In this document: positions 1-45,487 of the stretch, piece after piece | Layout of the letters: each line of letters begins with the position of its first letter | How positions within the stretch are numbered: the stretch's first letter is position 1 | Assembly (NCBI GenBank): GCA_017409025.1 | Contig: JAFQTN010000006.1 | Span: 1-45,487, forward strand | Direction of reading: 5' to 3' | From: Bacilli bacterium | Lineage (GTDB): Bacteria > Bacillota_I > Bacilli_A > RF39 > UBA660 | Length of the DNA: 45,487 nucleotides | Made by a program: the position numbers and the translations under genes | Notes under the pieces: model-generated | Seen by the model: only the letters and a program-made list of their open reading frames with translations | Database searches by the model: none | Told to the model about the DNA's origin: nothing

Positions 1-440
1 GCAATTCTTTTATATTCAATTATTACTTTAGGTTTATAGTAACCTTCCATTAATATTACATATATTCTTTTAGCTAAATCATCATTATAATTTAATAATA
101 CTTGATAATTACCTTTAATTAATTCTTTAGCATCTTCTTTTCTTATTATAAGAGATTCTTTTAATTGATGATAATCATATTTAGCCTTTAATTCTAATTT
201 AACTAAATCACCTTTAGGATCATATATTCTTAATCTTATTTTCTTTCTGTTCATCTCACCATTTAATTTTTCATAATAATCATTATCATCAACTGAATCA
301 AAATATAAACTTCTTATCATATAACCATCATAATCTCTATCTATATCAAGTAACTTATTTAATTTGCATCTTAAAGATAACATTTCTTCATAAGGTATTA
401 CAAATTTATATTCATGTCTAAATGTTTTAAGTACACTCAT
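1..440 (-). CDS. VTC-domain protein (polyphosphate polymerase-like), C-terminus cut off by window edge
   Basis: The reading frame opens with ATG at 440 and runs off the left edge, so about 146 residues are visible. The start reads MSVLKTFRHEYKFVIPYEEM, followed by a YMIRSLYFDS segment and a basic KKIRLRIY strand. These are hallmarks of the N-terminal half of the VTC domain, the tunnel-type triphosphate domain known from yeast polyphosphate polymerase and its bacterial relatives. The RHEYK and RLRIY basic strands would face the phosphate-binding tunnel. Its start codon overlaps the stop of the lamin-tail gene upstream (ATGA), so the two are translationally coupled. Family knowledge: bacterial VTC genes often sit beside CotH and DUF4956 genes; here CotH is two genes upstream, and the next gene lies outside the window. 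Domain identity is fairly sure; substrate is inferred. Confidence 0.8.
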   Translation of the reverse strand, partial: MSVLKTFRHEYKFVIPYEEMLSLRCKLNKLLDIDRDYDGYMIRSLYFDSVDDNDYYEKLNGEMNRKKIRLRIYDPKGDLVKLELKAKYDYHQLKESLIIRKEDAKELIKGNYQVLLNYNDDLAKRIYVILMEGYYKPKVIIEYKRI

Positions 441-1411
441 GATGCTTCACCTAATTTCTCATGACCGGCGGTATTATTAGTATTTCCTGGTGTTGGGTTA
501 GTAAAATAATACCACTTGTTATCTTTTTTACCATAACTAATATTTTCTGGTAATTCAATTATTTTTACTTTATCTATGATAGTTTGTCCATTAGATAGAA
601 TTAATTCTTCATCTTTAGATATTTTAAAATTTGCAAATATGTCTTCATTTATTTTAGAAGATTCTCCGGATAGATATATTATCAAATATTCTTTTGATTT
701 TATTTCAACAGGTGGTATTTTATATTTACTTAAGACATTTATATCATCTGTTAAATAGAGATTATTAATAGTTATGTCTTTATTTTCATTATTATATAAT
801 TCTACCCAATCATAATAGTAACCATCTTCTGAATAGTAATTTCTCTTATTATTTGCCATATATTCATTTATTAATATATCATACTCATGTTTATCTTCTT
901 TTAATTCTATATTACTATTTTTTTCTTTTGGAGTTGGTTGGTTTGTAAAAATATATTTTCCTTTTGTATATCCATATGATATATCATTTAACATATTATC
1001 GTATAGTACTTTACTTATAATGTTGCCATTATTATCACTAAATACTACCTCTTCATTTTCAGAATTTAATTTAAAATTTGTATGATAATCTTTATCTTTT
1101 CCTGAAGCATATATCAGTATATATTCTCCTGGTTCTATAACAATATCAGAAAACATCCATTTTTGAGGATTAAATTCATCATCAGATAAGAAATATCCAT
1201 CTAAATCAATCTTATAATTATATCCATTATATATTTCTATATAATCACTATAATCGCCATCTTCATCTTTTATTGTATAACTATTACTAGCCATTATTTC
1301 ACTTATATATAATTTAGATGTTTTAACATAGTCATCATTTAACTTTGGTACTAATTTTACTACGAGTATAATAATTATAAATAATACTATTATCTTTGCA
1401 TATTCTTTCAT
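437..1411 (-). CDS. Membrane-anchored protein with two lamin-tail (LTD) domains
   Basis: This 324-residue protein starts with a short cytoplasmic stretch and one hydrophobic segment (about residues 6-22), so it is probably anchored with its bulk outside the cell. Two lamin-tail-type beta domains follow, at about 34-145 and 178-300. Each begins with an ISEIMASN / INEYMANN strand and contains the DYIEIYN / DWVELYN and FKL..DEE strands. LTD domains are immunoglobulin-like modules found on many secreted bacterial proteins, and no catalytic residues are evident. The first domain is a close paralogue of the first LTD of the adjacent CotH protein, so this looks like a kinase-less copy of that protein's N-terminal half. 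GAGGTGAAG precedes the ATG. The gene lies 8 bases after the CotH stop and overlaps the VTC start, forming one operon. Confidence 0.8.
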   Translation of the reverse strand: MKEYAKIIVLFIIIILVVKLVPKLNDDYVKTSKLYISEIMASNSYTIKDEDGDYSDYIEIYNGYNYKIDLDGYFLSDDEFNPQKWMFSDIVIEPGEYILIYASGKDKDYHTNFKLNSENEEVVFSDNNGNIISKVLYDNMLNDISYGYTKGKYIFTNQPTPKEKNSNIELKEDKHEYDILINEYMANNKRNYYSEDGYYYDWVELYNNENKDITINNLYLTDDINVLSKYKIPPVEIKSKEYLIIYLSGESSKINEDIFANFKISKDEELILSNGQTIIDKVKIIELPENISYGKKDNKWYYFTNPTPGNTNNTAGHEKLGEAS

Positions 1412-1419
1412 ACTTCACC

Positions 1420-4218
1420 TCACAGAGAACCAAAATATTTTTGATATTCACTATCAGTTAAATTAAATTCTTTTTTTACATTTTTCTTAACATGATTATA
1501 ACGATTAGTTAGTTTATCTTTAAAACTTTTTAAATTTCTATTCCAAGAATTTATACTACTATGCATATTAGGCCATCTTTCAATGTGATAAGGCATTTCT
1601 GTTTCTATTTCTTTTGATAATTCATCAACTATTTTATGCATTCTTTCTGGTTTAAAAGTATTTTCTAGATGATATGATAGTGTTTTTAAATACATATCTT
1701 TAAATTCACTATTTTGATATAATTTTCTAGCTATTTCATATACTGAATAAACATATGTTACTGATGGTGATTTTGTATTAAATACCATGTAATTCATAGA
1801 TAAACTTGTATTCCATAGTGACCAATCTAAATCATATAACATAAATCGCCATTTACCTTCTTTACTTTTCCAATATCTTATATTTCCTTGGTCAGTATTA
1901 CCATAATAAGATTCAACTATTAAGTAATTACATAGTTCTTGAACGTCTATTTGACTTTTAATATATTCATATACTTTTTGGTCTTTAACATTATTTTTTC
2001 TTATGTAATTTAATATATTTTGATAATTTTTAGTAGTTCCTTTATTGGCTGTTGTGTATTTAATTAAGTCATATTCTCCTTCTTCTAAACCATAATGGCT
2101 TTTTAAATAATCACCATTTAATTTTTCACGCATGTTGTATAATCCATAATATTTACCATTTAAGTAAACTACTACGGCACGGTAATCTTGCATATCTATA
2201 TCCATTTGATTTTTAAGAGCATATGTCATGGTTGTATCTTGTATTCTTATAGCGTACGGATCTTCACCGGCATTTCTTAGGGTAAATGATGAATATGTAT
2301 ATATATTACTATCTTTAAAGAATGGATAAGTAACTTCTTGAATACCATACTCTTTTCTTAGATAAATAGCCATACTCTTTTGATCTCTTTTTCTTGAATC
2401 CATACCGGTTAGTTTAGTTCCAGCCATAAAGCTTACACCTAATGAGCCATCACTTTCATAGAATTCAAAATTTATTTTTTTCTCTTGTTCTAAAGAATAA
2501 TTAATTAATAACTTATCTAAATCACTTTGATTAGAAGATATTGATATAACCGGCAAATCATGAATTCTTCCTACAAAAAATGTTCTTGATGTAATATCTG
2601 ATTCAATATAATTATCTTTATAGGCTACCGCTTTAATAACTGTTGTTTTATCAACATTTATCTCGCCAGTATATTTTTTAGATTTATTATTAGGAAATGA
2701 GCCATCGGTTGTGTAATAGATTGTACTATTATCATCAGCAGTTAATTTTACTTTTGTATTTTTTGAAACATATCCGCCATTTACCGAGAAAATTGGACTT
2801 TTAGTATATCCATTATATTTATTAGATGAATTTTTATATCCCATAGTAATATTTTTATAAAATACTTTATTTCCAGTTTCGTCTATTCCTGTACTTACAC
2901 CATTAACAAGTCTTCCTACCTCGAATTCATCTACTAAAACATTATTTTTATATAAATATATTATTTCATTACTATTGTTAATATGGAATCCGGTATATAT
3001 TTTACCTTGAGAATATTTATAGGAATCACTTCCATATACAACAAGATAATTTCCTCTTTTAAGTGTTATGTTAGGAAATTTCATTGTTTTACCACTTTTA
3101 TCTCCGATACTATAATCACTTAAATTAATATCTTTTTCTGTTATATTTTTTATTTCTATTGCTTCAGTATTAATACTAGATACTTCATTTATTATAATTT
3201 CTTTTGTTATTTCAATGTTTGTTTGATAATTATTGTCATTCTTTTTACCAAATGTAGGATTATTATAAAAATACCATTTATTATTATATAAACCGATTGA
3301 GACATTTGGTTCTATTTTTTCTATATTTATCTTATCTATTTCTTGTTTATAATTATCACTTAAAACTAAGATTGTATCATTTTCATCTAATTTAAAATTT
3401 GTATGGATTTCTCCATCTACATATTCATTTTTTTCTGATGTATATACTTTAATATAATCGCGTGATTTAACTTTCACATTAGGAAATTTATATTTGCTAA
3501 TATCTTTAGAACTATTACTTAAATAATAACCATTTAAATTAATATCTTTATCCATATTATTATATATTTCTATCATACTGTAATATTTGCCATCATTACT
3601 TTGAATACTACTGATATTATTGGTAATATATTCTGTTATTATTAAATCAACATTACTTTTATTTGAAGATATGGGAGATAATTTTTGTTCACCTTCGTTT
3701 TTTAATCCTGGGGTACCACTATAATAGTAGACATATTTTTCACCATTATATCCATACGATGAATCATTAGTTGTTTTTTTATAGTTTACTTTACTTAGTA
3801 GTTTTCCTTCAGGTGAAGTTAATGAGACTATTTCTCCATCAGAAGATAATTTAAAACTTGTATGGATTTCATCTTCGCTATATTCATTTTTTCCTGATGC
3901 AAAGACTATTAGGTATGAATCTGCATTGATAGTCACTTCTGGAAAAAGCCATTTTTTAGTATTAAAGTCATCATCAGATAAATAATAGCCGGTTAAGTCT
4001 ATATCATAATCATATCCATTATATATTTCTATATAATCACTATAGTTACCATATTTATCCTTTATAGTATAATTATTAGAAGGCATAATTTCACTTATAA
4101 TTAATTTACCTTCATTTATATATTTATTATATACCGGAGTAAAAAAGACAATAAGTAACATAATTATAAATGTTGCTAAGATTATAATTATTTCTTTTGG
4201 ATCTACTTTCTTTTTCAT
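1420..4218 (-). CDS. CotH-kinase family surface protein with three LTD domains
   Basis: The protein is about 932 residues long. It has one N-terminal membrane segment (about 8-29), three lamin-tail domains (about 40-150, 190-310 and 340-455), a chitobiase/hexosaminidase C-terminal-like beta domain with the YYTTDGSFP motif (about 475-550), and a CotH domain (about 555-900). The CotH part shows TLRNAGEDP, the YYGLYNMREK strand and a late DLDW motif near residue 800. Known CotH proteins are atypical protein kinases that phosphorylate spore-coat proteins; homologues with LTD domains occur on many non-spore surfaces. The start is placed at the second in-frame ATG (4218), since AGAGG nearly touches the first. 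A consensus promoter precedes it. It heads an operon with the LTD and VTC genes. Whether the kinase is active, and its substrate, cannot be told. Confidence 0.85.
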   Translation of the reverse strand: MKKKVDPKEIIIILATFIIMLLIVFFTPVYNKYINEGKLIISEIMPSNNYTIKDKYGNYSDYIEIYNGYDYDIDLTGYYLSDDDFNTKKWLFPEVTINADSYLIVFASGKNEYSEDEIHTSFKLSSDGEIVSLTSPEGKLLSKVNYKKTTNDSSYGYNGEKYVYYYSGTPGLKNEGEQKLSPISSNKSNVDLIITEYITNNISSIQSNDGKYYSMIEIYNNMDKDINLNGYYLSNSSKDISKYKFPNVKVKSRDYIKVYTSEKNEYVDGEIHTNFKLDENDTILVLSDNYKQEIDKINIEKIEPNVSIGLYNNKWYFYNNPTFGKKNDNNYQTNIEITKEIIINEVSSINTEAIEIKNITEKDINLSDYSIGDKSGKTMKFPNITLKRGNYLVVYGSDSYKYSQGKIYTGFHINNSNEIIYLYKNNVLVDEFEVGRLVNGVSTGIDETGNKVFYKNITMGYKNSSNKYNGYTKSPIFSVNGGYVSKNTKVKLTADDNSTIYYTTDGSFPNNKSKKYTGEINVDKTTVIKAVAYKDNYIESDITSRTFFVGRIHDLPVISISSNQSDLDKLLINYSLEQEKKINFEFYESDGSLGVSFMAGTKLTGMDSRKRDQKSMAIYLRKEYGIQEVTYPFFKDSNIYTYSSFTLRNAGEDPYAIRIQDTTMTYALKNQMDIDMQDYRAVVVYLNGKYYGLYNMREKLNGDYLKSHYGLEEGEYDLIKYTTANKGTTKNYQNILNYIRKNNVKDQKVYEYIKSQIDVQELCNYLIVESYYGNTDQGNIRYWKSKEGKWRFMLYDLDWSLWNTSLSMNYMVFNTKSPSVTYVYSVYEIARKLYQNSEFKDMYLKTLSYHLENTFKPERMHKIVDELSKEIETEMPYHIERWPNMHSSINSWNRNLKSFKDKLTNRYNHVKKNVKKEFNLTDSEYQKYFGSL

Positions 4219-4243
4219 ATTCATACCTCTATTATTTAATATA

Positions 4244-4272
4244 ATTATAACACTTCAATTTTGTAATGTAAA
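4244..4272 (-). promoter_or_regulatory. Promoter of the CotH-LTD-VTC operon
   Basis: On the minus strand TTTACA (4267-4272) and TATAAT (4244-4249) are separated by 17 bases and lie 26 bases upstream of the CotH start. This matches a vegetative sigma-A promoter and gives no hint of a sporulation sigma factor. Confidence 0.65.
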
Positions 4273-4315
4273 CTATTCACTAAGGGGAGATTTTTTTAAA
4301 TATTAGATGAATGAG

Positions 4316-4324
4316 TGGTATAAT
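4316..4324 (+). promoter_or_regulatory. Extended -10 promoter of the RluA gene
   Basis: TGG-TATAAT is a perfect -10 with the extended TG element; the -35 region is weak. Transcription would begin near 4331, downstream of the ATG at 4311. This argues that translation begins at 4344 and not at the longer in-frame start. Confidence 0.55.
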
Positions 4325-4343
4325 TATATTGTTGGTGATATTG

Positions 4344-5207
4344 ATGAAAGAAAAAAAACAAACAATTACTGTAGATAAAGAAATTAGTTTATTAGATGCT
4401 ATATATGAATTTAAGAAAGAAATGTCTAAAAAAAGTATAAAGAATTTCATTAAAAATAAGATGGTTAGGGTTAATGATAAAGTTATTACTAATAGTAGTC
4501 ATATGTTAAATAAAGAGGATATTATAGAAATATCTTATGAAAAGAAAGTTATTCCTAAATATGATTTAGATATTTTATATGAAGATGAATATTTAATAGC
4601 TATTAATAAACCTTGTGGATTATTATCTATTTCTAATGATAAAGAAAAAGATATTACTGCTTATAGAATGGTATCTGATTATGTTAAATCTAATAACAAG
4701 AAAAATTTTATATTTGTTTTACATAGATTAGATCAAGATACATCGGGAGTGTTAATGTTTTCTAAAAACGAAAAGATTAGAGATAAGATGCAAGATAATT
4801 GGAATAATGTTGTAAAAAAACGTGGATATGTTACTGTTGTAGATGGAAAATTATCTGGTAGTGGAACTTTTCGTAGTTTTTTAATGGAAGATAGAAAACA
4901 GTTTGTTTATTCATCTAAAAATGGTATAGGTAAAGAAGCAATTACCCACTACTCTGTTATAACTAATAATAAAGATTATAGTATGTTACAAGTTTTTATA
5001 GATACTGGTAGAAGAAATCAGATAAGAGTTCATTTGAGTGAACATGGATATCCAATTGTTGGAGATAAGAAATATAGATGTAAAACTAATCCTATAAAGA
5101 GATTATGTTTACACGCGAATATCTTAGAATTTATTCATCCGGTTAGTAAGAAGATTATTTCTATTAAGTGTGATATTCCTAGTGAATTTAAGAAATTAGT
5201 AAAATAA
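4344..5207 (+). CDS. RluA-family 23S rRNA/tRNA pseudouridine synthase
   Basis: The 287-residue protein has an S4 RNA-binding domain (about residues 12-70; the KNFIKNKMVRVNDKVI stretch is typical) followed by the RluA catalytic domain. The signature HRLDQDTSGVL carries the invariant catalytic aspartate, and RRNQIRVHL is the second conserved block. The family isomerises specific uridines in rRNA or tRNA; which site this member modifies (RluC/D-like or other) cannot be read from sequence. The start at 4344 is preferred over 4311 because GGTGAT lies 6-8 bases upstream and a -10 element lies inside the longer frame. It is divergent from the CotH operon and converges on the DUF1016 gene across a shared hairpin terminator. 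Confidence 0.9.
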   Translation: MKEKKQTITVDKEISLLDAIYEFKKEMSKKSIKNFIKNKMVRVNDKVITNSSHMLNKEDIIEISYEKKVIPKYDLDILYEDEYLIAINKPCGLLSISNDKEKDITAYRMVSDYVKSNNKKNFIFVLHRLDQDTSGVLMFSKNEKIRDKMQDNWNNVVKKRGYVTVVDGKLSGSGTFRSFLMEDRKQFVYSSKNGIGKEAITHYSVITNNKDYSMLQVFIDTGRRNQIRVHLSEHGYPIVGDKKYRCKTNPIKRLCLHANILEFIHPVSKKIISIKCDIPSEFKKLVK

Positions 5208-5237
5208 TACTTATGTTTAAAGACATAGGTATTTTTT
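5207..5237. terminator. Bidirectional terminator between RluA and DUF1016 genes
   Basis: The arms ATACTTATGT and ACATAGGTAT (one G-U pair) enclose a 6-base loop and are followed by TTTTTT. It overlaps the RluA stop and the stop of the converging gene. Confidence 0.75.
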
Positions 5238-6129
5238 AGTTGTTAATTAATTCGTATGTGGTTCTATAAATTCTAGAATCAGAACAATATTCCATTATGA
5301 ATTTATTATCTTTTTTACATATAATTATGCCTATTGTTTTTTCTTGGTTGATATTTTTTATATTTCTATCAATATAGTTCATATATTTTTGTATTTGTCC
5401 GATATATTCTGCTTTTAGTTCAGTTATTTTTAATTCTAACACTACAAAACAATTATATTTATAGTTATATAATAGTAAATCTATATAATTATACCTATCA
5501 CCTATTTTTATTTTATATTCATTTTTTATATAACTAAATCCTTCTCCTAATTCTATTAAGAAATTATCTATATCTTCAAGAATTAATTGTTTTAGTGTTT
5601 TTTCTGATACTTCTTGATAGTTATATTTATTTTTTATAACTATTGGATGTTTAATAAAGTCTTCAATATTGTTTTCTTCATTATTAATAACTAATTTATT
5701 TTTAGTTATTTCATCTAGTCTTTCATATTCTTTGTTTTTTATTTTGGTCCTTAATTCTCTCTTGCTCAAATTTTGTGTTAAAGATATTTTTATATAATAA
5801 TTAATCATATTTATATTATTTAATGGTATTAATTCACAATAATGACTCCATGATAATTGGTGCGCCAGTGGCGCACCTTTTTGAATAATTAAATACAACT
5901 GTTTCATTCTTTTTAAAGCGCTGGTGGTATATCCTTTTCCTAATTCAATTGTTAGTTTCTTAGAATATTCCTTAACTATACCTTCTCCATAATGCTTCCC
6001 TGCTTCAGAAAGTAATTTTCCAACATTATAATATGTATTTAAATCATTTTTATTTTTTGAATAATCTTTTACTTTTTTATATACTTCATTGTTAATTAAT
6101 TCTTGTTTTATTTCCTTATAATAATTCAT
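5236..6129 (-). CDS. DUF1016 / YhcG-type PD-(D/E)xK nuclease-like protein
   Basis: The 297-residue protein has the DUF1016 N-terminal helical domain (about residues 10-140), with NVGKLLSEAG, GKGYTTSALKRMKQLY and LSWSHYCEL. A C-terminal YhcG nuclease domain follows (about 165-290). The sequence IDLLLYNYKYNCFVVLELK fits the D...ExK core of PD-(D/E)xK nucleases. Family members are usually solitary accessory genes near restriction or phage loci and are thought to act on DNA; the exact role is unsettled. It sits alone here between housekeeping genes, which suggests acquisition. GGGAG precedes the start codon. A GC-rich perfect hairpin lies inside the coding region at 5859-5877, just before the LSWSHY motif. 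Confidence 0.85.
   Translation of the reverse strand: MNYYKEIKQELINNEVYKKVKDYSKNKNDLNTYYNVGKLLSEAGKHYGEGIVKEYSKKLTIELGKGYTTSALKRMKQLYLIIQKGAPLAHQLSWSHYCELIPLNNINMINYYIKISLTQNLSKRELRTKIKNKEYERLDEITKNKLVINNEENNIEDFIKHPIVIKNKYNYQEVSEKTLKQLILEDIDNFLIELGEGFSYIKNEYKIKIGDRYNYIDLLLYNYKYNCFVVLELKITELKAEYIGQIQKYMNYIDRNIKNINQEKTIGIIICKKDNKFIMEYCSDSRIYRTTYELINN
5859..5877. repeat. GC-rich perfect inverted repeat inside the DUF1016 gene
   Basis: GGTGCGCC-AGT-GGCGCACC forms an 8-bp all-complementary stem with a 3-base loop, followed on the plus strand by five T. It encodes part of GAPLAHQ in the minus-strand gene. It is by far the most GC-rich patch in the neighbourhood. Confidence 0.8.
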
Positions 6130-6200
6130 ATTTAATACTCCCTCAATAGTATTATTCGTAAAAAGTTTTTAAATTACTTTTTTATTTATAAATTTATTAT

Positions 6201-6234
6201 AAAAAAGAAAAAGAATGAAAATAAATTCATTCTT
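6201..6234 (-). terminator. Terminator of the pheST operon
   Basis: On the minus strand AAGAATGAA pairs with TTCATTCTT across a 6-base loop, followed by TTTTTCTTTTTT. The 5' arm overlaps the pheT stop codon. Confidence 0.75.
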
Positions 6235-8605
6235 AGTTATCTCTTAATTTTGCATTACATTTAGTTTCTACATCTTTAATTATTTTATTAAATACTTCCA
6301 TTACCTCTTCATCTGTTAAAGTTTGGTTAGGATCATTAAATGTTAATGAATATGCAAGAGATTTTTCATTTTCTTTTATTTTATCTCCAGTATATACATC
6401 AAATACTTCAACATTTGTAAGAAGTCTTCCACCAGACTTTTTAATTATTGTTTCTAGTTCTAATGATGGTGTATTTTTATCTACGACAAAAGCTAAGTCT
6501 TTTGATACTGTAGGATAAATTGATGAAGGTTTAAATTTAATTGGTTTAATAGGTTTCATTAATTTATTTAATGATATTTCAAATACATATATATCATCTT
6601 TTTTTAGAGATGGATGTACTCTACCAATTATTCCTATTTCTTCTCTATCTAATATAATTGATGCACTCATATATGGATGCATATTAGGTATTTGTTTAAC
6701 TTCATAAGAATATCTATTTTTTAATCCCATATAATCAAGTAAGTTTTCAAGTATTCCTTTAATCAAATAATAATCTGTTTTTACAGTTACATTATTAAAG
6801 TTATTATTCATATAATTACCTTTCATAAGGACTGTAATTTTAGTATCTTCATTATAATCTTTATCATATGTTTTACTAATTTCATATAGGAATACATCGT
6901 TTACTTTTCTTGCTTTATTATATTCATATACATTTAGTAATGATGGTATTAAGGTAGTTCTTATTACTGATTTATCAACACTCATTGGATTTGGTAAAAT
7001 AAGATTTTCTTTATCTTGATATTTGAATAAGTTAGCCATTTCTGGACTTACTAATGTGTATGTTTTAGTTTCATTTAAACCTAAGCTTCTTAATCTAAAT
7101 GATGCAAGTTTGCGATATTTTACATCACCAATATATCTACCTTTTCTTATTCCAACTTTAGGTAATGTTGAAACTAAATTATGATATCCATATAATCTTC
7201 CGATTTCTTCAGCGATATCGTTGACATTTGGATCAATATCTAATCTACGATTAGGGATTGTTACTGTAAATTCTTCATCATTTAACACATAATCAAATCC
7301 TAATCTAGATAATTCTACTTTCATATCTTCTTTGCTAATTTCTATTCCTAGCATTTTATTTACTGCAGAAGTTTCAAATGTAACTATTTTTTTATCTTTA
7401 TTAACCTTGTCGTGTGAAACTGTTCCTGATAAAATTGTTGCTCCAGCATATTTTTCTAGTAAGTGACAAGCTCTTTCAATAGCATCATTAGTATATTCAT
7501 AATTTAGACCTTTACCATATCTAATTGAAGCTTCACTCTTTAGATTTAGTCTAGCTGCTGTATTTCTTATACTAACAGCATCAAAGATAGCACTTTCTAT
7601 TAAAATGTTTGTTGTGTTATGATCAACTTCAGTATTTAATCCACCCATTACACCGGCAATACATACTGGATTAGTACCATCTGTTATAACAATGTCATTA
7701 GCATTTAAAATTCTGGTTTTTTCATCTAAAGTAATGAATTCTTCATTATCTTTTGCTTCTTTTACTACGATTTTATTTCCTAATTTATCTTTATCAAAGA
7801 AATGTAATGGTTGTCCGTATTCTAACATTACATAGTTAGAAATATCTACAACATTGTTGATTGAACGCATTCCTGCAGATACTAATCTTTTTTTGATAAA
7901 TTCTGGTGACTCTCCAACTTTTACATTAGTTACCATTTTAGCTAAATAGTATGGACATTTTTCTGTTTCTACTTTTAATTCAAAATGATTTTTAATATTA
8001 TCTTCGATTGGATTAGTTGTTGATTCTGGTAATGTTATTTTCTTATTTAGAATTGCTCCAATTTCATATGCAAAGCCAATATGATAATAACAATCATTAT
8101 TTCTATGTTTATGAACATCTAATTCATAAATAGTATCATCTAATCCTAAATAGTTTAGTGGTTCAGCCCCTACTGGAGCATTATCATCTAATTCATGGAT
8201 TCCTTTGTTATATGTTTCTTCTGTTTTTTCTTCCAATCCTAATTCAAATAGTGCACAGATCATACCATTAGATTCTACTCCACGAATAGCTGATTTTTTT
8301 ATTTCAAAATTTCCTGGTAAGATTGCTCCTGGTAATGCAACAATTACTTTTAATCCTTTTCTTACATTATGAGCTCCACATACTATTTGAGTAGTTTCTG
8401 TTCCAATATTAACGCTACAGATATTTAGGTGGTCAGAATCTGGATGTTTAGTACATTCTAAAACTTCACCAATTACTAAATTAGCAATGTGATTAGTAAT
8501 TACTTTTTCTACATTAACTCCTGCTTTAGTAATCTTTACTGCTAATTCTTTTAAATCTTCGTTTTCGATATCAATATAATCTTTTATCCAATTTAGACTA
8601 ATCAT
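6233..8605 (-). CDS. pheT: Phenylalanyl-tRNA synthetase beta subunit
   Basis: PheT forms an alpha2-beta2 enzyme with PheS that charges tRNA-Phe. The 790-residue product has the expected order of domains. An EMAP/tRNA-binding domain (about 40-150) contains HPDSDHLNICSVN. B3/B4 editing and B5 domains follow in the middle. The C-terminal ferredoxin-like anticodon-binding domain (about 695-790) contains YPTVSKDLAFVVD. The start at 8605 (MISLNWIKDY) is preferred over the longer frame: AGGAGG ends 9 bases upstream, and MISLNWI is the usual PheT start. One base separates it from the pheS stop, so the pair is translationally coupled and shares the pheS T-box leader. Confidence 0.97.
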   Translation of the reverse strand: MISLNWIKDYIDIENEDLKELAVKITKAGVNVEKVITNHIANLVIGEVLECTKHPDSDHLNICSVNIGTETTQIVCGAHNVRKGLKVIVALPGAILPGNFEIKKSAIRGVESNGMICALFELGLEEKTEETYNKGIHELDDNAPVGAEPLNYLGLDDTIYELDVHKHRNNDCYYHIGFAYEIGAILNKKITLPESTTNPIEDNIKNHFELKVETEKCPYYLAKMVTNVKVGESPEFIKKRLVSAGMRSINNVVDISNYVMLEYGQPLHFFDKDKLGNKIVVKEAKDNEEFITLDEKTRILNANDIVITDGTNPVCIAGVMGGLNTEVDHNTTNILIESAIFDAVSIRNTAARLNLKSEASIRYGKGLNYEYTNDAIERACHLLEKYAGATILSGTVSHDKVNKDKKIVTFETSAVNKMLGIEISKEDMKVELSRLGFDYVLNDEEFTVTIPNRRLDIDPNVNDIAEEIGRLYGYHNLVSTLPKVGIRKGRYIGDVKYRKLASFRLRSLGLNETKTYTLVSPEMANLFKYQDKENLILPNPMSVDKSVIRTTLIPSLLNVYEYNKARKVNDVFLYEISKTYDKDYNEDTKITVLMKGNYMNNNFNNVTVKTDYYLIKGILENLLDYMGLKNRYSYEVKQIPNMHPYMSASIILDREEIGIIGRVHPSLKKDDIYVFEISLNKLMKPIKPIKFKPSSIYPTVSKDLAFVVDKNTPSLELETIIKKSGGRLLTNVEVFDVYTGDKIKENEKSLAYSLTFNDPNQTLTDEEVMEVFNKIIKDVETKCNAKLRDN

Positions 8606-8606
8606 C

Positions 8607-9647
8607 TTATTCTGCCTCCTTTCTATCAAATGTTATACTTTCTCTTAAATCTGTATTATAGAATGTTCTAATATCATTTATTCCGTATTTTAACATAGCA
8701 AGTCTTTCAGCACCGAATCCAAATGCAAATCCTGTCCAAACTTCTGGATCATATCCACAATTTTTAAGTACATTTGGATGAACAATTCCAGCTCCTGCTA
8801 CAGTAATCCATCCAGTATTTTTACAGATATTACATCCTTTTCCATGACAGTTAAAACAACTAATATCGGTTTCTACGGAAGGCTCTGTAAATTGATAATA
8901 ACTAGGTCTAAATCTTGTTACGCAGTCTTCTCCGAAAAGTTTTTTAGCAATAACGTCAAAGGTTCCTTTTAAATCAGATAGACTAATATCTTTATCCACT
9001 AGTAATCCTTCAATTTGCATAAATTGATGTGAGTGAGTTGCATCATCATCATCTCTTCTATATGTTTTACCAGGACAAATCATTCTTATCGGTTCTTTAC
9101 CTTCTTTAGATAACATTACTCTTGCTTGTACTGGACTTGTTTGGCTACGTAATAATATTTCATCATCTTTTAGGTAGAACGTATCTTGAGCATCTCTTGC
9201 TGGGTGTCCTTTTGGGATATTTAGAAGTTCGAAGTTAAATCTATCTTCTTCTACTTCTGGTCCATCTACGACATCATATCCCATTGACATAAGTAGTTCT
9301 TCTACTTCTTCAACGATACATTCTAATATATTAGGTGCTCCTACTCTTACTTTAGTAGCTGGCAACGTTATATCTATTTTTTCGTTTTCTAGTTTTTGAT
9401 TTAATAGTTCTTCTTCTAATGATTTATTTTTTTCTTCATATAAATTATTAAAGTATGTTCTTACTTCGTTTACTTTCATTCCATATTCTTTTTTTTCTTC
9501 ATTAGAAATTTCTTTAATTTTAGATTGTAATTCAGTAATAATACCGTTTTTTCCTAGATATTCAACTTTTATATTATTTAATTCTTGAATAGTTTTTACT
9601 GAATCTATTTTTTCTTTAATTTGATTACATATTTCTTGTACATTCAT
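8607..9647 (-). CDS. pheS: Phenylalanyl-tRNA synthetase alpha subunit
   Basis: The 346-residue catalytic subunit belongs to the class II synthetases. The N-terminal coiled-coil (about 1-90, with VEYLGKNGIITEL) binds tRNA. The catalytic core shows HPARDAQDTFYL, motif 2 around GKTYRRDDDDATHSHQF, and motif 3 in GFGAERLAMLKYG. The CFNCHGKGCNICKNTGW segment is a cysteine-rich insert common in bacterial PheS. The start at 9647 has GAGGT upstream; the longer open frame reaches into the T-box terminator and is not used. It is the first gene of pheST, under amino-acid-responsive control by the T-box leader. Confidence 0.97.
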   Translation of the reverse strand: MNVQEICNQIKEKIDSVKTIQELNNIKVEYLGKNGIITELQSKIKEISNEEKKEYGMKVNEVRTYFNNLYEEKNKSLEEELLNQKLENEKIDITLPATKVRVGAPNILECIVEEVEELLMSMGYDVVDGPEVEEDRFNFELLNIPKGHPARDAQDTFYLKDDEILLRSQTSPVQARVMLSKEGKEPIRMICPGKTYRRDDDDATHSHQFMQIEGLLVDKDISLSDLKGTFDVIAKKLFGEDCVTRFRPSYYQFTEPSVETDISCFNCHGKGCNICKNTGWITVAGAGIVHPNVLKNCGYDPEVWTGFAFGFGAERLAMLKYGINDIRTFYNTDLRESITFDRKEAE

Positions 9648-9654
9648 AATTTTA

Positions 9655-9865
9655 CCTCTTTTCTTTATATAAAAATAAAAAGGTGGAACAATAAAAGGAC
9701 GAACTAGTCGCGGTACCACCTTTCTTTATAACTAATGTTATACTCTCAAAACTTTAACGCAGTTAACGATTAAAACTCTAAGGGTGAATTCATATACTTT
9801 TATCTGTTAGTATCTCACCATCACTAACTCTCTTAAAGATAAATTTATGTATACTACTACTTCCT
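9655..9865 (-). promoter_or_regulatory. T-box riboswitch (tRNA-Phe) of pheST
   Basis: This is a canonical, full-length T-box. On the minus strand are an AGTAGTA loop-E strand, an AGAGAG motif, and a distal hairpin GTTAGTGATGGTGAGATACTAAC-like loop (spread over about 9812-9834). The specifier loop contains GAA-TTC-A, with the TTC (Phe) codon at 9786-9788. The T-box sequence GGTGGTACCGCG follows. Its UGGU bulge (9715-9718) matches ACCA of a tRNA with discriminator A. The terminator pairs AAAGGTGG (9716-9723) with CCACCTTT (9679-9686), followed by a T-run, and excludes the antiterminator. Uncharged tRNA-Phe should cause readthrough into pheS. Confidence 0.93.
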
Positions 9866-9875
9866 TGTCATTGTT

Positions 9876-10658
9876 TTATTGATATGTTCTTTTGTGTCTA
9901 TCTAAATATCTTAATAATCTTTTAACATTATCATCTGGATTTTTTATAATATCTTCACGATAATATTCTGGGAATACTATTCTTTCCATACCATATCTAG
10001 CACAATATGCATTTATATAACTTTCAAGAACAGTCGTTAACGATGAGGTTAACATACGTTGAATATTATATTTGTTAAATACATTTTTATCTAATTTCAA
10101 TGCATGAGCCGGCTCTATTTTAACTAATTGCTCAGCTGTTTGTGAATTAAATTCATATGATGATAAGTTGCACGAAAATATACTATCTAACAAACTATTT
10201 GGTTCTTGATATTCAAATCTGTATTGTGGGGTTGTCGTTAACTTCTCGTATAATGTTTCTATCGTGCTTCGCATTATATAATAATTTGTATAAACTCCAA
10301 CGCCATTTTGAAAGTGAGTTAAGTTATCTAATGAATATATTGTTTTATCCGGAAGAAGAGCACCTGTTAGTAAGTCTTCACATAGGCGTATATCATTTTG
10401 GGCATATTCAGAAAATTTTATTTCTTCTGGATACATTTTACATATTGCTATTGCTATTTGTGGATTTTCCCTAAAATATTTGTAAGTTTTTTCTAAAATT
10501 CCTCTATCTTCTAGTTTTCCTTCTATTACTAACGCTTCAACAACTTTACATAGCAAATACTTATACATAATAGAACCATTATGATATATTCCATTTACCT
10601 TTGTTAAGTCTTGCATTTTTAACAATTCTTCTTCTGAAGGTATATATACTTTTTTCAT
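9876..10658 (-). CDS. Conserved-looking hypothetical protein, helical
   Basis: I do not recognise this 260-residue protein. It has no signal peptide or membrane segment and is predicted mostly helical. The N-terminal part contains ENPQIAIAICKMYPEEIK...NDIRLCEDLL, which faintly recalls DUF4116-type helical repeats (nP..a..a......l......nd..l...). The C-terminal end is basic (KRLLRYLDRHKRTYQ). No catalytic signature stands out. A strong AAAGGGGGGAAG ribosome site precedes the ATG. It lies 26 bases downstream of frr on the same strand and just upstream of the pheS leader, so it is probably cotranscribed with frr. Coding status is well supported by length, codon use and ribosome site. Confidence 0.75.
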   Translation of the reverse strand: MKKVYIPSEEELLKMQDLTKVNGIYHNGSIMYKYLLCKVVEALVIEGKLEDRGILEKTYKYFRENPQIAIAICKMYPEEIKFSEYAQNDIRLCEDLLTGALLPDKTIYSLDNLTHFQNGVGVYTNYYIMRSTIETLYEKLTTTPQYRFEYQEPNSLLDSIFSCNLSSYEFNSQTAEQLVKIEPAHALKLDKNVFNKYNIQRMLTSSLTTVLESYINAYCARYGMERIVFPEYYREDIIKNPDDNVKRLLRYLDRHKRTYQ

Positions 10659-10684
10659 AAAAATTCTTCCCCCCTTTAGAATTT

Positions 10685-11227
10685 TTAGATAGTCATTAAT
10701 TCTTGTTCTTTAACTTTTAATTTTTCATCTATTACTTTATTATATTTATTTATTAATTCTTGTACTTCATTATTACCTTCTTTTTCTACATCTTCAGGTA
10801 ATTTTAAATTCTTGATTCCAGTATTTGCATCTTGACGAATATTTCTTAATGCTATACGAGCTTCTTCAGCCATTTGTTTTACTTGTTTTACCAATTCTTT
10901 TCTTCTTTCTTCAGTAAGTGGTGGAATAACTAAGAAAATACATTCTCCATTATTGTTTGGAGTTATTCCTAGGTTAGCTTCAAAAATTGCTTTTTCGATT
11001 CCACCAAGTATTCCTTTATCAAATGGTTTAATCATTAATTGTCTTGCTTCTGGTATTGAAATATTTGCTAGTTGTTTTAATGGTGTTGGTGTTCCATAAT
11101 ATTCAACTGAAATACCATCTAACATATTTGGGTTAGCACGACCTGCTCTTACGTTTATAAATCTTCCTTCTAATGAAGTAATTGTGTTTTCCATTTTTTC
11201 TTCTGCATTTAAAAGTATTGTTTCCAT
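10685..11227 (-). CDS. frr: Ribosome recycling factor
   Basis: The 180-residue protein has the standard RRF length and motifs: GRANPNMLDGISVEYYGTPTPL, the PFDKGILGGIEKAI segment, IPPLTEERRKELVKQVK and a C-terminal helical QELINKYNKVIDEKL. With EF-G it splits the post-termination ribosome so that subunits are reused. The start at 11227 (METILL) follows AAAGGGA; the longer frame has no better site. It is usually downstream of tsf and pyrH, but here neither is adjacent: an ORF6N-type gene with its own terminator lies upstream. An extended -10 (TGATATTAT) in the gap probably drives it. Confidence 0.96.
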   Translation of the reverse strand: METILLNAEEKMENTITSLEGRFINVRAGRANPNMLDGISVEYYGTPTPLKQLANISIPEARQLMIKPFDKGILGGIEKAIFEANLGITPNNNGECIFLVIPPLTEERRKELVKQVKQMAEEARIALRNIRQDANTGIKNLKLPEDVEKEGNNEVQELINKYNKVIDEKLKVKEQELMTI

Positions 11228-11273
11228 ATTAATATTCCCTTTCTTTCGTTGTTTATATAATATCATATTTTTT

Positions 11274-11300
11274 AAAAAAATACTATAATTAATAGTATTT
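11274..11300 (-). terminator. Terminator after the ORF6N gene
   Basis: On the minus strand AAATACTAT pairs with ATAGTATTT across a 5-base loop, followed by a T-run. It insulates frr from the upstream gene. Confidence 0.65.
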
Positions 11301-12187
11301 TATGCTTTAATTTGATTTATTTTTTCTATAAGTGAAGTAATTACTATAATATCTTCTAATTTATTTATAGAAAATGTTTTACTTCCTGCATGATTTATTG
11401 AACTTCCCATATGATATATTATTTTTTTATCTAGAATTAGATATCTATCATGAAATGTATCATTATATATTATTTTAAGATTGTTATATTGACTATTATA
11501 TTTTTCTATATCTAATTTAGTTAGATAGTTATTTTTTGTGGTTATTAGTATTACTGGAATATTAATTTTACTTATCATATCTAAGATAGTAATATCTGCA
11601 TAGTTATCAATAATTATTAATTCTTCAAGGGATTCTTTAATGATACTTAATATTTTAGAATATGCATCATATATTTGCCCATTGAAATATATTTCATTTA
11701 CTGTTTTCTTTGAATCTAGTTTGTTAAAAGATTCTTGCAACATTTTTATATCTTCAGTATTTTTTAGTACTTGATTATTTATATATCGTTGTTCAATTAA
11801 ATTATTTGATATATACTTTCTCATAGATATGAAAGTGTCTACAATTCTTAAACTCATTTCAATGGCAACTTCACTTTTTAAAATACCTGCTAACATAGTG
11901 ATTCCATATTCTGTAAATACATATGGCATAGTTCTCCTTCCACCATATGTATTTTTTATGTTTGAGGTGCCAAATTGGCACTTCAAGTTTTTATATTCAT
12001 CTTTTGTTAATTGGAAGCAATAGTTTTCTGGAAATCTTTTTATATTTCTTTGGACTTGCCTATTTAAATATTTAGTTTCATAGCCAAATAACATCGATAC
12101 ATCACTATCTAACATTACCTGTTTTCCTCTTATTTCGTATATCATTTTTTCTATACTTTTATTAGATAATTCTTTAATTTCATTCAT
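11300..12187 (-). CDS. ORF6N-domain protein with C-terminal PLD-like region
   Basis: The 295-residue protein begins with an ORF6N domain (about residues 12-110): GKQVMLDSDVSMLFGYETKYLNRQV, RFPENYCFQL and GGRRTMPYVFTEYGITML. This DNA-binding-type module is known from phage antirepressor/regulatory proteins. A coiled-coil linker (about 120-160) leads to a C-terminal domain containing FHDRYLILDKKIIYHMGSS. That segment resembles a phospholipase-D-type half-site, with H, D and downstream G-S-S, but the usual HxK is HDR, so nuclease activity is uncertain. GGAGGTAAG precedes the ATG. It is flanked by terminators and looks like a solitary accessory gene among housekeeping genes, similar to the DUF1016 gene 5 kb away. 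A short palindrome sits in the KCQFGT codons. Confidence 0.8.
   Translation of the reverse strand: MNEIKELSNKSIEKMIYEIRGKQVMLDSDVSMLFGYETKYLNRQVQRNIKRFPENYCFQLTKDEYKNLKCQFGTSNIKNTYGGRRTMPYVFTEYGITMLAGILKSEVAIEMSLRIVDTFISMRKYISNNLIEQRYINNQVLKNTEDIKMLQESFNKLDSKKTVNEIYFNGQIYDAYSKILSIIKESLEELIIIDNYADITILDMISKINIPVILITTKNNYLTKLDIEKYNSQYNNLKIIYNDTFHDRYLILDKKIIYHMGSSINHAGSKTFSINKLEDIIVITSLIEKINQIKA
11967..11981. repeat. Short inverted repeat inside the ORF6N gene
   Basis: GTGCCAA-A-TTGGCAC has 7-base arms around one base and encodes part of KCQFGT. It resembles, in core and location before a conserved motif, the GGTGCGCC hairpin in the DUF1016 gene. Confidence 0.6.
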
Positions 12188-12256
12188 ACACTTACCTCCA
12201 TAATTTGGATTATAACAAATAATTTTTTTTTATGTCAATTTAATTAACTAGTAATT

Positions 12257-12282
12257 AAAAAACAGGTATATTTATTACCTGT
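12257..12282 (-). terminator. Terminator of mtaB
   Basis: On the minus strand ACAGGTA pairs with TACCTGT, followed by TTTTTT. The hairpin overlaps the mtaB stop codon. Confidence 0.7.
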
Positions 12283-13549
12283 CAGTTATTTTACCAATTA
12301 TTTTATTATCCTCTATTTCAGTAATTTTAATATTTACTTTTACGTTATTATCTAGATTTGTATCTACTTCTACGGGAATATAGTTAGAAGTTATAACAAT
12401 CTTTTTATTATCTTTTCTTGTTTCTACGATACCATCAAATTCTTTATCTATATTTTTTTGATAATACTCTAACTCATATTTATCTGATAGGTTTAACACT
12501 TCTTTAACACGACATTTTTTAATTTGTCCGTCTAAGTGATTAGGCATGGATGCTGCTTTAGTTCCATTTCTTTTAGAATATGGGAATGTATGTATTTTAG
12601 TAAATTTAATTTTATTTAATGTATCAATAGTTTCTTTAAATAAATCTTCTGTTTCACCTGGAAAACCCACGATTAAGTCTGTTGTTATTGATATGGCTGG
12701 AATTTCTTTTCTTATATAATTAATTCTTTTTAAATAAAATTCCAAATCATATAATCTATTCATATTTTTTAGAATAGTATTGCTTCCTGATTGTAGTGGT
12801 ATATGTAAGTGTTTTGCCATTATATCGTTATTCTTTATTAAATCAATAATACCATCTGTTATTTCGTTTATTTCAATACTTGATAATCTGATTCTGAAGA
12901 TATCTTTTATTTTTACTAATTCTTTTAATAGTTTTTCTAGATTAGTATTTTGTTCAATTCCATATCTACCTGTATGAATACCTGTTAAGACTATTTCTTT
13001 ATAACCGTTATTTACTAAATTAGTTACTTCTTCGATAACAGTATTGAAATTTTTACTTCTTAAACTTCCTCTAGCATAAGGAATAGTACAATATGAACAG
13101 AATGCATTACATCCATCTTGAATTTTAACAAAGGCTCTAGTATGTGTTACAAATCTATTTATATACATATCTTCAAAATTAGTTTCAGATAAATCTTCTA
13201 CTAAAATTATTTTTTCTTTTTTAGTTTTATATTCATCTATTAACTCTATGATTTTGGATTTATGCTTATTTCCTAATACGATATCTGCATCTATATTTTG
13301 GGGATTTAATTGTGAATAACATCCCATTACAATAAGGATAGAATCTTTATGATTTTTTCTTACTGAATTAATTAGTTTTCTATCTTTTTTATCGGCTTCG
13401 TTAGTTACAGTACATGTATTTATTATGTAGATATCAGCCTTTTCGTTGAAGTCTACTAATGTGTAGCCGTTTTCTTCCATTTTATTAATAATAAACTCAC
13501 TTTCATAGATGTTTACTTTACATCCGAATGTGTGTATTGCAAATGTCAT
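12275..13549 (-). CDS. mtaB: tRNA t6A37 methylthiotransferase (MtaB)
   Basis: The 424-residue radical-SAM methylthiotransferase converts t6A to ms2t6A at position 37 of ANN-decoding tRNAs. The N-terminal UPF0004 domain (about 1-120) supplies cysteines in HTFGCKVN, INTCTVTN and VMGCYSQ for one Fe-S cluster. The radical-SAM core begins with DGCNAFCSYCTIPYARG, the CxxxCxxC cluster motif. The C-terminal region (about 365-424) is a short TRAM-like RNA-binding segment. IHTFGCKVN at the start favours MtaB over MiaB or RimO. GGAAGTGAT precedes the ATG. It lies 17 bases downstream of the repeat-protein gene and is probably cotranscribed with it. Confidence 0.93.
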   Translation of the reverse strand: MTFAIHTFGCKVNIYESEFIINKMEENGYTLVDFNEKADIYIINTCTVTNEADKKDRKLINSVRKNHKDSILIVMGCYSQLNPQNIDADIVLGNKHKSKIIELIDEYKTKKEKIILVEDLSETNFEDMYINRFVTHTRAFVKIQDGCNAFCSYCTIPYARGSLRSKNFNTVIEEVTNLVNNGYKEIVLTGIHTGRYGIEQNTNLEKLLKELVKIKDIFRIRLSSIEINEITDGIIDLIKNNDIMAKHLHIPLQSGSNTILKNMNRLYDLEFYLKRINYIRKEIPAISITTDLIVGFPGETEDLFKETIDTLNKIKFTKIHTFPYSKRNGTKAASMPNHLDGQIKKCRVKEVLNLSDKYELEYYQKNIDKEFDGIVETRKDNKKIVITSNYIPVEVDTNLDNNVKVNIKITEIEDNKIIGKITDR

Positions 13550-13566
13550 ATTATCACTTCCATTTA

Positions 13567-14346
13567 TTAAGAATTATTATTTTTTCTTGTTCTAGACTTA
13601 CCTAACTTTTCTTTATTTATTTTTTCTTCTGGATTAATTTCATCTTCATCATTTAATTGAACAAGCAAACTAATTGCTTCTTCTGGTTCTTCTAATAACA
13701 TATCCCAAAGATTAATTTTATTTATATGTCCTTTAAAAAGAGAATCTAATAATGTCAAATTTTTATATTTATTTATACTTTCATAGTATATTTTTAGTGC
13801 TTCTTCTTTGTTTCTTGCATAAATAATCCTTTTCACTACATTTACTACATTACCACTTCTTATTATATATGTATCAGTAGCAGCAAAGCCGGCAATTTTT
13901 AATTGTTCACGCTCTTTATCTCGTCTACTCATTAATTTGCATATTTCTAATACTTTTCCACTTGATATAGCGTTAGGATTAGATGCAATAGATATGATTA
14001 AATCTATTTGATGTGGTTCTTTTGTTTTGGCAATCAAACCTATTATTTCTAATAAGTTTCCAGATTCTATTATATTTTTATTAGTAGCCATTCTTATTAT
14101 ATAACCTAGATATATTGAACCTTCTTTTAATTTTTTTAGAAGTTCTATAATTATCTCTTTAGTTTCTTTAGGTATTTTTTTGAAATTTTCATTTTTAAAT
14201 AAGTTAATAATTTCGTTTTTGTTATTTATATTTAAAACTATATCTATTTCTTCATCTGTCAATTCTTTAAGCATGAATACATCCTCACTGGATATTTCGT
14301 TTCTTTGAATTTTTTTAAGAAGTTCTATTAATTTTCCTTTTGTCAT
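13567..14346 (-). CDS. Helical-repeat protein of unknown function
   Basis: This 259-residue soluble protein has no recognised catalytic domain. Residues about 87-190 contain three tandem repeats of roughly 34 residues, each with an SGN/SGK-led helix: ESGNLLEIIGLIA, SSGKVLEICKLMS and RSGNVVNVVKRII. Each is preceded by an alanine-rich (A/S)(T/S)N-type turn. This alternating two-helix pattern suggests an alpha-solenoid used for binding. The C-terminal tail (about 235-259) is charged and probably disordered. The promoter and leader are almost identical to those of the Fic gene at 17545. A GGGG-type ribosome site precedes the start. mtaB follows after 17 bases. Similar repeat proteins seem frequent in uncultured gut Bacillota, but I know no assigned function. 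Confidence 0.75.
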   Translation of the reverse strand: MTKGKLIELLKKIQRNEISSEDVFMLKELTDEEIDIVLNINNKNEIINLFKNENFKKIPKETKEIIIELLKKLKEGSIYLGYIIRMATNKNIIESGNLLEIIGLIAKTKEPHQIDLIISIASNPNAISSGKVLEICKLMSRRDKEREQLKIAGFAATDTYIIRSGNVVNVVKRIIYARNKEEALKIYYESINKYKNLTLLDSLFKGHINKINLWDMLLEEPEEAISLLVQLNDEDEINPEEKINKEKLGKSRTRKNNNS

Positions 14347-14353
14347 TTTTTAT

Positions 14354-14402
14354 CCCCTCTTTCTTGGCTCTATATACTAGCATACTTTTGTTTGTTTGTC
14401 AA
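14354..14402 (-). promoter_or_regulatory. Promoter and leader of the helical-repeat gene (twin of the Fic promoter)
   Basis: TTGACA (14397-14402), a 17-base spacer and TAGTAT (14374-14379, preceded by TATGC, an extended element) form a strong promoter. The 49 bases from the -35 to the ribosome site match the Fic promoter at 17552-17600 at 42 positions without gaps. The spacer holds AAACAAAAGTAT, an imperfect version of the AAAC-N4-GTTT boxes near lexA. Confidence 0.75.
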
Positions 14403-14419
14403 TAAAAGAGGGGCTTGAA

Positions 14420-15292
14420 TTATTTTTTTACTTCTATTGGGTTTACATGAATTACTGTTAAATATATATCTTCATTGCTACCTGTTATTTCTTTTTCTAA
14501 TTTATCAGCAATATCATGACTTTCATATGTAGATAAGTTACCATCTACGAAGATAGTAAAAGATATTTGATATTGATAACCTACAGGGGTAGAATTAAAA
14601 TGGTTTATTTTTTTTACTTCTTTATGTTTTTTTATTATGTTAAGTACTTTTTGTTTGGTTTCATCACTAATAGATTTATCCATTAATACATTATAACTTT
14701 CTTTAAATATATGGATTGCTGTATAAATAATCCATATAGATATGCCTAGTCCTATAATTGGGTCTAAAATATAAATATTTGATTTTGCTAGAATACAAGA
14801 TATTAAGTTAAAAAATGTAATGACACTGTCAATTAGGTGATCTTTTGAATTAGCCTTAATTAATAAATTATTATACTTTTTAGCTAATTTATTTGTATAA
14901 ATATATAGACTTAATTTTACTATAATTGTTATTATACATACGATTACTAACCAAAAAGAATATGAGTAAGTGTTTTGGTTTATTAAAGATATTAAAGAAT
15001 CTTTAAATATTATTAAAGACATAAATATCATAGTTACACTTATTATCATTGAATATATATATTCGGCTTTACCATGTCCTAGGTTATGGTCATCATCACT
15101 TGGTTTACTGGCTATTTTATTTCCAATAAAGGTCATAAGTGAAGTAAATATATCTCCAGCACTATTAAAAGTATCAGCAATCATAGCTCTACTTCCTGTT
15201 ATAATACCAATAATTCCTTTTATAATTAATAAAACCAAATTACCAATAATACCTAGTATACTGGCAATTTTTATTTTTTTTGTTTTTTTCAC
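14420..15292 (-). CDS. Cation diffusion facilitator (CDF) family metal transporter
   Basis: This 290-residue membrane protein has about six transmembrane helices in the first 200 residues and a cytoplasmic C-terminal domain of about 80 residues (ferredoxin-like, ending TVIHVNP). The CDF metal site is visible as ADTFNSAGD in helix 2, DDDHNLGHGKAEYI after it, and KDHLIDSVIT in helix 5. These proteins export divalent metals such as Zn, Mn or Fe in exchange for protons; DxxxD-type residues in helix 2 would suit Mn or Fe, but this is not decisive. Translation appears to begin at GTG (15292) with GGAG upstream. No terminator is visible after the stop; the next gene has its own promoter. Confidence 0.9.
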   Translation of the reverse strand: MKKTKKIKIASILGIIGNLVLLIIKGIIGIITGSRAMIADTFNSAGDIFTSLMTFIGNKIASKPSDDDHNLGHGKAEYIYSMIISVTMIFMSLIIFKDSLISLINQNTYSYSFWLVIVCIITIIVKLSLYIYTNKLAKKYNNLLIKANSKDHLIDSVITFFNLISCILAKSNIYILDPIIGLGISIWIIYTAIHIFKESYNVLMDKSISDETKQKVLNIIKKHKEVKKINHFNSTPVGYQYQISFTIFVDGNLSTYESHDIADKLEKEITGSNEDIYLTVIHVNPIEVKK

Positions 15293-15402
15293 TCTATCAC
15301 TACTCCATTTTTGATACTTTATAATTATATCATGTTTAAGAAAAAATTGTTATTATTTGTTTTATTATTTATTATATGTTAAAATATTTGTTGGTGGTAA
15401 TG

Positions 15403-16329
15403 ATGTTTAAATATACTTTAGATAATAAAAGATATCATACTTTAAATTATTATTATAAAAATAAATTTGGAATTAAGGTATTTAAAGTTAGTCTAAATGG
15501 TGGTTTTTCTTGTCCTAATTTAGATGGTAAAGTTGGTTTTGGAGGATGTATATATTGTTCTAAAACTGGTAGTGGTGAATTTGGTGGTAATAAAGAAAAA
15601 TCTTTAACAGAACAATTTTATGAAATGAGAGATATTGTAAATAAAAAACATATCCCTTGTAAATACATTGGATATTTTCAAGCTAGAACTAATACTTATG
15701 CAGATATTGATACTTTAAAGAAAAAATATGAAGAAGTATTATCAATTCCTGATGTAATTGGATTAAATATTGCTACTAGATGTGATGCGATTAGTGATGA
15801 GTGTTTGGATTATTTAACTGAACTTAATAAGAAAACTTTACTCACTATTGAGTTAGGTCTTCAGACAATTCATGAAAGTACTTCTAAATTAATCAATAGA
15901 TGTCATACTGTTGAACAATTCGATTTAATGGTAAGGAAATTAAGAGAAAGACACATCAATGTCGTTGTTCATATTATAAATGGTCTTCCATACGAAACGA
16001 AAGAGATGATGTTAGATACAGTTAAACATTTAAATACTTTGGATATTCAAGGAATTAAAATTCACATGTTACATATTATTAAGGATACGGGAATGGCTAA
16101 TTTATATTTAAAAGAAAAATTCCATGTGCTTAATAAAGAAGAATATATAGATATAGTTATTAAGCAACTTGAAATATTGGACCCTAAAATTATAGTTAAT
16201 AGAATAACATCAGATCCAGATAAGGATACTTTATTAGAACCAGTTTGGTTAACTGAGAAGTGTCAGTTGCTTAATGATATTGATAAAGAAATGAAAAAAA
16301 GAAATACATATCAAGGGATTAATCTCTAA
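15403..16329 (+). CDS. TIGR01212/YtqA-family radical SAM protein
   Basis: The 308-residue protein begins MFKYTLDNKRYHTLNYYYKN and carries the family's atypical cluster motif CPNLDGKVGFGGCIYCS (C-x11-C-x2-C). ELGLQTIHESTSKLINR and GLPYETKEMMLDTVK are typical of the Elp3-like radical SAM fold. YtqA has no firm function; members are often found near tRNA-modification genes and may act on RNA. The start at 15403 follows GGTGGT; the longer frame begins inside the probable promoter. It is divergent from the CDF gene and converges with the small membrane-protein gene at 16339. Confidence 0.9.
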   Translation: MFKYTLDNKRYHTLNYYYKNKFGIKVFKVSLNGGFSCPNLDGKVGFGGCIYCSKTGSGEFGGNKEKSLTEQFYEMRDIVNKKHIPCKYIGYFQARTNTYADIDTLKKKYEEVLSIPDVIGLNIATRCDAISDECLDYLTELNKKTLLTIELGLQTIHESTSKLINRCHTVEQFDLMVRKLRERHINVVVHIINGLPYETKEMMLDTVKHLNTLDIQGIKIHMLHIIKDTGMANLYLKEKFHVLNKEEYIDIVIKQLEILDPKIIVNRITSDPDKDTLLEPVWLTEKCQLLNDIDKEMKKRNTYQGINL

Positions 16330-16338
16330 TATGTATTT

Positions 16339-16479
16339 TTAATTTGGCATATAAGTCATTACGTATTTATTTTCTTCACGTAAATTATCTTTCTTAGCAT
16401 CATTAATTAATACTAGTGTAGATATTAAGATAAGTCCATAAAATAAGATTACTCCTTTATTGTTTTTTAAAAATTTCAT
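16339..16479 (-). CDS. Small single-pass membrane protein, candidate SOS-induced peptide
   Basis: This is a 46-residue open frame. It has a basic N-terminus (MKFLKNNKG), a hydrophobic helix at about residues 9-27, and a charged tail (DAKKDNLREENKYVMTYMPN in part). GGGTGATAAT precedes the ATG. Upstream lie TTGACG and TAAAAT with 17-base spacing, so it looks like a genuine expressed gene. The region between its promoter and the Fic terminator holds a box identical to the one at lexA. Known small SOS membrane proteins of Gram-positives (YneA, SosA, DivS types) are encoded beside lexA and delay division. This peptide has a similar topology and place but lacks a LysM domain and shows no clear sequence match. 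Function is inferred. Confidence 0.6.
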   Translation of the reverse strand: MKFLKNNKGVILFYGLILISTLVLINDAKKDNLREENKYVMTYMPN

Positions 16480-16506
16480 TATTATCACCCTTTCTTTTGT
16501 AATTAT

Positions 16507-16535
16507 ATTTTATTACATACAGTTGTTTGCGTCAA
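16507..16535 (-). promoter_or_regulatory. Promoter of the small membrane-protein gene
   Basis: TTGACG (16530-16535) and TAAAAT (16507-16512) are 17 bases apart on the minus strand. The spacer contains AAAC-AACT-GTAT, one mismatch from the AAAC-N4-GTTT box core. Confidence 0.65.
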
Positions 16536-16553
16536 TATATTTTTTTATTTTTT

Positions 16554-16567
16554 TAAACAAATGTTTG
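16554..16567. promoter_or_regulatory. Candidate LexA (SOS) box 1
   Basis: TAAACAAATGTTTG contains the dyad AAAC-N4-GTTT and is identical over 14 bases to the element in the lexA promoter. It resembles the Bacillus-type GAAC-N4-GTTC box. It lies just upstream of the -35 of the small membrane-protein gene. Confidence 0.55.
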
Positions 16568-16582
16568 TATTTTACAATTTGG

Positions 16583-16613
16583 TGTAAATATTTAAAAAAG
16601 ATGTTTGTTCAAA
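16583..16613 (-). terminator. Terminator of the Fic gene
   Basis: On the minus strand AAAAAGGTGTTT pairs with AAACATCTTTTT (one G-U pair) around a 5-base loop, ending in TTTTTT. Confidence 0.8.
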
Positions 16614-16621
16614 ACACCTTT

Positions 16622-17545
16622 TTATTTTAGCCTTGACATTTTCATTTGTCTTACTCTTCTTATTATTTCTTCGTTTGAACCACTCGTTCTTTGAGTTGAT
16701 TCTATCAAATGTTCTAATCTTTCTTTCGAATAAGCTAATTGTTCATCCGCCATAGTTAAAACAAAGTCAAACCATCTGTTGATAGCTTCATTTGTATCAT
16801 CGTTTAAATTAAATGCAATATTATTTATACATTTTACATAAGTTATTTTATTAGCCAAAATACGATTAGATATATTTAACGGGTTTAGTCTTAAATTAGT
16901 TTGATAAATTTTATTCATTTGTTCTGTAAATTTTAAATTATAAATAATTCTAGACGTTCTTCCATTTCCATCTGTATATGGATGAATACGATTAAACAAT
17001 AGACTTGTAATCGCTGCCCTTAAAAATGGGTTACTATATATAAGGGCAATTTTATTTTGTTTATAAATATTTATGAAATCATTCATGAATTTATCAACAT
17101 CTTCTGGATTTGCTCCTCTCCAAAAGATTTCTTCACCATGATCTGTATATCTACTAATATTTACCGGCACTTTTCGATAACTTTGGCTCGGAACATAATC
17201 TTCATCACTAGATAACATTACAAAATCGTGTAAGTCATGAATTCTTTTGTGGCTGATACTTAGTTTATCAAAGAAAACGCCCTTTTCTTTTAATAATTCG
17301 GCATTAAATTTTGTTCTTTCAATATCCTGATTAGCTCTAAGTTCTTGTTGAGCTGAACTTATCCAGTAATTAATTATGTCTTCTTCAGCAAAAGCTGCTA
17401 ACAATCTTACATACTCATCAAATTCTTTACTTGTTTCTTCAAGGTGATTTAACAGATCATCTAGCAAATCTATTTTATCAATATATTCTTCAAGCGAAAA
17501 ATATTTGACAAAATCCAAGTTTCTTCCAAATTCATCTATAGGCAT
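16622..17545 (-). CDS. Fic-family protein adenylyltransferase
   Basis: The 307-residue protein has the full Fic active motif HPYTDGNGRTSR at about residues 188-199, with catalytic His188 and phosphate-binding GNGR. Fic enzymes transfer AMP, or related groups, from nucleotides to target hydroxyls. A helical N-terminal region (about 1-110) precedes the core. I could not find an (S/T)xxxE(G/N) inhibitory helix, so it is either regulated by another partner or the motif is degenerate. No antitoxin-like small gene is visible upstream. The start at 17545 (MPIDEF) follows AAGAAGGG. It sits back-to-back with lexA, and its promoter closely matches that of the helical-repeat gene at 14346. Targets are unknown. 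Confidence 0.9.
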   Translation of the reverse strand: MPIDEFGRNLDFVKYFSLEEYIDKIDLLDDLLNHLEETSKEFDEYVRLLAAFAEEDIINYWISSAQQELRANQDIERTKFNAELLKEKGVFFDKLSISHKRIHDLHDFVMLSSDEDYVPSQSYRKVPVNISRYTDHGEEIFWRGANPEDVDKFMNDFINIYKQNKIALIYSNPFLRAAITSLLFNRIHPYTDGNGRTSRIIYNLKFTEQMNKIYQTNLRLNPLNISNRILANKITYVKCINNIAFNLNDDTNEAINRWFDFVLTMADEQLAYSKERLEHLIESTQRTSGSNEEIIRRVRQMKMSRLK

Positions 17546-17551
17546 AATAAA

Positions 17552-17600
17552 CCCTTCTTTCTTGGCTATGTATATTAGCATATTTTTGTTCGTATGTCAA
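17552..17600 (-). promoter_or_regulatory. Promoter and leader of the Fic gene
   Basis: TTGACA (17595-17600), 17 bases, TAATAT (17572-17577), preceded by TATGC. It matches the 14354-14402 promoter at 42 of 49 positions. The spacer carries GAACAAAAATAT, a weak half-match to the LexA-type box. Confidence 0.75.
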
Positions 17601-17672
17601 ATTTTTATATATTTATAATTCTATTTTTCGTTATTTGCTGTTTTTATTTTTATATGATTACAAAAAAAACAA

Positions 17673-17686
17673 TAAACAAATGTTTG
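17673..17686. promoter_or_regulatory. Candidate LexA (SOS) box 2 in the lexA promoter
   Basis: TAAACAAATGTTTG (dyad AAAC-N4-GTTT) overlaps the first bases of the lexA -35 hexamer. This is the expected position for autorepression, and the site is identical to box 1 at 16554. Confidence 0.7.
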
Positions 17687-17712
17687 ACAATTTGTTGTTC
17701 GTGTGATATTAT
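17684..17712 (+). promoter_or_regulatory. lexA promoter
   Basis: TTGACA (17684-17689) and TATTAT (17707-17712) are separated by 17 bases. AAAGGAG follows before the start codon at 17733. The -10 lies inside the longer open frame, which rules out the upstream start. Confidence 0.8.
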
Positions 17713-17732
17713 ACTTAGTGAAAGGAGTTTTT

Positions 17733-18362
17733 ATGAGACAAAAAACTGATGGATTAACAAAAAAGCAAAAAGAAGTTTTAGAATTTATAAAACAATTTCA
17801 TGCAGATAATAAATATCCTCCTTCAATTAGACAGATATGTAGTGCGATAAATTTATCTTCACCAGCTACTGTTCATGTGCATATTAATCATTTAGTTGAT
17901 AAAGGATATATTAAAAGAAGTAAGGAAGGAAATAGAGCTTTAGAGTTATTAGTAGAAAATGAATATGATACTAGAAGTGAAGAAGTTGTTAATGTTCCTT
18001 TACTTGGTAAAGTTACTGCTGGTTCTCCTATCGAAGCAATTGAGATGCCAAATGAGTTTTTCTCTTTACCTTCTTATTTAATACCTAAACAAAAAGAAGT
18101 ATTTACTTTAAAGGTTGATGGAGAAAGCATGATTAATAAAGGTATCTTATCTGACGATATAGTTATTGTAGAAAGAACTGAGACTGCTAGAAATGGTGAT
18201 ATGGTTGTCGCTATGAATGATGATAACGAGGTAACTTTAAAAACATATTATAAGGAAAATGGATATTTTAGATTACAACCTGAAAACGATTATATGGAAC
18301 CAATTATTTTAGATAATGTTACTATATTAGGAAAGGCAATTGGGTTATATAGAAAATTTTAA
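17733..18362 (+). CDS. lexA: LexA repressor, SOS regulator
   Basis: The 209-residue repressor has an N-terminal winged helix (about 1-70, with SPATVHVHINHLVDKGYIKR as recognition region) and a C-terminal S24 self-cleavage domain. The scissile Ala96-Gly97 (VTAGSP), nucleophile Ser132 (DGESM) and Lys170 (EVTLK) are all present, so RecA-stimulated autocleavage should be intact. It represses DNA-damage genes. The start follows AAAGGAG, and the promoter holds an AAAC-N4-GTTT dyad suited to autoregulation. It is divergent from the Fic gene and converges on ruvB over a shared terminator. ruvBA being next door fits a repair neighbourhood. Confidence 0.96.
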   Translation: MRQKTDGLTKKQKEVLEFIKQFHADNKYPPSIRQICSAINLSSPATVHVHINHLVDKGYIKRSKEGNRALELLVENEYDTRSEEVVNVPLLGKVTAGSPIEAIEMPNEFFSLPSYLIPKQKEVFTLKVDGESMINKGILSDDIVIVERTETARNGDMVVAMNDDNEVTLKTYYKENGYFRLQPENDYMEPIILDNVTILGKAIGLYRKF

Positions 18363-18376
18363 TTAGAAGAAGAAGC

Positions 18377-18411
18377 AAAAAAATGAACTATTTAAGTTCA
18401 TTTTTTTGTGA
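18377..18411. terminator. Bidirectional terminator between lexA and ruvB
   Basis: ATGAACT and AGTTCAT flank a 5-base loop, with A- and T-runs on either side. It overlaps the ruvB stop codon. Confidence 0.8.
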
Positions 18412-19402
18412 TTTGTTTTTCAATATTTAAATGGTTATATGCCTTTTCTGTTACTACTCTACCTCTTGCTGTTCTTTTTAAATATCCATGTTGTAATAGA
18501 TATGGCTCATAGACATCTTCAATGGTTGATACTTCTTCACCAATTGATGAAGCTAAGGCTTCAATACCTACTGGACCACCATTAAATTTTTCAATTATCG
18601 ACAATAATAAATTATAGTCTGTTTCATCTAATCCTAATTTATCTACTTTTAATTTATCTAGTGAAAGATCTAATATTTTATTATCTATTATACCTTCTCC
18701 TTCAACTAATGCAAAGTCACGAACTCTTTTAAATAGTCTATTAGCTATTCTTGGGGTTCCTCTACTTCTTTTAGCAAGTTCTTCTGCTGCTTCATCAGTT
18801 ATTTCAGTTTTTAATACTTTGGAAGTTCTTTTGATTATTTTAAATAGTTCTTCTTCGGTATAATAATTTAATTTAGAAATAATTCCAAATCTATCTCTTA
18901 ATGGTGAAGATAAATCTCCTGCTCTGGTTGTTGCTCCGATTAGAGTAAAATGTGGAAGTTCAATTTTAATATTTCTACTGGAACCTTCTCCACCAATTAC
19001 TATATCTAAGTAAAAATCTTCCATAGCTGGATATAATATTTCTTCAATAAATCTTGGTATACGGTGTATTTCGTCAATAAATAAAACATCATTTGGTTCT
19101 AATGTTGATAGAATAGCTGCTAGATCACCACTTTTTTCTATTGATGGACCTGATGCAGTTTTTATGTTACTACCTAATTCGTTAGCAATAATATATGCTA
19201 GGGTTGTTTTACCTAATCCTGGAGGACCATACAGCAAGACATGATCTAGACTTTCTTCACGCATAATTGCTGATTTTATAAATACTCTAATATTTTCTTT
19301 TACTTCCGATTGACCAATATATTCTTCTAGAGTTTCTGGTCTTATATTTTGTAGTTTGTCTTCTTCTAATAATTCATTTGTAAGTATTCTGTTTCCACCC
19401 AA
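18398..19402 (-). CDS. ruvB: Holliday junction branch migration helicase RuvB
   Basis: The 334-residue AAA+ motor drives Holliday-junction branch migration with RuvA. Walker A is [11 protein letters not shown] and Walker B is LFIDEIHR. The sensor/arginine-finger regions are visible in [20 protein letters not shown]. The C-terminal winged helix ends with the GFLxRTxRGR-type [10 protein letters not shown]. Translation seems to begin at a TTG codon (19402): GAGGT lies 5 bases upstream and no ATG or GTG is suitably placed. It follows ruvA by 20 bases. The order ddl-ruvA-ruvB suggests one transcript. Confidence 0.96.
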
Positions 19403-19422
19403 TTTACCTCACCACCTGTTTT

Positions 19423-19977
19423 TTATTTTAGTAATAGTTTCAATGCTTCTTTTATCTGGTCTTCAATAGTTAAACTACTATTTATGTTAGTTACTACTTT
19501 CTTAACATCTGCTTGTTTATAACCTAATGCTAATAATGCATCTACTAACTCATTATTATGGTTTGTTACCAAACTCATTTGTGCTCCATTTACTTTTCCT
19601 TTTAAATCAAGAATTATTTGTCTTGCTACTTTTTCACCTATTTTAGGGAATTTTTTTAAGTATAAGATATTTTCTCTTTCAATGGCATCATATATTCCTT
19701 CAACAGATCCTGTTGCTAACATAGGAAGAGCCATTTTAGGTCCCACTCCTTTTACTTGGATAAGTTTTAGGAATAGTTTTAATTCATCTTGTTTAGCAAA
19801 ACCATATAGTGAATATTCGTCTTCTCTTATTTGTGTATGAGTATATATGGTATATACTTCATCTAATTTATAATAATAAGGATTAGGGACATAGATTATA
19901 TATCCAATATCATTATTATCAATTATTATATAATTGCTTTCTATATCTTTAATAATTCCTTTAATATATCCGTACAT
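19423..19977 (-). CDS. ruvA: Holliday junction DNA helicase subunit RuvA
   Basis: The 184-residue protein starts MYGYIKGIIKDIESNYIIID, the usual OB-fold domain I. Two helix-hairpin-helix blocks follow (LIQVKGVGPKMALPML and LKKFPKIGEKVARQIILDLK) and a C-terminal domain III (about 140-184) that contacts RuvB. It binds four-way junctions as a tetramer. Its ATG is one base after the ddl stop codon, so it is translationally coupled to ddl. No resolvase gene (ruvC or recU) is seen beside it. Confidence 0.95.
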   Translation of the reverse strand: MYGYIKGIIKDIESNYIIIDNNDIGYIIYVPNPYYYKLDEVYTIYTHTQIREDEYSLYGFAKQDELKLFLKLIQVKGVGPKMALPMLATGSVEGIYDAIERENILYLKKFPKIGEKVARQIILDLKGKVNGAQMSLVTNHNNELVDALLALGYKQADVKKVVTNINSSLTIEDQIKEALKLLLK

Positions 19978-19978
19978 A

Positions 19979-21133
19979 TTATTTAAATTCCCTTATATCA
20001 CTATTTTTTAAATTTTTAAGAACACTCATATCCATTGTAGTTATCATTTCATTATCTTTATTAAAATTCTTAATCGTATCATTTATCATAATAGTAAATA
20101 ATTCTTTATATGATATATTTGCTTCTTCCCATAGATGGTGAGAAAAACATGTTGGGATACTATTAATTTCATCTATATATAGCTTCTTTTTGCTTTTGTC
20201 ATATAAGAAATCTATTGTAGATAATCCAGTATTATTTAAGAAATCAATTATTTTTTTAGATAATTCAATTATTTCATCATTCATTTTTTCAGATAATTTA
20301 GCGGGTAGATTTCTTACAATATTTCCATTTAGATAATTTTCTAAATTACATTTATCTGTATATTCACGATATTCTAAATTAGTTTCTATTTCTTCAATAG
20401 CCGATATTAATAGTTTATCATTAGTTTTTAATACAGAGATACTGTATTCTAGAACATTTTCTATTTTTTCTTCAATAACTATTTTTCTATCATATTTTAA
20501 TACCTCTTTAATAATAGTATCTAATTCTTCTTTGTTATGAACTGTTTTAATACCAATACTACTTCCAAGAGAGGCTGGTTTTACAATTAATGGATAAGAT
20601 AATTTATCAATTTTTTTGAATAATTCAGTTTTATTCTTTTCATATTCGTTATCAAAAAACCATACATATTTAACTACTGGTAGATCATTATGTTCTAATA
20701 ATTGTTTTGTAAATACTTTATCTTGGCAAATTGCTGATGAACATAGATTATTTGATACATATGGAATACCTACCATTTCTAAGTATCCTTGAATAGAACC
20801 ATCTTCAGTACCAGCACCATGAACCATAGGAATTACTAAATGTAATTCAGAGAATTCTCTTTTTATTAATCCTGCAGTTTGTAGAATAAATCTACCATTT
20901 TTATTAACTAGATTCACTTTAGTAGCATATTTTTCTATTAGATTATAATTGTTAAAACTATCTATAAATCTTAAGCATCCTGATGAATACCACGTAAGAT
21001 CTTTTGTAATATATATTGGTATTATTTCATACTTGTCTGTGTCTATATGTTCCATAGCCTGAAGAGCTGTTATTATAGACATTTCATGTTCTAAACTTTT
21101 TCCTCCAAATATTACACCTATTTTTAATTTCAT
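19979..21133 (-). CDS. ddl: D-alanine--D-alanine ligase
   Basis: The ATP-grasp enzyme joins two D-alanines for peptidoglycan precursors, so the organism makes a cell wall, unlike true Mollicutes. Motifs include VIFGGKSLEHEMSI at the start, LVIPMVHGAGTEDGSIQGYLE, PLIVKPASLGSSIGI (ATP-binding) and IDFLYDKSKKKLYIDEINSIP (metal ligands). With 384 residues it is somewhat longer than the usual 300-360, mainly at the C-terminus. The omega-loop region does not let me separate D-Ala from D-lactate specificity. AAGGTGATAGG precedes the ATG. It heads the ddl-ruvA-ruvB transcript. Confidence 0.94.
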   Translation of the reverse strand: MKLKIGVIFGGKSLEHEMSIITALQAMEHIDTDKYEIIPIYITKDLTWYSSGCLRFIDSFNNYNLIEKYATKVNLVNKNGRFILQTAGLIKREFSELHLVIPMVHGAGTEDGSIQGYLEMVGIPYVSNNLCSSAICQDKVFTKQLLEHNDLPVVKYVWFFDNEYEKNKTELFKKIDKLSYPLIVKPASLGSSIGIKTVHNKEELDTIIKEVLKYDRKIVIEEKIENVLEYSISVLKTNDKLLISAIEEIETNLEYREYTDKCNLENYLNGNIVRNLPAKLSEKMNDEIIELSKKIIDFLNNTGLSTIDFLYDKSKKKLYIDEINSIPTCFSHHLWEEANISYKELFTIMINDTIKNFNKDNEMITTMDMSVLKNLKNSDIREFK

Positions 21134-21220
21134 TACCTATCACCTTCATTTTAAGTATATCATAATTAAAAGTTAGTAGTCAAACATTATAACTAGGGGT
21201 TTACATAAGTATTTAGATAA

Positions 21221-21246
21221 AAGAAAAAGAATCTTTTTAGATCCTT
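21221..21246 (-). terminator. Terminator after the TtcA-like gene
   Basis: On the minus strand AAGGATC pairs with GATTCTT (one G-U) around a short loop, followed by TTTTCTTTT. Confidence 0.6.
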
Positions 21247-21253
21247 ATATATT

Positions 21254-22036
21254 TTATTTCTTAGTTATTGTTTCATCTATGAATGTGGTATTTGGATTTA
21301 CATTAAACATAGAGTTTAAGATATTAATATCTGCATTTTCATACATATCTACTAATTCGTATGATAATTCTTTTATTTCTTTTCTTTTTCCGATATTTTT
21401 CTTAGTTACACTACATGCACAATCTAAGAATTCTAACTCTGAATATTTTACCCATGAGATAATATCTTTTTCTTTGATATAGAACATTGGTCTTATTAGT
21501 TTCATATTTTCAAAGTTATCACTATTTAGAATAGGCATCATACCAGAAAATTTTCCATTATATATCATATTAAGTAGAATAGTTTCTATTACATCATTAA
21601 AGTGATGACCTAAGGCTATTTTATTACATCCTAATTCTTTTGCTTTAGAATATAGACAACCTCTACGCATTCTAGCGCACAGATAACAAGGACTGTTACC
21701 TTTAGTTTCTTTGATTACTTCAAAGATATTAGAATCAAAGATAGTTATTGGAATATTTAAGTTTTTAGCATTAGATATTATTTTATCTAAATTCTCTTTA
21801 TTATATCCGGGATTCATAACAATAAATTTTAGTTCGTAATGAAATTTATTGTGTCTTTTTAGTTCTTGCATACATTTAGCTAGTAAGAATGAATCTTTTC
21901 CACCAGATATGCATACTCCGATAACATCATTTTCTTCGATTAAGTTAAAGTCTTTTACTGCTTTAACAAACTTAGAAAAGATTTCTTTACGGTATTTCTT
22001 TTGGATTGATTTTTCTATTTCTTTTAATTCTTTCAT
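21254..22036 (-). CDS. TtcA-family tRNA thiolation protein
   Basis: This 260-residue PP-loop ATPase carries SGGKDS near residue 45 (adenylation). It also has the TtcA cysteine pair in SPCYLCARMRRGCLYSKAKELG, followed by GHHFNDVIETILLNMIYNGK and a late cysteine pair in LDCACS. TtcA proteins hold a Fe-S cluster and thiolate cytidine 32 of tRNA. The close match of the RRG and GHHxxD blocks supports a TtcA-type activity, but other relatives (TtuA/Ncs6-like) thiolate uridine 54, so the position is not certain. AAGGGTAGTGAT precedes the ATG. It is last in the aspS - ClpX-like - ttcA-like operon. Confidence 0.85.
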   Translation of the reverse strand: MKELKEIEKSIQKKYRKEIFSKFVKAVKDFNLIEENDVIGVCISGGKDSFLLAKCMQELKRHNKFHYELKFIVMNPGYNKENLDKIISNAKNLNIPITIFDSNIFEVIKETKGNSPCYLCARMRRGCLYSKAKELGCNKIALGHHFNDVIETILLNMIYNGKFSGMMPILNSDNFENMKLIRPMFYIKEKDIISWVKYSELEFLDCACSVTKKNIGKRKEIKELSYELVDMYENADINILNSMFNVNPNTTFIDETITKK

Positions 22037-22048
22037 AAATCACTACCC

Positions 22049-23467
22049 TTATTTTTCTTTTTTTCTAGTTTTATTTTGTTTTCTATCTAATTTATAATCT
22101 TTATTATCTTTAATTATATTTGGTCCTATTGTAACGCTATTATATTTACCTTGGTTATTACCTACTTCATAGAATATTTCACTAAACATATTATTTATGG
22201 TAGCAATTAATCCTCTTGCTCCGATTTGTTTTTCTATAGCATCATCAATAATTATATCTATTACTTCATCAATATTCTCTACTTCTATTCCTAATTGTTT
22301 TAAGGCATCAAGTGTTTCTAATAGTTCACTTTCATCTGAATTTAGGATTATGTCTTTTAATGCAACTTTATCCAATTTATCTAATTCAACAATTATTGGT
22401 AATCTACCTAATAACTCTCTTTTTAATCCATACGTTCTTAGTCTGTCTGTGTTTATCTCTTTTTTCTTTGGATTTTTTGTAGTAGATTCAACAAAACCCA
22501 GGTTTGCCTTTTCTTTTTCAAACAATTCTTGGAATGCACCAGTACCAACAAATATTATATTTGATGTGTCTATCATAAAACTTGGGTCACGTGGATTTGT
22601 AGCTTCAACAAATCTTTGACATCCTTCGATTATTTTTAGTAGTTCATTTTGAACAGCAATTGTGGCTACTTCACCAGTACCATTTGTATTTTTTGCTAGT
22701 TTATCTATTTCGTCCAAAATAACAATAGAATGTTCTGCTAAATCTAGATTTTCATCGGATTCATAATATACTTGTTTTAATATTTCATCAACACTTCTTC
22801 CTACATAACCTGCTTGAGAAAGTCCTGGTATCGGAAATATCACTAGTGGGATATTTAAAATCTCTTTTATTTTTTTAAATATTGCTGTTTTTCCTACGCC
22901 AGTTGGACCAATTATTAACATATTTTTCTTTTTTAGGTTTCTAAAATTAATTGTTGTCCATAATGCAGTAACTATTTTTCTTACCGCTTCATCTTGACCT
23001 TTAATAGTCTTTTTTATTTTTTCTTCTAAATCTAATGGTATCATATCTAATATTTCATCAGAACCTGATTTTTTATTTTGGGTAAAGTTATCTACATTAT
23101 CAACATCTGTAAATATAGTTATGTCGCCAGTTTCTTTGTCAGTAGCCATTATTGATTCTGTTCTGCTTAAATCCCTTTGATATGTAAATTTATTAGCATA
23201 ATCTAGCATTTCTTTTTTGATACTTTCTAAAAGTTCATCAGAAATACTTTCTTTTTGTAATTCAATCGTAGTTCTTAATCCATAACCGACAGTAGAAGAT
23301 GGAGTTATATCTATGTGTAGATATGGTATTCCATCTTTTGTGTCGTTAAACCAATTGTTTTCTTTATCATATATACCTTCAACTACTCTATGAGGAATAA
23401 ATTCAGTTACTGATTCATTTATATTTTTCTTTATGAATAAGACTACAAATTCTTTCTTTTCAACCAT
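22049..23467 (-). CDS. ClpX-like AAA+ unfoldase with an unrecognised N-terminal domain
   Basis: The 472-residue protein has the ClpX AAA+ core from about residue 145. Walker A is GPTGVGKTAIF (187-197). The pore loop is GYVGRSVDEIL (220-230), with the same GYVG as ClpX. Walker B is IVILDEIDKLA (248-258). NELLKIIEGC follows, then a sensor-2 GARGL near the C-terminus. NLGFVES at about 322-328 occupies the place of the ClpP-docking IGF loop, so docking to ClpP is plausible. Instead of the ClpX zinc-binding domain, the first 140 residues are an unknown region without a CxxC pair. It overlaps no neighbour and lies 15 bases after aspS. It may be an additional adaptor-specific unfoldase; the true ClpX is probably elsewhere. 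Confidence 0.8.
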   Translation of the reverse strand: MVEKKEFVVLFIKKNINESVTEFIPHRVVEGIYDKENNWFNDTKDGIPYLHIDITPSSTVGYGLRTTIELQKESISDELLESIKKEMLDYANKFTYQRDLSRTESIMATDKETGDITIFTDVDNVDNFTQNKKSGSDEILDMIPLDLEEKIKKTIKGQDEAVRKIVTALWTTINFRNLKKKNMLIIGPTGVGKTAIFKKIKEILNIPLVIFPIPGLSQAGYVGRSVDEILKQVYYESDENLDLAEHSIVILDEIDKLAKNTNGTGEVATIAVQNELLKIIEGCQRFVEATNPRDPSFMIDTSNIIFVGTGAFQELFEKEKANLGFVESTTKNPKKKEINTDRLRTYGLKRELLGRLPIIVELDKLDKVALKDIILNSDESELLETLDALKQLGIEVENIDEVIDIIIDDAIEKQIGARGLIATINNMFSEIFYEVGNNQGKYNSVTIGPNIIKDNKDYKLDRKQNKTRKKEK

Positions 23468-23482
23468 TACCCTAACCTCTTA

Positions 23483-25222
23483 TTAATCTCTAATTTTAAT
23501 ATGTGTTTCTCTTAATTGTTTTTCAAATACTTCTCCAGGACATCCCATCATAGCGTCTGCTCCATTTGCTCCAAGTGGGAATGCAACCATTTCTCTGATG
23601 TTTTCTTCGTCTTTTAATAACATAAGAATCCTATCAATACCAGGAGCCATTCCTGCATGTGGAGGTGCTCCATATCTGAATGCTTCATATAATGATGGGA
23701 ATTTAGATTTAACTACTTCTTCATCATATCCAGCAATTTCAAAGGCTTTCTTTAATATTTCTCTATTATGGTTTCTTACTCCACCTGATGCCATTTCATA
23801 TCCATTACATACAAAATCGTATTGGTAAGCTAAGATATCTAATGGATTTTTATTATTCAATGAATCTAGTCCACCTTGTGGCATTGAGAATGGATTATGA
23901 GAGAATTCTACTGTTCCTTCTTCTTCGTTTTCTTCATAGAATGGGAAGTCATTAACAATACAGAATTCATATTTTGATTTATCGATTAAGTTTAATTCTT
24001 CACCTAGTTTTATTCTAAGTTGTCCCATTAATTTAGCACATTTTTTGTTATCGGCAATTATAAATAATACATTACCAGTTGCTAGTGATAATCTTTCTTT
24101 TAATTCAGTTCTAACTTCGTCAGACATAAATTTATCTAAAGATGATTTGAAAGTCATATCTTCATTTACTTTGATATAACCTAATACACCACCTAAGTTT
24201 TTCATATATTCTTCCATAGTTTTAAACCATGAATTTGATTTATCTACACTTTCTACTTTTATTCCTCTTATAGTAGTATCTTTAAATGGTTGGAAATCTA
24301 TTTTTGATAAGATATCTGTTAGTTCTTCAATTACTAGTGGATTTCTTAAATCTGGTTTATCTGTTCCATATTTTAATAGTGATTCACGATATGGAATTCT
24401 TTTAAATGGAAGTGCACTTACTTCATATTTACCAAATTTAGTAAAGACATCGTGGAATACTTTTTGTCCTACTTCATATACATCTTCCTCTGTTGCAAAT
24501 GACATTTCAAAGTCTAATTGATAGAATTCTCCATAAAGTCTATCACTTCTTGGGTCTTCGTCTCTAAAGCATGGTGCAATTTGGAAATATCTATTAAATC
24601 CAGATACCATTAATAATTGTTTGAATATTTGTGGTGCTTGTGGTAATGCATAAAATTTACCTTTAAATTTTCTCGATGGGACAATAAAGTCTCTTGCTCC
24701 TTCAGGTGATGTTGCTGTGATTATTGGCGTTTGTATTTCTGTAAAATCTAAACCTTTCATTGTACTTCTGATAAAATCTATTACTTGACTTCTAAATAGA
24801 ATGTTATTATGAACTGCTTCATTTCTTAAGTCTAAATATCTATATTTTAATCTAGTATCTTCAGTAGATTCTTTAGAACGTGCTATTTCAAAAGGTAGAA
24901 TATTTTCACATTCACCTAAGATTTCAAGTGATTTGATGCTAACTTCAACTTCTCCTGTTTTCATATTAGGATTAATCATATCATCAGATCTTTTTTCTAC
25001 GATACCTGTAATAGTAACTGTACTTTCTCTATTGATATTTATATATTTATCTACTTCTTCACTTATTAATTGAACAATACCTGTTTCATCTCTTAGGGTA
25101 ATAAATAATAAACTTCCTAAATTTCTAATAGAATTTACCCATCCAGCTAATCTAATTTCTTTTCCTACATAACTTTTGTCTACATTTCCACAATAGACAC
25201 TTCTGTAAATATTTTCTTTCAT
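23483..25222 (-). CDS. aspS: Aspartyl-tRNA synthetase
   Basis: The 579-residue class IIb synthetase has an N-terminal OB anticodon-binding domain (about 1-110, with VRLAGWV-like KEIRLAGWVNSIRNLGSLLF). The core shows motif 2 (FRDEDPRSDR) and motif 3 (GAPPHAGMAPGIDRILMLL), with the GAD insertion between. The bacterial-type GAD insertion separates it from archaeal/short forms. GatCAB is not in the window, so discriminating versus non-discriminating status cannot be judged. AAGGAGTG precedes the ATG. It leads the operon with the ClpX-like and TtcA-like genes and is preceded by an unusually compact T-box leader. Confidence 0.96.
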   Translation of the reverse strand: MKENIYRSVYCGNVDKSYVGKEIRLAGWVNSIRNLGSLLFITLRDETGIVQLISEEVDKYININRESTVTITGIVEKRSDDMINPNMKTGEVEVSIKSLEILGECENILPFEIARSKESTEDTRLKYRYLDLRNEAVHNNILFRSQVIDFIRSTMKGLDFTEIQTPIITATSPEGARDFIVPSRKFKGKFYALPQAPQIFKQLLMVSGFNRYFQIAPCFRDEDPRSDRLYGEFYQLDFEMSFATEEDVYEVGQKVFHDVFTKFGKYEVSALPFKRIPYRESLLKYGTDKPDLRNPLVIEELTDILSKIDFQPFKDTTIRGIKVESVDKSNSWFKTMEEYMKNLGGVLGYIKVNEDMTFKSSLDKFMSDEVRTELKERLSLATGNVLFIIADNKKCAKLMGQLRIKLGEELNLIDKSKYEFCIVNDFPFYEENEEEGTVEFSHNPFSMPQGGLDSLNNKNPLDILAYQYDFVCNGYEMASGGVRNHNREILKKAFEIAGYDEEVVKSKFPSLYEAFRYGAPPHAGMAPGIDRILMLLKDEENIREMVAFPLGANGADAMMGCPGEVFEKQLRETHIKIRD

Positions 25223-25224
25223 TT

Positions 25225-25381
25225 TTTCACTCCTTATTCTTAAAAAAAGAACACGTCAAGTTTATTTATAAGGACGGATATTATCCGCGGTGCCACCTTA
25301 TTTCACTTACGTGCTCTTAAATTTTTATATTAAATTGTCTAGTTTCATTTGTTGTTTATCTGTCACTAATAAACAGAAACT
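25225..25381 (-). promoter_or_regulatory. Minimal T-box riboswitch (tRNA-Asp) of aspS with ultra-short Stem I
   Basis: The T-box core AAGGTGGCACCGCGG (about 25285-25299) and its partner CCGTCCTT are clear. Its bulge UGGC (25292-25295) complements GCCA, as expected for tRNA-Asp with discriminator G. From the predicted start near 25381 only one small hairpin precedes it: AGTTTC/GAAACT and TGTTTAT/ATAAACA stems around a 9-base loop TAGTGACAG that shows GAC, an Asp codon, followed by A. There is no AGAGAG motif or distal Stem I loop. The terminator pairs AAGAGCACGT (25309-25318) with ACGTGTTCTT (about 25246-25255), followed by seven T, and encloses the T-box core. That geometry is unusual. Confidence 0.8.
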
Positions 25382-25387
25382 GATATT

Positions 25388-25415
25388 ATTATATCATTAT
25401 TTTTTACAATGTCAA
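25388..25415 (-). promoter_or_regulatory. aspS leader promoter
   Basis: TTGACA (25410-25415) and TATAAT (25388-25393) are 16 bases apart on the minus strand, just after the stop of the upstream exported-protein gene. The predicted start near 25381 fixes the 5' end of the T-box leader. Confidence 0.75.
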
Positions 25416-25418
25416 TAA

Positions 25419-26270
25419 CTATTCTGTACCTGCTGATGAGAATACACCAGTTATACCAGTTCCTTCAGGCCCTGTTGATACAGTTAATCTTGCTGCGAAT
25501 GCTCTTCCGCTATCTTCAAGTGTTTGATCTTCGTGTGTTTCCATAATCCAAGTTACAATATGATAAGTTACTTCACTTGGAGTTGCTTCATCGATTGCTT
25601 TGGCTAAATTTTTATTGATACCAGTTAAAACAATAGGTTCTTTTTTTAATTCATCAAAATTTTCTTTTTTAATCCATTCGCCTGTATTTTCATCTTTTTC
25701 ATATTTTATAGATTTTTTATTATTTTTAGGATTAGTATATTCATATGTAACATATCTATTATCAATTATTTGAGTAGCACTAATTACTTCATTAAATTGT
25801 TTTGTTTCTTCGTCATATTCTAATACTTTATAGTATAAATTTTCAAATGTATTTACTGCTGGATCTAATGTTATATATAATGGTAGTTCATTTCCTGTAT
25901 TAGGATTTTTTACAGTAAATGTATAAACACTACAGATTTCATTTAAATTATCATCTATACAAACTGTTCCTTCAGTTATTAATTTATCACTATCTTCGGA
26001 TTCTTTATATGGCTTTAAAAATTCACCATTTTTATTTACTCTTCTACTAGCTATATCAACATATTCTTCGATTGATGGAATTATGTTAGTCTTAATTAGT
26101 GAAGCATCTTCTTCTAAATCAATTTTAAACTCTGCAGCTGATGCTGTTACAGAATTGTCTGCTGTGATGCTTGCTGAGAAATATGCAAACGTTGAACCTA
26201 CTCCAATTAAAATTATTAAAGCTATTGCTATTATAATTCCAAATAATGTTTTTTTCTTATTATTATCCAT
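25419..26270 (-). CDS. SipW-type (TasA-like) exported protein
   Basis: The 283-residue protein has a short basic N-terminus, a long hydrophobic signal segment and the GSTFAYFSASI cleavage region typical of SipW-dependent substrates such as TasA and camelysin. The mature part is a beta-rich domain. It carries the C-x8-C motif CIDDNLNEICSVYTFTV shared by two other genes in the window, a charged central insert with many Lys and Glu (about 175-220), and an ITWIMETHEDQ-like late strand (YHIVTWIMETHE). No SipW peptidase is encoded nearby. The start is placed at the second ATG (26270), because AAGGTAGG lies too close to the first. Its promoter matches that of the next upstream paralogue. Likely extracellular fibre or matrix subunit; inferred. 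Confidence 0.8.
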   Translation of the reverse strand: MDNNKKKTLFGIIIAIALIILIGVGSTFAYFSASITADNSVTASAAEFKIDLEEDASLIKTNIIPSIEEYVDIASRRVNKNGEFLKPYKESEDSDKLITEGTVCIDDNLNEICSVYTFTVKNPNTGNELPLYITLDPAVNTFENLYYKVLEYDEETKQFNEVISATQIIDNRYVTYEYTNPKNNKKSIKYEKDENTGEWIKKENFDELKKEPIVLTGINKNLAKAIDEATPSEVTYHIVTWIMETHEDQTLEDSGRAFAARLTVSTGPEGTGITGVFSSAGTE

Positions 26271-26293
26271 ATGTATCATCCTACCTTATATTA

Positions 26294-26322
26294 ATGATAT
26301 CAAATATATATTTTTTTTGCAA
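26294..26322 (-). promoter_or_regulatory. SipW-type gene promoter A
   Basis: TTGCAA (26317-26322), 17 bases, TATCAT (26294-26299), followed by TAATATA. It is the same arrangement and downstream tail as the promoter at 27143-27171. Confidence 0.65.
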
Positions 26323-26361
26323 TATTAGAAAGAGAAATAAGATTAATTTTTTATAGCAATT

Positions 26362-26382
26362 AAAAAAAGCGATTTCTCGCTT
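26362..26382 (-). terminator. Terminator of the 26394-27116 gene
   Basis: AAGCGA and TCGCTT around a 4-base loop, then TTTTTTT-type run on the minus strand. Confidence 0.75.
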
Positions 26383-26393
26383 AATTTATATTA

Positions 26394-27116
26394 TTATGCA
26401 CCAACATTGAATGTTGCTGTTAGTTGGTGTTCATATCCAGAATCAGCAAATGTTAAAGTTCCTTGGAACACAGAACCCATTTCTGGATTATTAGAGTTTG
26501 GATTTGCAGTATCTTTTTCTACTTCATCTAAGTATACTACGAAGTATAATTCTTCAGTATCATCAGCACCAACAGTAATGTTTCCTAATTCTACATACTC
26601 ACCTACAACTGATTCTATATCTTTTACATTATCAGTTAGTGTTCCGTGAGCAAAACTACCTTCAGGACCTGTAAGATCAAGATATTTTAGGTTAACAAAA
26701 CCAGTAGCACCTGCTGTAGAACCAGCAGTATTTACTGTTGTTGTTAATGTTCTACTTAATGTAAGATCATTTGAACCACTATTTACGATTGTTGCTTTAT
26801 ATACCGCACAAACTTGTAATCCGTGAGAATCAACACATCCAGCTTTGTTTAAAGCATATAATAAATTAGTGTTATTAGTATCTGTTGCACCTTCTACAGC
26901 TACTTCAGGATCCATAGGGATTAATGTATTAGCTGATGTTGGTGAAACTTGGTGTAATGATAATGTTGCATTGAATTCATATGCTTGTAAATCAACAGTA
27001 TTTGTTGCTGTTGCACTTGCAGAGAAATACGCAAATGTAGCACCTATTATTGCAACTACTAGTGTAGCTACACCTACAACTCCTAAAAATATTCCACTTC
27101 CTCTTCTATTTTCCAT
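26394..27116 (-). CDS. SipW-type (TasA-like) exported protein
   Basis: The 240-residue protein begins MENRRGSGIFLGVVGVATLV, followed by VVAIIGATFAYFSASATATN. This is a basic n-region, hydrophobic core and the AYFSA motif of SipW-processed proteins. The mature domain is Thr/Ser/Asn-rich and low in charge. It contains C-x8-C in CVDSHGLQVCAVYKATI and a late ELYFVVYLDEVE strand, followed by GTLTF, as in the TasA/camelysin fold. AAAGGAGG precedes the ATG, a strong ribosome site suited to an abundant structural protein. It has its own promoter and terminator. Its base composition is noticeably less AT-rich than its neighbours, fitting high expression. Confidence 0.82.
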   Translation of the reverse strand: MENRRGSGIFLGVVGVATLVVAIIGATFAYFSASATATNTVDLQAYEFNATLSLHQVSPTSANTLIPMDPEVAVEGATDTNNTNLLYALNKAGCVDSHGLQVCAVYKATIVNSGSNDLTLSRTLTTTVNTAGSTAGATGFVNLKYLDLTGPEGSFAHGTLTDNVKDIESVVGEYVELGNITVGADDTEELYFVVYLDEVEKDTANPNSNNPEMGSVFQGTLTFADSGYEHQLTATFNVGA

Positions 27117-27142
27117 TTTTCTTATCCTCCTTTACTATATTA

Positions 27143-27171
27143 ATGATATCAAATTATTTTTTAAATTGCAA
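27143..27171 (-). promoter_or_regulatory. SipW-type gene promoter B
   Basis: TTGCAA (27166-27171), 17 bases, TATCAT (27143-27148) then TAATATAG. The hexamers, spacing and flanks equal those at 26294-26322. Confidence 0.65.
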
Positions 27172-27200
27172 TATATTTTTTTATTTTTGTAGAAATATGT

Positions 27201-30200
27201 TTAAAACAACGTTAATTGACTTGTTTCTGGCATATTTTCAAATATTCCCATCGATTTCATTTTATCAATTAATGTGCTTGAAACTTTACATCTGTTTTGG
27301 AAGTCTTCAATTGATATAAATGGATGTTTTTTTGCTTCTGCTTCAATATTTTTGGCAACTACATCACCTAGTCCATCAATTGATGAGAATGGTGGAATTA
27401 TTGTTTTTTCATCTTCTACATCGAATAATAATCCTCTGCTTTTATATAGATCAATATTAGCAATTTTAATTCCTCTAGCGGATGCTTCTAGGGCTAATTT
27501 TAAGCATTCAGCTACACCTTGTTCTTTATTGGTAGCATCATATCCTTTATTTTCGATTTCTATCAATACTTCTTTAATTGCATCATATCCTTTAATCATA
27601 GCTTCAACATTAAAGTCTGTGGCTTTAGTAGAAAACCAAGACGCATAGTAATATGCGGGCATATGTACTTTATACCAGGCGATTCTAAAGGCACTAATAA
27701 CATAGGCTGCAGCATGGGCTTTTGGGAACATGTATTTTATTTTTGCACAGGAATCAATATACCATTTTTCAATTCCGGCTTTTTCCATCGTTTCTACATG
27801 TCCTTTCCATGCATCAGGTTCTTTTGAGGCTTTACCTTTACGAACGAACTCCATTATTTTAAATGCTTTTATTGGTTCTACTCCGTGATACATTAGATAT
27901 ACCATGATATCATCACGACAACCAATTACTTCTTTAAATGGAACAATATTATTTTTAATTAGTTCTTGGGCATTACCTAACCATACGTCAGTTCCGTGGG
28001 ATAGACCTGATATTTTTATTAATTCAGCAAATGTTGTTGGTTTAGTTTCTTCGACCATACCTATTGTAAATGGTGTTCCAAATTCAGGGATACCTAGGGT
28101 TCCTGTTTTACACATAATTTGTTCTTCTGTGACACCTAATGCTTTAGTAGATGTAAATATTGACATTGTTTCTTTATCATCTAATGGTACTTTTAAAATA
28201 TCAGTACCAGTTAAATCTTGAATCATTCTTAATTGGGTTGGGTCTGAATGTCCTAAGATATCTAGTTTTAATAAATCTTGGTCAATAGCATGGTAATCAA
28301 AGTGAGTTGTTCTCCATGCACTATTAGCATCATCTGCAGGAAATTGGAATGGTGTAAAGTCTGATACTTCCATATAGTCTGGTACGACGACAATACCACC
28401 AGGGTGTTGTCCTGTAGTTCTTTTTACTCCAGTACATCCTTTAGCAAGTCTTTCTATTTCACAAGTCCTTTTATTAGTTATTCCCCTATCTTCATAATAA
28501 CCTTTAACAAAACCGAAAGCAGTTTTTTCAGCTACAGTACCAATTGTTCCTGCTCTATATACATTATCTACTCCAAACAATACTTTAGTATATTCATGAG
28601 CTGATGCTTGGTTTAAATCAGAGAAGTTAAGGTCAATATCCGGAACTTTATCTGCATTAAATCCTAAGAATGTGGCAAATGGCATGTCTTGTCCATCTTT
28701 ATACATTCTTTCACCACATTTTGGACAGTTTTTATCAGGTAGGTCAAATCCACTTGAATATGTGGCGCCTAGTTCTTTACCATCATCATCTATAAAGATA
28801 CTATTTCTACATTTTGTACATCTATAGTGTGCTGGTAATGGGTTTACTTCAGTTATTCCCATCATCGTCGCTACGAAACTTGAACCAACTGAACCACGGG
28901 AACCTACCAAGTATCCATCATCATTAGAGTGTTTAACTAGTCTTTGAGATATTAAGTATATTGGGTCAAATCCACCACCAATAATACCACCTAGTTCTTT
29001 TTTTACTCTTTTTTCTAGTGATTTTTCATCTAATTCTCCATCTTCTTCTTTCCAGTTTTTAGTAACGTATTCTCTAATTAGAGTTTTTACGCTATCAAAA
29101 CCTTCTAGGACTGTTTTATGAAGGTTAGTAAATATTAATTTTTCTAATTCTTCTTCAGATATATCTGGATTTTCTTCTTTTAATTTTTCTTTCCAACATT
29201 TATAAACAATATCTCCATATAATTCTTTAGCTATTCTTTCTTCAATATTATATGGAAGATTTTCTCCATACCAAGATGCTGCTTTTGTGTATACTAGATC
29301 TGTTACTACACTAGGACAATCTAGGTAGTGGGAGCCATCATCACTTTTTACTCTTGGAGAAAATGGGATACCTCCAGTATCTATAATTACCTCTAATTCT
29401 TCAACCATATCTAGAACTTTATTAGTATTAGTTACTACTATTTCGTAAGCTAGATCATCAGGTAAGAAACTAAAATCATTTAACATTTCCCTAGTAGTTC
29501 TATAGTGTTGTGACGGAATATTAGTAATATTATTTTTAGCTAGTGGATGCCTTCCTCCACCTGGGACTTTTTGATTAACAATAATTTCACGATATATTTT
29601 ATCTTCTTTTTCAAAATGGTGAACGTCTCCAGTTGCTACGATTATTTTACCGGCTTCCTTAGTAGCATTTACAATTTTTTCTATATGATGTTTTAATTCT
29701 TCTTTATTTTTAAAGTCACTTGTTTGAATTAGGTGGTCATATACTTCAGGTGGTTGTACTTCAACATAGTCATAGAAATTGATAATATTAGTTAGTTCTT
29801 GACCCTCCTTGCTACGTGACTCAATAAATACTTCTGATTCATAACAACCAGAACCAATAAGAAGACCTTCTCTTAATTCATTTAGTTTACTTCTTAAGAT
29901 TCTTGGGGTTTTATATAAGTATGTAGTATTTGCAAGAGATATTATTTTAAATAGATTTTTTAATCCAGTTTTATTTTTTGCAATTGCATTAAAATGATAA
30001 GTTCTACCAAATTTATGGATTTCTTCTTTAGATACCAATTTATCTAAATCAGTTATTAGTTTATAATTTTGAGCTGTTAGTTTTTGTAACATTTTAGCAA
30101 ATACATGGGCAGTTCCTTCAGCATCATAATCAGCTCTATGGTGAGCATCTTCTTCCCATGGAACGTTATATCTTTTTACTAATGCTGATAATCCATGTCT

Positions 30201-31838
30201 TGCAAATCCTTGGTCTAGAGTTCTAGATAGTTCTAGGGTATCTATAACTGTATTTTTAAATTCACCTAGATTATACTTTTTCATAGACATTTCAATAAAT
30301 GAGATGTCAAATTTAGCATTATGAGCTACCATAGGCAAGTCTCCAGCCCACTCTAAGAATTTTTTTGTGACTGTTTCTTCATCTGGTTTGCCTTTTAACA
30401 TTTCATCTGTAATACATGTTAATTCTGTAATTTTTTGTGGTAATGGTCTTTTTGGATCTATTAATTCATCAAATCTATCGATGATTTCATCATTACATAT
30501 TTTAACAGCACCAATTTCAATCATTTGGTCTTCTCCACCAGCATTAAAACCGGTGGTTTCTGTATCAAATACAACATATGTTGTACCTTCTAAAGGAGTT
30601 TCTGTTGGTCTTACTACAATATTAACTGTATCATCAACAAGGGTTAATTCTGTACCATATAATCCTTTAAATTTATCTTTTTCTTCTTTTCCTTTATTAT
30701 ATGAAGAGATAATTCCAAAAGCGATTGGGAATGCTTGACAACCATTATGGTCTGTTATAGCTACACCTTTATATCCCATATCCATAGCACGTGTAACTAG
30801 TTCACAAGTATGTTTTCCTAAATCGACTTTGGTAATTCCATCCATCTGACTCATCATTGTGTGAGCATGTAATTCTACTCTTTTTACAGGTTCATCATCT
30901 ACGATTTTTTCTTTAGGAGGTGCTTCCGTTTCTTCAACATCTTTGTATCTTGTGTTAAAAACTATTTCATTAGCATATTTATCCATTACTGCCTTACCAT
31001 AGAAAATATACCATTTACCTTCTTTTAGAAGTTTTTTGATAAGTGAATATTCTTCATCATCTTTAGTAAACATTTTAACATACATACTGTCAGTATAATC
31101 AGTTACTTTTAAGGTAATTATTTTATATCCACTTTTTGATTCAAAATAATCTATTCCAAAGATGGTTCCTTTAATATTAATATTTTCTACTTCATATAAA
31201 ACATCTTTTATTTCTGTTATTTCATTACTTTTTTTTGCTCTATATGGAGTTTTCTTAGGTTCTTCTATTTCTTTTTTAGGTGTAGGATTACTTTGATTAT
31301 TATTAGTTACTGTTTCTGATATTTCTTTTTCATGTTCTATTTTGTCAATTAGTTCTTTATCTCCTTCAAGAACTAAATCGATATTTATTTCTACTTTAAA
31401 TCCATAATTAAATAATTTATCAATTAATTCTTGTTTTAATTTTATTAGATCAGTGCATTCAACTTTATTATAAGCTTTTATGGTAATAATATTATTATCT
31501 ACATCGATATCTCTATCTAAAAATATTTGATATTTAAATCTATCTATACAGATTTCATTCATGATAGATAAGTAATATTCTTTTAATTTAGAATAATCTA
31601 TATTGTTTGGAATTATTACTAATTTAACTATTTCAAATGTATTAAATATATTTGTTAATTTATCTAATACTTGATTATAGATATCTATTGGAATAAGATT
31701 TTCAGTATTTATTAAGAATTCTATTATTTTATTTTGATCATATAATACTACTTTTTCAATAGAACTATTATCAAAATATGTTAACACTGAATCTTCAACG
31801 TTTATTTCTTCAAATAATTTTTTTAATTTATCCTGCAT
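27201..31838 (-). CDS. polC: DNA polymerase III alpha subunit, PolC type
   Basis: This is the Gram-positive replicative polymerase with built-in 3'-5' exonuclease. The 1545-residue product has an N-terminal region and OB domain (to about 330). A PHP domain follows (VELHAHTMMSQMDGITK). The inserted DEDD exonuclease contains YVVFDTETTGFNAGGEDQMIEIGAV and later HNAKFDISFIE. Next are the zinc-type cysteines (RCTKCRNS, CPKCGERM), the C-family polymerase core (PDIDLNFSDLNQ), and the HhH and tail. It is slightly longer than the roughly 1440 residues of Bacillus. The start at 31838 (MQDKLKK) is chosen because GGTGTAG lies upstream; the longer frame has no ribosome site. It stands alone with pdp upstream. 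Confidence 0.96.
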   Translation of the reverse strand: MQDKLKKLFEEINVEDSVLTYFDNSSIEKVVLYDQNKIIEFLINTENLIPIDIYNQVLDKLTNIFNTFEIVKLVIIPNNIDYSKLKEYYLSIMNEICIDRFKYQIFLDRDIDVDNNIITIKAYNKVECTDLIKLKQELIDKLFNYGFKVEINIDLVLEGDKELIDKIEHEKEISETVTNNNQSNPTPKKEIEEPKKTPYRAKKSNEITEIKDVLYEVENINIKGTIFGIDYFESKSGYKIITLKVTDYTDSMYVKMFTKDDEEYSLIKKLLKEGKWYIFYGKAVMDKYANEIVFNTRYKDVEETEAPPKEKIVDDEPVKRVELHAHTMMSQMDGITKVDLGKHTCELVTRAMDMGYKGVAITDHNGCQAFPIAFGIISSYNKGKEEKDKFKGLYGTELTLVDDTVNIVVRPTETPLEGTTYVVFDTETTGFNAGGEDQMIEIGAVKICNDEIIDRFDELIDPKRPLPQKITELTCITDEMLKGKPDEETVTKKFLEWAGDLPMVAHNAKFDISFIEMSMKKYNLGEFKNTVIDTLELSRTLDQGFARHGLSALVKRYNVPWEEDAHHRADYDAEGTAHVFAKMLQKLTAQNYKLITDLDKLVSKEEIHKFGRTYHFNAIAKNKTGLKNLFKIISLANTTYLYKTPRILRSKLNELREGLLIGSGCYESEVFIESRSKEGQELTNIINFYDYVEVQPPEVYDHLIQTSDFKNKEELKHHIEKIVNATKEAGKIIVATGDVHHFEKEDKIYREIIVNQKVPGGGRHPLAKNNITNIPSQHYRTTREMLNDFSFLPDDLAYEIVVTNTNKVLDMVEELEVIIDTGGIPFSPRVKSDDGSHYLDCPSVVTDLVYTKAASWYGENLPYNIEERIAKELYGDIVYKCWKEKLKEENPDISEEELEKLIFTNLHKTVLEGFDSVKTLIREYVTKNWKEEDGELDEKSLEKRVKKELGGIIGGGFDPIYLISQRLVKHSNDDGYLVGSRGSVGSSFVATMMGITEVNPLPAHYRCTKCRNSIFIDDDGKELGATYSSGFDLPDKNCPKCGERMYKDGQDMPFATFLGFNADKVPDIDLNFSDLNQASAHEYTKVLFGVDNVYRAGTIGTVAEKTAFGFVKGYYEDRGITNKRTCEIERLAKGCTGVKRTTGQHPGGIVVVPDYMEVSDFTPFQFPADDANSAWRTTHFDYHAIDQDLLKLDILGHSDPTQLRMIQDLTGTDILKVPLDDKETMSIFTSTKALGVTEEQIMCKTGTLGIPEFGTPFTIGMVEETKPTTFAELIKISGLSHGTDVWLGNAQELIKNNIVPFKEVIGCRDDIMVYLMYHGVEPIKAFKIMEFVRKGKASKEPDAWKGHVETMEKAGIEKWYIDSCAKIKYMFPKAHAAAYVISAFRIAWYKVHMPAYYYASWFSTKATDFNVEAMIKGYDAIKEVLIEIENKGYDATNKEQGVAECLKLALEASARGIKIANIDLYKSRGLLFDVEDEKTIIPPFSSIDGLGDVVAKNIEAEAKKHPFISIEDFQNRCKVSSTLIDKMKSMGIFENMPETSQLTLF

Positions 31839-31925
31839 ACTACACCAATCCTTCTTAATATATTTTAACACATTTAATTTAAATAAATAGTCTTTTGACA
31901 TAAATTTAACTTAATTTTTTAGAAA

Positions 31926-31954
31926 TTAAAAAATGTAGATTTATTTTTCTACAT
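31926..31954 (-). terminator. Terminator of pdp
   Basis: On the minus strand ATGTAGA pairs with TCTACAT around a loop of about 8 bases, followed by TTTTTT. Confidence 0.75.
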
Positions 31955-31959
31955 TTATA

Positions 31960-33228
31960 TTATTTCATAATATCTAAGATTAATTTATTATCAGGTATTT
32001 TTCTTTCTGATATTTTAAAGATAGTGTTATCTAGGGATGTTATTTCTTTATTAGTATATAAAGTCATTAATATATCTTCTTTATTGATATAATCATTTAT
32101 ATTTTTATGGATAACTATACCTGCACTATAATCGATAGTATCTTCTTTATTTTTTCTTCCTGCTCCTAAAGACATGGAAAGTAATCCTAATTTATAGGCA
32201 TCCATATCAACAAGGTATCCTTCAGACATAGATTTTATATCATATTGATTTGCTTCTTTTGGTAATAAATCAATATTACCATTTTGTTTTTTAATTATTT
32301 CTAAGAACTTGTTATAAGCACTTTTATTTTTTAAGTTTTCTATTACTTTGTCTTTTGCTTCTTCATAAGATATATTTAATCCTAGGCTTACCATGTGTGA
32401 AGATAATTCAATACATAGTTCTGTTAATGAACCTTCTTTCCCATCTCTTAATATAGATATTGCTTCTTCTACTTCTAGAGAGTTTCCGATATTATTTCCT
32501 AGTGGAATATCCATATTAGTTAGTACACAAACTACTTCTATATTGTTATGCTTTCCAATATCTATCATAAGACTAGATAATCTTTTAGCATCTTCGATAT
32601 TTTTGATTAACGCACCTTTACCAACTTTTACGTCTAGCACTAATTTCTTTGTACCAAGAGCTATTTTTTTACTCATTATTGATGATGCTATTAATGGTAT
32701 TGATTCAACTGTTCCAGTTACATCTCTTAGTGCATATATTTTTTTATCAGCGATAGCAATATTTTCTGTTTGGCTAGTAATTGCTGCGTTAATAGTATTT
32801 ACTTGATTTAAGAAAACATCTTCTTTCATATTAACTGTAAATCCTGGAATAGATTCTAGTTTGTCAATAGTTCCTCCCGTATGGCCTAATCCTTTACCGC
32901 TCATTTTAGCTACTTTTACTCCGCAAGAAGCTACGATCGGAGTAATAATTAAGGTTGTTTTATCTCCTACTCCTCCAGTTGAATGCTTGTCTACAACATT
33001 ATCACCTAGTACTGTTAAGTCCAGTTTGTCACCAGAATCTGCCATATATTTAGTTAATGAATATATTTCATTATTAGTCATATCATTTAATAAAATAGCC
33101 ATAAGCAGTGAACTCATTTGATAGTCTTTAATTTCTTCAGATAAATATCCTTCAACAACATATTTAATTTCTTCGTCTGTTAATTCTTGTTTCAATCTTT
33201 TCTTATTTATTATTTCTATAATATTCAT
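31960..33228 (-). CDS. pdp: Pyrimidine-nucleoside phosphorylase
   Basis: The 422-residue enzyme splits thymidine, uridine or deoxyuridine with phosphate into base and (deoxy)ribose 1-phosphate for salvage. The family signature DKHSTGGVGDKTTLIITPIVASCGV is present in two adjoining blocks. KMSGKGLGHTGGTIDKLESIPGF and the C-terminal beta/alpha region with DAYKLGLLSMSLGAGR are also present. The length and the HSTGGVGDK block fit Pdp/DeoA; the distinction between Pdp and strict thymidine phosphorylase is weak from sequence. AAGGGGATAT precedes the ATG. It lies 25 bases downstream of scpB on the same strand and may be cotranscribed with scpAB. Confidence 0.93.
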   Translation of the reverse strand: MNIIEIINKKRLKQELTDEEIKYVVEGYLSEEIKDYQMSSLLMAILLNDMTNNEIYSLTKYMADSGDKLDLTVLGDNVVDKHSTGGVGDKTTLIITPIVASCGVKVAKMSGKGLGHTGGTIDKLESIPGFTVNMKEDVFLNQVNTINAAITSQTENIAIADKKIYALRDVTGTVESIPLIASSIMSKKIALGTKKLVLDVKVGKGALIKNIEDAKRLSSLMIDIGKHNNIEVVCVLTNMDIPLGNNIGNSLEVEEAISILRDGKEGSLTELCIELSSHMVSLGLNISYEEAKDKVIENLKNKSAYNKFLEIIKKQNGNIDLLPKEANQYDIKSMSEGYLVDMDAYKLGLLSMSLGAGRKNKEDTIDYSAGIVIHKNINDYINKEDILMTLYTNKEITSLDNTIFKISERKIPDNKLILDIMK

Positions 33229-33252
33229 AATATCCCCTTTTCTTTTATCTTT

Positions 33253-33807
33253 TTAAACATCCTTATAAGTTGATTTAAATAAATCTTTTTCTTCAGATTC
33301 ATTAGTTTCTAATATATCTATTTGTGGAAGTTCTTCTTTTGAAGATAATCCAAAATAATCTAAGAACTCATCAGTAGTTTTATATAGTATTGGATGCCCT
33401 GGTTTATCACTTTTTCCACATTCTTTAATTAATCCTTTAGCAAGTAATCTACGAATTACGTAAACTGAGTCTACCCCTCTTATTTCATCCACTTCACCTC
33501 TTGTTAGTGGTTCATTATAGGCAAATATTGCTAGGGTTTCTAATGCTGCATTTGATAATGTATTATTTTTAGGATTTTCTAGTAATTTTTTATAATATTC
33601 TTTATGTTCTTCTTTGGTAGTTAATTTGAATGAATTACCTAGATAATTTATTCTTAACCCTCTATCTTGATCTATATAATCTTGTTTTAAAGATAAGATT
33701 AATTGTTTAGCTTCTTCAGCTGTTATCTCTAAGATTTCAGATACTTGATCAATAGTTAGTCCTAAATCACCTTGAACATATAAAAGACCTTCGATTATTC
33801 CTTTCAT
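33253..33807 (-). CDS. scpB: Segregation and condensation protein B
   Basis: The 184-residue protein comprises two winged helices. The first contains ISEILEITAEEAKQLILSL-like EILEITAEEAKQLI, the second LTRGEVDEIRGVDSVYVIRRLLAKGLIKE. ScpB pairs with ScpA and Smc to form the condensin that organises and separates chromosomes. Its ATG overlaps the scpA stop (ATGA). The C-terminal 30 residues are acidic and probably disordered. smc itself is not in the window. Confidence 0.95.
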   Translation of the reverse strand: MKGIIEGLLYVQGDLGLTIDQVSEILEITAEEAKQLILSLKQDYIDQDRGLRINYLGNSFKLTTKEEHKEYYKKLLENPKNNTLSNAALETLAIFAYNEPLTRGEVDEIRGVDSVYVIRRLLAKGLIKECGKSDKPGHPILYKTTDEFLDYFGLSSKEELPQIDILETNESEEKDLFKSTYKDV

Positions 33808-34532
33808 TCTTTCACCTTCAATTCGATAGTTATATCAGAGAAGTTAGTATCTTGTTTAATTATAATTTCTTTTTCTTTAGTCATTTCTAATATTGATAAG
33901 AATGTTACTATAATAAAACTAGTATTAAATTCTTCGAATAATTCAGTAAAGAAAACTTTTTTCTTTTCTTTTAAGATATTTTTAATATTATGTTTTCTTT
34001 CTTTAACACTATATTCTTTATTAGTTATTTTAGTAGTTATTGGCTTTTCTAAATTTTTTCTATCTAAGAATTTTTTAAATGCATCTACTAAATCATCAAT
34101 TGTAGTATCTTCATTTTTTACTACTACTTCTTCTATATAGTTGTTTAGTTTTTCTGGAGATTTAATATATATGTTTTGTCTAGCAACTTCTAATTCTTTA
34201 AATGAAGATGTCATTTCTTTATATTTTTGATATTCAATTAATTTATTAATTAGATTTTCTTTTGATACCACTTCTTCTTCATCAGTTTCTTCTTCATCTT
34301 CTTTTTTAGGAAGTAATGATTTTGATTTTATTTCCATTAATTCTGCAGCCATTACAATATATGATGATGCTACATTTATATTTAATTCTTCCATTTTATT
34401 AATATAATCTAGATATTGTTTTGTTATTTCACTAATTTCTATATCATAAATATCTATATTAGATTGTTTTATTAAATGAAGCAAAAGATCTAATGGTCCT
34501 TCAAATTCATTTATTTTAATACTATAATCCAT
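33804..34532 (-). CDS. scpA: Segregation and condensation protein A (kleisin)
   Basis: The 242-residue kleisin bridges Smc head domains. The start YSIKINEFEGPLDLLLHLIK and the following DIYDIEISEITKQYLDYI are the highly conserved N-terminal block. The middle is charged, with an EEDEEETDEEE acidic stretch (about 75-90), and a winged helix ends the protein (ILEMTKEKEI). ATG 34532 is preferred over the in-frame GTG at 34541, because AGGTG is positioned for the ATG. scpA is first in the scpA-scpB(-pdp) operon. The kinase-like gene downstream of the promoter region upstream has its own terminator. Confidence 0.95.
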   Translation of the reverse strand: MDYSIKINEFEGPLDLLLHLIKQSNIDIYDIEISEITKQYLDYINKMEELNINVASSYIVMAAELMEIKSKSLLPKKEDEEETDEEEVVSKENLINKLIEYQKYKEMTSSFKELEVARQNIYIKSPEKLNNYIEEVVVKNEDTTIDDLVDAFKKFLDRKNLEKPITTKITNKEYSVKERKHNIKNILKEKKKVFFTELFEEFNTSFIIVTFLSILEMTKEKEIIIKQDTNFSDITIELKVKE

Positions 34533-34580
34533 CTTTAACACCTAGTTTAATTATAACAAAAGTAATTTTTTTAGTAAAGA

Positions 34581-34605
34581 AAAAAGCTATCAAAACGATA
34601 GCTTA
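34581..34605 (-). terminator. Terminator of the kinase-like gene
   Basis: AAGCTATC pairs with GATAGCTT around a 5-base loop, then a T-run on the minus strand. Confidence 0.75.
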
Positions 34606-34608
34606 TTA

Positions 34609-35505
34609 CTATTTTCTTCTGGTTTTAGCATAGACATTGCCACGTGCTCTACCAAAATGATTTTTTAGACAATCTAATAGTTCATATGGATTTTCATTCG
34701 GGTCATTATCTAGTATTTTTTCAAATATTTGTAATAATTCAAGATCTATGCCTATGTCGTTTAAATATTCTAGGTAATTATAGAATTCTGGAATAGTCAT
34801 TTTTGTAATATTTTCTCCGAATAGGGTATTTAAAATCATCACTATATAACAATAGATTTCAGTATCATAAGAAGGCACGAAGAATCCTCCACAAATGCCA
34901 TTTTTTTCTGGTTGATATTTTCTTGTCGTTGATATAAAAGACATTGGAGATAAGTATCTACTTCCAAAGGTATAGTTTCCATTTATTTTACATGAATCTA
35001 TATCAACAACTCTAACACTATCTGTAGAATCTTCTATTATAAAGTTATGTTCATGTATATCATTTAAATAAAAATCTTTAATTCCTTTATATTTTCTTAC
35101 TTTTCTCATTTTTTCTAAGATTTCTCCGACTTGTTTTAAATATTTTATTTTTCTTTCTGGAGATACCTCATATGATTTTAGTGCAGTTTCTAAGTTTATA
35201 GATTCTACCAATTCCATAGTGTATCCTACTATTTCAGAATTTACTGCAGCTATTTTTTCTGGGAATACTATTTCTGGTATATCTATTTTTTCTCTTAAAT
35301 CAATTAAAGAGTTAATAGTTTGTAATTTATTACCAAACATAGGACCATTTGTTACATATAATCTTTTTAAGATTTTGTTAACTGTATTCCATCTATTCTT
35401 TATTGGTAGAATATACATTTTCGCTTCAGTATTAAAAATTTCTTTAGGTAATTCATATCTTTCTAATGAGTGAAATTTTTTTTGAGATAAATTCATTATT
35501 TCCAT
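34609..35505 (-). CDS. Kinase-like protein of unknown target
   Basis: The 298-residue protein looks like a distant protein-kinase/phosphotransferase fold. FYLNDIHEHNFII (about 145-157) fits the catalytic loop, with Asp149 as possible base and Asn154 as metal ligand. VRVVDIDSCKI (164-174) fits the DFG-type magnesium segment. An upstream VGYTMELVESINLETAL block may be the hinge. The basic KILKRLYV (45-52) could supply the ATP lysine. There is no glycine-rich loop. No transmembrane helix is predicted. Its own promoter (35532-35560) and terminator make it monocistronic. Substrate is unknown; I recognise no named family. Confidence 0.65.
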   Translation of the reverse strand: MEIMNLSQKKFHSLERYELPKEIFNTEAKMYILPIKNRWNTVNKILKRLYVTNGPMFGNKLQTINSLIDLREKIDIPEIVFPEKIAAVNSEIVGYTMELVESINLETALKSYEVSPERKIKYLKQVGEILEKMRKVRKYKGIKDFYLNDIHEHNFIIEDSTDSVRVVDIDSCKINGNYTFGSRYLSPMSFISTTRKYQPEKNGICGGFFVPSYDTEIYCYIVMILNTLFGENITKMTIPEFYNYLEYLNDIGIDLELLQIFEKILDNDPNENPYELLDCLKNHFGRARGNVYAKTRRK

Positions 35506-35531
35506 AAATATACCCCCTTAATTGGTTATTT

Positions 35532-35560
35532 ATGGTATCATAAAAGCAAACATTTGTCAA
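35532..35560 (-). promoter_or_regulatory. Promoter of the kinase-like gene
   Basis: TTGACA (35555-35560), 17 bases, TACCAT (35532-35537). AAATGTTTG follows the -35 start, a half-match to the AAAC-N4-GTTT SOS-type dyad, probably by chance. Confidence 0.6.
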
Positions 35561-35588
35561 TTTTAATGTGATTTTTTATGTTTATCCT

Positions 35589-36404
35589 TTATTTTTGACA
35601 TTTTGGACAATAATATGTTCCTCTTCCGTTAACTACTATTTTTATGATTTTTGTTTTACATTCTGGGCATGGAAAATCTTTCTTATTGTGAACCGATAAT
35701 TCTTGTTGAAACATACCTGTAATACCATCTACTGATGTGTATGTATGAATAGTAGTACCACCTGCTTCGATAGCTTTTTCTAATACTTTTTTAGTATTAT
35801 CAATAATATCTAATAAATTCTTACTTGTTAGATTAGAACCAGGAGTTTCTGGATTGATTTTTGATAGGAATAAAATTTCATCTGCATAGATGTTACCAAT
35901 ACCTACGATTATTGTTTGATCTAGAAGAAGTGTTTTTATGGCTTTTTTCTTATTTAGTTTTTCTTTTAGATATTCTTTAGTTAGAGTTTCATCCCATGGT
36001 TCTTTACCTAATTTTGATAATGGAGAATTATTTAGTTCATCTTTTTTTACTAGATGCATTTTACCAAATTTTCTTGTATCGTTATATCTTAGTTCTTCTT
36101 TCTTATCTAGAGTAAATACTACATGATCATGTTTATTTAATTCTTGAGTTGGATTTTTAATAAAGTATTTTCCTTCCATACGAAGATGTGAAATTAAATA
36201 GTAATCATCTAGTTCAAATAGTAAAAATTTACCTCTTCTTTTTATATCAAAAATGGTTTGATTAGTTATTTCTTTTATGAAATTTTCTTTATCTGGATAA
36301 GCAATTATTCCTTGATACAATACTTTACAACTAGTTATTTTTTTATTTAGAACTTTTTTTATTAATCCATTTTTGACTGTTTCTACTTCTGGTAATTCTG
36401 GCAT
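35589..36404 (-). CDS. mutM: Formamidopyrimidine-DNA glycosylase
   Basis: The 271-residue bifunctional glycosylase/lyase removes 8-oxoguanine and formamidopyrimidines. The N-terminus MPELPEVETV provides catalytic Pro1 (after Met removal) and Glu2. The helix-two-turn-helix lies near LDQTIIVGIGNIYADEILF. The C-terminal zinc finger CPEC...GRGTYYCPKCQ is complete. Its ATG lies 7 bases after the polA stop, with AGGTG inside the end of polA, so the two are coupled, a common Gram-positive arrangement. Confidence 0.96.
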   Translation of the reverse strand: MPELPEVETVKNGLIKKVLNKKITSCKVLYQGIIAYPDKENFIKEITNQTIFDIKRRGKFLLFELDDYYLISHLRMEGKYFIKNPTQELNKHDHVVFTLDKKEELRYNDTRKFGKMHLVKKDELNNSPLSKLGKEPWDETLTKEYLKEKLNKKKAIKTLLLDQTIIVGIGNIYADEILFLSKINPETPGSNLTSKNLLDIIDNTKKVLEKAIEAGGTTIHTYTSVDGITGMFQQELSVHNKKDFPCPECKTKIIKIVVNGRGTYYCPKCQK

Positions 36405-36411
36405 AATTCAC

Positions 36412-38973
36412 CTACTTTGCTTCGTACCAATTAATACCAAACTGGATATCAACTTCAAGTGGTACAGATAATTTTATAGTATTTTCCATAATATTTTTTA
36501 CTAGTTTTTGAATAGTTTCTTTTTCATCATTAATTACATTAAATATTAATTCGTCATGCACTTGTAATAACATCGTGCTTTTTAGATTTTTTTCTGTTAG
36601 GGCATTATCTATTTCAATCATAGCTTTCTTTAGAATATCTGCACTACTTCCTTGTACTGGAGTATTTAGGGCCATACGTTCGCCCATACTTCTTTGCATA
36701 TAGTTAGAACTTTTTAATTCTTCGATTGTTCTAGTTCTATTCATAATTGTTTTAACATAACCATCTTCATAAGCTTTGGTAATTACACTATTCATATATT
36801 CTTTAATTCCCGGATATGTTTCAAAATATGTTTCAATAAATTTCTTTCCTTCTTTTGGAGAAATACCTAGGTCTTCAGCTAATCCGTATGGACTTATTCC
36901 ATAAAGAATACCAAAATTTACTGCTTTTGCTTGACGACGCATGTTTTTTGTTACTTCAGACTCTGGAACCTTAAAGATGTCCATAGCTGTTTTAGTATGT
37001 ATATCACTATGATGAAGAAAGGCATCAATTAATTGTTTTTCATTTGATAAGTGAGCAAATATTCTTAATTCTATTTGAGAATAGTCTGATGACATTATTA
37101 AAGAGTTCTCTTCTGGAACAAATGCTTTTCTAATCATTCTACCTAATTCAGTTCTTACGGGAATATTTTGAAGATTTGGTTCTATCGATGATAATCTTCC
37201 TGTTCTAGTTAGAGCTTGCGTATAAATAGTATGAATTTTTCCATCATCTGAAATTGCATTTAAGATACCCTCAAGATATGTTGTATATAATTTTGTTAAT
37301 GTTCGATATTCTAAAATTAATCTTACTATTGGATAATCTATTAATTTACTTAAAGCATTAGCATCTGTTACATATCCTGTTTTATTTTTCTTAGCATATG
37401 GGAGATTTAATTTTTCAAAAAGAACTTCACCTAGTTGTTTAGGAGATGCAATATTAAATTCAACTCCAGCTTGTTTATAAATTTCACTAGTAATTATATC
37501 TATTTGATTTTTTATTTCTATTTTCATATCTTCAAGCATTTTAGTATCAACAGATATTCCATTTAATTCCATTTTAGCTAATACTTTTGATAATGGTAAT
37601 TCTATGTTTTCATATAAATCAATTACGTTATTTTCTATCATTTTATCTTTTAATAAAGGATGAGTATTATTTATAAACATACATTTATCAATACTTCTTT
37701 TTATAAATTCTTCTTCAGATAAAACTGCCTTTTTATCATATATTTTCATATCATAATCAAGAATGTTCGCTAAGTATGCAGGGTCATCTTTTACTGAATA
37801 ATTTAGAAGATATGCTGCTAACATAGTATCAAATTCGCATGTTGGTATATATAGATTTTTTCGTTTAAATACAGAATATAATCTTTTATAATTATATGTA
37901 TATATATTTACTTCTTTTAAGAAGTCTGTATTAGTTAGATTTTCTCCTTTTATATAGATAGATAATTTTTCATTGTAGATACTTAATCCAACAATATTAG
38001 CTAAGTGATAATTATCATTGTCTAATTCTAGATATACACTTACATTAGAATCTATTTTAATAGTATTAAGATCTTTTACTGAAGTATAATTAACTTTATT
38101 TTCTTCTTTTTGTAGATTAGTTTTTTTTAAGAATGAATAGAATTCTAAATCATTATATATATTTATTAATTCTTCAGTATCTTCTTTTTGATATTTTAAG
38201 TTTTCTAAGTTAGTATCTATAGGAACTTCCTTGTATATTGTAGCTACATCATAGCTCATATAAGCATTTTCTTTATCGTTAATTAATTTTGTTTGGGTGG
38301 CCCCTTTTATGTTATCTATATTTTTATACACACCGTCTAACGAACCATATTCTTGAAGTAATTTTAGAGCTGTTTTTTCGCCAATACCTTTTACTCCAGG
38401 AATATTATCTGATGCATCTCCCATTAGTGATTTTAGATCTATCATTTTTATTGGTTCTAAACCATATGTATCAAAGAAAACTTCTTTATTCATACGAATA
38501 TAATCTTTTGGTTTTAAAAGTTTTACTTCAACGTCATCTGTAATTAATTGTAGTAAGTCTTTATCACTACTTACAATAACTCCGGTAAATTCTTCTAGTT
38601 CTGTTATTTTCTTTGAGAATGTTCCAATAATATCATCGGCTTCGTAACCCTCTATTTCAAAATATTTAATTCCCATTGCTGATAAAATTTTCTTAGCTAC
38701 TGGAAATTGCTTTTTTAAATCATCAGGGGTTTCATCTCTTTTACCTTTATAGTAATCATATTTTTCATGTCTAAATGTTTTTCCTATATCAAATGCTACG
38801 GCTATATATTCAGGTTTTTCTTCATGAATTATTTTATTCATCATGTTAACAAATCCATAAAGAGCATTTGTTGGGAATCCTTCTTTATTGGTCATCATTG
38901 ATCCTGAATATAGCGTTGCATAATAACTTCTAAATAATAAATTATTTCCATCTACCAGTACTACTTTTTTCAT
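36412..38973 (-). CDS. polA: DNA polymerase I
   Basis: The 853-residue repair and primer-removal polymerase has three parts. The 5' nuclease comes first (about 1-290, with VVLVDGNNLLFRSYYA and SSDKDLLQLIT). The central 3'-5' exonuclease-like domain (about 300-460) has lost the expected DxE (YLELDND), so proofreading is probably absent, as in Bacillus. The family A polymerase follows (about 470-853), with DYSQIELRIFAHLS, RRQAKAVNFGILYG and QVHDELIFNV. GGTGAT precedes the ATG. It is operonic with mutM and divergent from nothing: the DUF5684 gene upstream on the same strand has its own terminator. Confidence 0.96.
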   Translation of the reverse strand: MKKVVLVDGNNLLFRSYYATLYSGSMMTNKEGFPTNALYGFVNMMNKIIHEEKPEYIAVAFDIGKTFRHEKYDYYKGKRDETPDDLKKQFPVAKKILSAMGIKYFEIEGYEADDIIGTFSKKITELEEFTGVIVSSDKDLLQLITDDVEVKLLKPKDYIRMNKEVFFDTYGLEPIKMIDLKSLMGDASDNIPGVKGIGEKTALKLLQEYGSLDGVYKNIDNIKGATQTKLINDKENAYMSYDVATIYKEVPIDTNLENLKYQKEDTEELINIYNDLEFYSFLKKTNLQKEENKVNYTSVKDLNTIKIDSNVSVYLELDNDNYHLANIVGLSIYNEKLSIYIKGENLTNTDFLKEVNIYTYNYKRLYSVFKRKNLYIPTCEFDTMLAAYLLNYSVKDDPAYLANILDYDMKIYDKKAVLSEEEFIKRSIDKCMFINNTHPLLKDKMIENNVIDLYENIELPLSKVLAKMELNGISVDTKMLEDMKIEIKNQIDIITSEIYKQAGVEFNIASPKQLGEVLFEKLNLPYAKKNKTGYVTDANALSKLIDYPIVRLILEYRTLTKLYTTYLEGILNAISDDGKIHTIYTQALTRTGRLSSIEPNLQNIPVRTELGRMIRKAFVPEENSLIMSSDYSQIELRIFAHLSNEKQLIDAFLHHSDIHTKTAMDIFKVPESEVTKNMRRQAKAVNFGILYGISPYGLAEDLGISPKEGKKFIETYFETYPGIKEYMNSVITKAYEDGYVKTIMNRTRTIEELKSSNYMQRSMGERMALNTPVQGSSADILKKAMIEIDNALTEKNLKSTMLLQVHDELIFNVINDEKETIQKLVKNIMENTIKLSVPLEVDIQFGINWYEAK

Positions 38974-39023
38974 TATAAATCACCTTATATATATAATAAC
39001 ATAAAATTGCTTTATTATAAAAG

Positions 39024-39053
39024 AAAAAACTTAGTATACTTTTTACTAAGTTT
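39024..39053 (-). terminator. Terminator of the DUF5684 gene
   Basis: On the minus strand AAACTTAGT pairs with ACTAAGTTT around a 9-base loop, followed by TTTTTTC. It begins right at the stop codon. Confidence 0.75.
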
Positions 39054-40014
39054 ACATGTTTTGATTATTATCTTGATTAAAGATATTTACATCATTGTTC
39101 ATAACTGGTTCTTGAGGTATTACTTGAGTTGGATTTATCATTGTAACCGGTTCTGGAACTGTATTAATTTGATTATTGACAACAGGTTCTGAAGTAACAT
39201 TCTCTACATTTTGATTAACATTTATTTCTGGTACTACATTAACTGTTTGCGTCGGCATTACTGATTCTACTGGCTGTGACATTGGTTGATTAAAATTAAC
39301 TGCAGGTTCACCGTTAAGAGTTGTAATCACTGGATCAATTGACATAGGTATTATCGGTTCAACAGGTTGTGGAATCGTAGTAGTTTGATTAATCACAGGT
39401 TCTGTTGGAACATTAACAGTTGGTACTACATTTACCATAGGTTCTGGCATTGGATTAACATTAGTATTCATTGTTTGATTAAACATTACTGGTTCCCCAC
39501 TATTTTGGAAATTACTCATATTGTTCATATTATTAATTTGATTGTATTGATTATTCATATTGTTCATTGGAGGTGTCATATTGTTAGTTGTGTTAACTTG
39601 ATTATTCCCTCCTTGATAAATATTATCTTTTCCAAATGCTAATATAGGTAAGCATACTACACTAAAGAATACTGTTAAAACTCCAAATCCTGTTGATTTT
39701 CCAAATTTATGAGCTAGTTCTATATATATTTTAAACATTGCATAAATATTGGCAATTGGTACAAAGAATAATGCTATATACCACATAGGTAGTTTTACGA
39801 TTTCAAGTAGTACTATGATGTTATATATCGGTACTAAACATTCCCATCCTTTTTTTCCTGCTTTCTTATAAATTTTCCATTGGCTTATTAACATAAGTAT
39901 TCCTACCGCTGATGAAATTAATAACATTAATCCCATTGATGCAAATAACCCTCCTAACAATGATGCTCCTGTATCATAACTAGGAGTTCCATATCCATAA
40001 TTATAATCGTACAT
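39052..40014 (-). CDS. DUF5684-type membrane protein with long Pro/Val/Asn-rich tail
   Basis: The 320-residue protein has a short Tyr/Gly-rich start, then three to four hydrophobic helices (about 18-45, 63-85, 88-98 and 107-126). Between them lies the block WKIYKKAGKKGWECLVPIYN, a hallmark of DUF5684 proteins. From about residue 140 to the end the sequence is low-complexity. It has Asn/Met-rich stretches first (NNMNNQYNQINNMNN), then many imperfect units of the type EPVxN, with Pro, Val, Gln and Asn. This tail is probably disordered. DUF5684 has no assigned function. AAGGAAAGGAAG precedes the start. It lies between polA and the surface-protein operon, 22 bases after the end of the 548-residue gene, so cotranscription with it is possible. 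Confidence 0.8.
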   Translation of the reverse strand: MYDYNYGYGTPSYDTGASLLGGLFASMGLMLLISSAVGILMLISQWKIYKKAGKKGWECLVPIYNIIVLLEIVKLPMWYIALFFVPIANIYAMFKIYIELAHKFGKSTGFGVLTVFFSVVCLPILAFGKDNIYQGGNNQVNTTNNMTPPMNNMNNQYNQINNMNNMSNFQNSGEPVMFNQTMNTNVNPMPEPMVNVVPTVNVPTEPVINQTTTIPQPVEPIIPMSIDPVITTLNGEPAVNFNQPMSQPVESVMPTQTVNVVPEINVNQNVENVTSEPVVNNQINTVPEPVTMINPTQVIPQEPVMNNDVNIFNQDNNQNM

Positions 40015-40035
40015 ATTTTACTTCCTTTCCTTCTT

Positions 40036-41682
40036 TTATTTAACTATATATGGTTCTTCTTTTGAACCTTTTCCATCTAAAAGTAACATTCTAGACTTTA
40101 GAAAAATAACCGGTCTTATGTCTAATAATTCACTAACGTTATTTTCTTCTATATTTTTACCTATGGAATATACATAGTTAATAACTTCTTTCGTATCAGT
40201 AAATTGATCACTTATTTCTTCATTTCCTTCAGAATCCAATATTTCTTCTTGTTCTTGATTTTTCTCTATAACTTCTTTAGATGTTAAAGTCCATTCTTTT
40301 TCTATTTCTATATTATTTAACCAATTATTTGTTATACATTCATTTTTATATTCATTAATTTTTGTATTTTGACATGATGATGTATATAAATAATCTGATA
40401 TATTTAATAATCTTAATTTTGAGTTTATTATTTCATTTTCTAATTTAATATTTTTTATGTCAGTTTCTAGAGAACTAATTCTTTCTACTTTTTCAGAGTA
40501 TTCTTCTATATAGATGTCATAGTTATTGATAAATTTATATTCTTCATTTAAGTATTTATATAGGGTACTATCTTCCCATTTATTGTTTTTTTTATCAAAT
40601 TGATATTTACCAATACTATCATTTTTAATTATTTTTGTATTATATTCATCTGTTTCCTCATCATAGAAAAAACCTATAATTCTCCATAAGTCACATGAAT
40701 TTACATCTGAATCATTTTCACAATTATAATAGATAAAGTTATTTGGATTATCTCCATAATAAACATAATCTTTATCATTAACTTGTCTTAATCCATTTGT
40801 ACTTTTACTATAACCTATCAATTTATCATACTTAGTTATTTTATAAATAATATTATTTTTTTCTTCAGTATCTATTTCTTCAGTTTCTAAATCTGTAATT
40901 TTATATAGGATAGAACAACTAGTGCCTTCTTTACAGAAATAGATATCTTTAGTTTCTAGATATTCTTTATCAATTAATTCTTTTATGGTTAATTCTTCAG
41001 AGTTTTCTAAAGTAAATAACTCTTCTTTATAACTAAATTTATCTGATATGAACATTTTATCTGTTTCTGTATATGTTAATACTTCAGTTATATCGTTATA
41101 TGTTAAATATTTTTCTTCAACTACTTTTTGTGTATCTTTTTCTTCAAGTAGTTTAGTAGTTAGTTTTTCAATACTGTTATAAGCTTCACTTATTACACTT
41201 TTATCATCTGATAAATTTAATGAACAACTATCTATTTCTTTTTGTGAACCGATTGTTCCAATATTTATTTTTATCTCTTCTTCATTATCATTTATGATTG
41301 CTATGGTAACTCTTAAGTTACTTGATGGTTGCATTACACCACTTGAAGTAAGTCCTTCTTTTGATATTTCCAATATTTGAACTTTATTTTGAATATTGAT
41401 ATCACCTAGTATTTTATACCAGATACTATAGCATATTTCATATTCGTATGCATTATATATATCAATATCTGTAGTAGCAACAGTATTTGGTTTAATTACT
41501 AATTGTTGATATTCATATACATTTTCTGATATTTGTAAACTTTTTGGTGTATGTATACTTACGATATCAGATGTTTCACTTTCAAATGTAAATATTGCAT
41601 ATGTGGAATACACTGATAAGGCAATAATGCCTACGATAATTATAGTAAGTAAATATATTTGTTTTGTAGGCAATCTATTCAT
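40036..41682 (-). CDS. Large exported surface protein with SipW-like N-terminus
   Basis: The 548-residue protein has a hydrophobic segment (about 9-30) ending STYAIFTFES, an AxFxF variant of the SipW-type motif. A TasA-like beta region follows (about 40-160). A charged middle with Glu/Lys-rich coiled-coil patches comes next (about 165-300, and again about 405-435). The C-terminal module contains YVYYGDNPNNFIYYNC, CDLWRIIGFF and ends LDIRPVIFLKSRMLLLDGKGSKEEPYIV. The WRIIG...RPVxxL...GxGxxxxPY pattern recurs on exported proteins of related bacteria (DUF6273-like), but no function is known. AAGGAGATTGG precedes the ATG. It follows the 187-residue SipW-type gene by 16 bases and shares its promoter. 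Confidence 0.75.
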   Translation of the reverse strand: MNRLPTKQIYLLTIIIVGIIALSVYSTYAIFTFESETSDIVSIHTPKSLQISENVYEYQQLVIKPNTVATTDIDIYNAYEYEICYSIWYKILGDINIQNKVQILEISKEGLTSSGVMQPSSNLRVTIAIINDNEEEIKINIGTIGSQKEIDSCSLNLSDDKSVISEAYNSIEKLTTKLLEEKDTQKVVEEKYLTYNDITEVLTYTETDKMFISDKFSYKEELFTLENSEELTIKELIDKEYLETKDIYFCKEGTSCSILYKITDLETEEIDTEEKNNIIYKITKYDKLIGYSKSTNGLRQVNDKDYVYYGDNPNNFIYYNCENDSDVNSCDLWRIIGFFYDEETDEYNTKIIKNDSIGKYQFDKKNNKWEDSTLYKYLNEEYKFINNYDIYIEEYSEKVERISSLETDIKNIKLENEIINSKLRLLNISDYLYTSSCQNTKINEYKNECITNNWLNNIEIEKEWTLTSKEVIEKNQEQEEILDSEGNEEISDQFTDTKEVINYVYSIGKNIEENNVSELLDIRPVIFLKSRMLLLDGKGSKEEPYIVK

Positions 41683-41698
41683 ATTACCAATCTCCTTT

Positions 41699-42262
41699 TT
41701 AGTATCTTATTTGTTTTGAATGAATATTTAATTTCCCTGTTATGGTTTTTCCCATTTCTGCATTTTGATTATAATTTTTATTATCTAGCCAAATTATTAA
41801 GGTATATTTAGCTGTTGCTACAGCTTCTAGAAACATATTACTTGCTAGGATTACTTTACCTTCTTCTTGCGGAACATTGCCTCTAGCTATTTCTATACCT
41901 TTATCATTATATATAATATATCTTATTGAGCCATCATTAAATTCGTTATTTGTTACTTCAAGTTCTATTGAAATCATTTGATCTAGCGTTCCGGAACTTG
42001 CTACGGAGAAAGTATTTCTGTAGACATCTTGATATGTATTATAACTTGGATTATTTACTGGGTATAACACTGGATTTCTAATATATACTCCATCAATATA
42101 TGTAATTTCTAATTTTCCTGTGTATAATACAGTACCTTCTTCTTTTTGGCTTGCTACTAATGAAAAGTATGCTAATGTTGCACCAATTATCATTGTAATT
42201 AGAGTTAGAACAAGGACTATCATGTAGAACATTTTCTTTTTAGATTCGCTACTCTCCATCAT
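41699..42262 (-). CDS. SipW-type (TasA-like) exported protein, cysteine-free
   Basis: The 187-residue protein has a basic n-region, a hydrophobic core and IIGATLAYFSLVAS, the SipW-type cleavage motif. The mature domain shows the TasA/camelysin order of strands, with GTLDQMISIELEVTN and a late YTLIIWLDNKNYNQN..MGKTITGKL block. Unlike the paralogues at 25419, 26394 and 42373 it lacks the C-x8-C pair, so it is a different subtype. AGGTGAT precedes the first of two adjacent ATG codons. It starts an operon with the 548-residue surface protein. Confidence 0.8.
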   Translation of the reverse strand: MMESSESKKKMFYMIVLVLTLITMIIGATLAYFSLVASQKEEGTVLYTGKLEITYIDGVYIRNPVLYPVNNPSYNTYQDVYRNTFSVASSGTLDQMISIELEVTNNEFNDGSIRYIIYNDKGIEIARGNVPQEEGKVILASNMFLEAVATAKYTLIIWLDNKNYNQNAEMGKTITGKLNIHSKQIRY

Positions 42263-42280
42263 AGATTATCACCTATTATA

Positions 42281-42309
42281 ATGATACAATATGTACTTAA
42301 AATTGTCAA
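42281..42309 (-). promoter_or_regulatory. Promoter of the 41699-42262 operon
   Basis: TTGACA (42304-42309), 17 bases, TATCAT (42281-42286), the same -10 as the promoters of the other SipW-type genes at 26294 and 27143. Confidence 0.65.
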
Positions 42310-42340
42310 TTTAAAAAGTTTAATTTTTCTGTTTACAGAA

Positions 42341-42367
42341 AGAAAAAAGAAGCTTTTTTTGCTTCTT
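42341..42367 (-). terminator. Terminator of the 42373-43179 gene
   Basis: AAGAAGC and GCTTCTT around a 7-base loop, with TTTTTC following on the minus strand. Confidence 0.75.
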
Positions 42368-42372
42368 ATAAA

Positions 42373-43179
42373 TTACCCATTTGTTGTTTGGTTAAGGAAT
42401 CCAGTAATTTGGCCATTAGATGTTCCATCATTTACATCTACGATTATTGTTCCACGATATTTTTTTCCTTGGTCAATATTTTGGTTAGCATCATTTTCTT
42501 TAATAAATAATATTAAATCAAATGTTCTAGTTCCGTTTGCTTCTAGTGGTTGTGTTTTATACTTAGTAGTTGCTCCATCTACTGTATATCCAAAAATTGA
42601 GTTTACAGCCTTCGGACTTGCACTACTATATGTTTTTACATTATTTCCATCTGTAGAATGACAATTGTCTTGTGTGTCATCGTTTTCGTTAGAACAAGTT
42701 GATAACCCCATTAATTCTGAGTTTTCGTCATCTAATTTTAGCCATACGTCATTATCCACATCATAAACTGCATAACTTAAAAACGTGAAACCATTTTCTT
42801 CATTATTTAATGTTGCAGAGATTGTTCTTTCTACGTTGCTACCAACAGTAAATCTGTAGGCACTACATACTTGTTGATTTTTATCATCTATACATACGTT
42901 TCCAGGATTATTTTCTGGATTATTTTCTTTTACTTTTTTCTCATACACACTTTTTACAATATCTAATGTTGCTGGTATTAATTTATCAGCTTGAGCTGTT
43001 ACTTGTTGTCCATCTTCATAAGAAATACTAACGTTAGCAGAGATTGCATTTACTGCACCCTCATTACTGCTTACAGAAATTGAGAAATATGCTAAGGTTG
43101 CTCCTACTATTGCTACTATTAATGTTGCTACCGCTACTACTCCATAAAATATATCTCTTCCTCTAGTTTCATTTTTCAT
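42373..43179 (-). CDS. SipW-type (TasA-like) exported protein
   Basis: The 268-residue protein starts MKNETRGRDIFYGVVAVATL and continues into IVAIVGATLAYFSIS, a SipW-type signal. The N-terminal region closely resembles that of the 26394 gene. The mature part contains CIDDKNQQVCSAYRFTV, the C-x8-C motif of the group, a second Cys pair in CSNENDDTQDNC, and a late DLILFIKENDANQN..GKKYRGTIIV block. It is probably a secreted fibre or matrix subunit. GAGGAGAAGTGAT precedes the ATG. It has its own promoter (43217-43245) and terminator, so it is transcribed apart from the two genes after it. Confidence 0.82.
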   Translation of the reverse strand: MKNETRGRDIFYGVVAVATLIVAIVGATLAYFSISVSSNEGAVNAISANVSISYEDGQQVTAQADKLIPATLDIVKSVYEKKVKENNPENNPGNVCIDDKNQQVCSAYRFTVGSNVERTISATLNNEENGFTFLSYAVYDVDNDVWLKLDDENSELMGLSTCSNENDDTQDNCHSTDGNNVKTYSSASPKAVNSIFGYTVDGATTKYKTQPLEANGTRTFDLILFIKENDANQNIDQGKKYRGTIIVDVNDGTSNGQITGFLNQTTNG

Positions 43180-43216
43180 TGTAATATCACTTCTCCTCTT
43201 TATTTTATCTAAATAT

Positions 43217-43245
43217 AGAATATCATTTTTTTATTTAAAGTGCAA
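43217..43245 (-). promoter_or_regulatory. Promoter of the 42373-43179 gene
   Basis: TTGCAC (43240-43245), 17 bases, TATTCT (43217-43222). The -35 again begins TTGCA, as for the genes at 25419 and 26394. Confidence 0.6.
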
Positions 43246-43252
43246 TATTTTT

Positions 43253-43281
43253 TTGTAAAATAAATATTTTTTTGATATAAT
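43253..43281 (+). promoter_or_regulatory. Promoter of the HIT-protein gene
   Basis: TTGTAA (43253-43258), 17 bases, TATAAT (43276-43281). GGTGGTGAT follows immediately, so the mRNA leader is about 10 bases. Confidence 0.65.
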
Positions 43282-43297
43282 TTAGGTGGTGATAGAA

Positions 43298-43660
43298 ATG
43301 GATTGTGTTTTTTGTAAAATAATTAGTGGCGAATTTTCTTCATATAAAATTTATGAAGATAATGATATTTTTGTTTTTCTTGATATTAATCCTATGGAAC
43401 CTGGTCATACTCTTATTATTCCTAAGGAACATACGTTAGATTTAATAACTATCAACAATGATATCTTAATTAAAATTTTAAATAGTGCTAAGGATATGGG
43501 TAAATTATTAATGGAAAAAATGAATGCTGACGGATTTACATTGATTCAAAACAATGGTATTAGTCAAGAAGTTAAACATTATCACTTACATGTTATTCCT
43601 AAGTATAAGAAAAAAAGAAAAATGGATATTGAAGAAGTTTATAAAATATTAACAAATTAA
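43298..43660 (+). CDS. HIT-family nucleotide hydrolase/transferase
   Basis: The 120-residue protein begins MDCVFCKIISGEFSSYKIYE and ends with KHYHLHVIPKYKKK, containing the HxHxHxx histidine triad. The catalytic middle histidine is intact. HIT proteins of this branch (Hit/HinT) hydrolyse nucleoside phosphoramidates or similar compounds. The CxxC near the start (CVFC) fits zinc-binding members. Start 43298 is chosen because GGTGGTGAT lies 6 bases upstream; a GTG at 43286 is part of the ribosome site. A bidirectional terminator follows. Confidence 0.93.
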   Translation: MDCVFCKIISGEFSSYKIYEDNDIFVFLDINPMEPGHTLIIPKEHTLDLITINNDILIKILNSAKDMGKLLMEKMNADGFTLIQNNGISQEVKHYHLHVIPKYKKKRKMDIEEVYKILTN

Positions 43661-43705
43661 AAAGATTACATTGTGATATTATATTCACATGATTGTAATC
43701 TTTTT
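43659..43705. terminator. Bidirectional terminator after HIT gene and YjcZ-like genes
   Basis: AAAAAGATTACA and TGTAATCTTTTT flank a second inner stem GTGA/TCAC. T-runs face both strands, so it serves the HIT gene and the converging small-peptide operon. Confidence 0.8.
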
Positions 43706-43723
43706 CTTTTATAGTGTTAAATT

Positions 43724-43849
43724 TTAGAAAACAAAGTAAGAACCAAGTATTATTGCTAATAAAATAAATACTACTAGTACGATTAAATAACCGTTTCCAC
43801 ATCCACAATGTTGTGTACAAGTAGTATCGCAACTATTATTTATTGTCAT
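43724..43849 (-). CDS. Small YjcZ-like membrane peptide 1
   Basis: This 41-residue open frame has a polar Cys/Thr-rich start (CDTTCTQHCGCGNGY) followed by a hydrophobic helix (LIVLVVFILLAIILGSYFVF). The G-rich/Cys start, then (L/I)VLxVFILLxIIxG, matches the pattern of YjcZ/SscA-type small proteins known from the spore coat of Bacillus. AAAAAGGAGG, seven bases from the ATG, strongly supports translation. It lies 18 bases downstream of a second peptide of the same kind. The function is unknown; spore association is only by resemblance, since I cannot tell whether this organism sporulates. Confidence 0.7.
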   Translation of the reverse strand: MTINNSCDTTCTQHCGCGNGYLIVLVVFILLAIILGSYFVF

Positions 43850-43867
43850 AAATAAACCTCCTTTTTA

Positions 43868-43948
43868 TTAAATCCAAGCTCCTAGTATGATTATTAATAA
43901 GATAAATAGTACTAAAACGATAGCAGCTCCTGAACCACAATTTGTCAT
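43868..43948 (-). CDS. Small YjcZ-like membrane peptide 2
   Basis: This 26-residue frame is MTNCGSGAAIVLVLFILL followed by IIILGAWI: a short Cys/Gly start and one hydrophobic helix. It closely resembles YjcZ-type peptides, which often read GSGFALIVVLFILLIIVG. AAAGGAGG ends nine bases upstream; an alternative in-frame ATG three codons earlier is too close to the ribosome site. It is the first gene of a two-peptide operon with the 41-residue frame. A possible sigma-K-like promoter (CATAAAATA at 43982-43990) lies upstream. Confidence 0.7.
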   Translation of the reverse strand: MTNCGSGAAIVLVLFILLIIILGAWI

Positions 43949-43981
43949 ATTATACATCCTCCTTTTTTTCTCTTTTCACAT

Positions 43982-44008
43982 TATTTTATGGTAATATTTA
44001 AAATTGGT
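43982..44008 (-). promoter_or_regulatory. Possible sporulation-type promoter of the small-peptide operon
   Basis: AC (44007-44008), 16 bases, CATAAAATA (43982-43990) fits the sigma-K consensus AC-N16-CATAnnnTA. In AT-rich DNA this can arise by chance, so the assignment is weak. No good sigma-A pair was found in this gap. Confidence 0.3.
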
Positions 44009-44078
44009 GAGTATTTAAATGGATTTTTTTATAAAATTATGTTAATTATGTATTTTATCCCATATTTTCAACAAGGTA

Positions 44079-44107
44079 TTGTTTTTTTATTTGTTTTTTG
44101 TTATTAT
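44079..44107 (+). promoter_or_regulatory. Promoter of the foldase gene
   Basis: TTGTTT (44079-44084), 17 bases, TATTAT (44102-44107). AAAGGAG and the start codon follow about 16 to 31 bases later. Confidence 0.55.
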
Positions 44108-44137
44108 AAATAATGTGTTTAGAAAGGAGAATCGTTG

Positions 44138-45316
44138 ATGGCAAAGGACGTAAAGAAGACACAGAAAACAAATGTGAAAAAAGAAGAAAAGAAAATACAA
44201 CCAAAAAAAGAAATAAAAAGTACTAAAAAAGTGGTTATTGAAGAAGTTGTCGATACTAAAAATACAACTAAAGAAGTAGTAAAAAAAGAAAAGAAGAAAG
44301 TAACTAAAAATAAAGGTGAAAAATTATCTTCAATCATTAAAACTGTGGATGGTAATAGATGGGTTATTTTAGCTTCAGTAGTTGGATTTTTAATAGCTAC
44401 ATTATTATTTAGATGTATTTTATGGCCAGATAGAATTGCTACTTTAAAGGATGGTACGCAACCAATAGCTAGTTTTACTGGAGAAACAATTACTGCTGAT
44501 GAATTATATGAAAAAATGAAAGAACACTATTCGGTTAATGTTTTATTAAATGAAATTGATAATATTATTTTAACTGAAAAGTATCCAGATAACGATGAAA
44601 TGAATACAGAAGTTAGTGAAACTGCTGAATATTATTTTAATATTTATGAACAAAGTTATGGTTATACTAAAGAAGATTTCTTAAGTAATTATGGTTTTGC
44701 TTCTGAAAATGATTTTATTGAAAGTTTAAAATTAGATTACAGAAGAAATAAATATTATGAAAGTTATGCTGAAGGTTTAGTTACTGATAAACAAATTGAT
44801 AAATATTACAAAGACGAAGTTTTTGGCGATGTTGATTCAAAACATATTTTAGTTAAAATTGATAAAGATAGTGAAGATGGATTATCTGATGAAGAAGCAA
44901 AAAAATTAGCTAAAGAAATTATTTCTAAGTTAAATGGTGGAAAAACTTGGGATGAAGTTGTTAGTGAATATAAAGACCAAATAGTTAATGAGGAACTTGG
45001 ATACCAAGCATTTAATGCAAGTTTAGAAAGTTCTTATTTAGAGGAATGCAAAAAACTTGAAGTTGGTAAATATAGTAAAACTCCAGTTCTTACTTCTTAT
45101 GGTTATCATATAGTTTATAAAATAGATCAAAAGGATAAACCTAGTCTAGAAGATGTTAAAGATGATGTTGTTGATGTTTTAGCAGCAGATATAAAAAATG
45201 ACGATACTGATCTTTACTATAAAGCTTTAATCGCTATGAGAAAAGATGCTAAGTTAGAATTTACAGATACTAAACTTGGTGATGAGTATAAAGAATATAC
45301 TAACAATTATAAATAG
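44138..45316 (+). CDS. Parvulin-type foldase (PrsA-like) with cytoplasmic Lys-rich N-terminus
   Basis: The 392-residue protein begins with about 70 very Lys/Glu-rich residues, then one membrane helix (about 76-96, ILASVVGFLIATLLF). The extracellular part has a SurA/PrsA-type N-terminal helical region (about 115-205) and a parvulin peptidyl-prolyl isomerase domain (about 212-325). The latter contains SKHILVKI, then GKTWDEVVSEY and SYGYHIVYKID. PrsA proteins fold exported proteins outside the membrane and are usually lipoproteins; this one lacks a lipobox and is anchored by the helix. It may assist the SipW-type proteins nearby, which is inference. ATG 44138 is preferred over TTG 44135. Two hairpins follow the stop. 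Confidence 0.85.
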   Translation: MAKDVKKTQKTNVKKEEKKIQPKKEIKSTKKVVIEEVVDTKNTTKEVVKKEKKKVTKNKGEKLSSIIKTVDGNRWVILASVVGFLIATLLFRCILWPDRIATLKDGTQPIASFTGETITADELYEKMKEHYSVNVLLNEIDNIILTEKYPDNDEMNTEVSETAEYYFNIYEQSYGYTKEDFLSNYGFASENDFIESLKLDYRRNKYYESYAEGLVTDKQIDKYYKDEVFGDVDSKHILVKIDKDSEDGLSDEEAKKLAKEIISKLNGGKTWDEVVSEYKDQIVNEELGYQAFNASLESSYLEECKKLEVGKYSKTPVLTSYGYHIVYKIDQKDKPSLEDVKDDVVDVLAADIKNDDTDLYYKALIAMRKDAKLEFTDTKLGDEYKEYTNNYK

Positions 45317-45324
45317 CATGTAAA

Positions 45325-45392
45325 AATAAGACCTTAACAGGTCTTATCAGACTGTTGACAAAGTAAATTTTGTTAATAGTCTTTTATTTTTT
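45325..45392 (+). terminator. Tandem hairpin terminator of the foldase gene
   Basis: ATAAGACCT and AGGTCTTAT form the first hairpin (45326-45346), without a T-run. The second (45349-45382) pairs AGACTGTTGACAAA with TTTTGTTAATAGTCT and is followed by TTTTATTTTTTT. Confidence 0.7.
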
Positions 45393-45404
45393 TCAAAAAT
45401 AGAG

Positions 45405-45487
45405 TATAATTAATTTGTAAGGTTGCTTATTGTTTTACCGAATTTTAAGCTTACTAAACCTTACTTTTTTGTTGGAAAAATGTTATA
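45405..45487 (+). ncRNA. Start of an unclassified structured transcript (runs to window edge)
   Basis: TATAAT at 45405-45410 places a start near 45417. There GTAAGGTT (45417-45424) begins a hairpin closed by AACCTTAC (45457-45464). GCTTA and TAAGC pair inside it, and TTTTTT follows. It may be a short terminated RNA or the leader of a gene beyond the edge. The -35 is weak. No protein start is visible in the last bases. I do not recognise the class. Confidence 0.4.

Follow-up and report, generated by a model that had tools for sequence, protein, structure and literature searches.

How small can a T-box be and still read a tRNA? The question is raised by the leader of aspS in a contig from an uncultured Bacilli bacterium of the gut (JAFQTN010000006.1, positions 1 to 45,487; these 45,487 nucleotides are the window). 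An earlier note, made from the sequence alone, had proposed an ultra-short T-box here, with the Asp codon in a terminal hairpin loop and a terminator folded around the antiterminator.

The aspS leader, its promoter and its Stem I hairpin

The leader lay at 25381-25242 on the minus strand, between aspS (23483..25222, minus strand), encoding a bacterial-type aspartate--tRNA ligase of 579 aa (NCBIfam NF001750, 708 bits), and a TasA-like gene ending at 25419. It was ~140 nt long, terminator included, with a ribosome-binding site (AAGGAG, 25235-25230) outside the terminator stem. The minus strand carried a TTGACA-16-TATAAT promoter (25388..25415) with a 12/12 match, comprising TTGACA at 25415-25410, a 16-nt spacer, TATAAT at 25393-25388 and a TG before the -10 box. 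The earlier note had used this promoter to set the leader start near 25381, and the perfect boxes bear this out; the start predicted from their position (~25381) is the first base of the first helix, with the promoter 7 nt 5' of the Stem I hairpin. Among relatives, 25 compact Asp leaders had promoters matching at 8-12/12, situated 4-20 nt 5' of Stem I. On the far side of the promoter, 25422-26279 and 26397-27116 are neighbouring genes for two proteins that look secreted and whose N-terminus is TasA/camelysin-like (a signal anchor, then TFAYFSAS); neither had a Pfam match.

The earlier note had allowed space for a single hairpin of ~40 bases before the T-box core and had placed GAC-A in its terminal loop, and folding agreed on both points. 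A 41-nt hairpin (25341..25381, minus strand) was both the MFE and the centroid fold. It comprised an outer helix AGUUUC/GAAACU (25381-25376/25346-25341), an inner helix UGUUUAUU/GAUAAACA (25375-25368/25360-25353), a 6-nt bulge on the 3' side (25352-25347) and an apical loop AGUGACA (25361..25367, minus strand), in which the specifier GAC (25364-25362) is followed by a conserved A (25361). The loop has the 9 bases of the earlier note by that note's count, and 7 nt if a U-G pair closes it. Taken alone, the 41-nt hairpin had a folding z-score of only -1.6, so it is conservation and covariation that carry the argument. Similar double hairpins enclosing GACA occurred in 38/5000 dinucleotide shuffles of the leader and in 0/33 canonical T-boxes of relatives.

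A long Stem I with distal motifs was absent from the window leader, whose 41-nt Stem I stands directly at the promoter, and no K-turn was recognisable at the base of Stem I in the aspS leaders. Stem I is followed by an A/U-rich linker of 22 nt (25319..25340, minus strand) with possible weak AAUUU/AAAUU pairing. Reading of the sequence revealed no Stem II or IIA/B element in this linker, nor elsewhere in the genus. An element ACAAUUUA..UAAAUU recurs between Stem I and Stem III in genera g1 and g109 (25340-25319 in the window) and may be a last small trace of Stem II or IIA/B; covariation cannot decide on it because every pair is A-U.

Compact Asp and Gly leaders in related genomes

The same leader was found before aspS in six sister species of the genus. 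Their alignment showed AGUGACA and most of the discriminator to be invariant and Stem I to be variable, with five pairs changed on both sides, both Stem I helices included; 95% of cells paired, compared to ~40% in slid controls. We built a covariance model (R1) from the seven same-genus leaders and ran it on 386 genomes of the family, the genomes compared being mostly metagenome bins of uncultured Bacilli. The compact build recurred in nine further genera, bringing the set to 26 leaders in 10 genera, all 26 with GAC-A in the apical loop; a script located them except for L089 (UAUAAUGUGACAGGAUA), which was read by eye. Weaker R1 matches in the family (45-60 bits) were mostly canonical GAC T-boxes and were left uncounted. 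A class-wide search yielded one clear compact case beyond the family, L379, situated before hisS-aspS, with the loop CUGACAA and a GGUGAU/GGAG similar to the GAUGA/RAG of the compact glyS leaders described below. Genes 3' of the compact Asp leaders encoded bacterial AspRS or archaeal-type AspRS (NF003483), or formed hisS-aspS operons.

Helix sequences varied between genera, with outer helices such as UUCCU/AGGAA, AUUUGUU/AACAAAU and UUUACUU/AAGUAAA. When arms were swapped between leaders (fixed windows, one leader per genus, 11 genera including one from another family), own arms paired better than swapped arms, with 0/10000 permutations for the inner helix and 10/10000 for the outer. A conserved GAC and covariation of both helices, by which the earlier note had proposed to check its reading, are thus present in related leaders, within the genus and across 11 genera. 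The pairing is not uniform: the outer helix of L006 paired poorly, and the closing pair of the apical loop was mismatched in some relatives. On a reading of the sequences, a IIA/B-like element lies 3' of Stem I in compact Asp leaders of g160, g143, g164, g101, g23 and g145 (L075, for instance, has CGGCUAAGUACCG with UACUUA, and L080 has CGGGUAGUUCCG with AACUAU), and none was seen in the window's genus, g73, g109 or the glyS set. Two long leaders from other genera of the family, L016 and L128, have an apparent AAC (Asn) specifier and a UGGC bulge, L016 preceding an AspRS paralog and L128 another gene; this is possibly a case of an Asn-sensing T-box on a non-discriminating AspRS.

A second compact set in the same family precedes glyS, usually directly, otherwise with another gene between. 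It was revealed by the pattern AGTGNNNA...GGTGGNACC, which is out of frame with the motif AGU-GAC-A and missed the window element; 24 leaders were collected, then 14 more. Their pattern is AGYGAUGAC-stem-(U-GGN-A)-stem-RAGCU, followed by Stem III GAUUCU..AGAAU and a UGGA bulge, in ~95 nt to the end of the antiterminator, and includes a GAUGA/RAG that may be compared with a K-turn at the base of Stem I. The apical triplet was GGA in most, GGC in 7, GGU in 2 and GGG in 1. All four pairs of the apical helix showed double changes, and the covariation score of the whole structure was 0.293 (shuffled mean 0.145; slid values at most 0.107). Both tRNA-Gly of the host genome (UCC and GCC) have U73 and fit the UGGA bulge. 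The same genome has a compact Gly T-box of its own (G000:C22:44110-44205; L309, L344), with the loop CUUGGAAA and a UGGA bulge, preceding glyS and a 275-aa ORF; this ORF, which lies before glyS, had no Pfam or NCBIfam match. The compact glyS leader L310 (G157:C46:14593-14683) has a 5-nt loop, A-GGC-A, the size reported for Class III ileS. Beyond the family, the top match to a second model, R2, was examined and proved to be a canonical glyS leader with a long Stem I (L311). Between the Asp and Gly sets, apical triplet and bulge base shift together with the regulated synthetase, which is the behaviour required of a specifier and a discriminator contact.

The T-box core and the enclosing terminator

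Downstream of the linker, Stem III (25302..25318, minus strand) reads CAC-GUAA-GUG with a 5' RRRNG (AAGAG) and a 3' AA, giving AAGAG-CACGUAAGUG-AA, and its stem pairs are invariant in the genus. Alignment to RF00230 placed the antiterminator at 25268..25301 (minus strand), with helices A1 (AUAAGG/CCUUAU) and A2 (GCGGAU/AUCCGU); the T-box bulge UGGCACC (25295-25289) and the AGGUGGCACCGCGG core are exact, and one A1 pair covaries between A-U and G-C among same-genus leaders. The clear core and the match of its UGGC bulge to tRNA-Asp GCCA, both claimed previously, fit the genome's own tRNA-Asp, which has anticodon GUC, discriminator G73 and a 3' GCCA complementary to the bulge. The match of the leader to Rfam RF00230 scored 38.9 bits (E 2.1e-7), below the gathering cut-off of 93 bits, because the model expects the long Stem I that is missing here; the low score reflects how the model is built, not the mechanism. 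The leader thus has the sequence features by which a T-box is recognised: a UGGN bulge matching the tRNA, a conserved specifier, Stem III motifs and an alternative terminator.

That terminator (25242..25318, minus strand) does enclose the antiterminator, as had been suggested: 25318-25306 pairs with 25260-25247 in a stem of 10 bp plus AAG/CUU, and its 3' arm is followed by a 7-U tract ending at 25242. In the window leader the downstream arm paired with the Stem III region at -17.6 kcal/mol and with the 3' strands of A1/A2 at -5.8 kcal/mol, so the canonical layout, in which the terminator is built from the A1/A2 3' strands, does not apply. Terminator plus antiterminator (OFF) gave -28.8 kcal/mol for the whole leader, and Stem III plus antiterminator (ON) gave -20.3 kcal/mol. 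All 62 compact leaders that could be scored (25/25 Asp, 37/37 Gly) had this layout: the best partner of the strand preceding the U tract was the Stem III region, not the A1/A2 3' strands. Because the 5' arm of the terminator (25318-25306) overlaps Stem III, the two are mutually exclusive; the antiterminator can persist within the terminator loop, and the terminator and antiterminator helices are able to form together. Enclosing terminators were also called in 28/55 canonical T-boxes of the same family and 9/20 of other families, some of these calls being narrow, and the enclosing terminator is therefore not specific to the compact architecture. The pheS T-box of the window adds a third kind of terminator layout to this genome: its terminator arm, GUUCCACCUU, is paired to the T-box strand itself (AAGGUGGUAC).

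A candidate minimal tRNA-Asp sensor and its relation to known T-box classes

The sequences themselves show the hairpin, the conserved specifier and the covariation, a tRNA that matches, the promoter, the layout of the terminator and the link to the gene, and we consider it very likely that the aspS leader is a minimal T-box attenuator that senses tRNA-Asp. Binding of the tRNA, a response to its charging and the order of events are what we infer from them. The nascent RNA would fold one short Stem I, whose apical loop would present GAC-A for pairing with the tRNA-Asp anticodon, GUC. If the tRNA is uncharged, base pairs would form between its 3' GCCA end and the antiterminator's UGGC bulge, and Stem III would dock as a gauge of aminoacylation. 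Stem III would thereby be locked against the antiterminator-NCCA helix, blocking the terminator, since the 5' arm of the terminator is the Stem III strand, and aspS would be transcribed. With charged tRNA-Asp the discriminator could not close, Stem III would be absorbed into the long terminator stem and transcription would stop. As an elbow-binding distal Stem I and a Stem II S-turn are both absent, the tRNA is probably recognised through nothing more than codon-anticodon and NCCA pairing. There is real doubt about the affinity and speed of the predicted switch, because the short Stem I of Class III T-boxes hardly binds tRNA without Stem II (PMC7583486), and against a minimal switch it also counts that the terminator is not in direct competition with the antiterminator helices.

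Alternatively, the leader might be a degenerate T-box in which the core was inherited, Stem I decayed and the tRNA response was lost, leaving a constitutive attenuator. Long Stem I and Stem II are indeed both gone, and a long Stem I is reportedly required in transcriptional T-boxes, as is Stem II where Stem I is truncated (PMC7583486). However, pairs have changed in a compensatory manner, the loop GAC is conserved across 11 genera, RRRNG-Stem III-AA and UGGC are intact, and a parallel Gly set shows synonymous codon changes. Covariation, conserved GAC, intact core and Gly set indicate selection for tRNA reading, making decay an unlikely explanation. Somewhat less likely again, another GAC immediately after the hairpin (CUAGACAAUUU, 25339-25337) could serve as specifier, lying in a linker or a collapsed Stem II, which would make the loop GAC incidental. 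Most leaders of the genus, and those preceding hisS in g109, do have GACAAUU 3' of Stem I, but this site reads AACAAU in L002 and L074 and is missing in L006 and other compact genera, whereas every compact Asp leader has the loop GAC and the apical loops of the Gly leaders between them display each of the four Gly codons. A transcript begun farther upstream could supply a normal long Stem I, and readthrough RNA is conceivable where the upstream gene ends at 25419 with no obvious terminator; yet the sequence there is coding and varies by species (in most it is TasA-like, but L006 has the end of another gene there), and a perfect promoter stands 7 nt before the hairpin, with promoters at the same place in relatives, so that this is very improbable. 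Attenuation by ribosomes stalling on the Asp codons of a leader peptide has next to nothing to recommend it: the window leader has a 7-codon ORF with one Asp codon (ATG AAA CTA GAC AAT TTA ATA TAA, from 25348), but its start codon is missing in L003, L004, L005 and L017 (ACG), L002 lacks the Asp codon at the corresponding place, and the T-box core explains enough. Relatives' leaders and promoter data thus led us to reject the downstream GAC, the distant transcription start and the leader peptide.

A minimal tRNA-Asp sensor must be set beside the four T-box classes so far defined (PMC10482949, PMC7583486). With Class I (Bacillus subtilis tyrS; pheS of the window) the aspS leader shares Stem III, the antiterminator, the UGGN bulge, a terminator and an aaRS gene 3' of it. 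Class I T-boxes, however, extend ~190-220 nt to the antiterminator; their Stem I is long, with the distal motifs AGAGA and GGUGA, and elements of Stem II are present. The pheS T-box (9692-9880; RF00230 score 119.7) is canonical, as the earlier note had it. Class II T-boxes (B. subtilis glyQS) lack Stem II, have a long Stem I and are Gly-specific (PMC10482949, PMC7583486); like them, the window leader is transcriptional and has a single-stranded linker in place of Stem II, and its sister set is specific for Gly. The long Stem I, elbow-binding distal motif and internal-loop specifier of both classes are lacking in the aspS leader.

Closest in Stem I is Class III (Nocardia farcinica ileS, 'ultrashort Stem I'), which likewise has a short Stem I that lacks the elbow-binding double T-loop, a specifier followed by A in the apical loop, and a discriminator that reads NCCA with Stem III. 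An apical-loop specifier is already known from these actinobacterial ileS T-boxes, as cited from Sherwood 2015 in a passage of PMC7583486. Class III needs Stem II, acts mostly by translational control and has a loop of 5-6 nt (PMC10482949), whereas the window leader has an apical specifier with a transcriptional terminator and neither Stem II nor translational control, and compact leaders have loops mostly of at least 7 nt and specificity for Asp or Gly. A transcriptional T-box without distal Stem I and Stem II is thus covered by neither the Class II nor the Class III description. Distal Stem I is held to be necessary in transcriptional T-boxes for capturing tRNA before the polymerase reaches the terminator (PMC7583486, PMC10482949), and conserved transcriptional T-boxes lacking both domains make this rule directly testable.

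The compact leaders also resemble class I covariance model hits with truncated Stem I in TBDB, which were rescanned with a class II model according to passages of its account (PMC7778990); sequences of the compact kind may therefore sit there unannotated, and those passages describe no compact Asp/Gly architecture. Such T-boxes are probably under-counted, since Rfam searches at the cut-off miss the window element. Their small size (~140 nt for aspS, ~95 nt for glyS) suits structures, kinetics and synthetic tRNA sensors.

Of the different minimal architecture proposed earlier, the part that stands is a tRNA-Asp T-box that displays its specifier in a terminal loop, is too short for a canonical Stem I and has a terminator around its antiterminator, with GAC conserved and both stems covarying across 11 genera; a terminal-loop specifier as such was already known, and the enclosing terminator is shared with canonical T-boxes. 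What is new, as set apart by secondary accounts, is the combination: the specifier is apical, distal Stem I and Stem II are both missing, control is by transcription termination, and the specificity is for Asp and Gly. The sequences support a new T-box variant well. We think it fairly probable that this is a fifth architecture beside the four known, without elbow-binding Stem I or Stem II, reading only an apical codon and the NCCA end, passing Stem III into the terminator and serving at least Asp and Gly in uncultured Bacilli, and that it may mark the minimum RNA for tRNA sensing.
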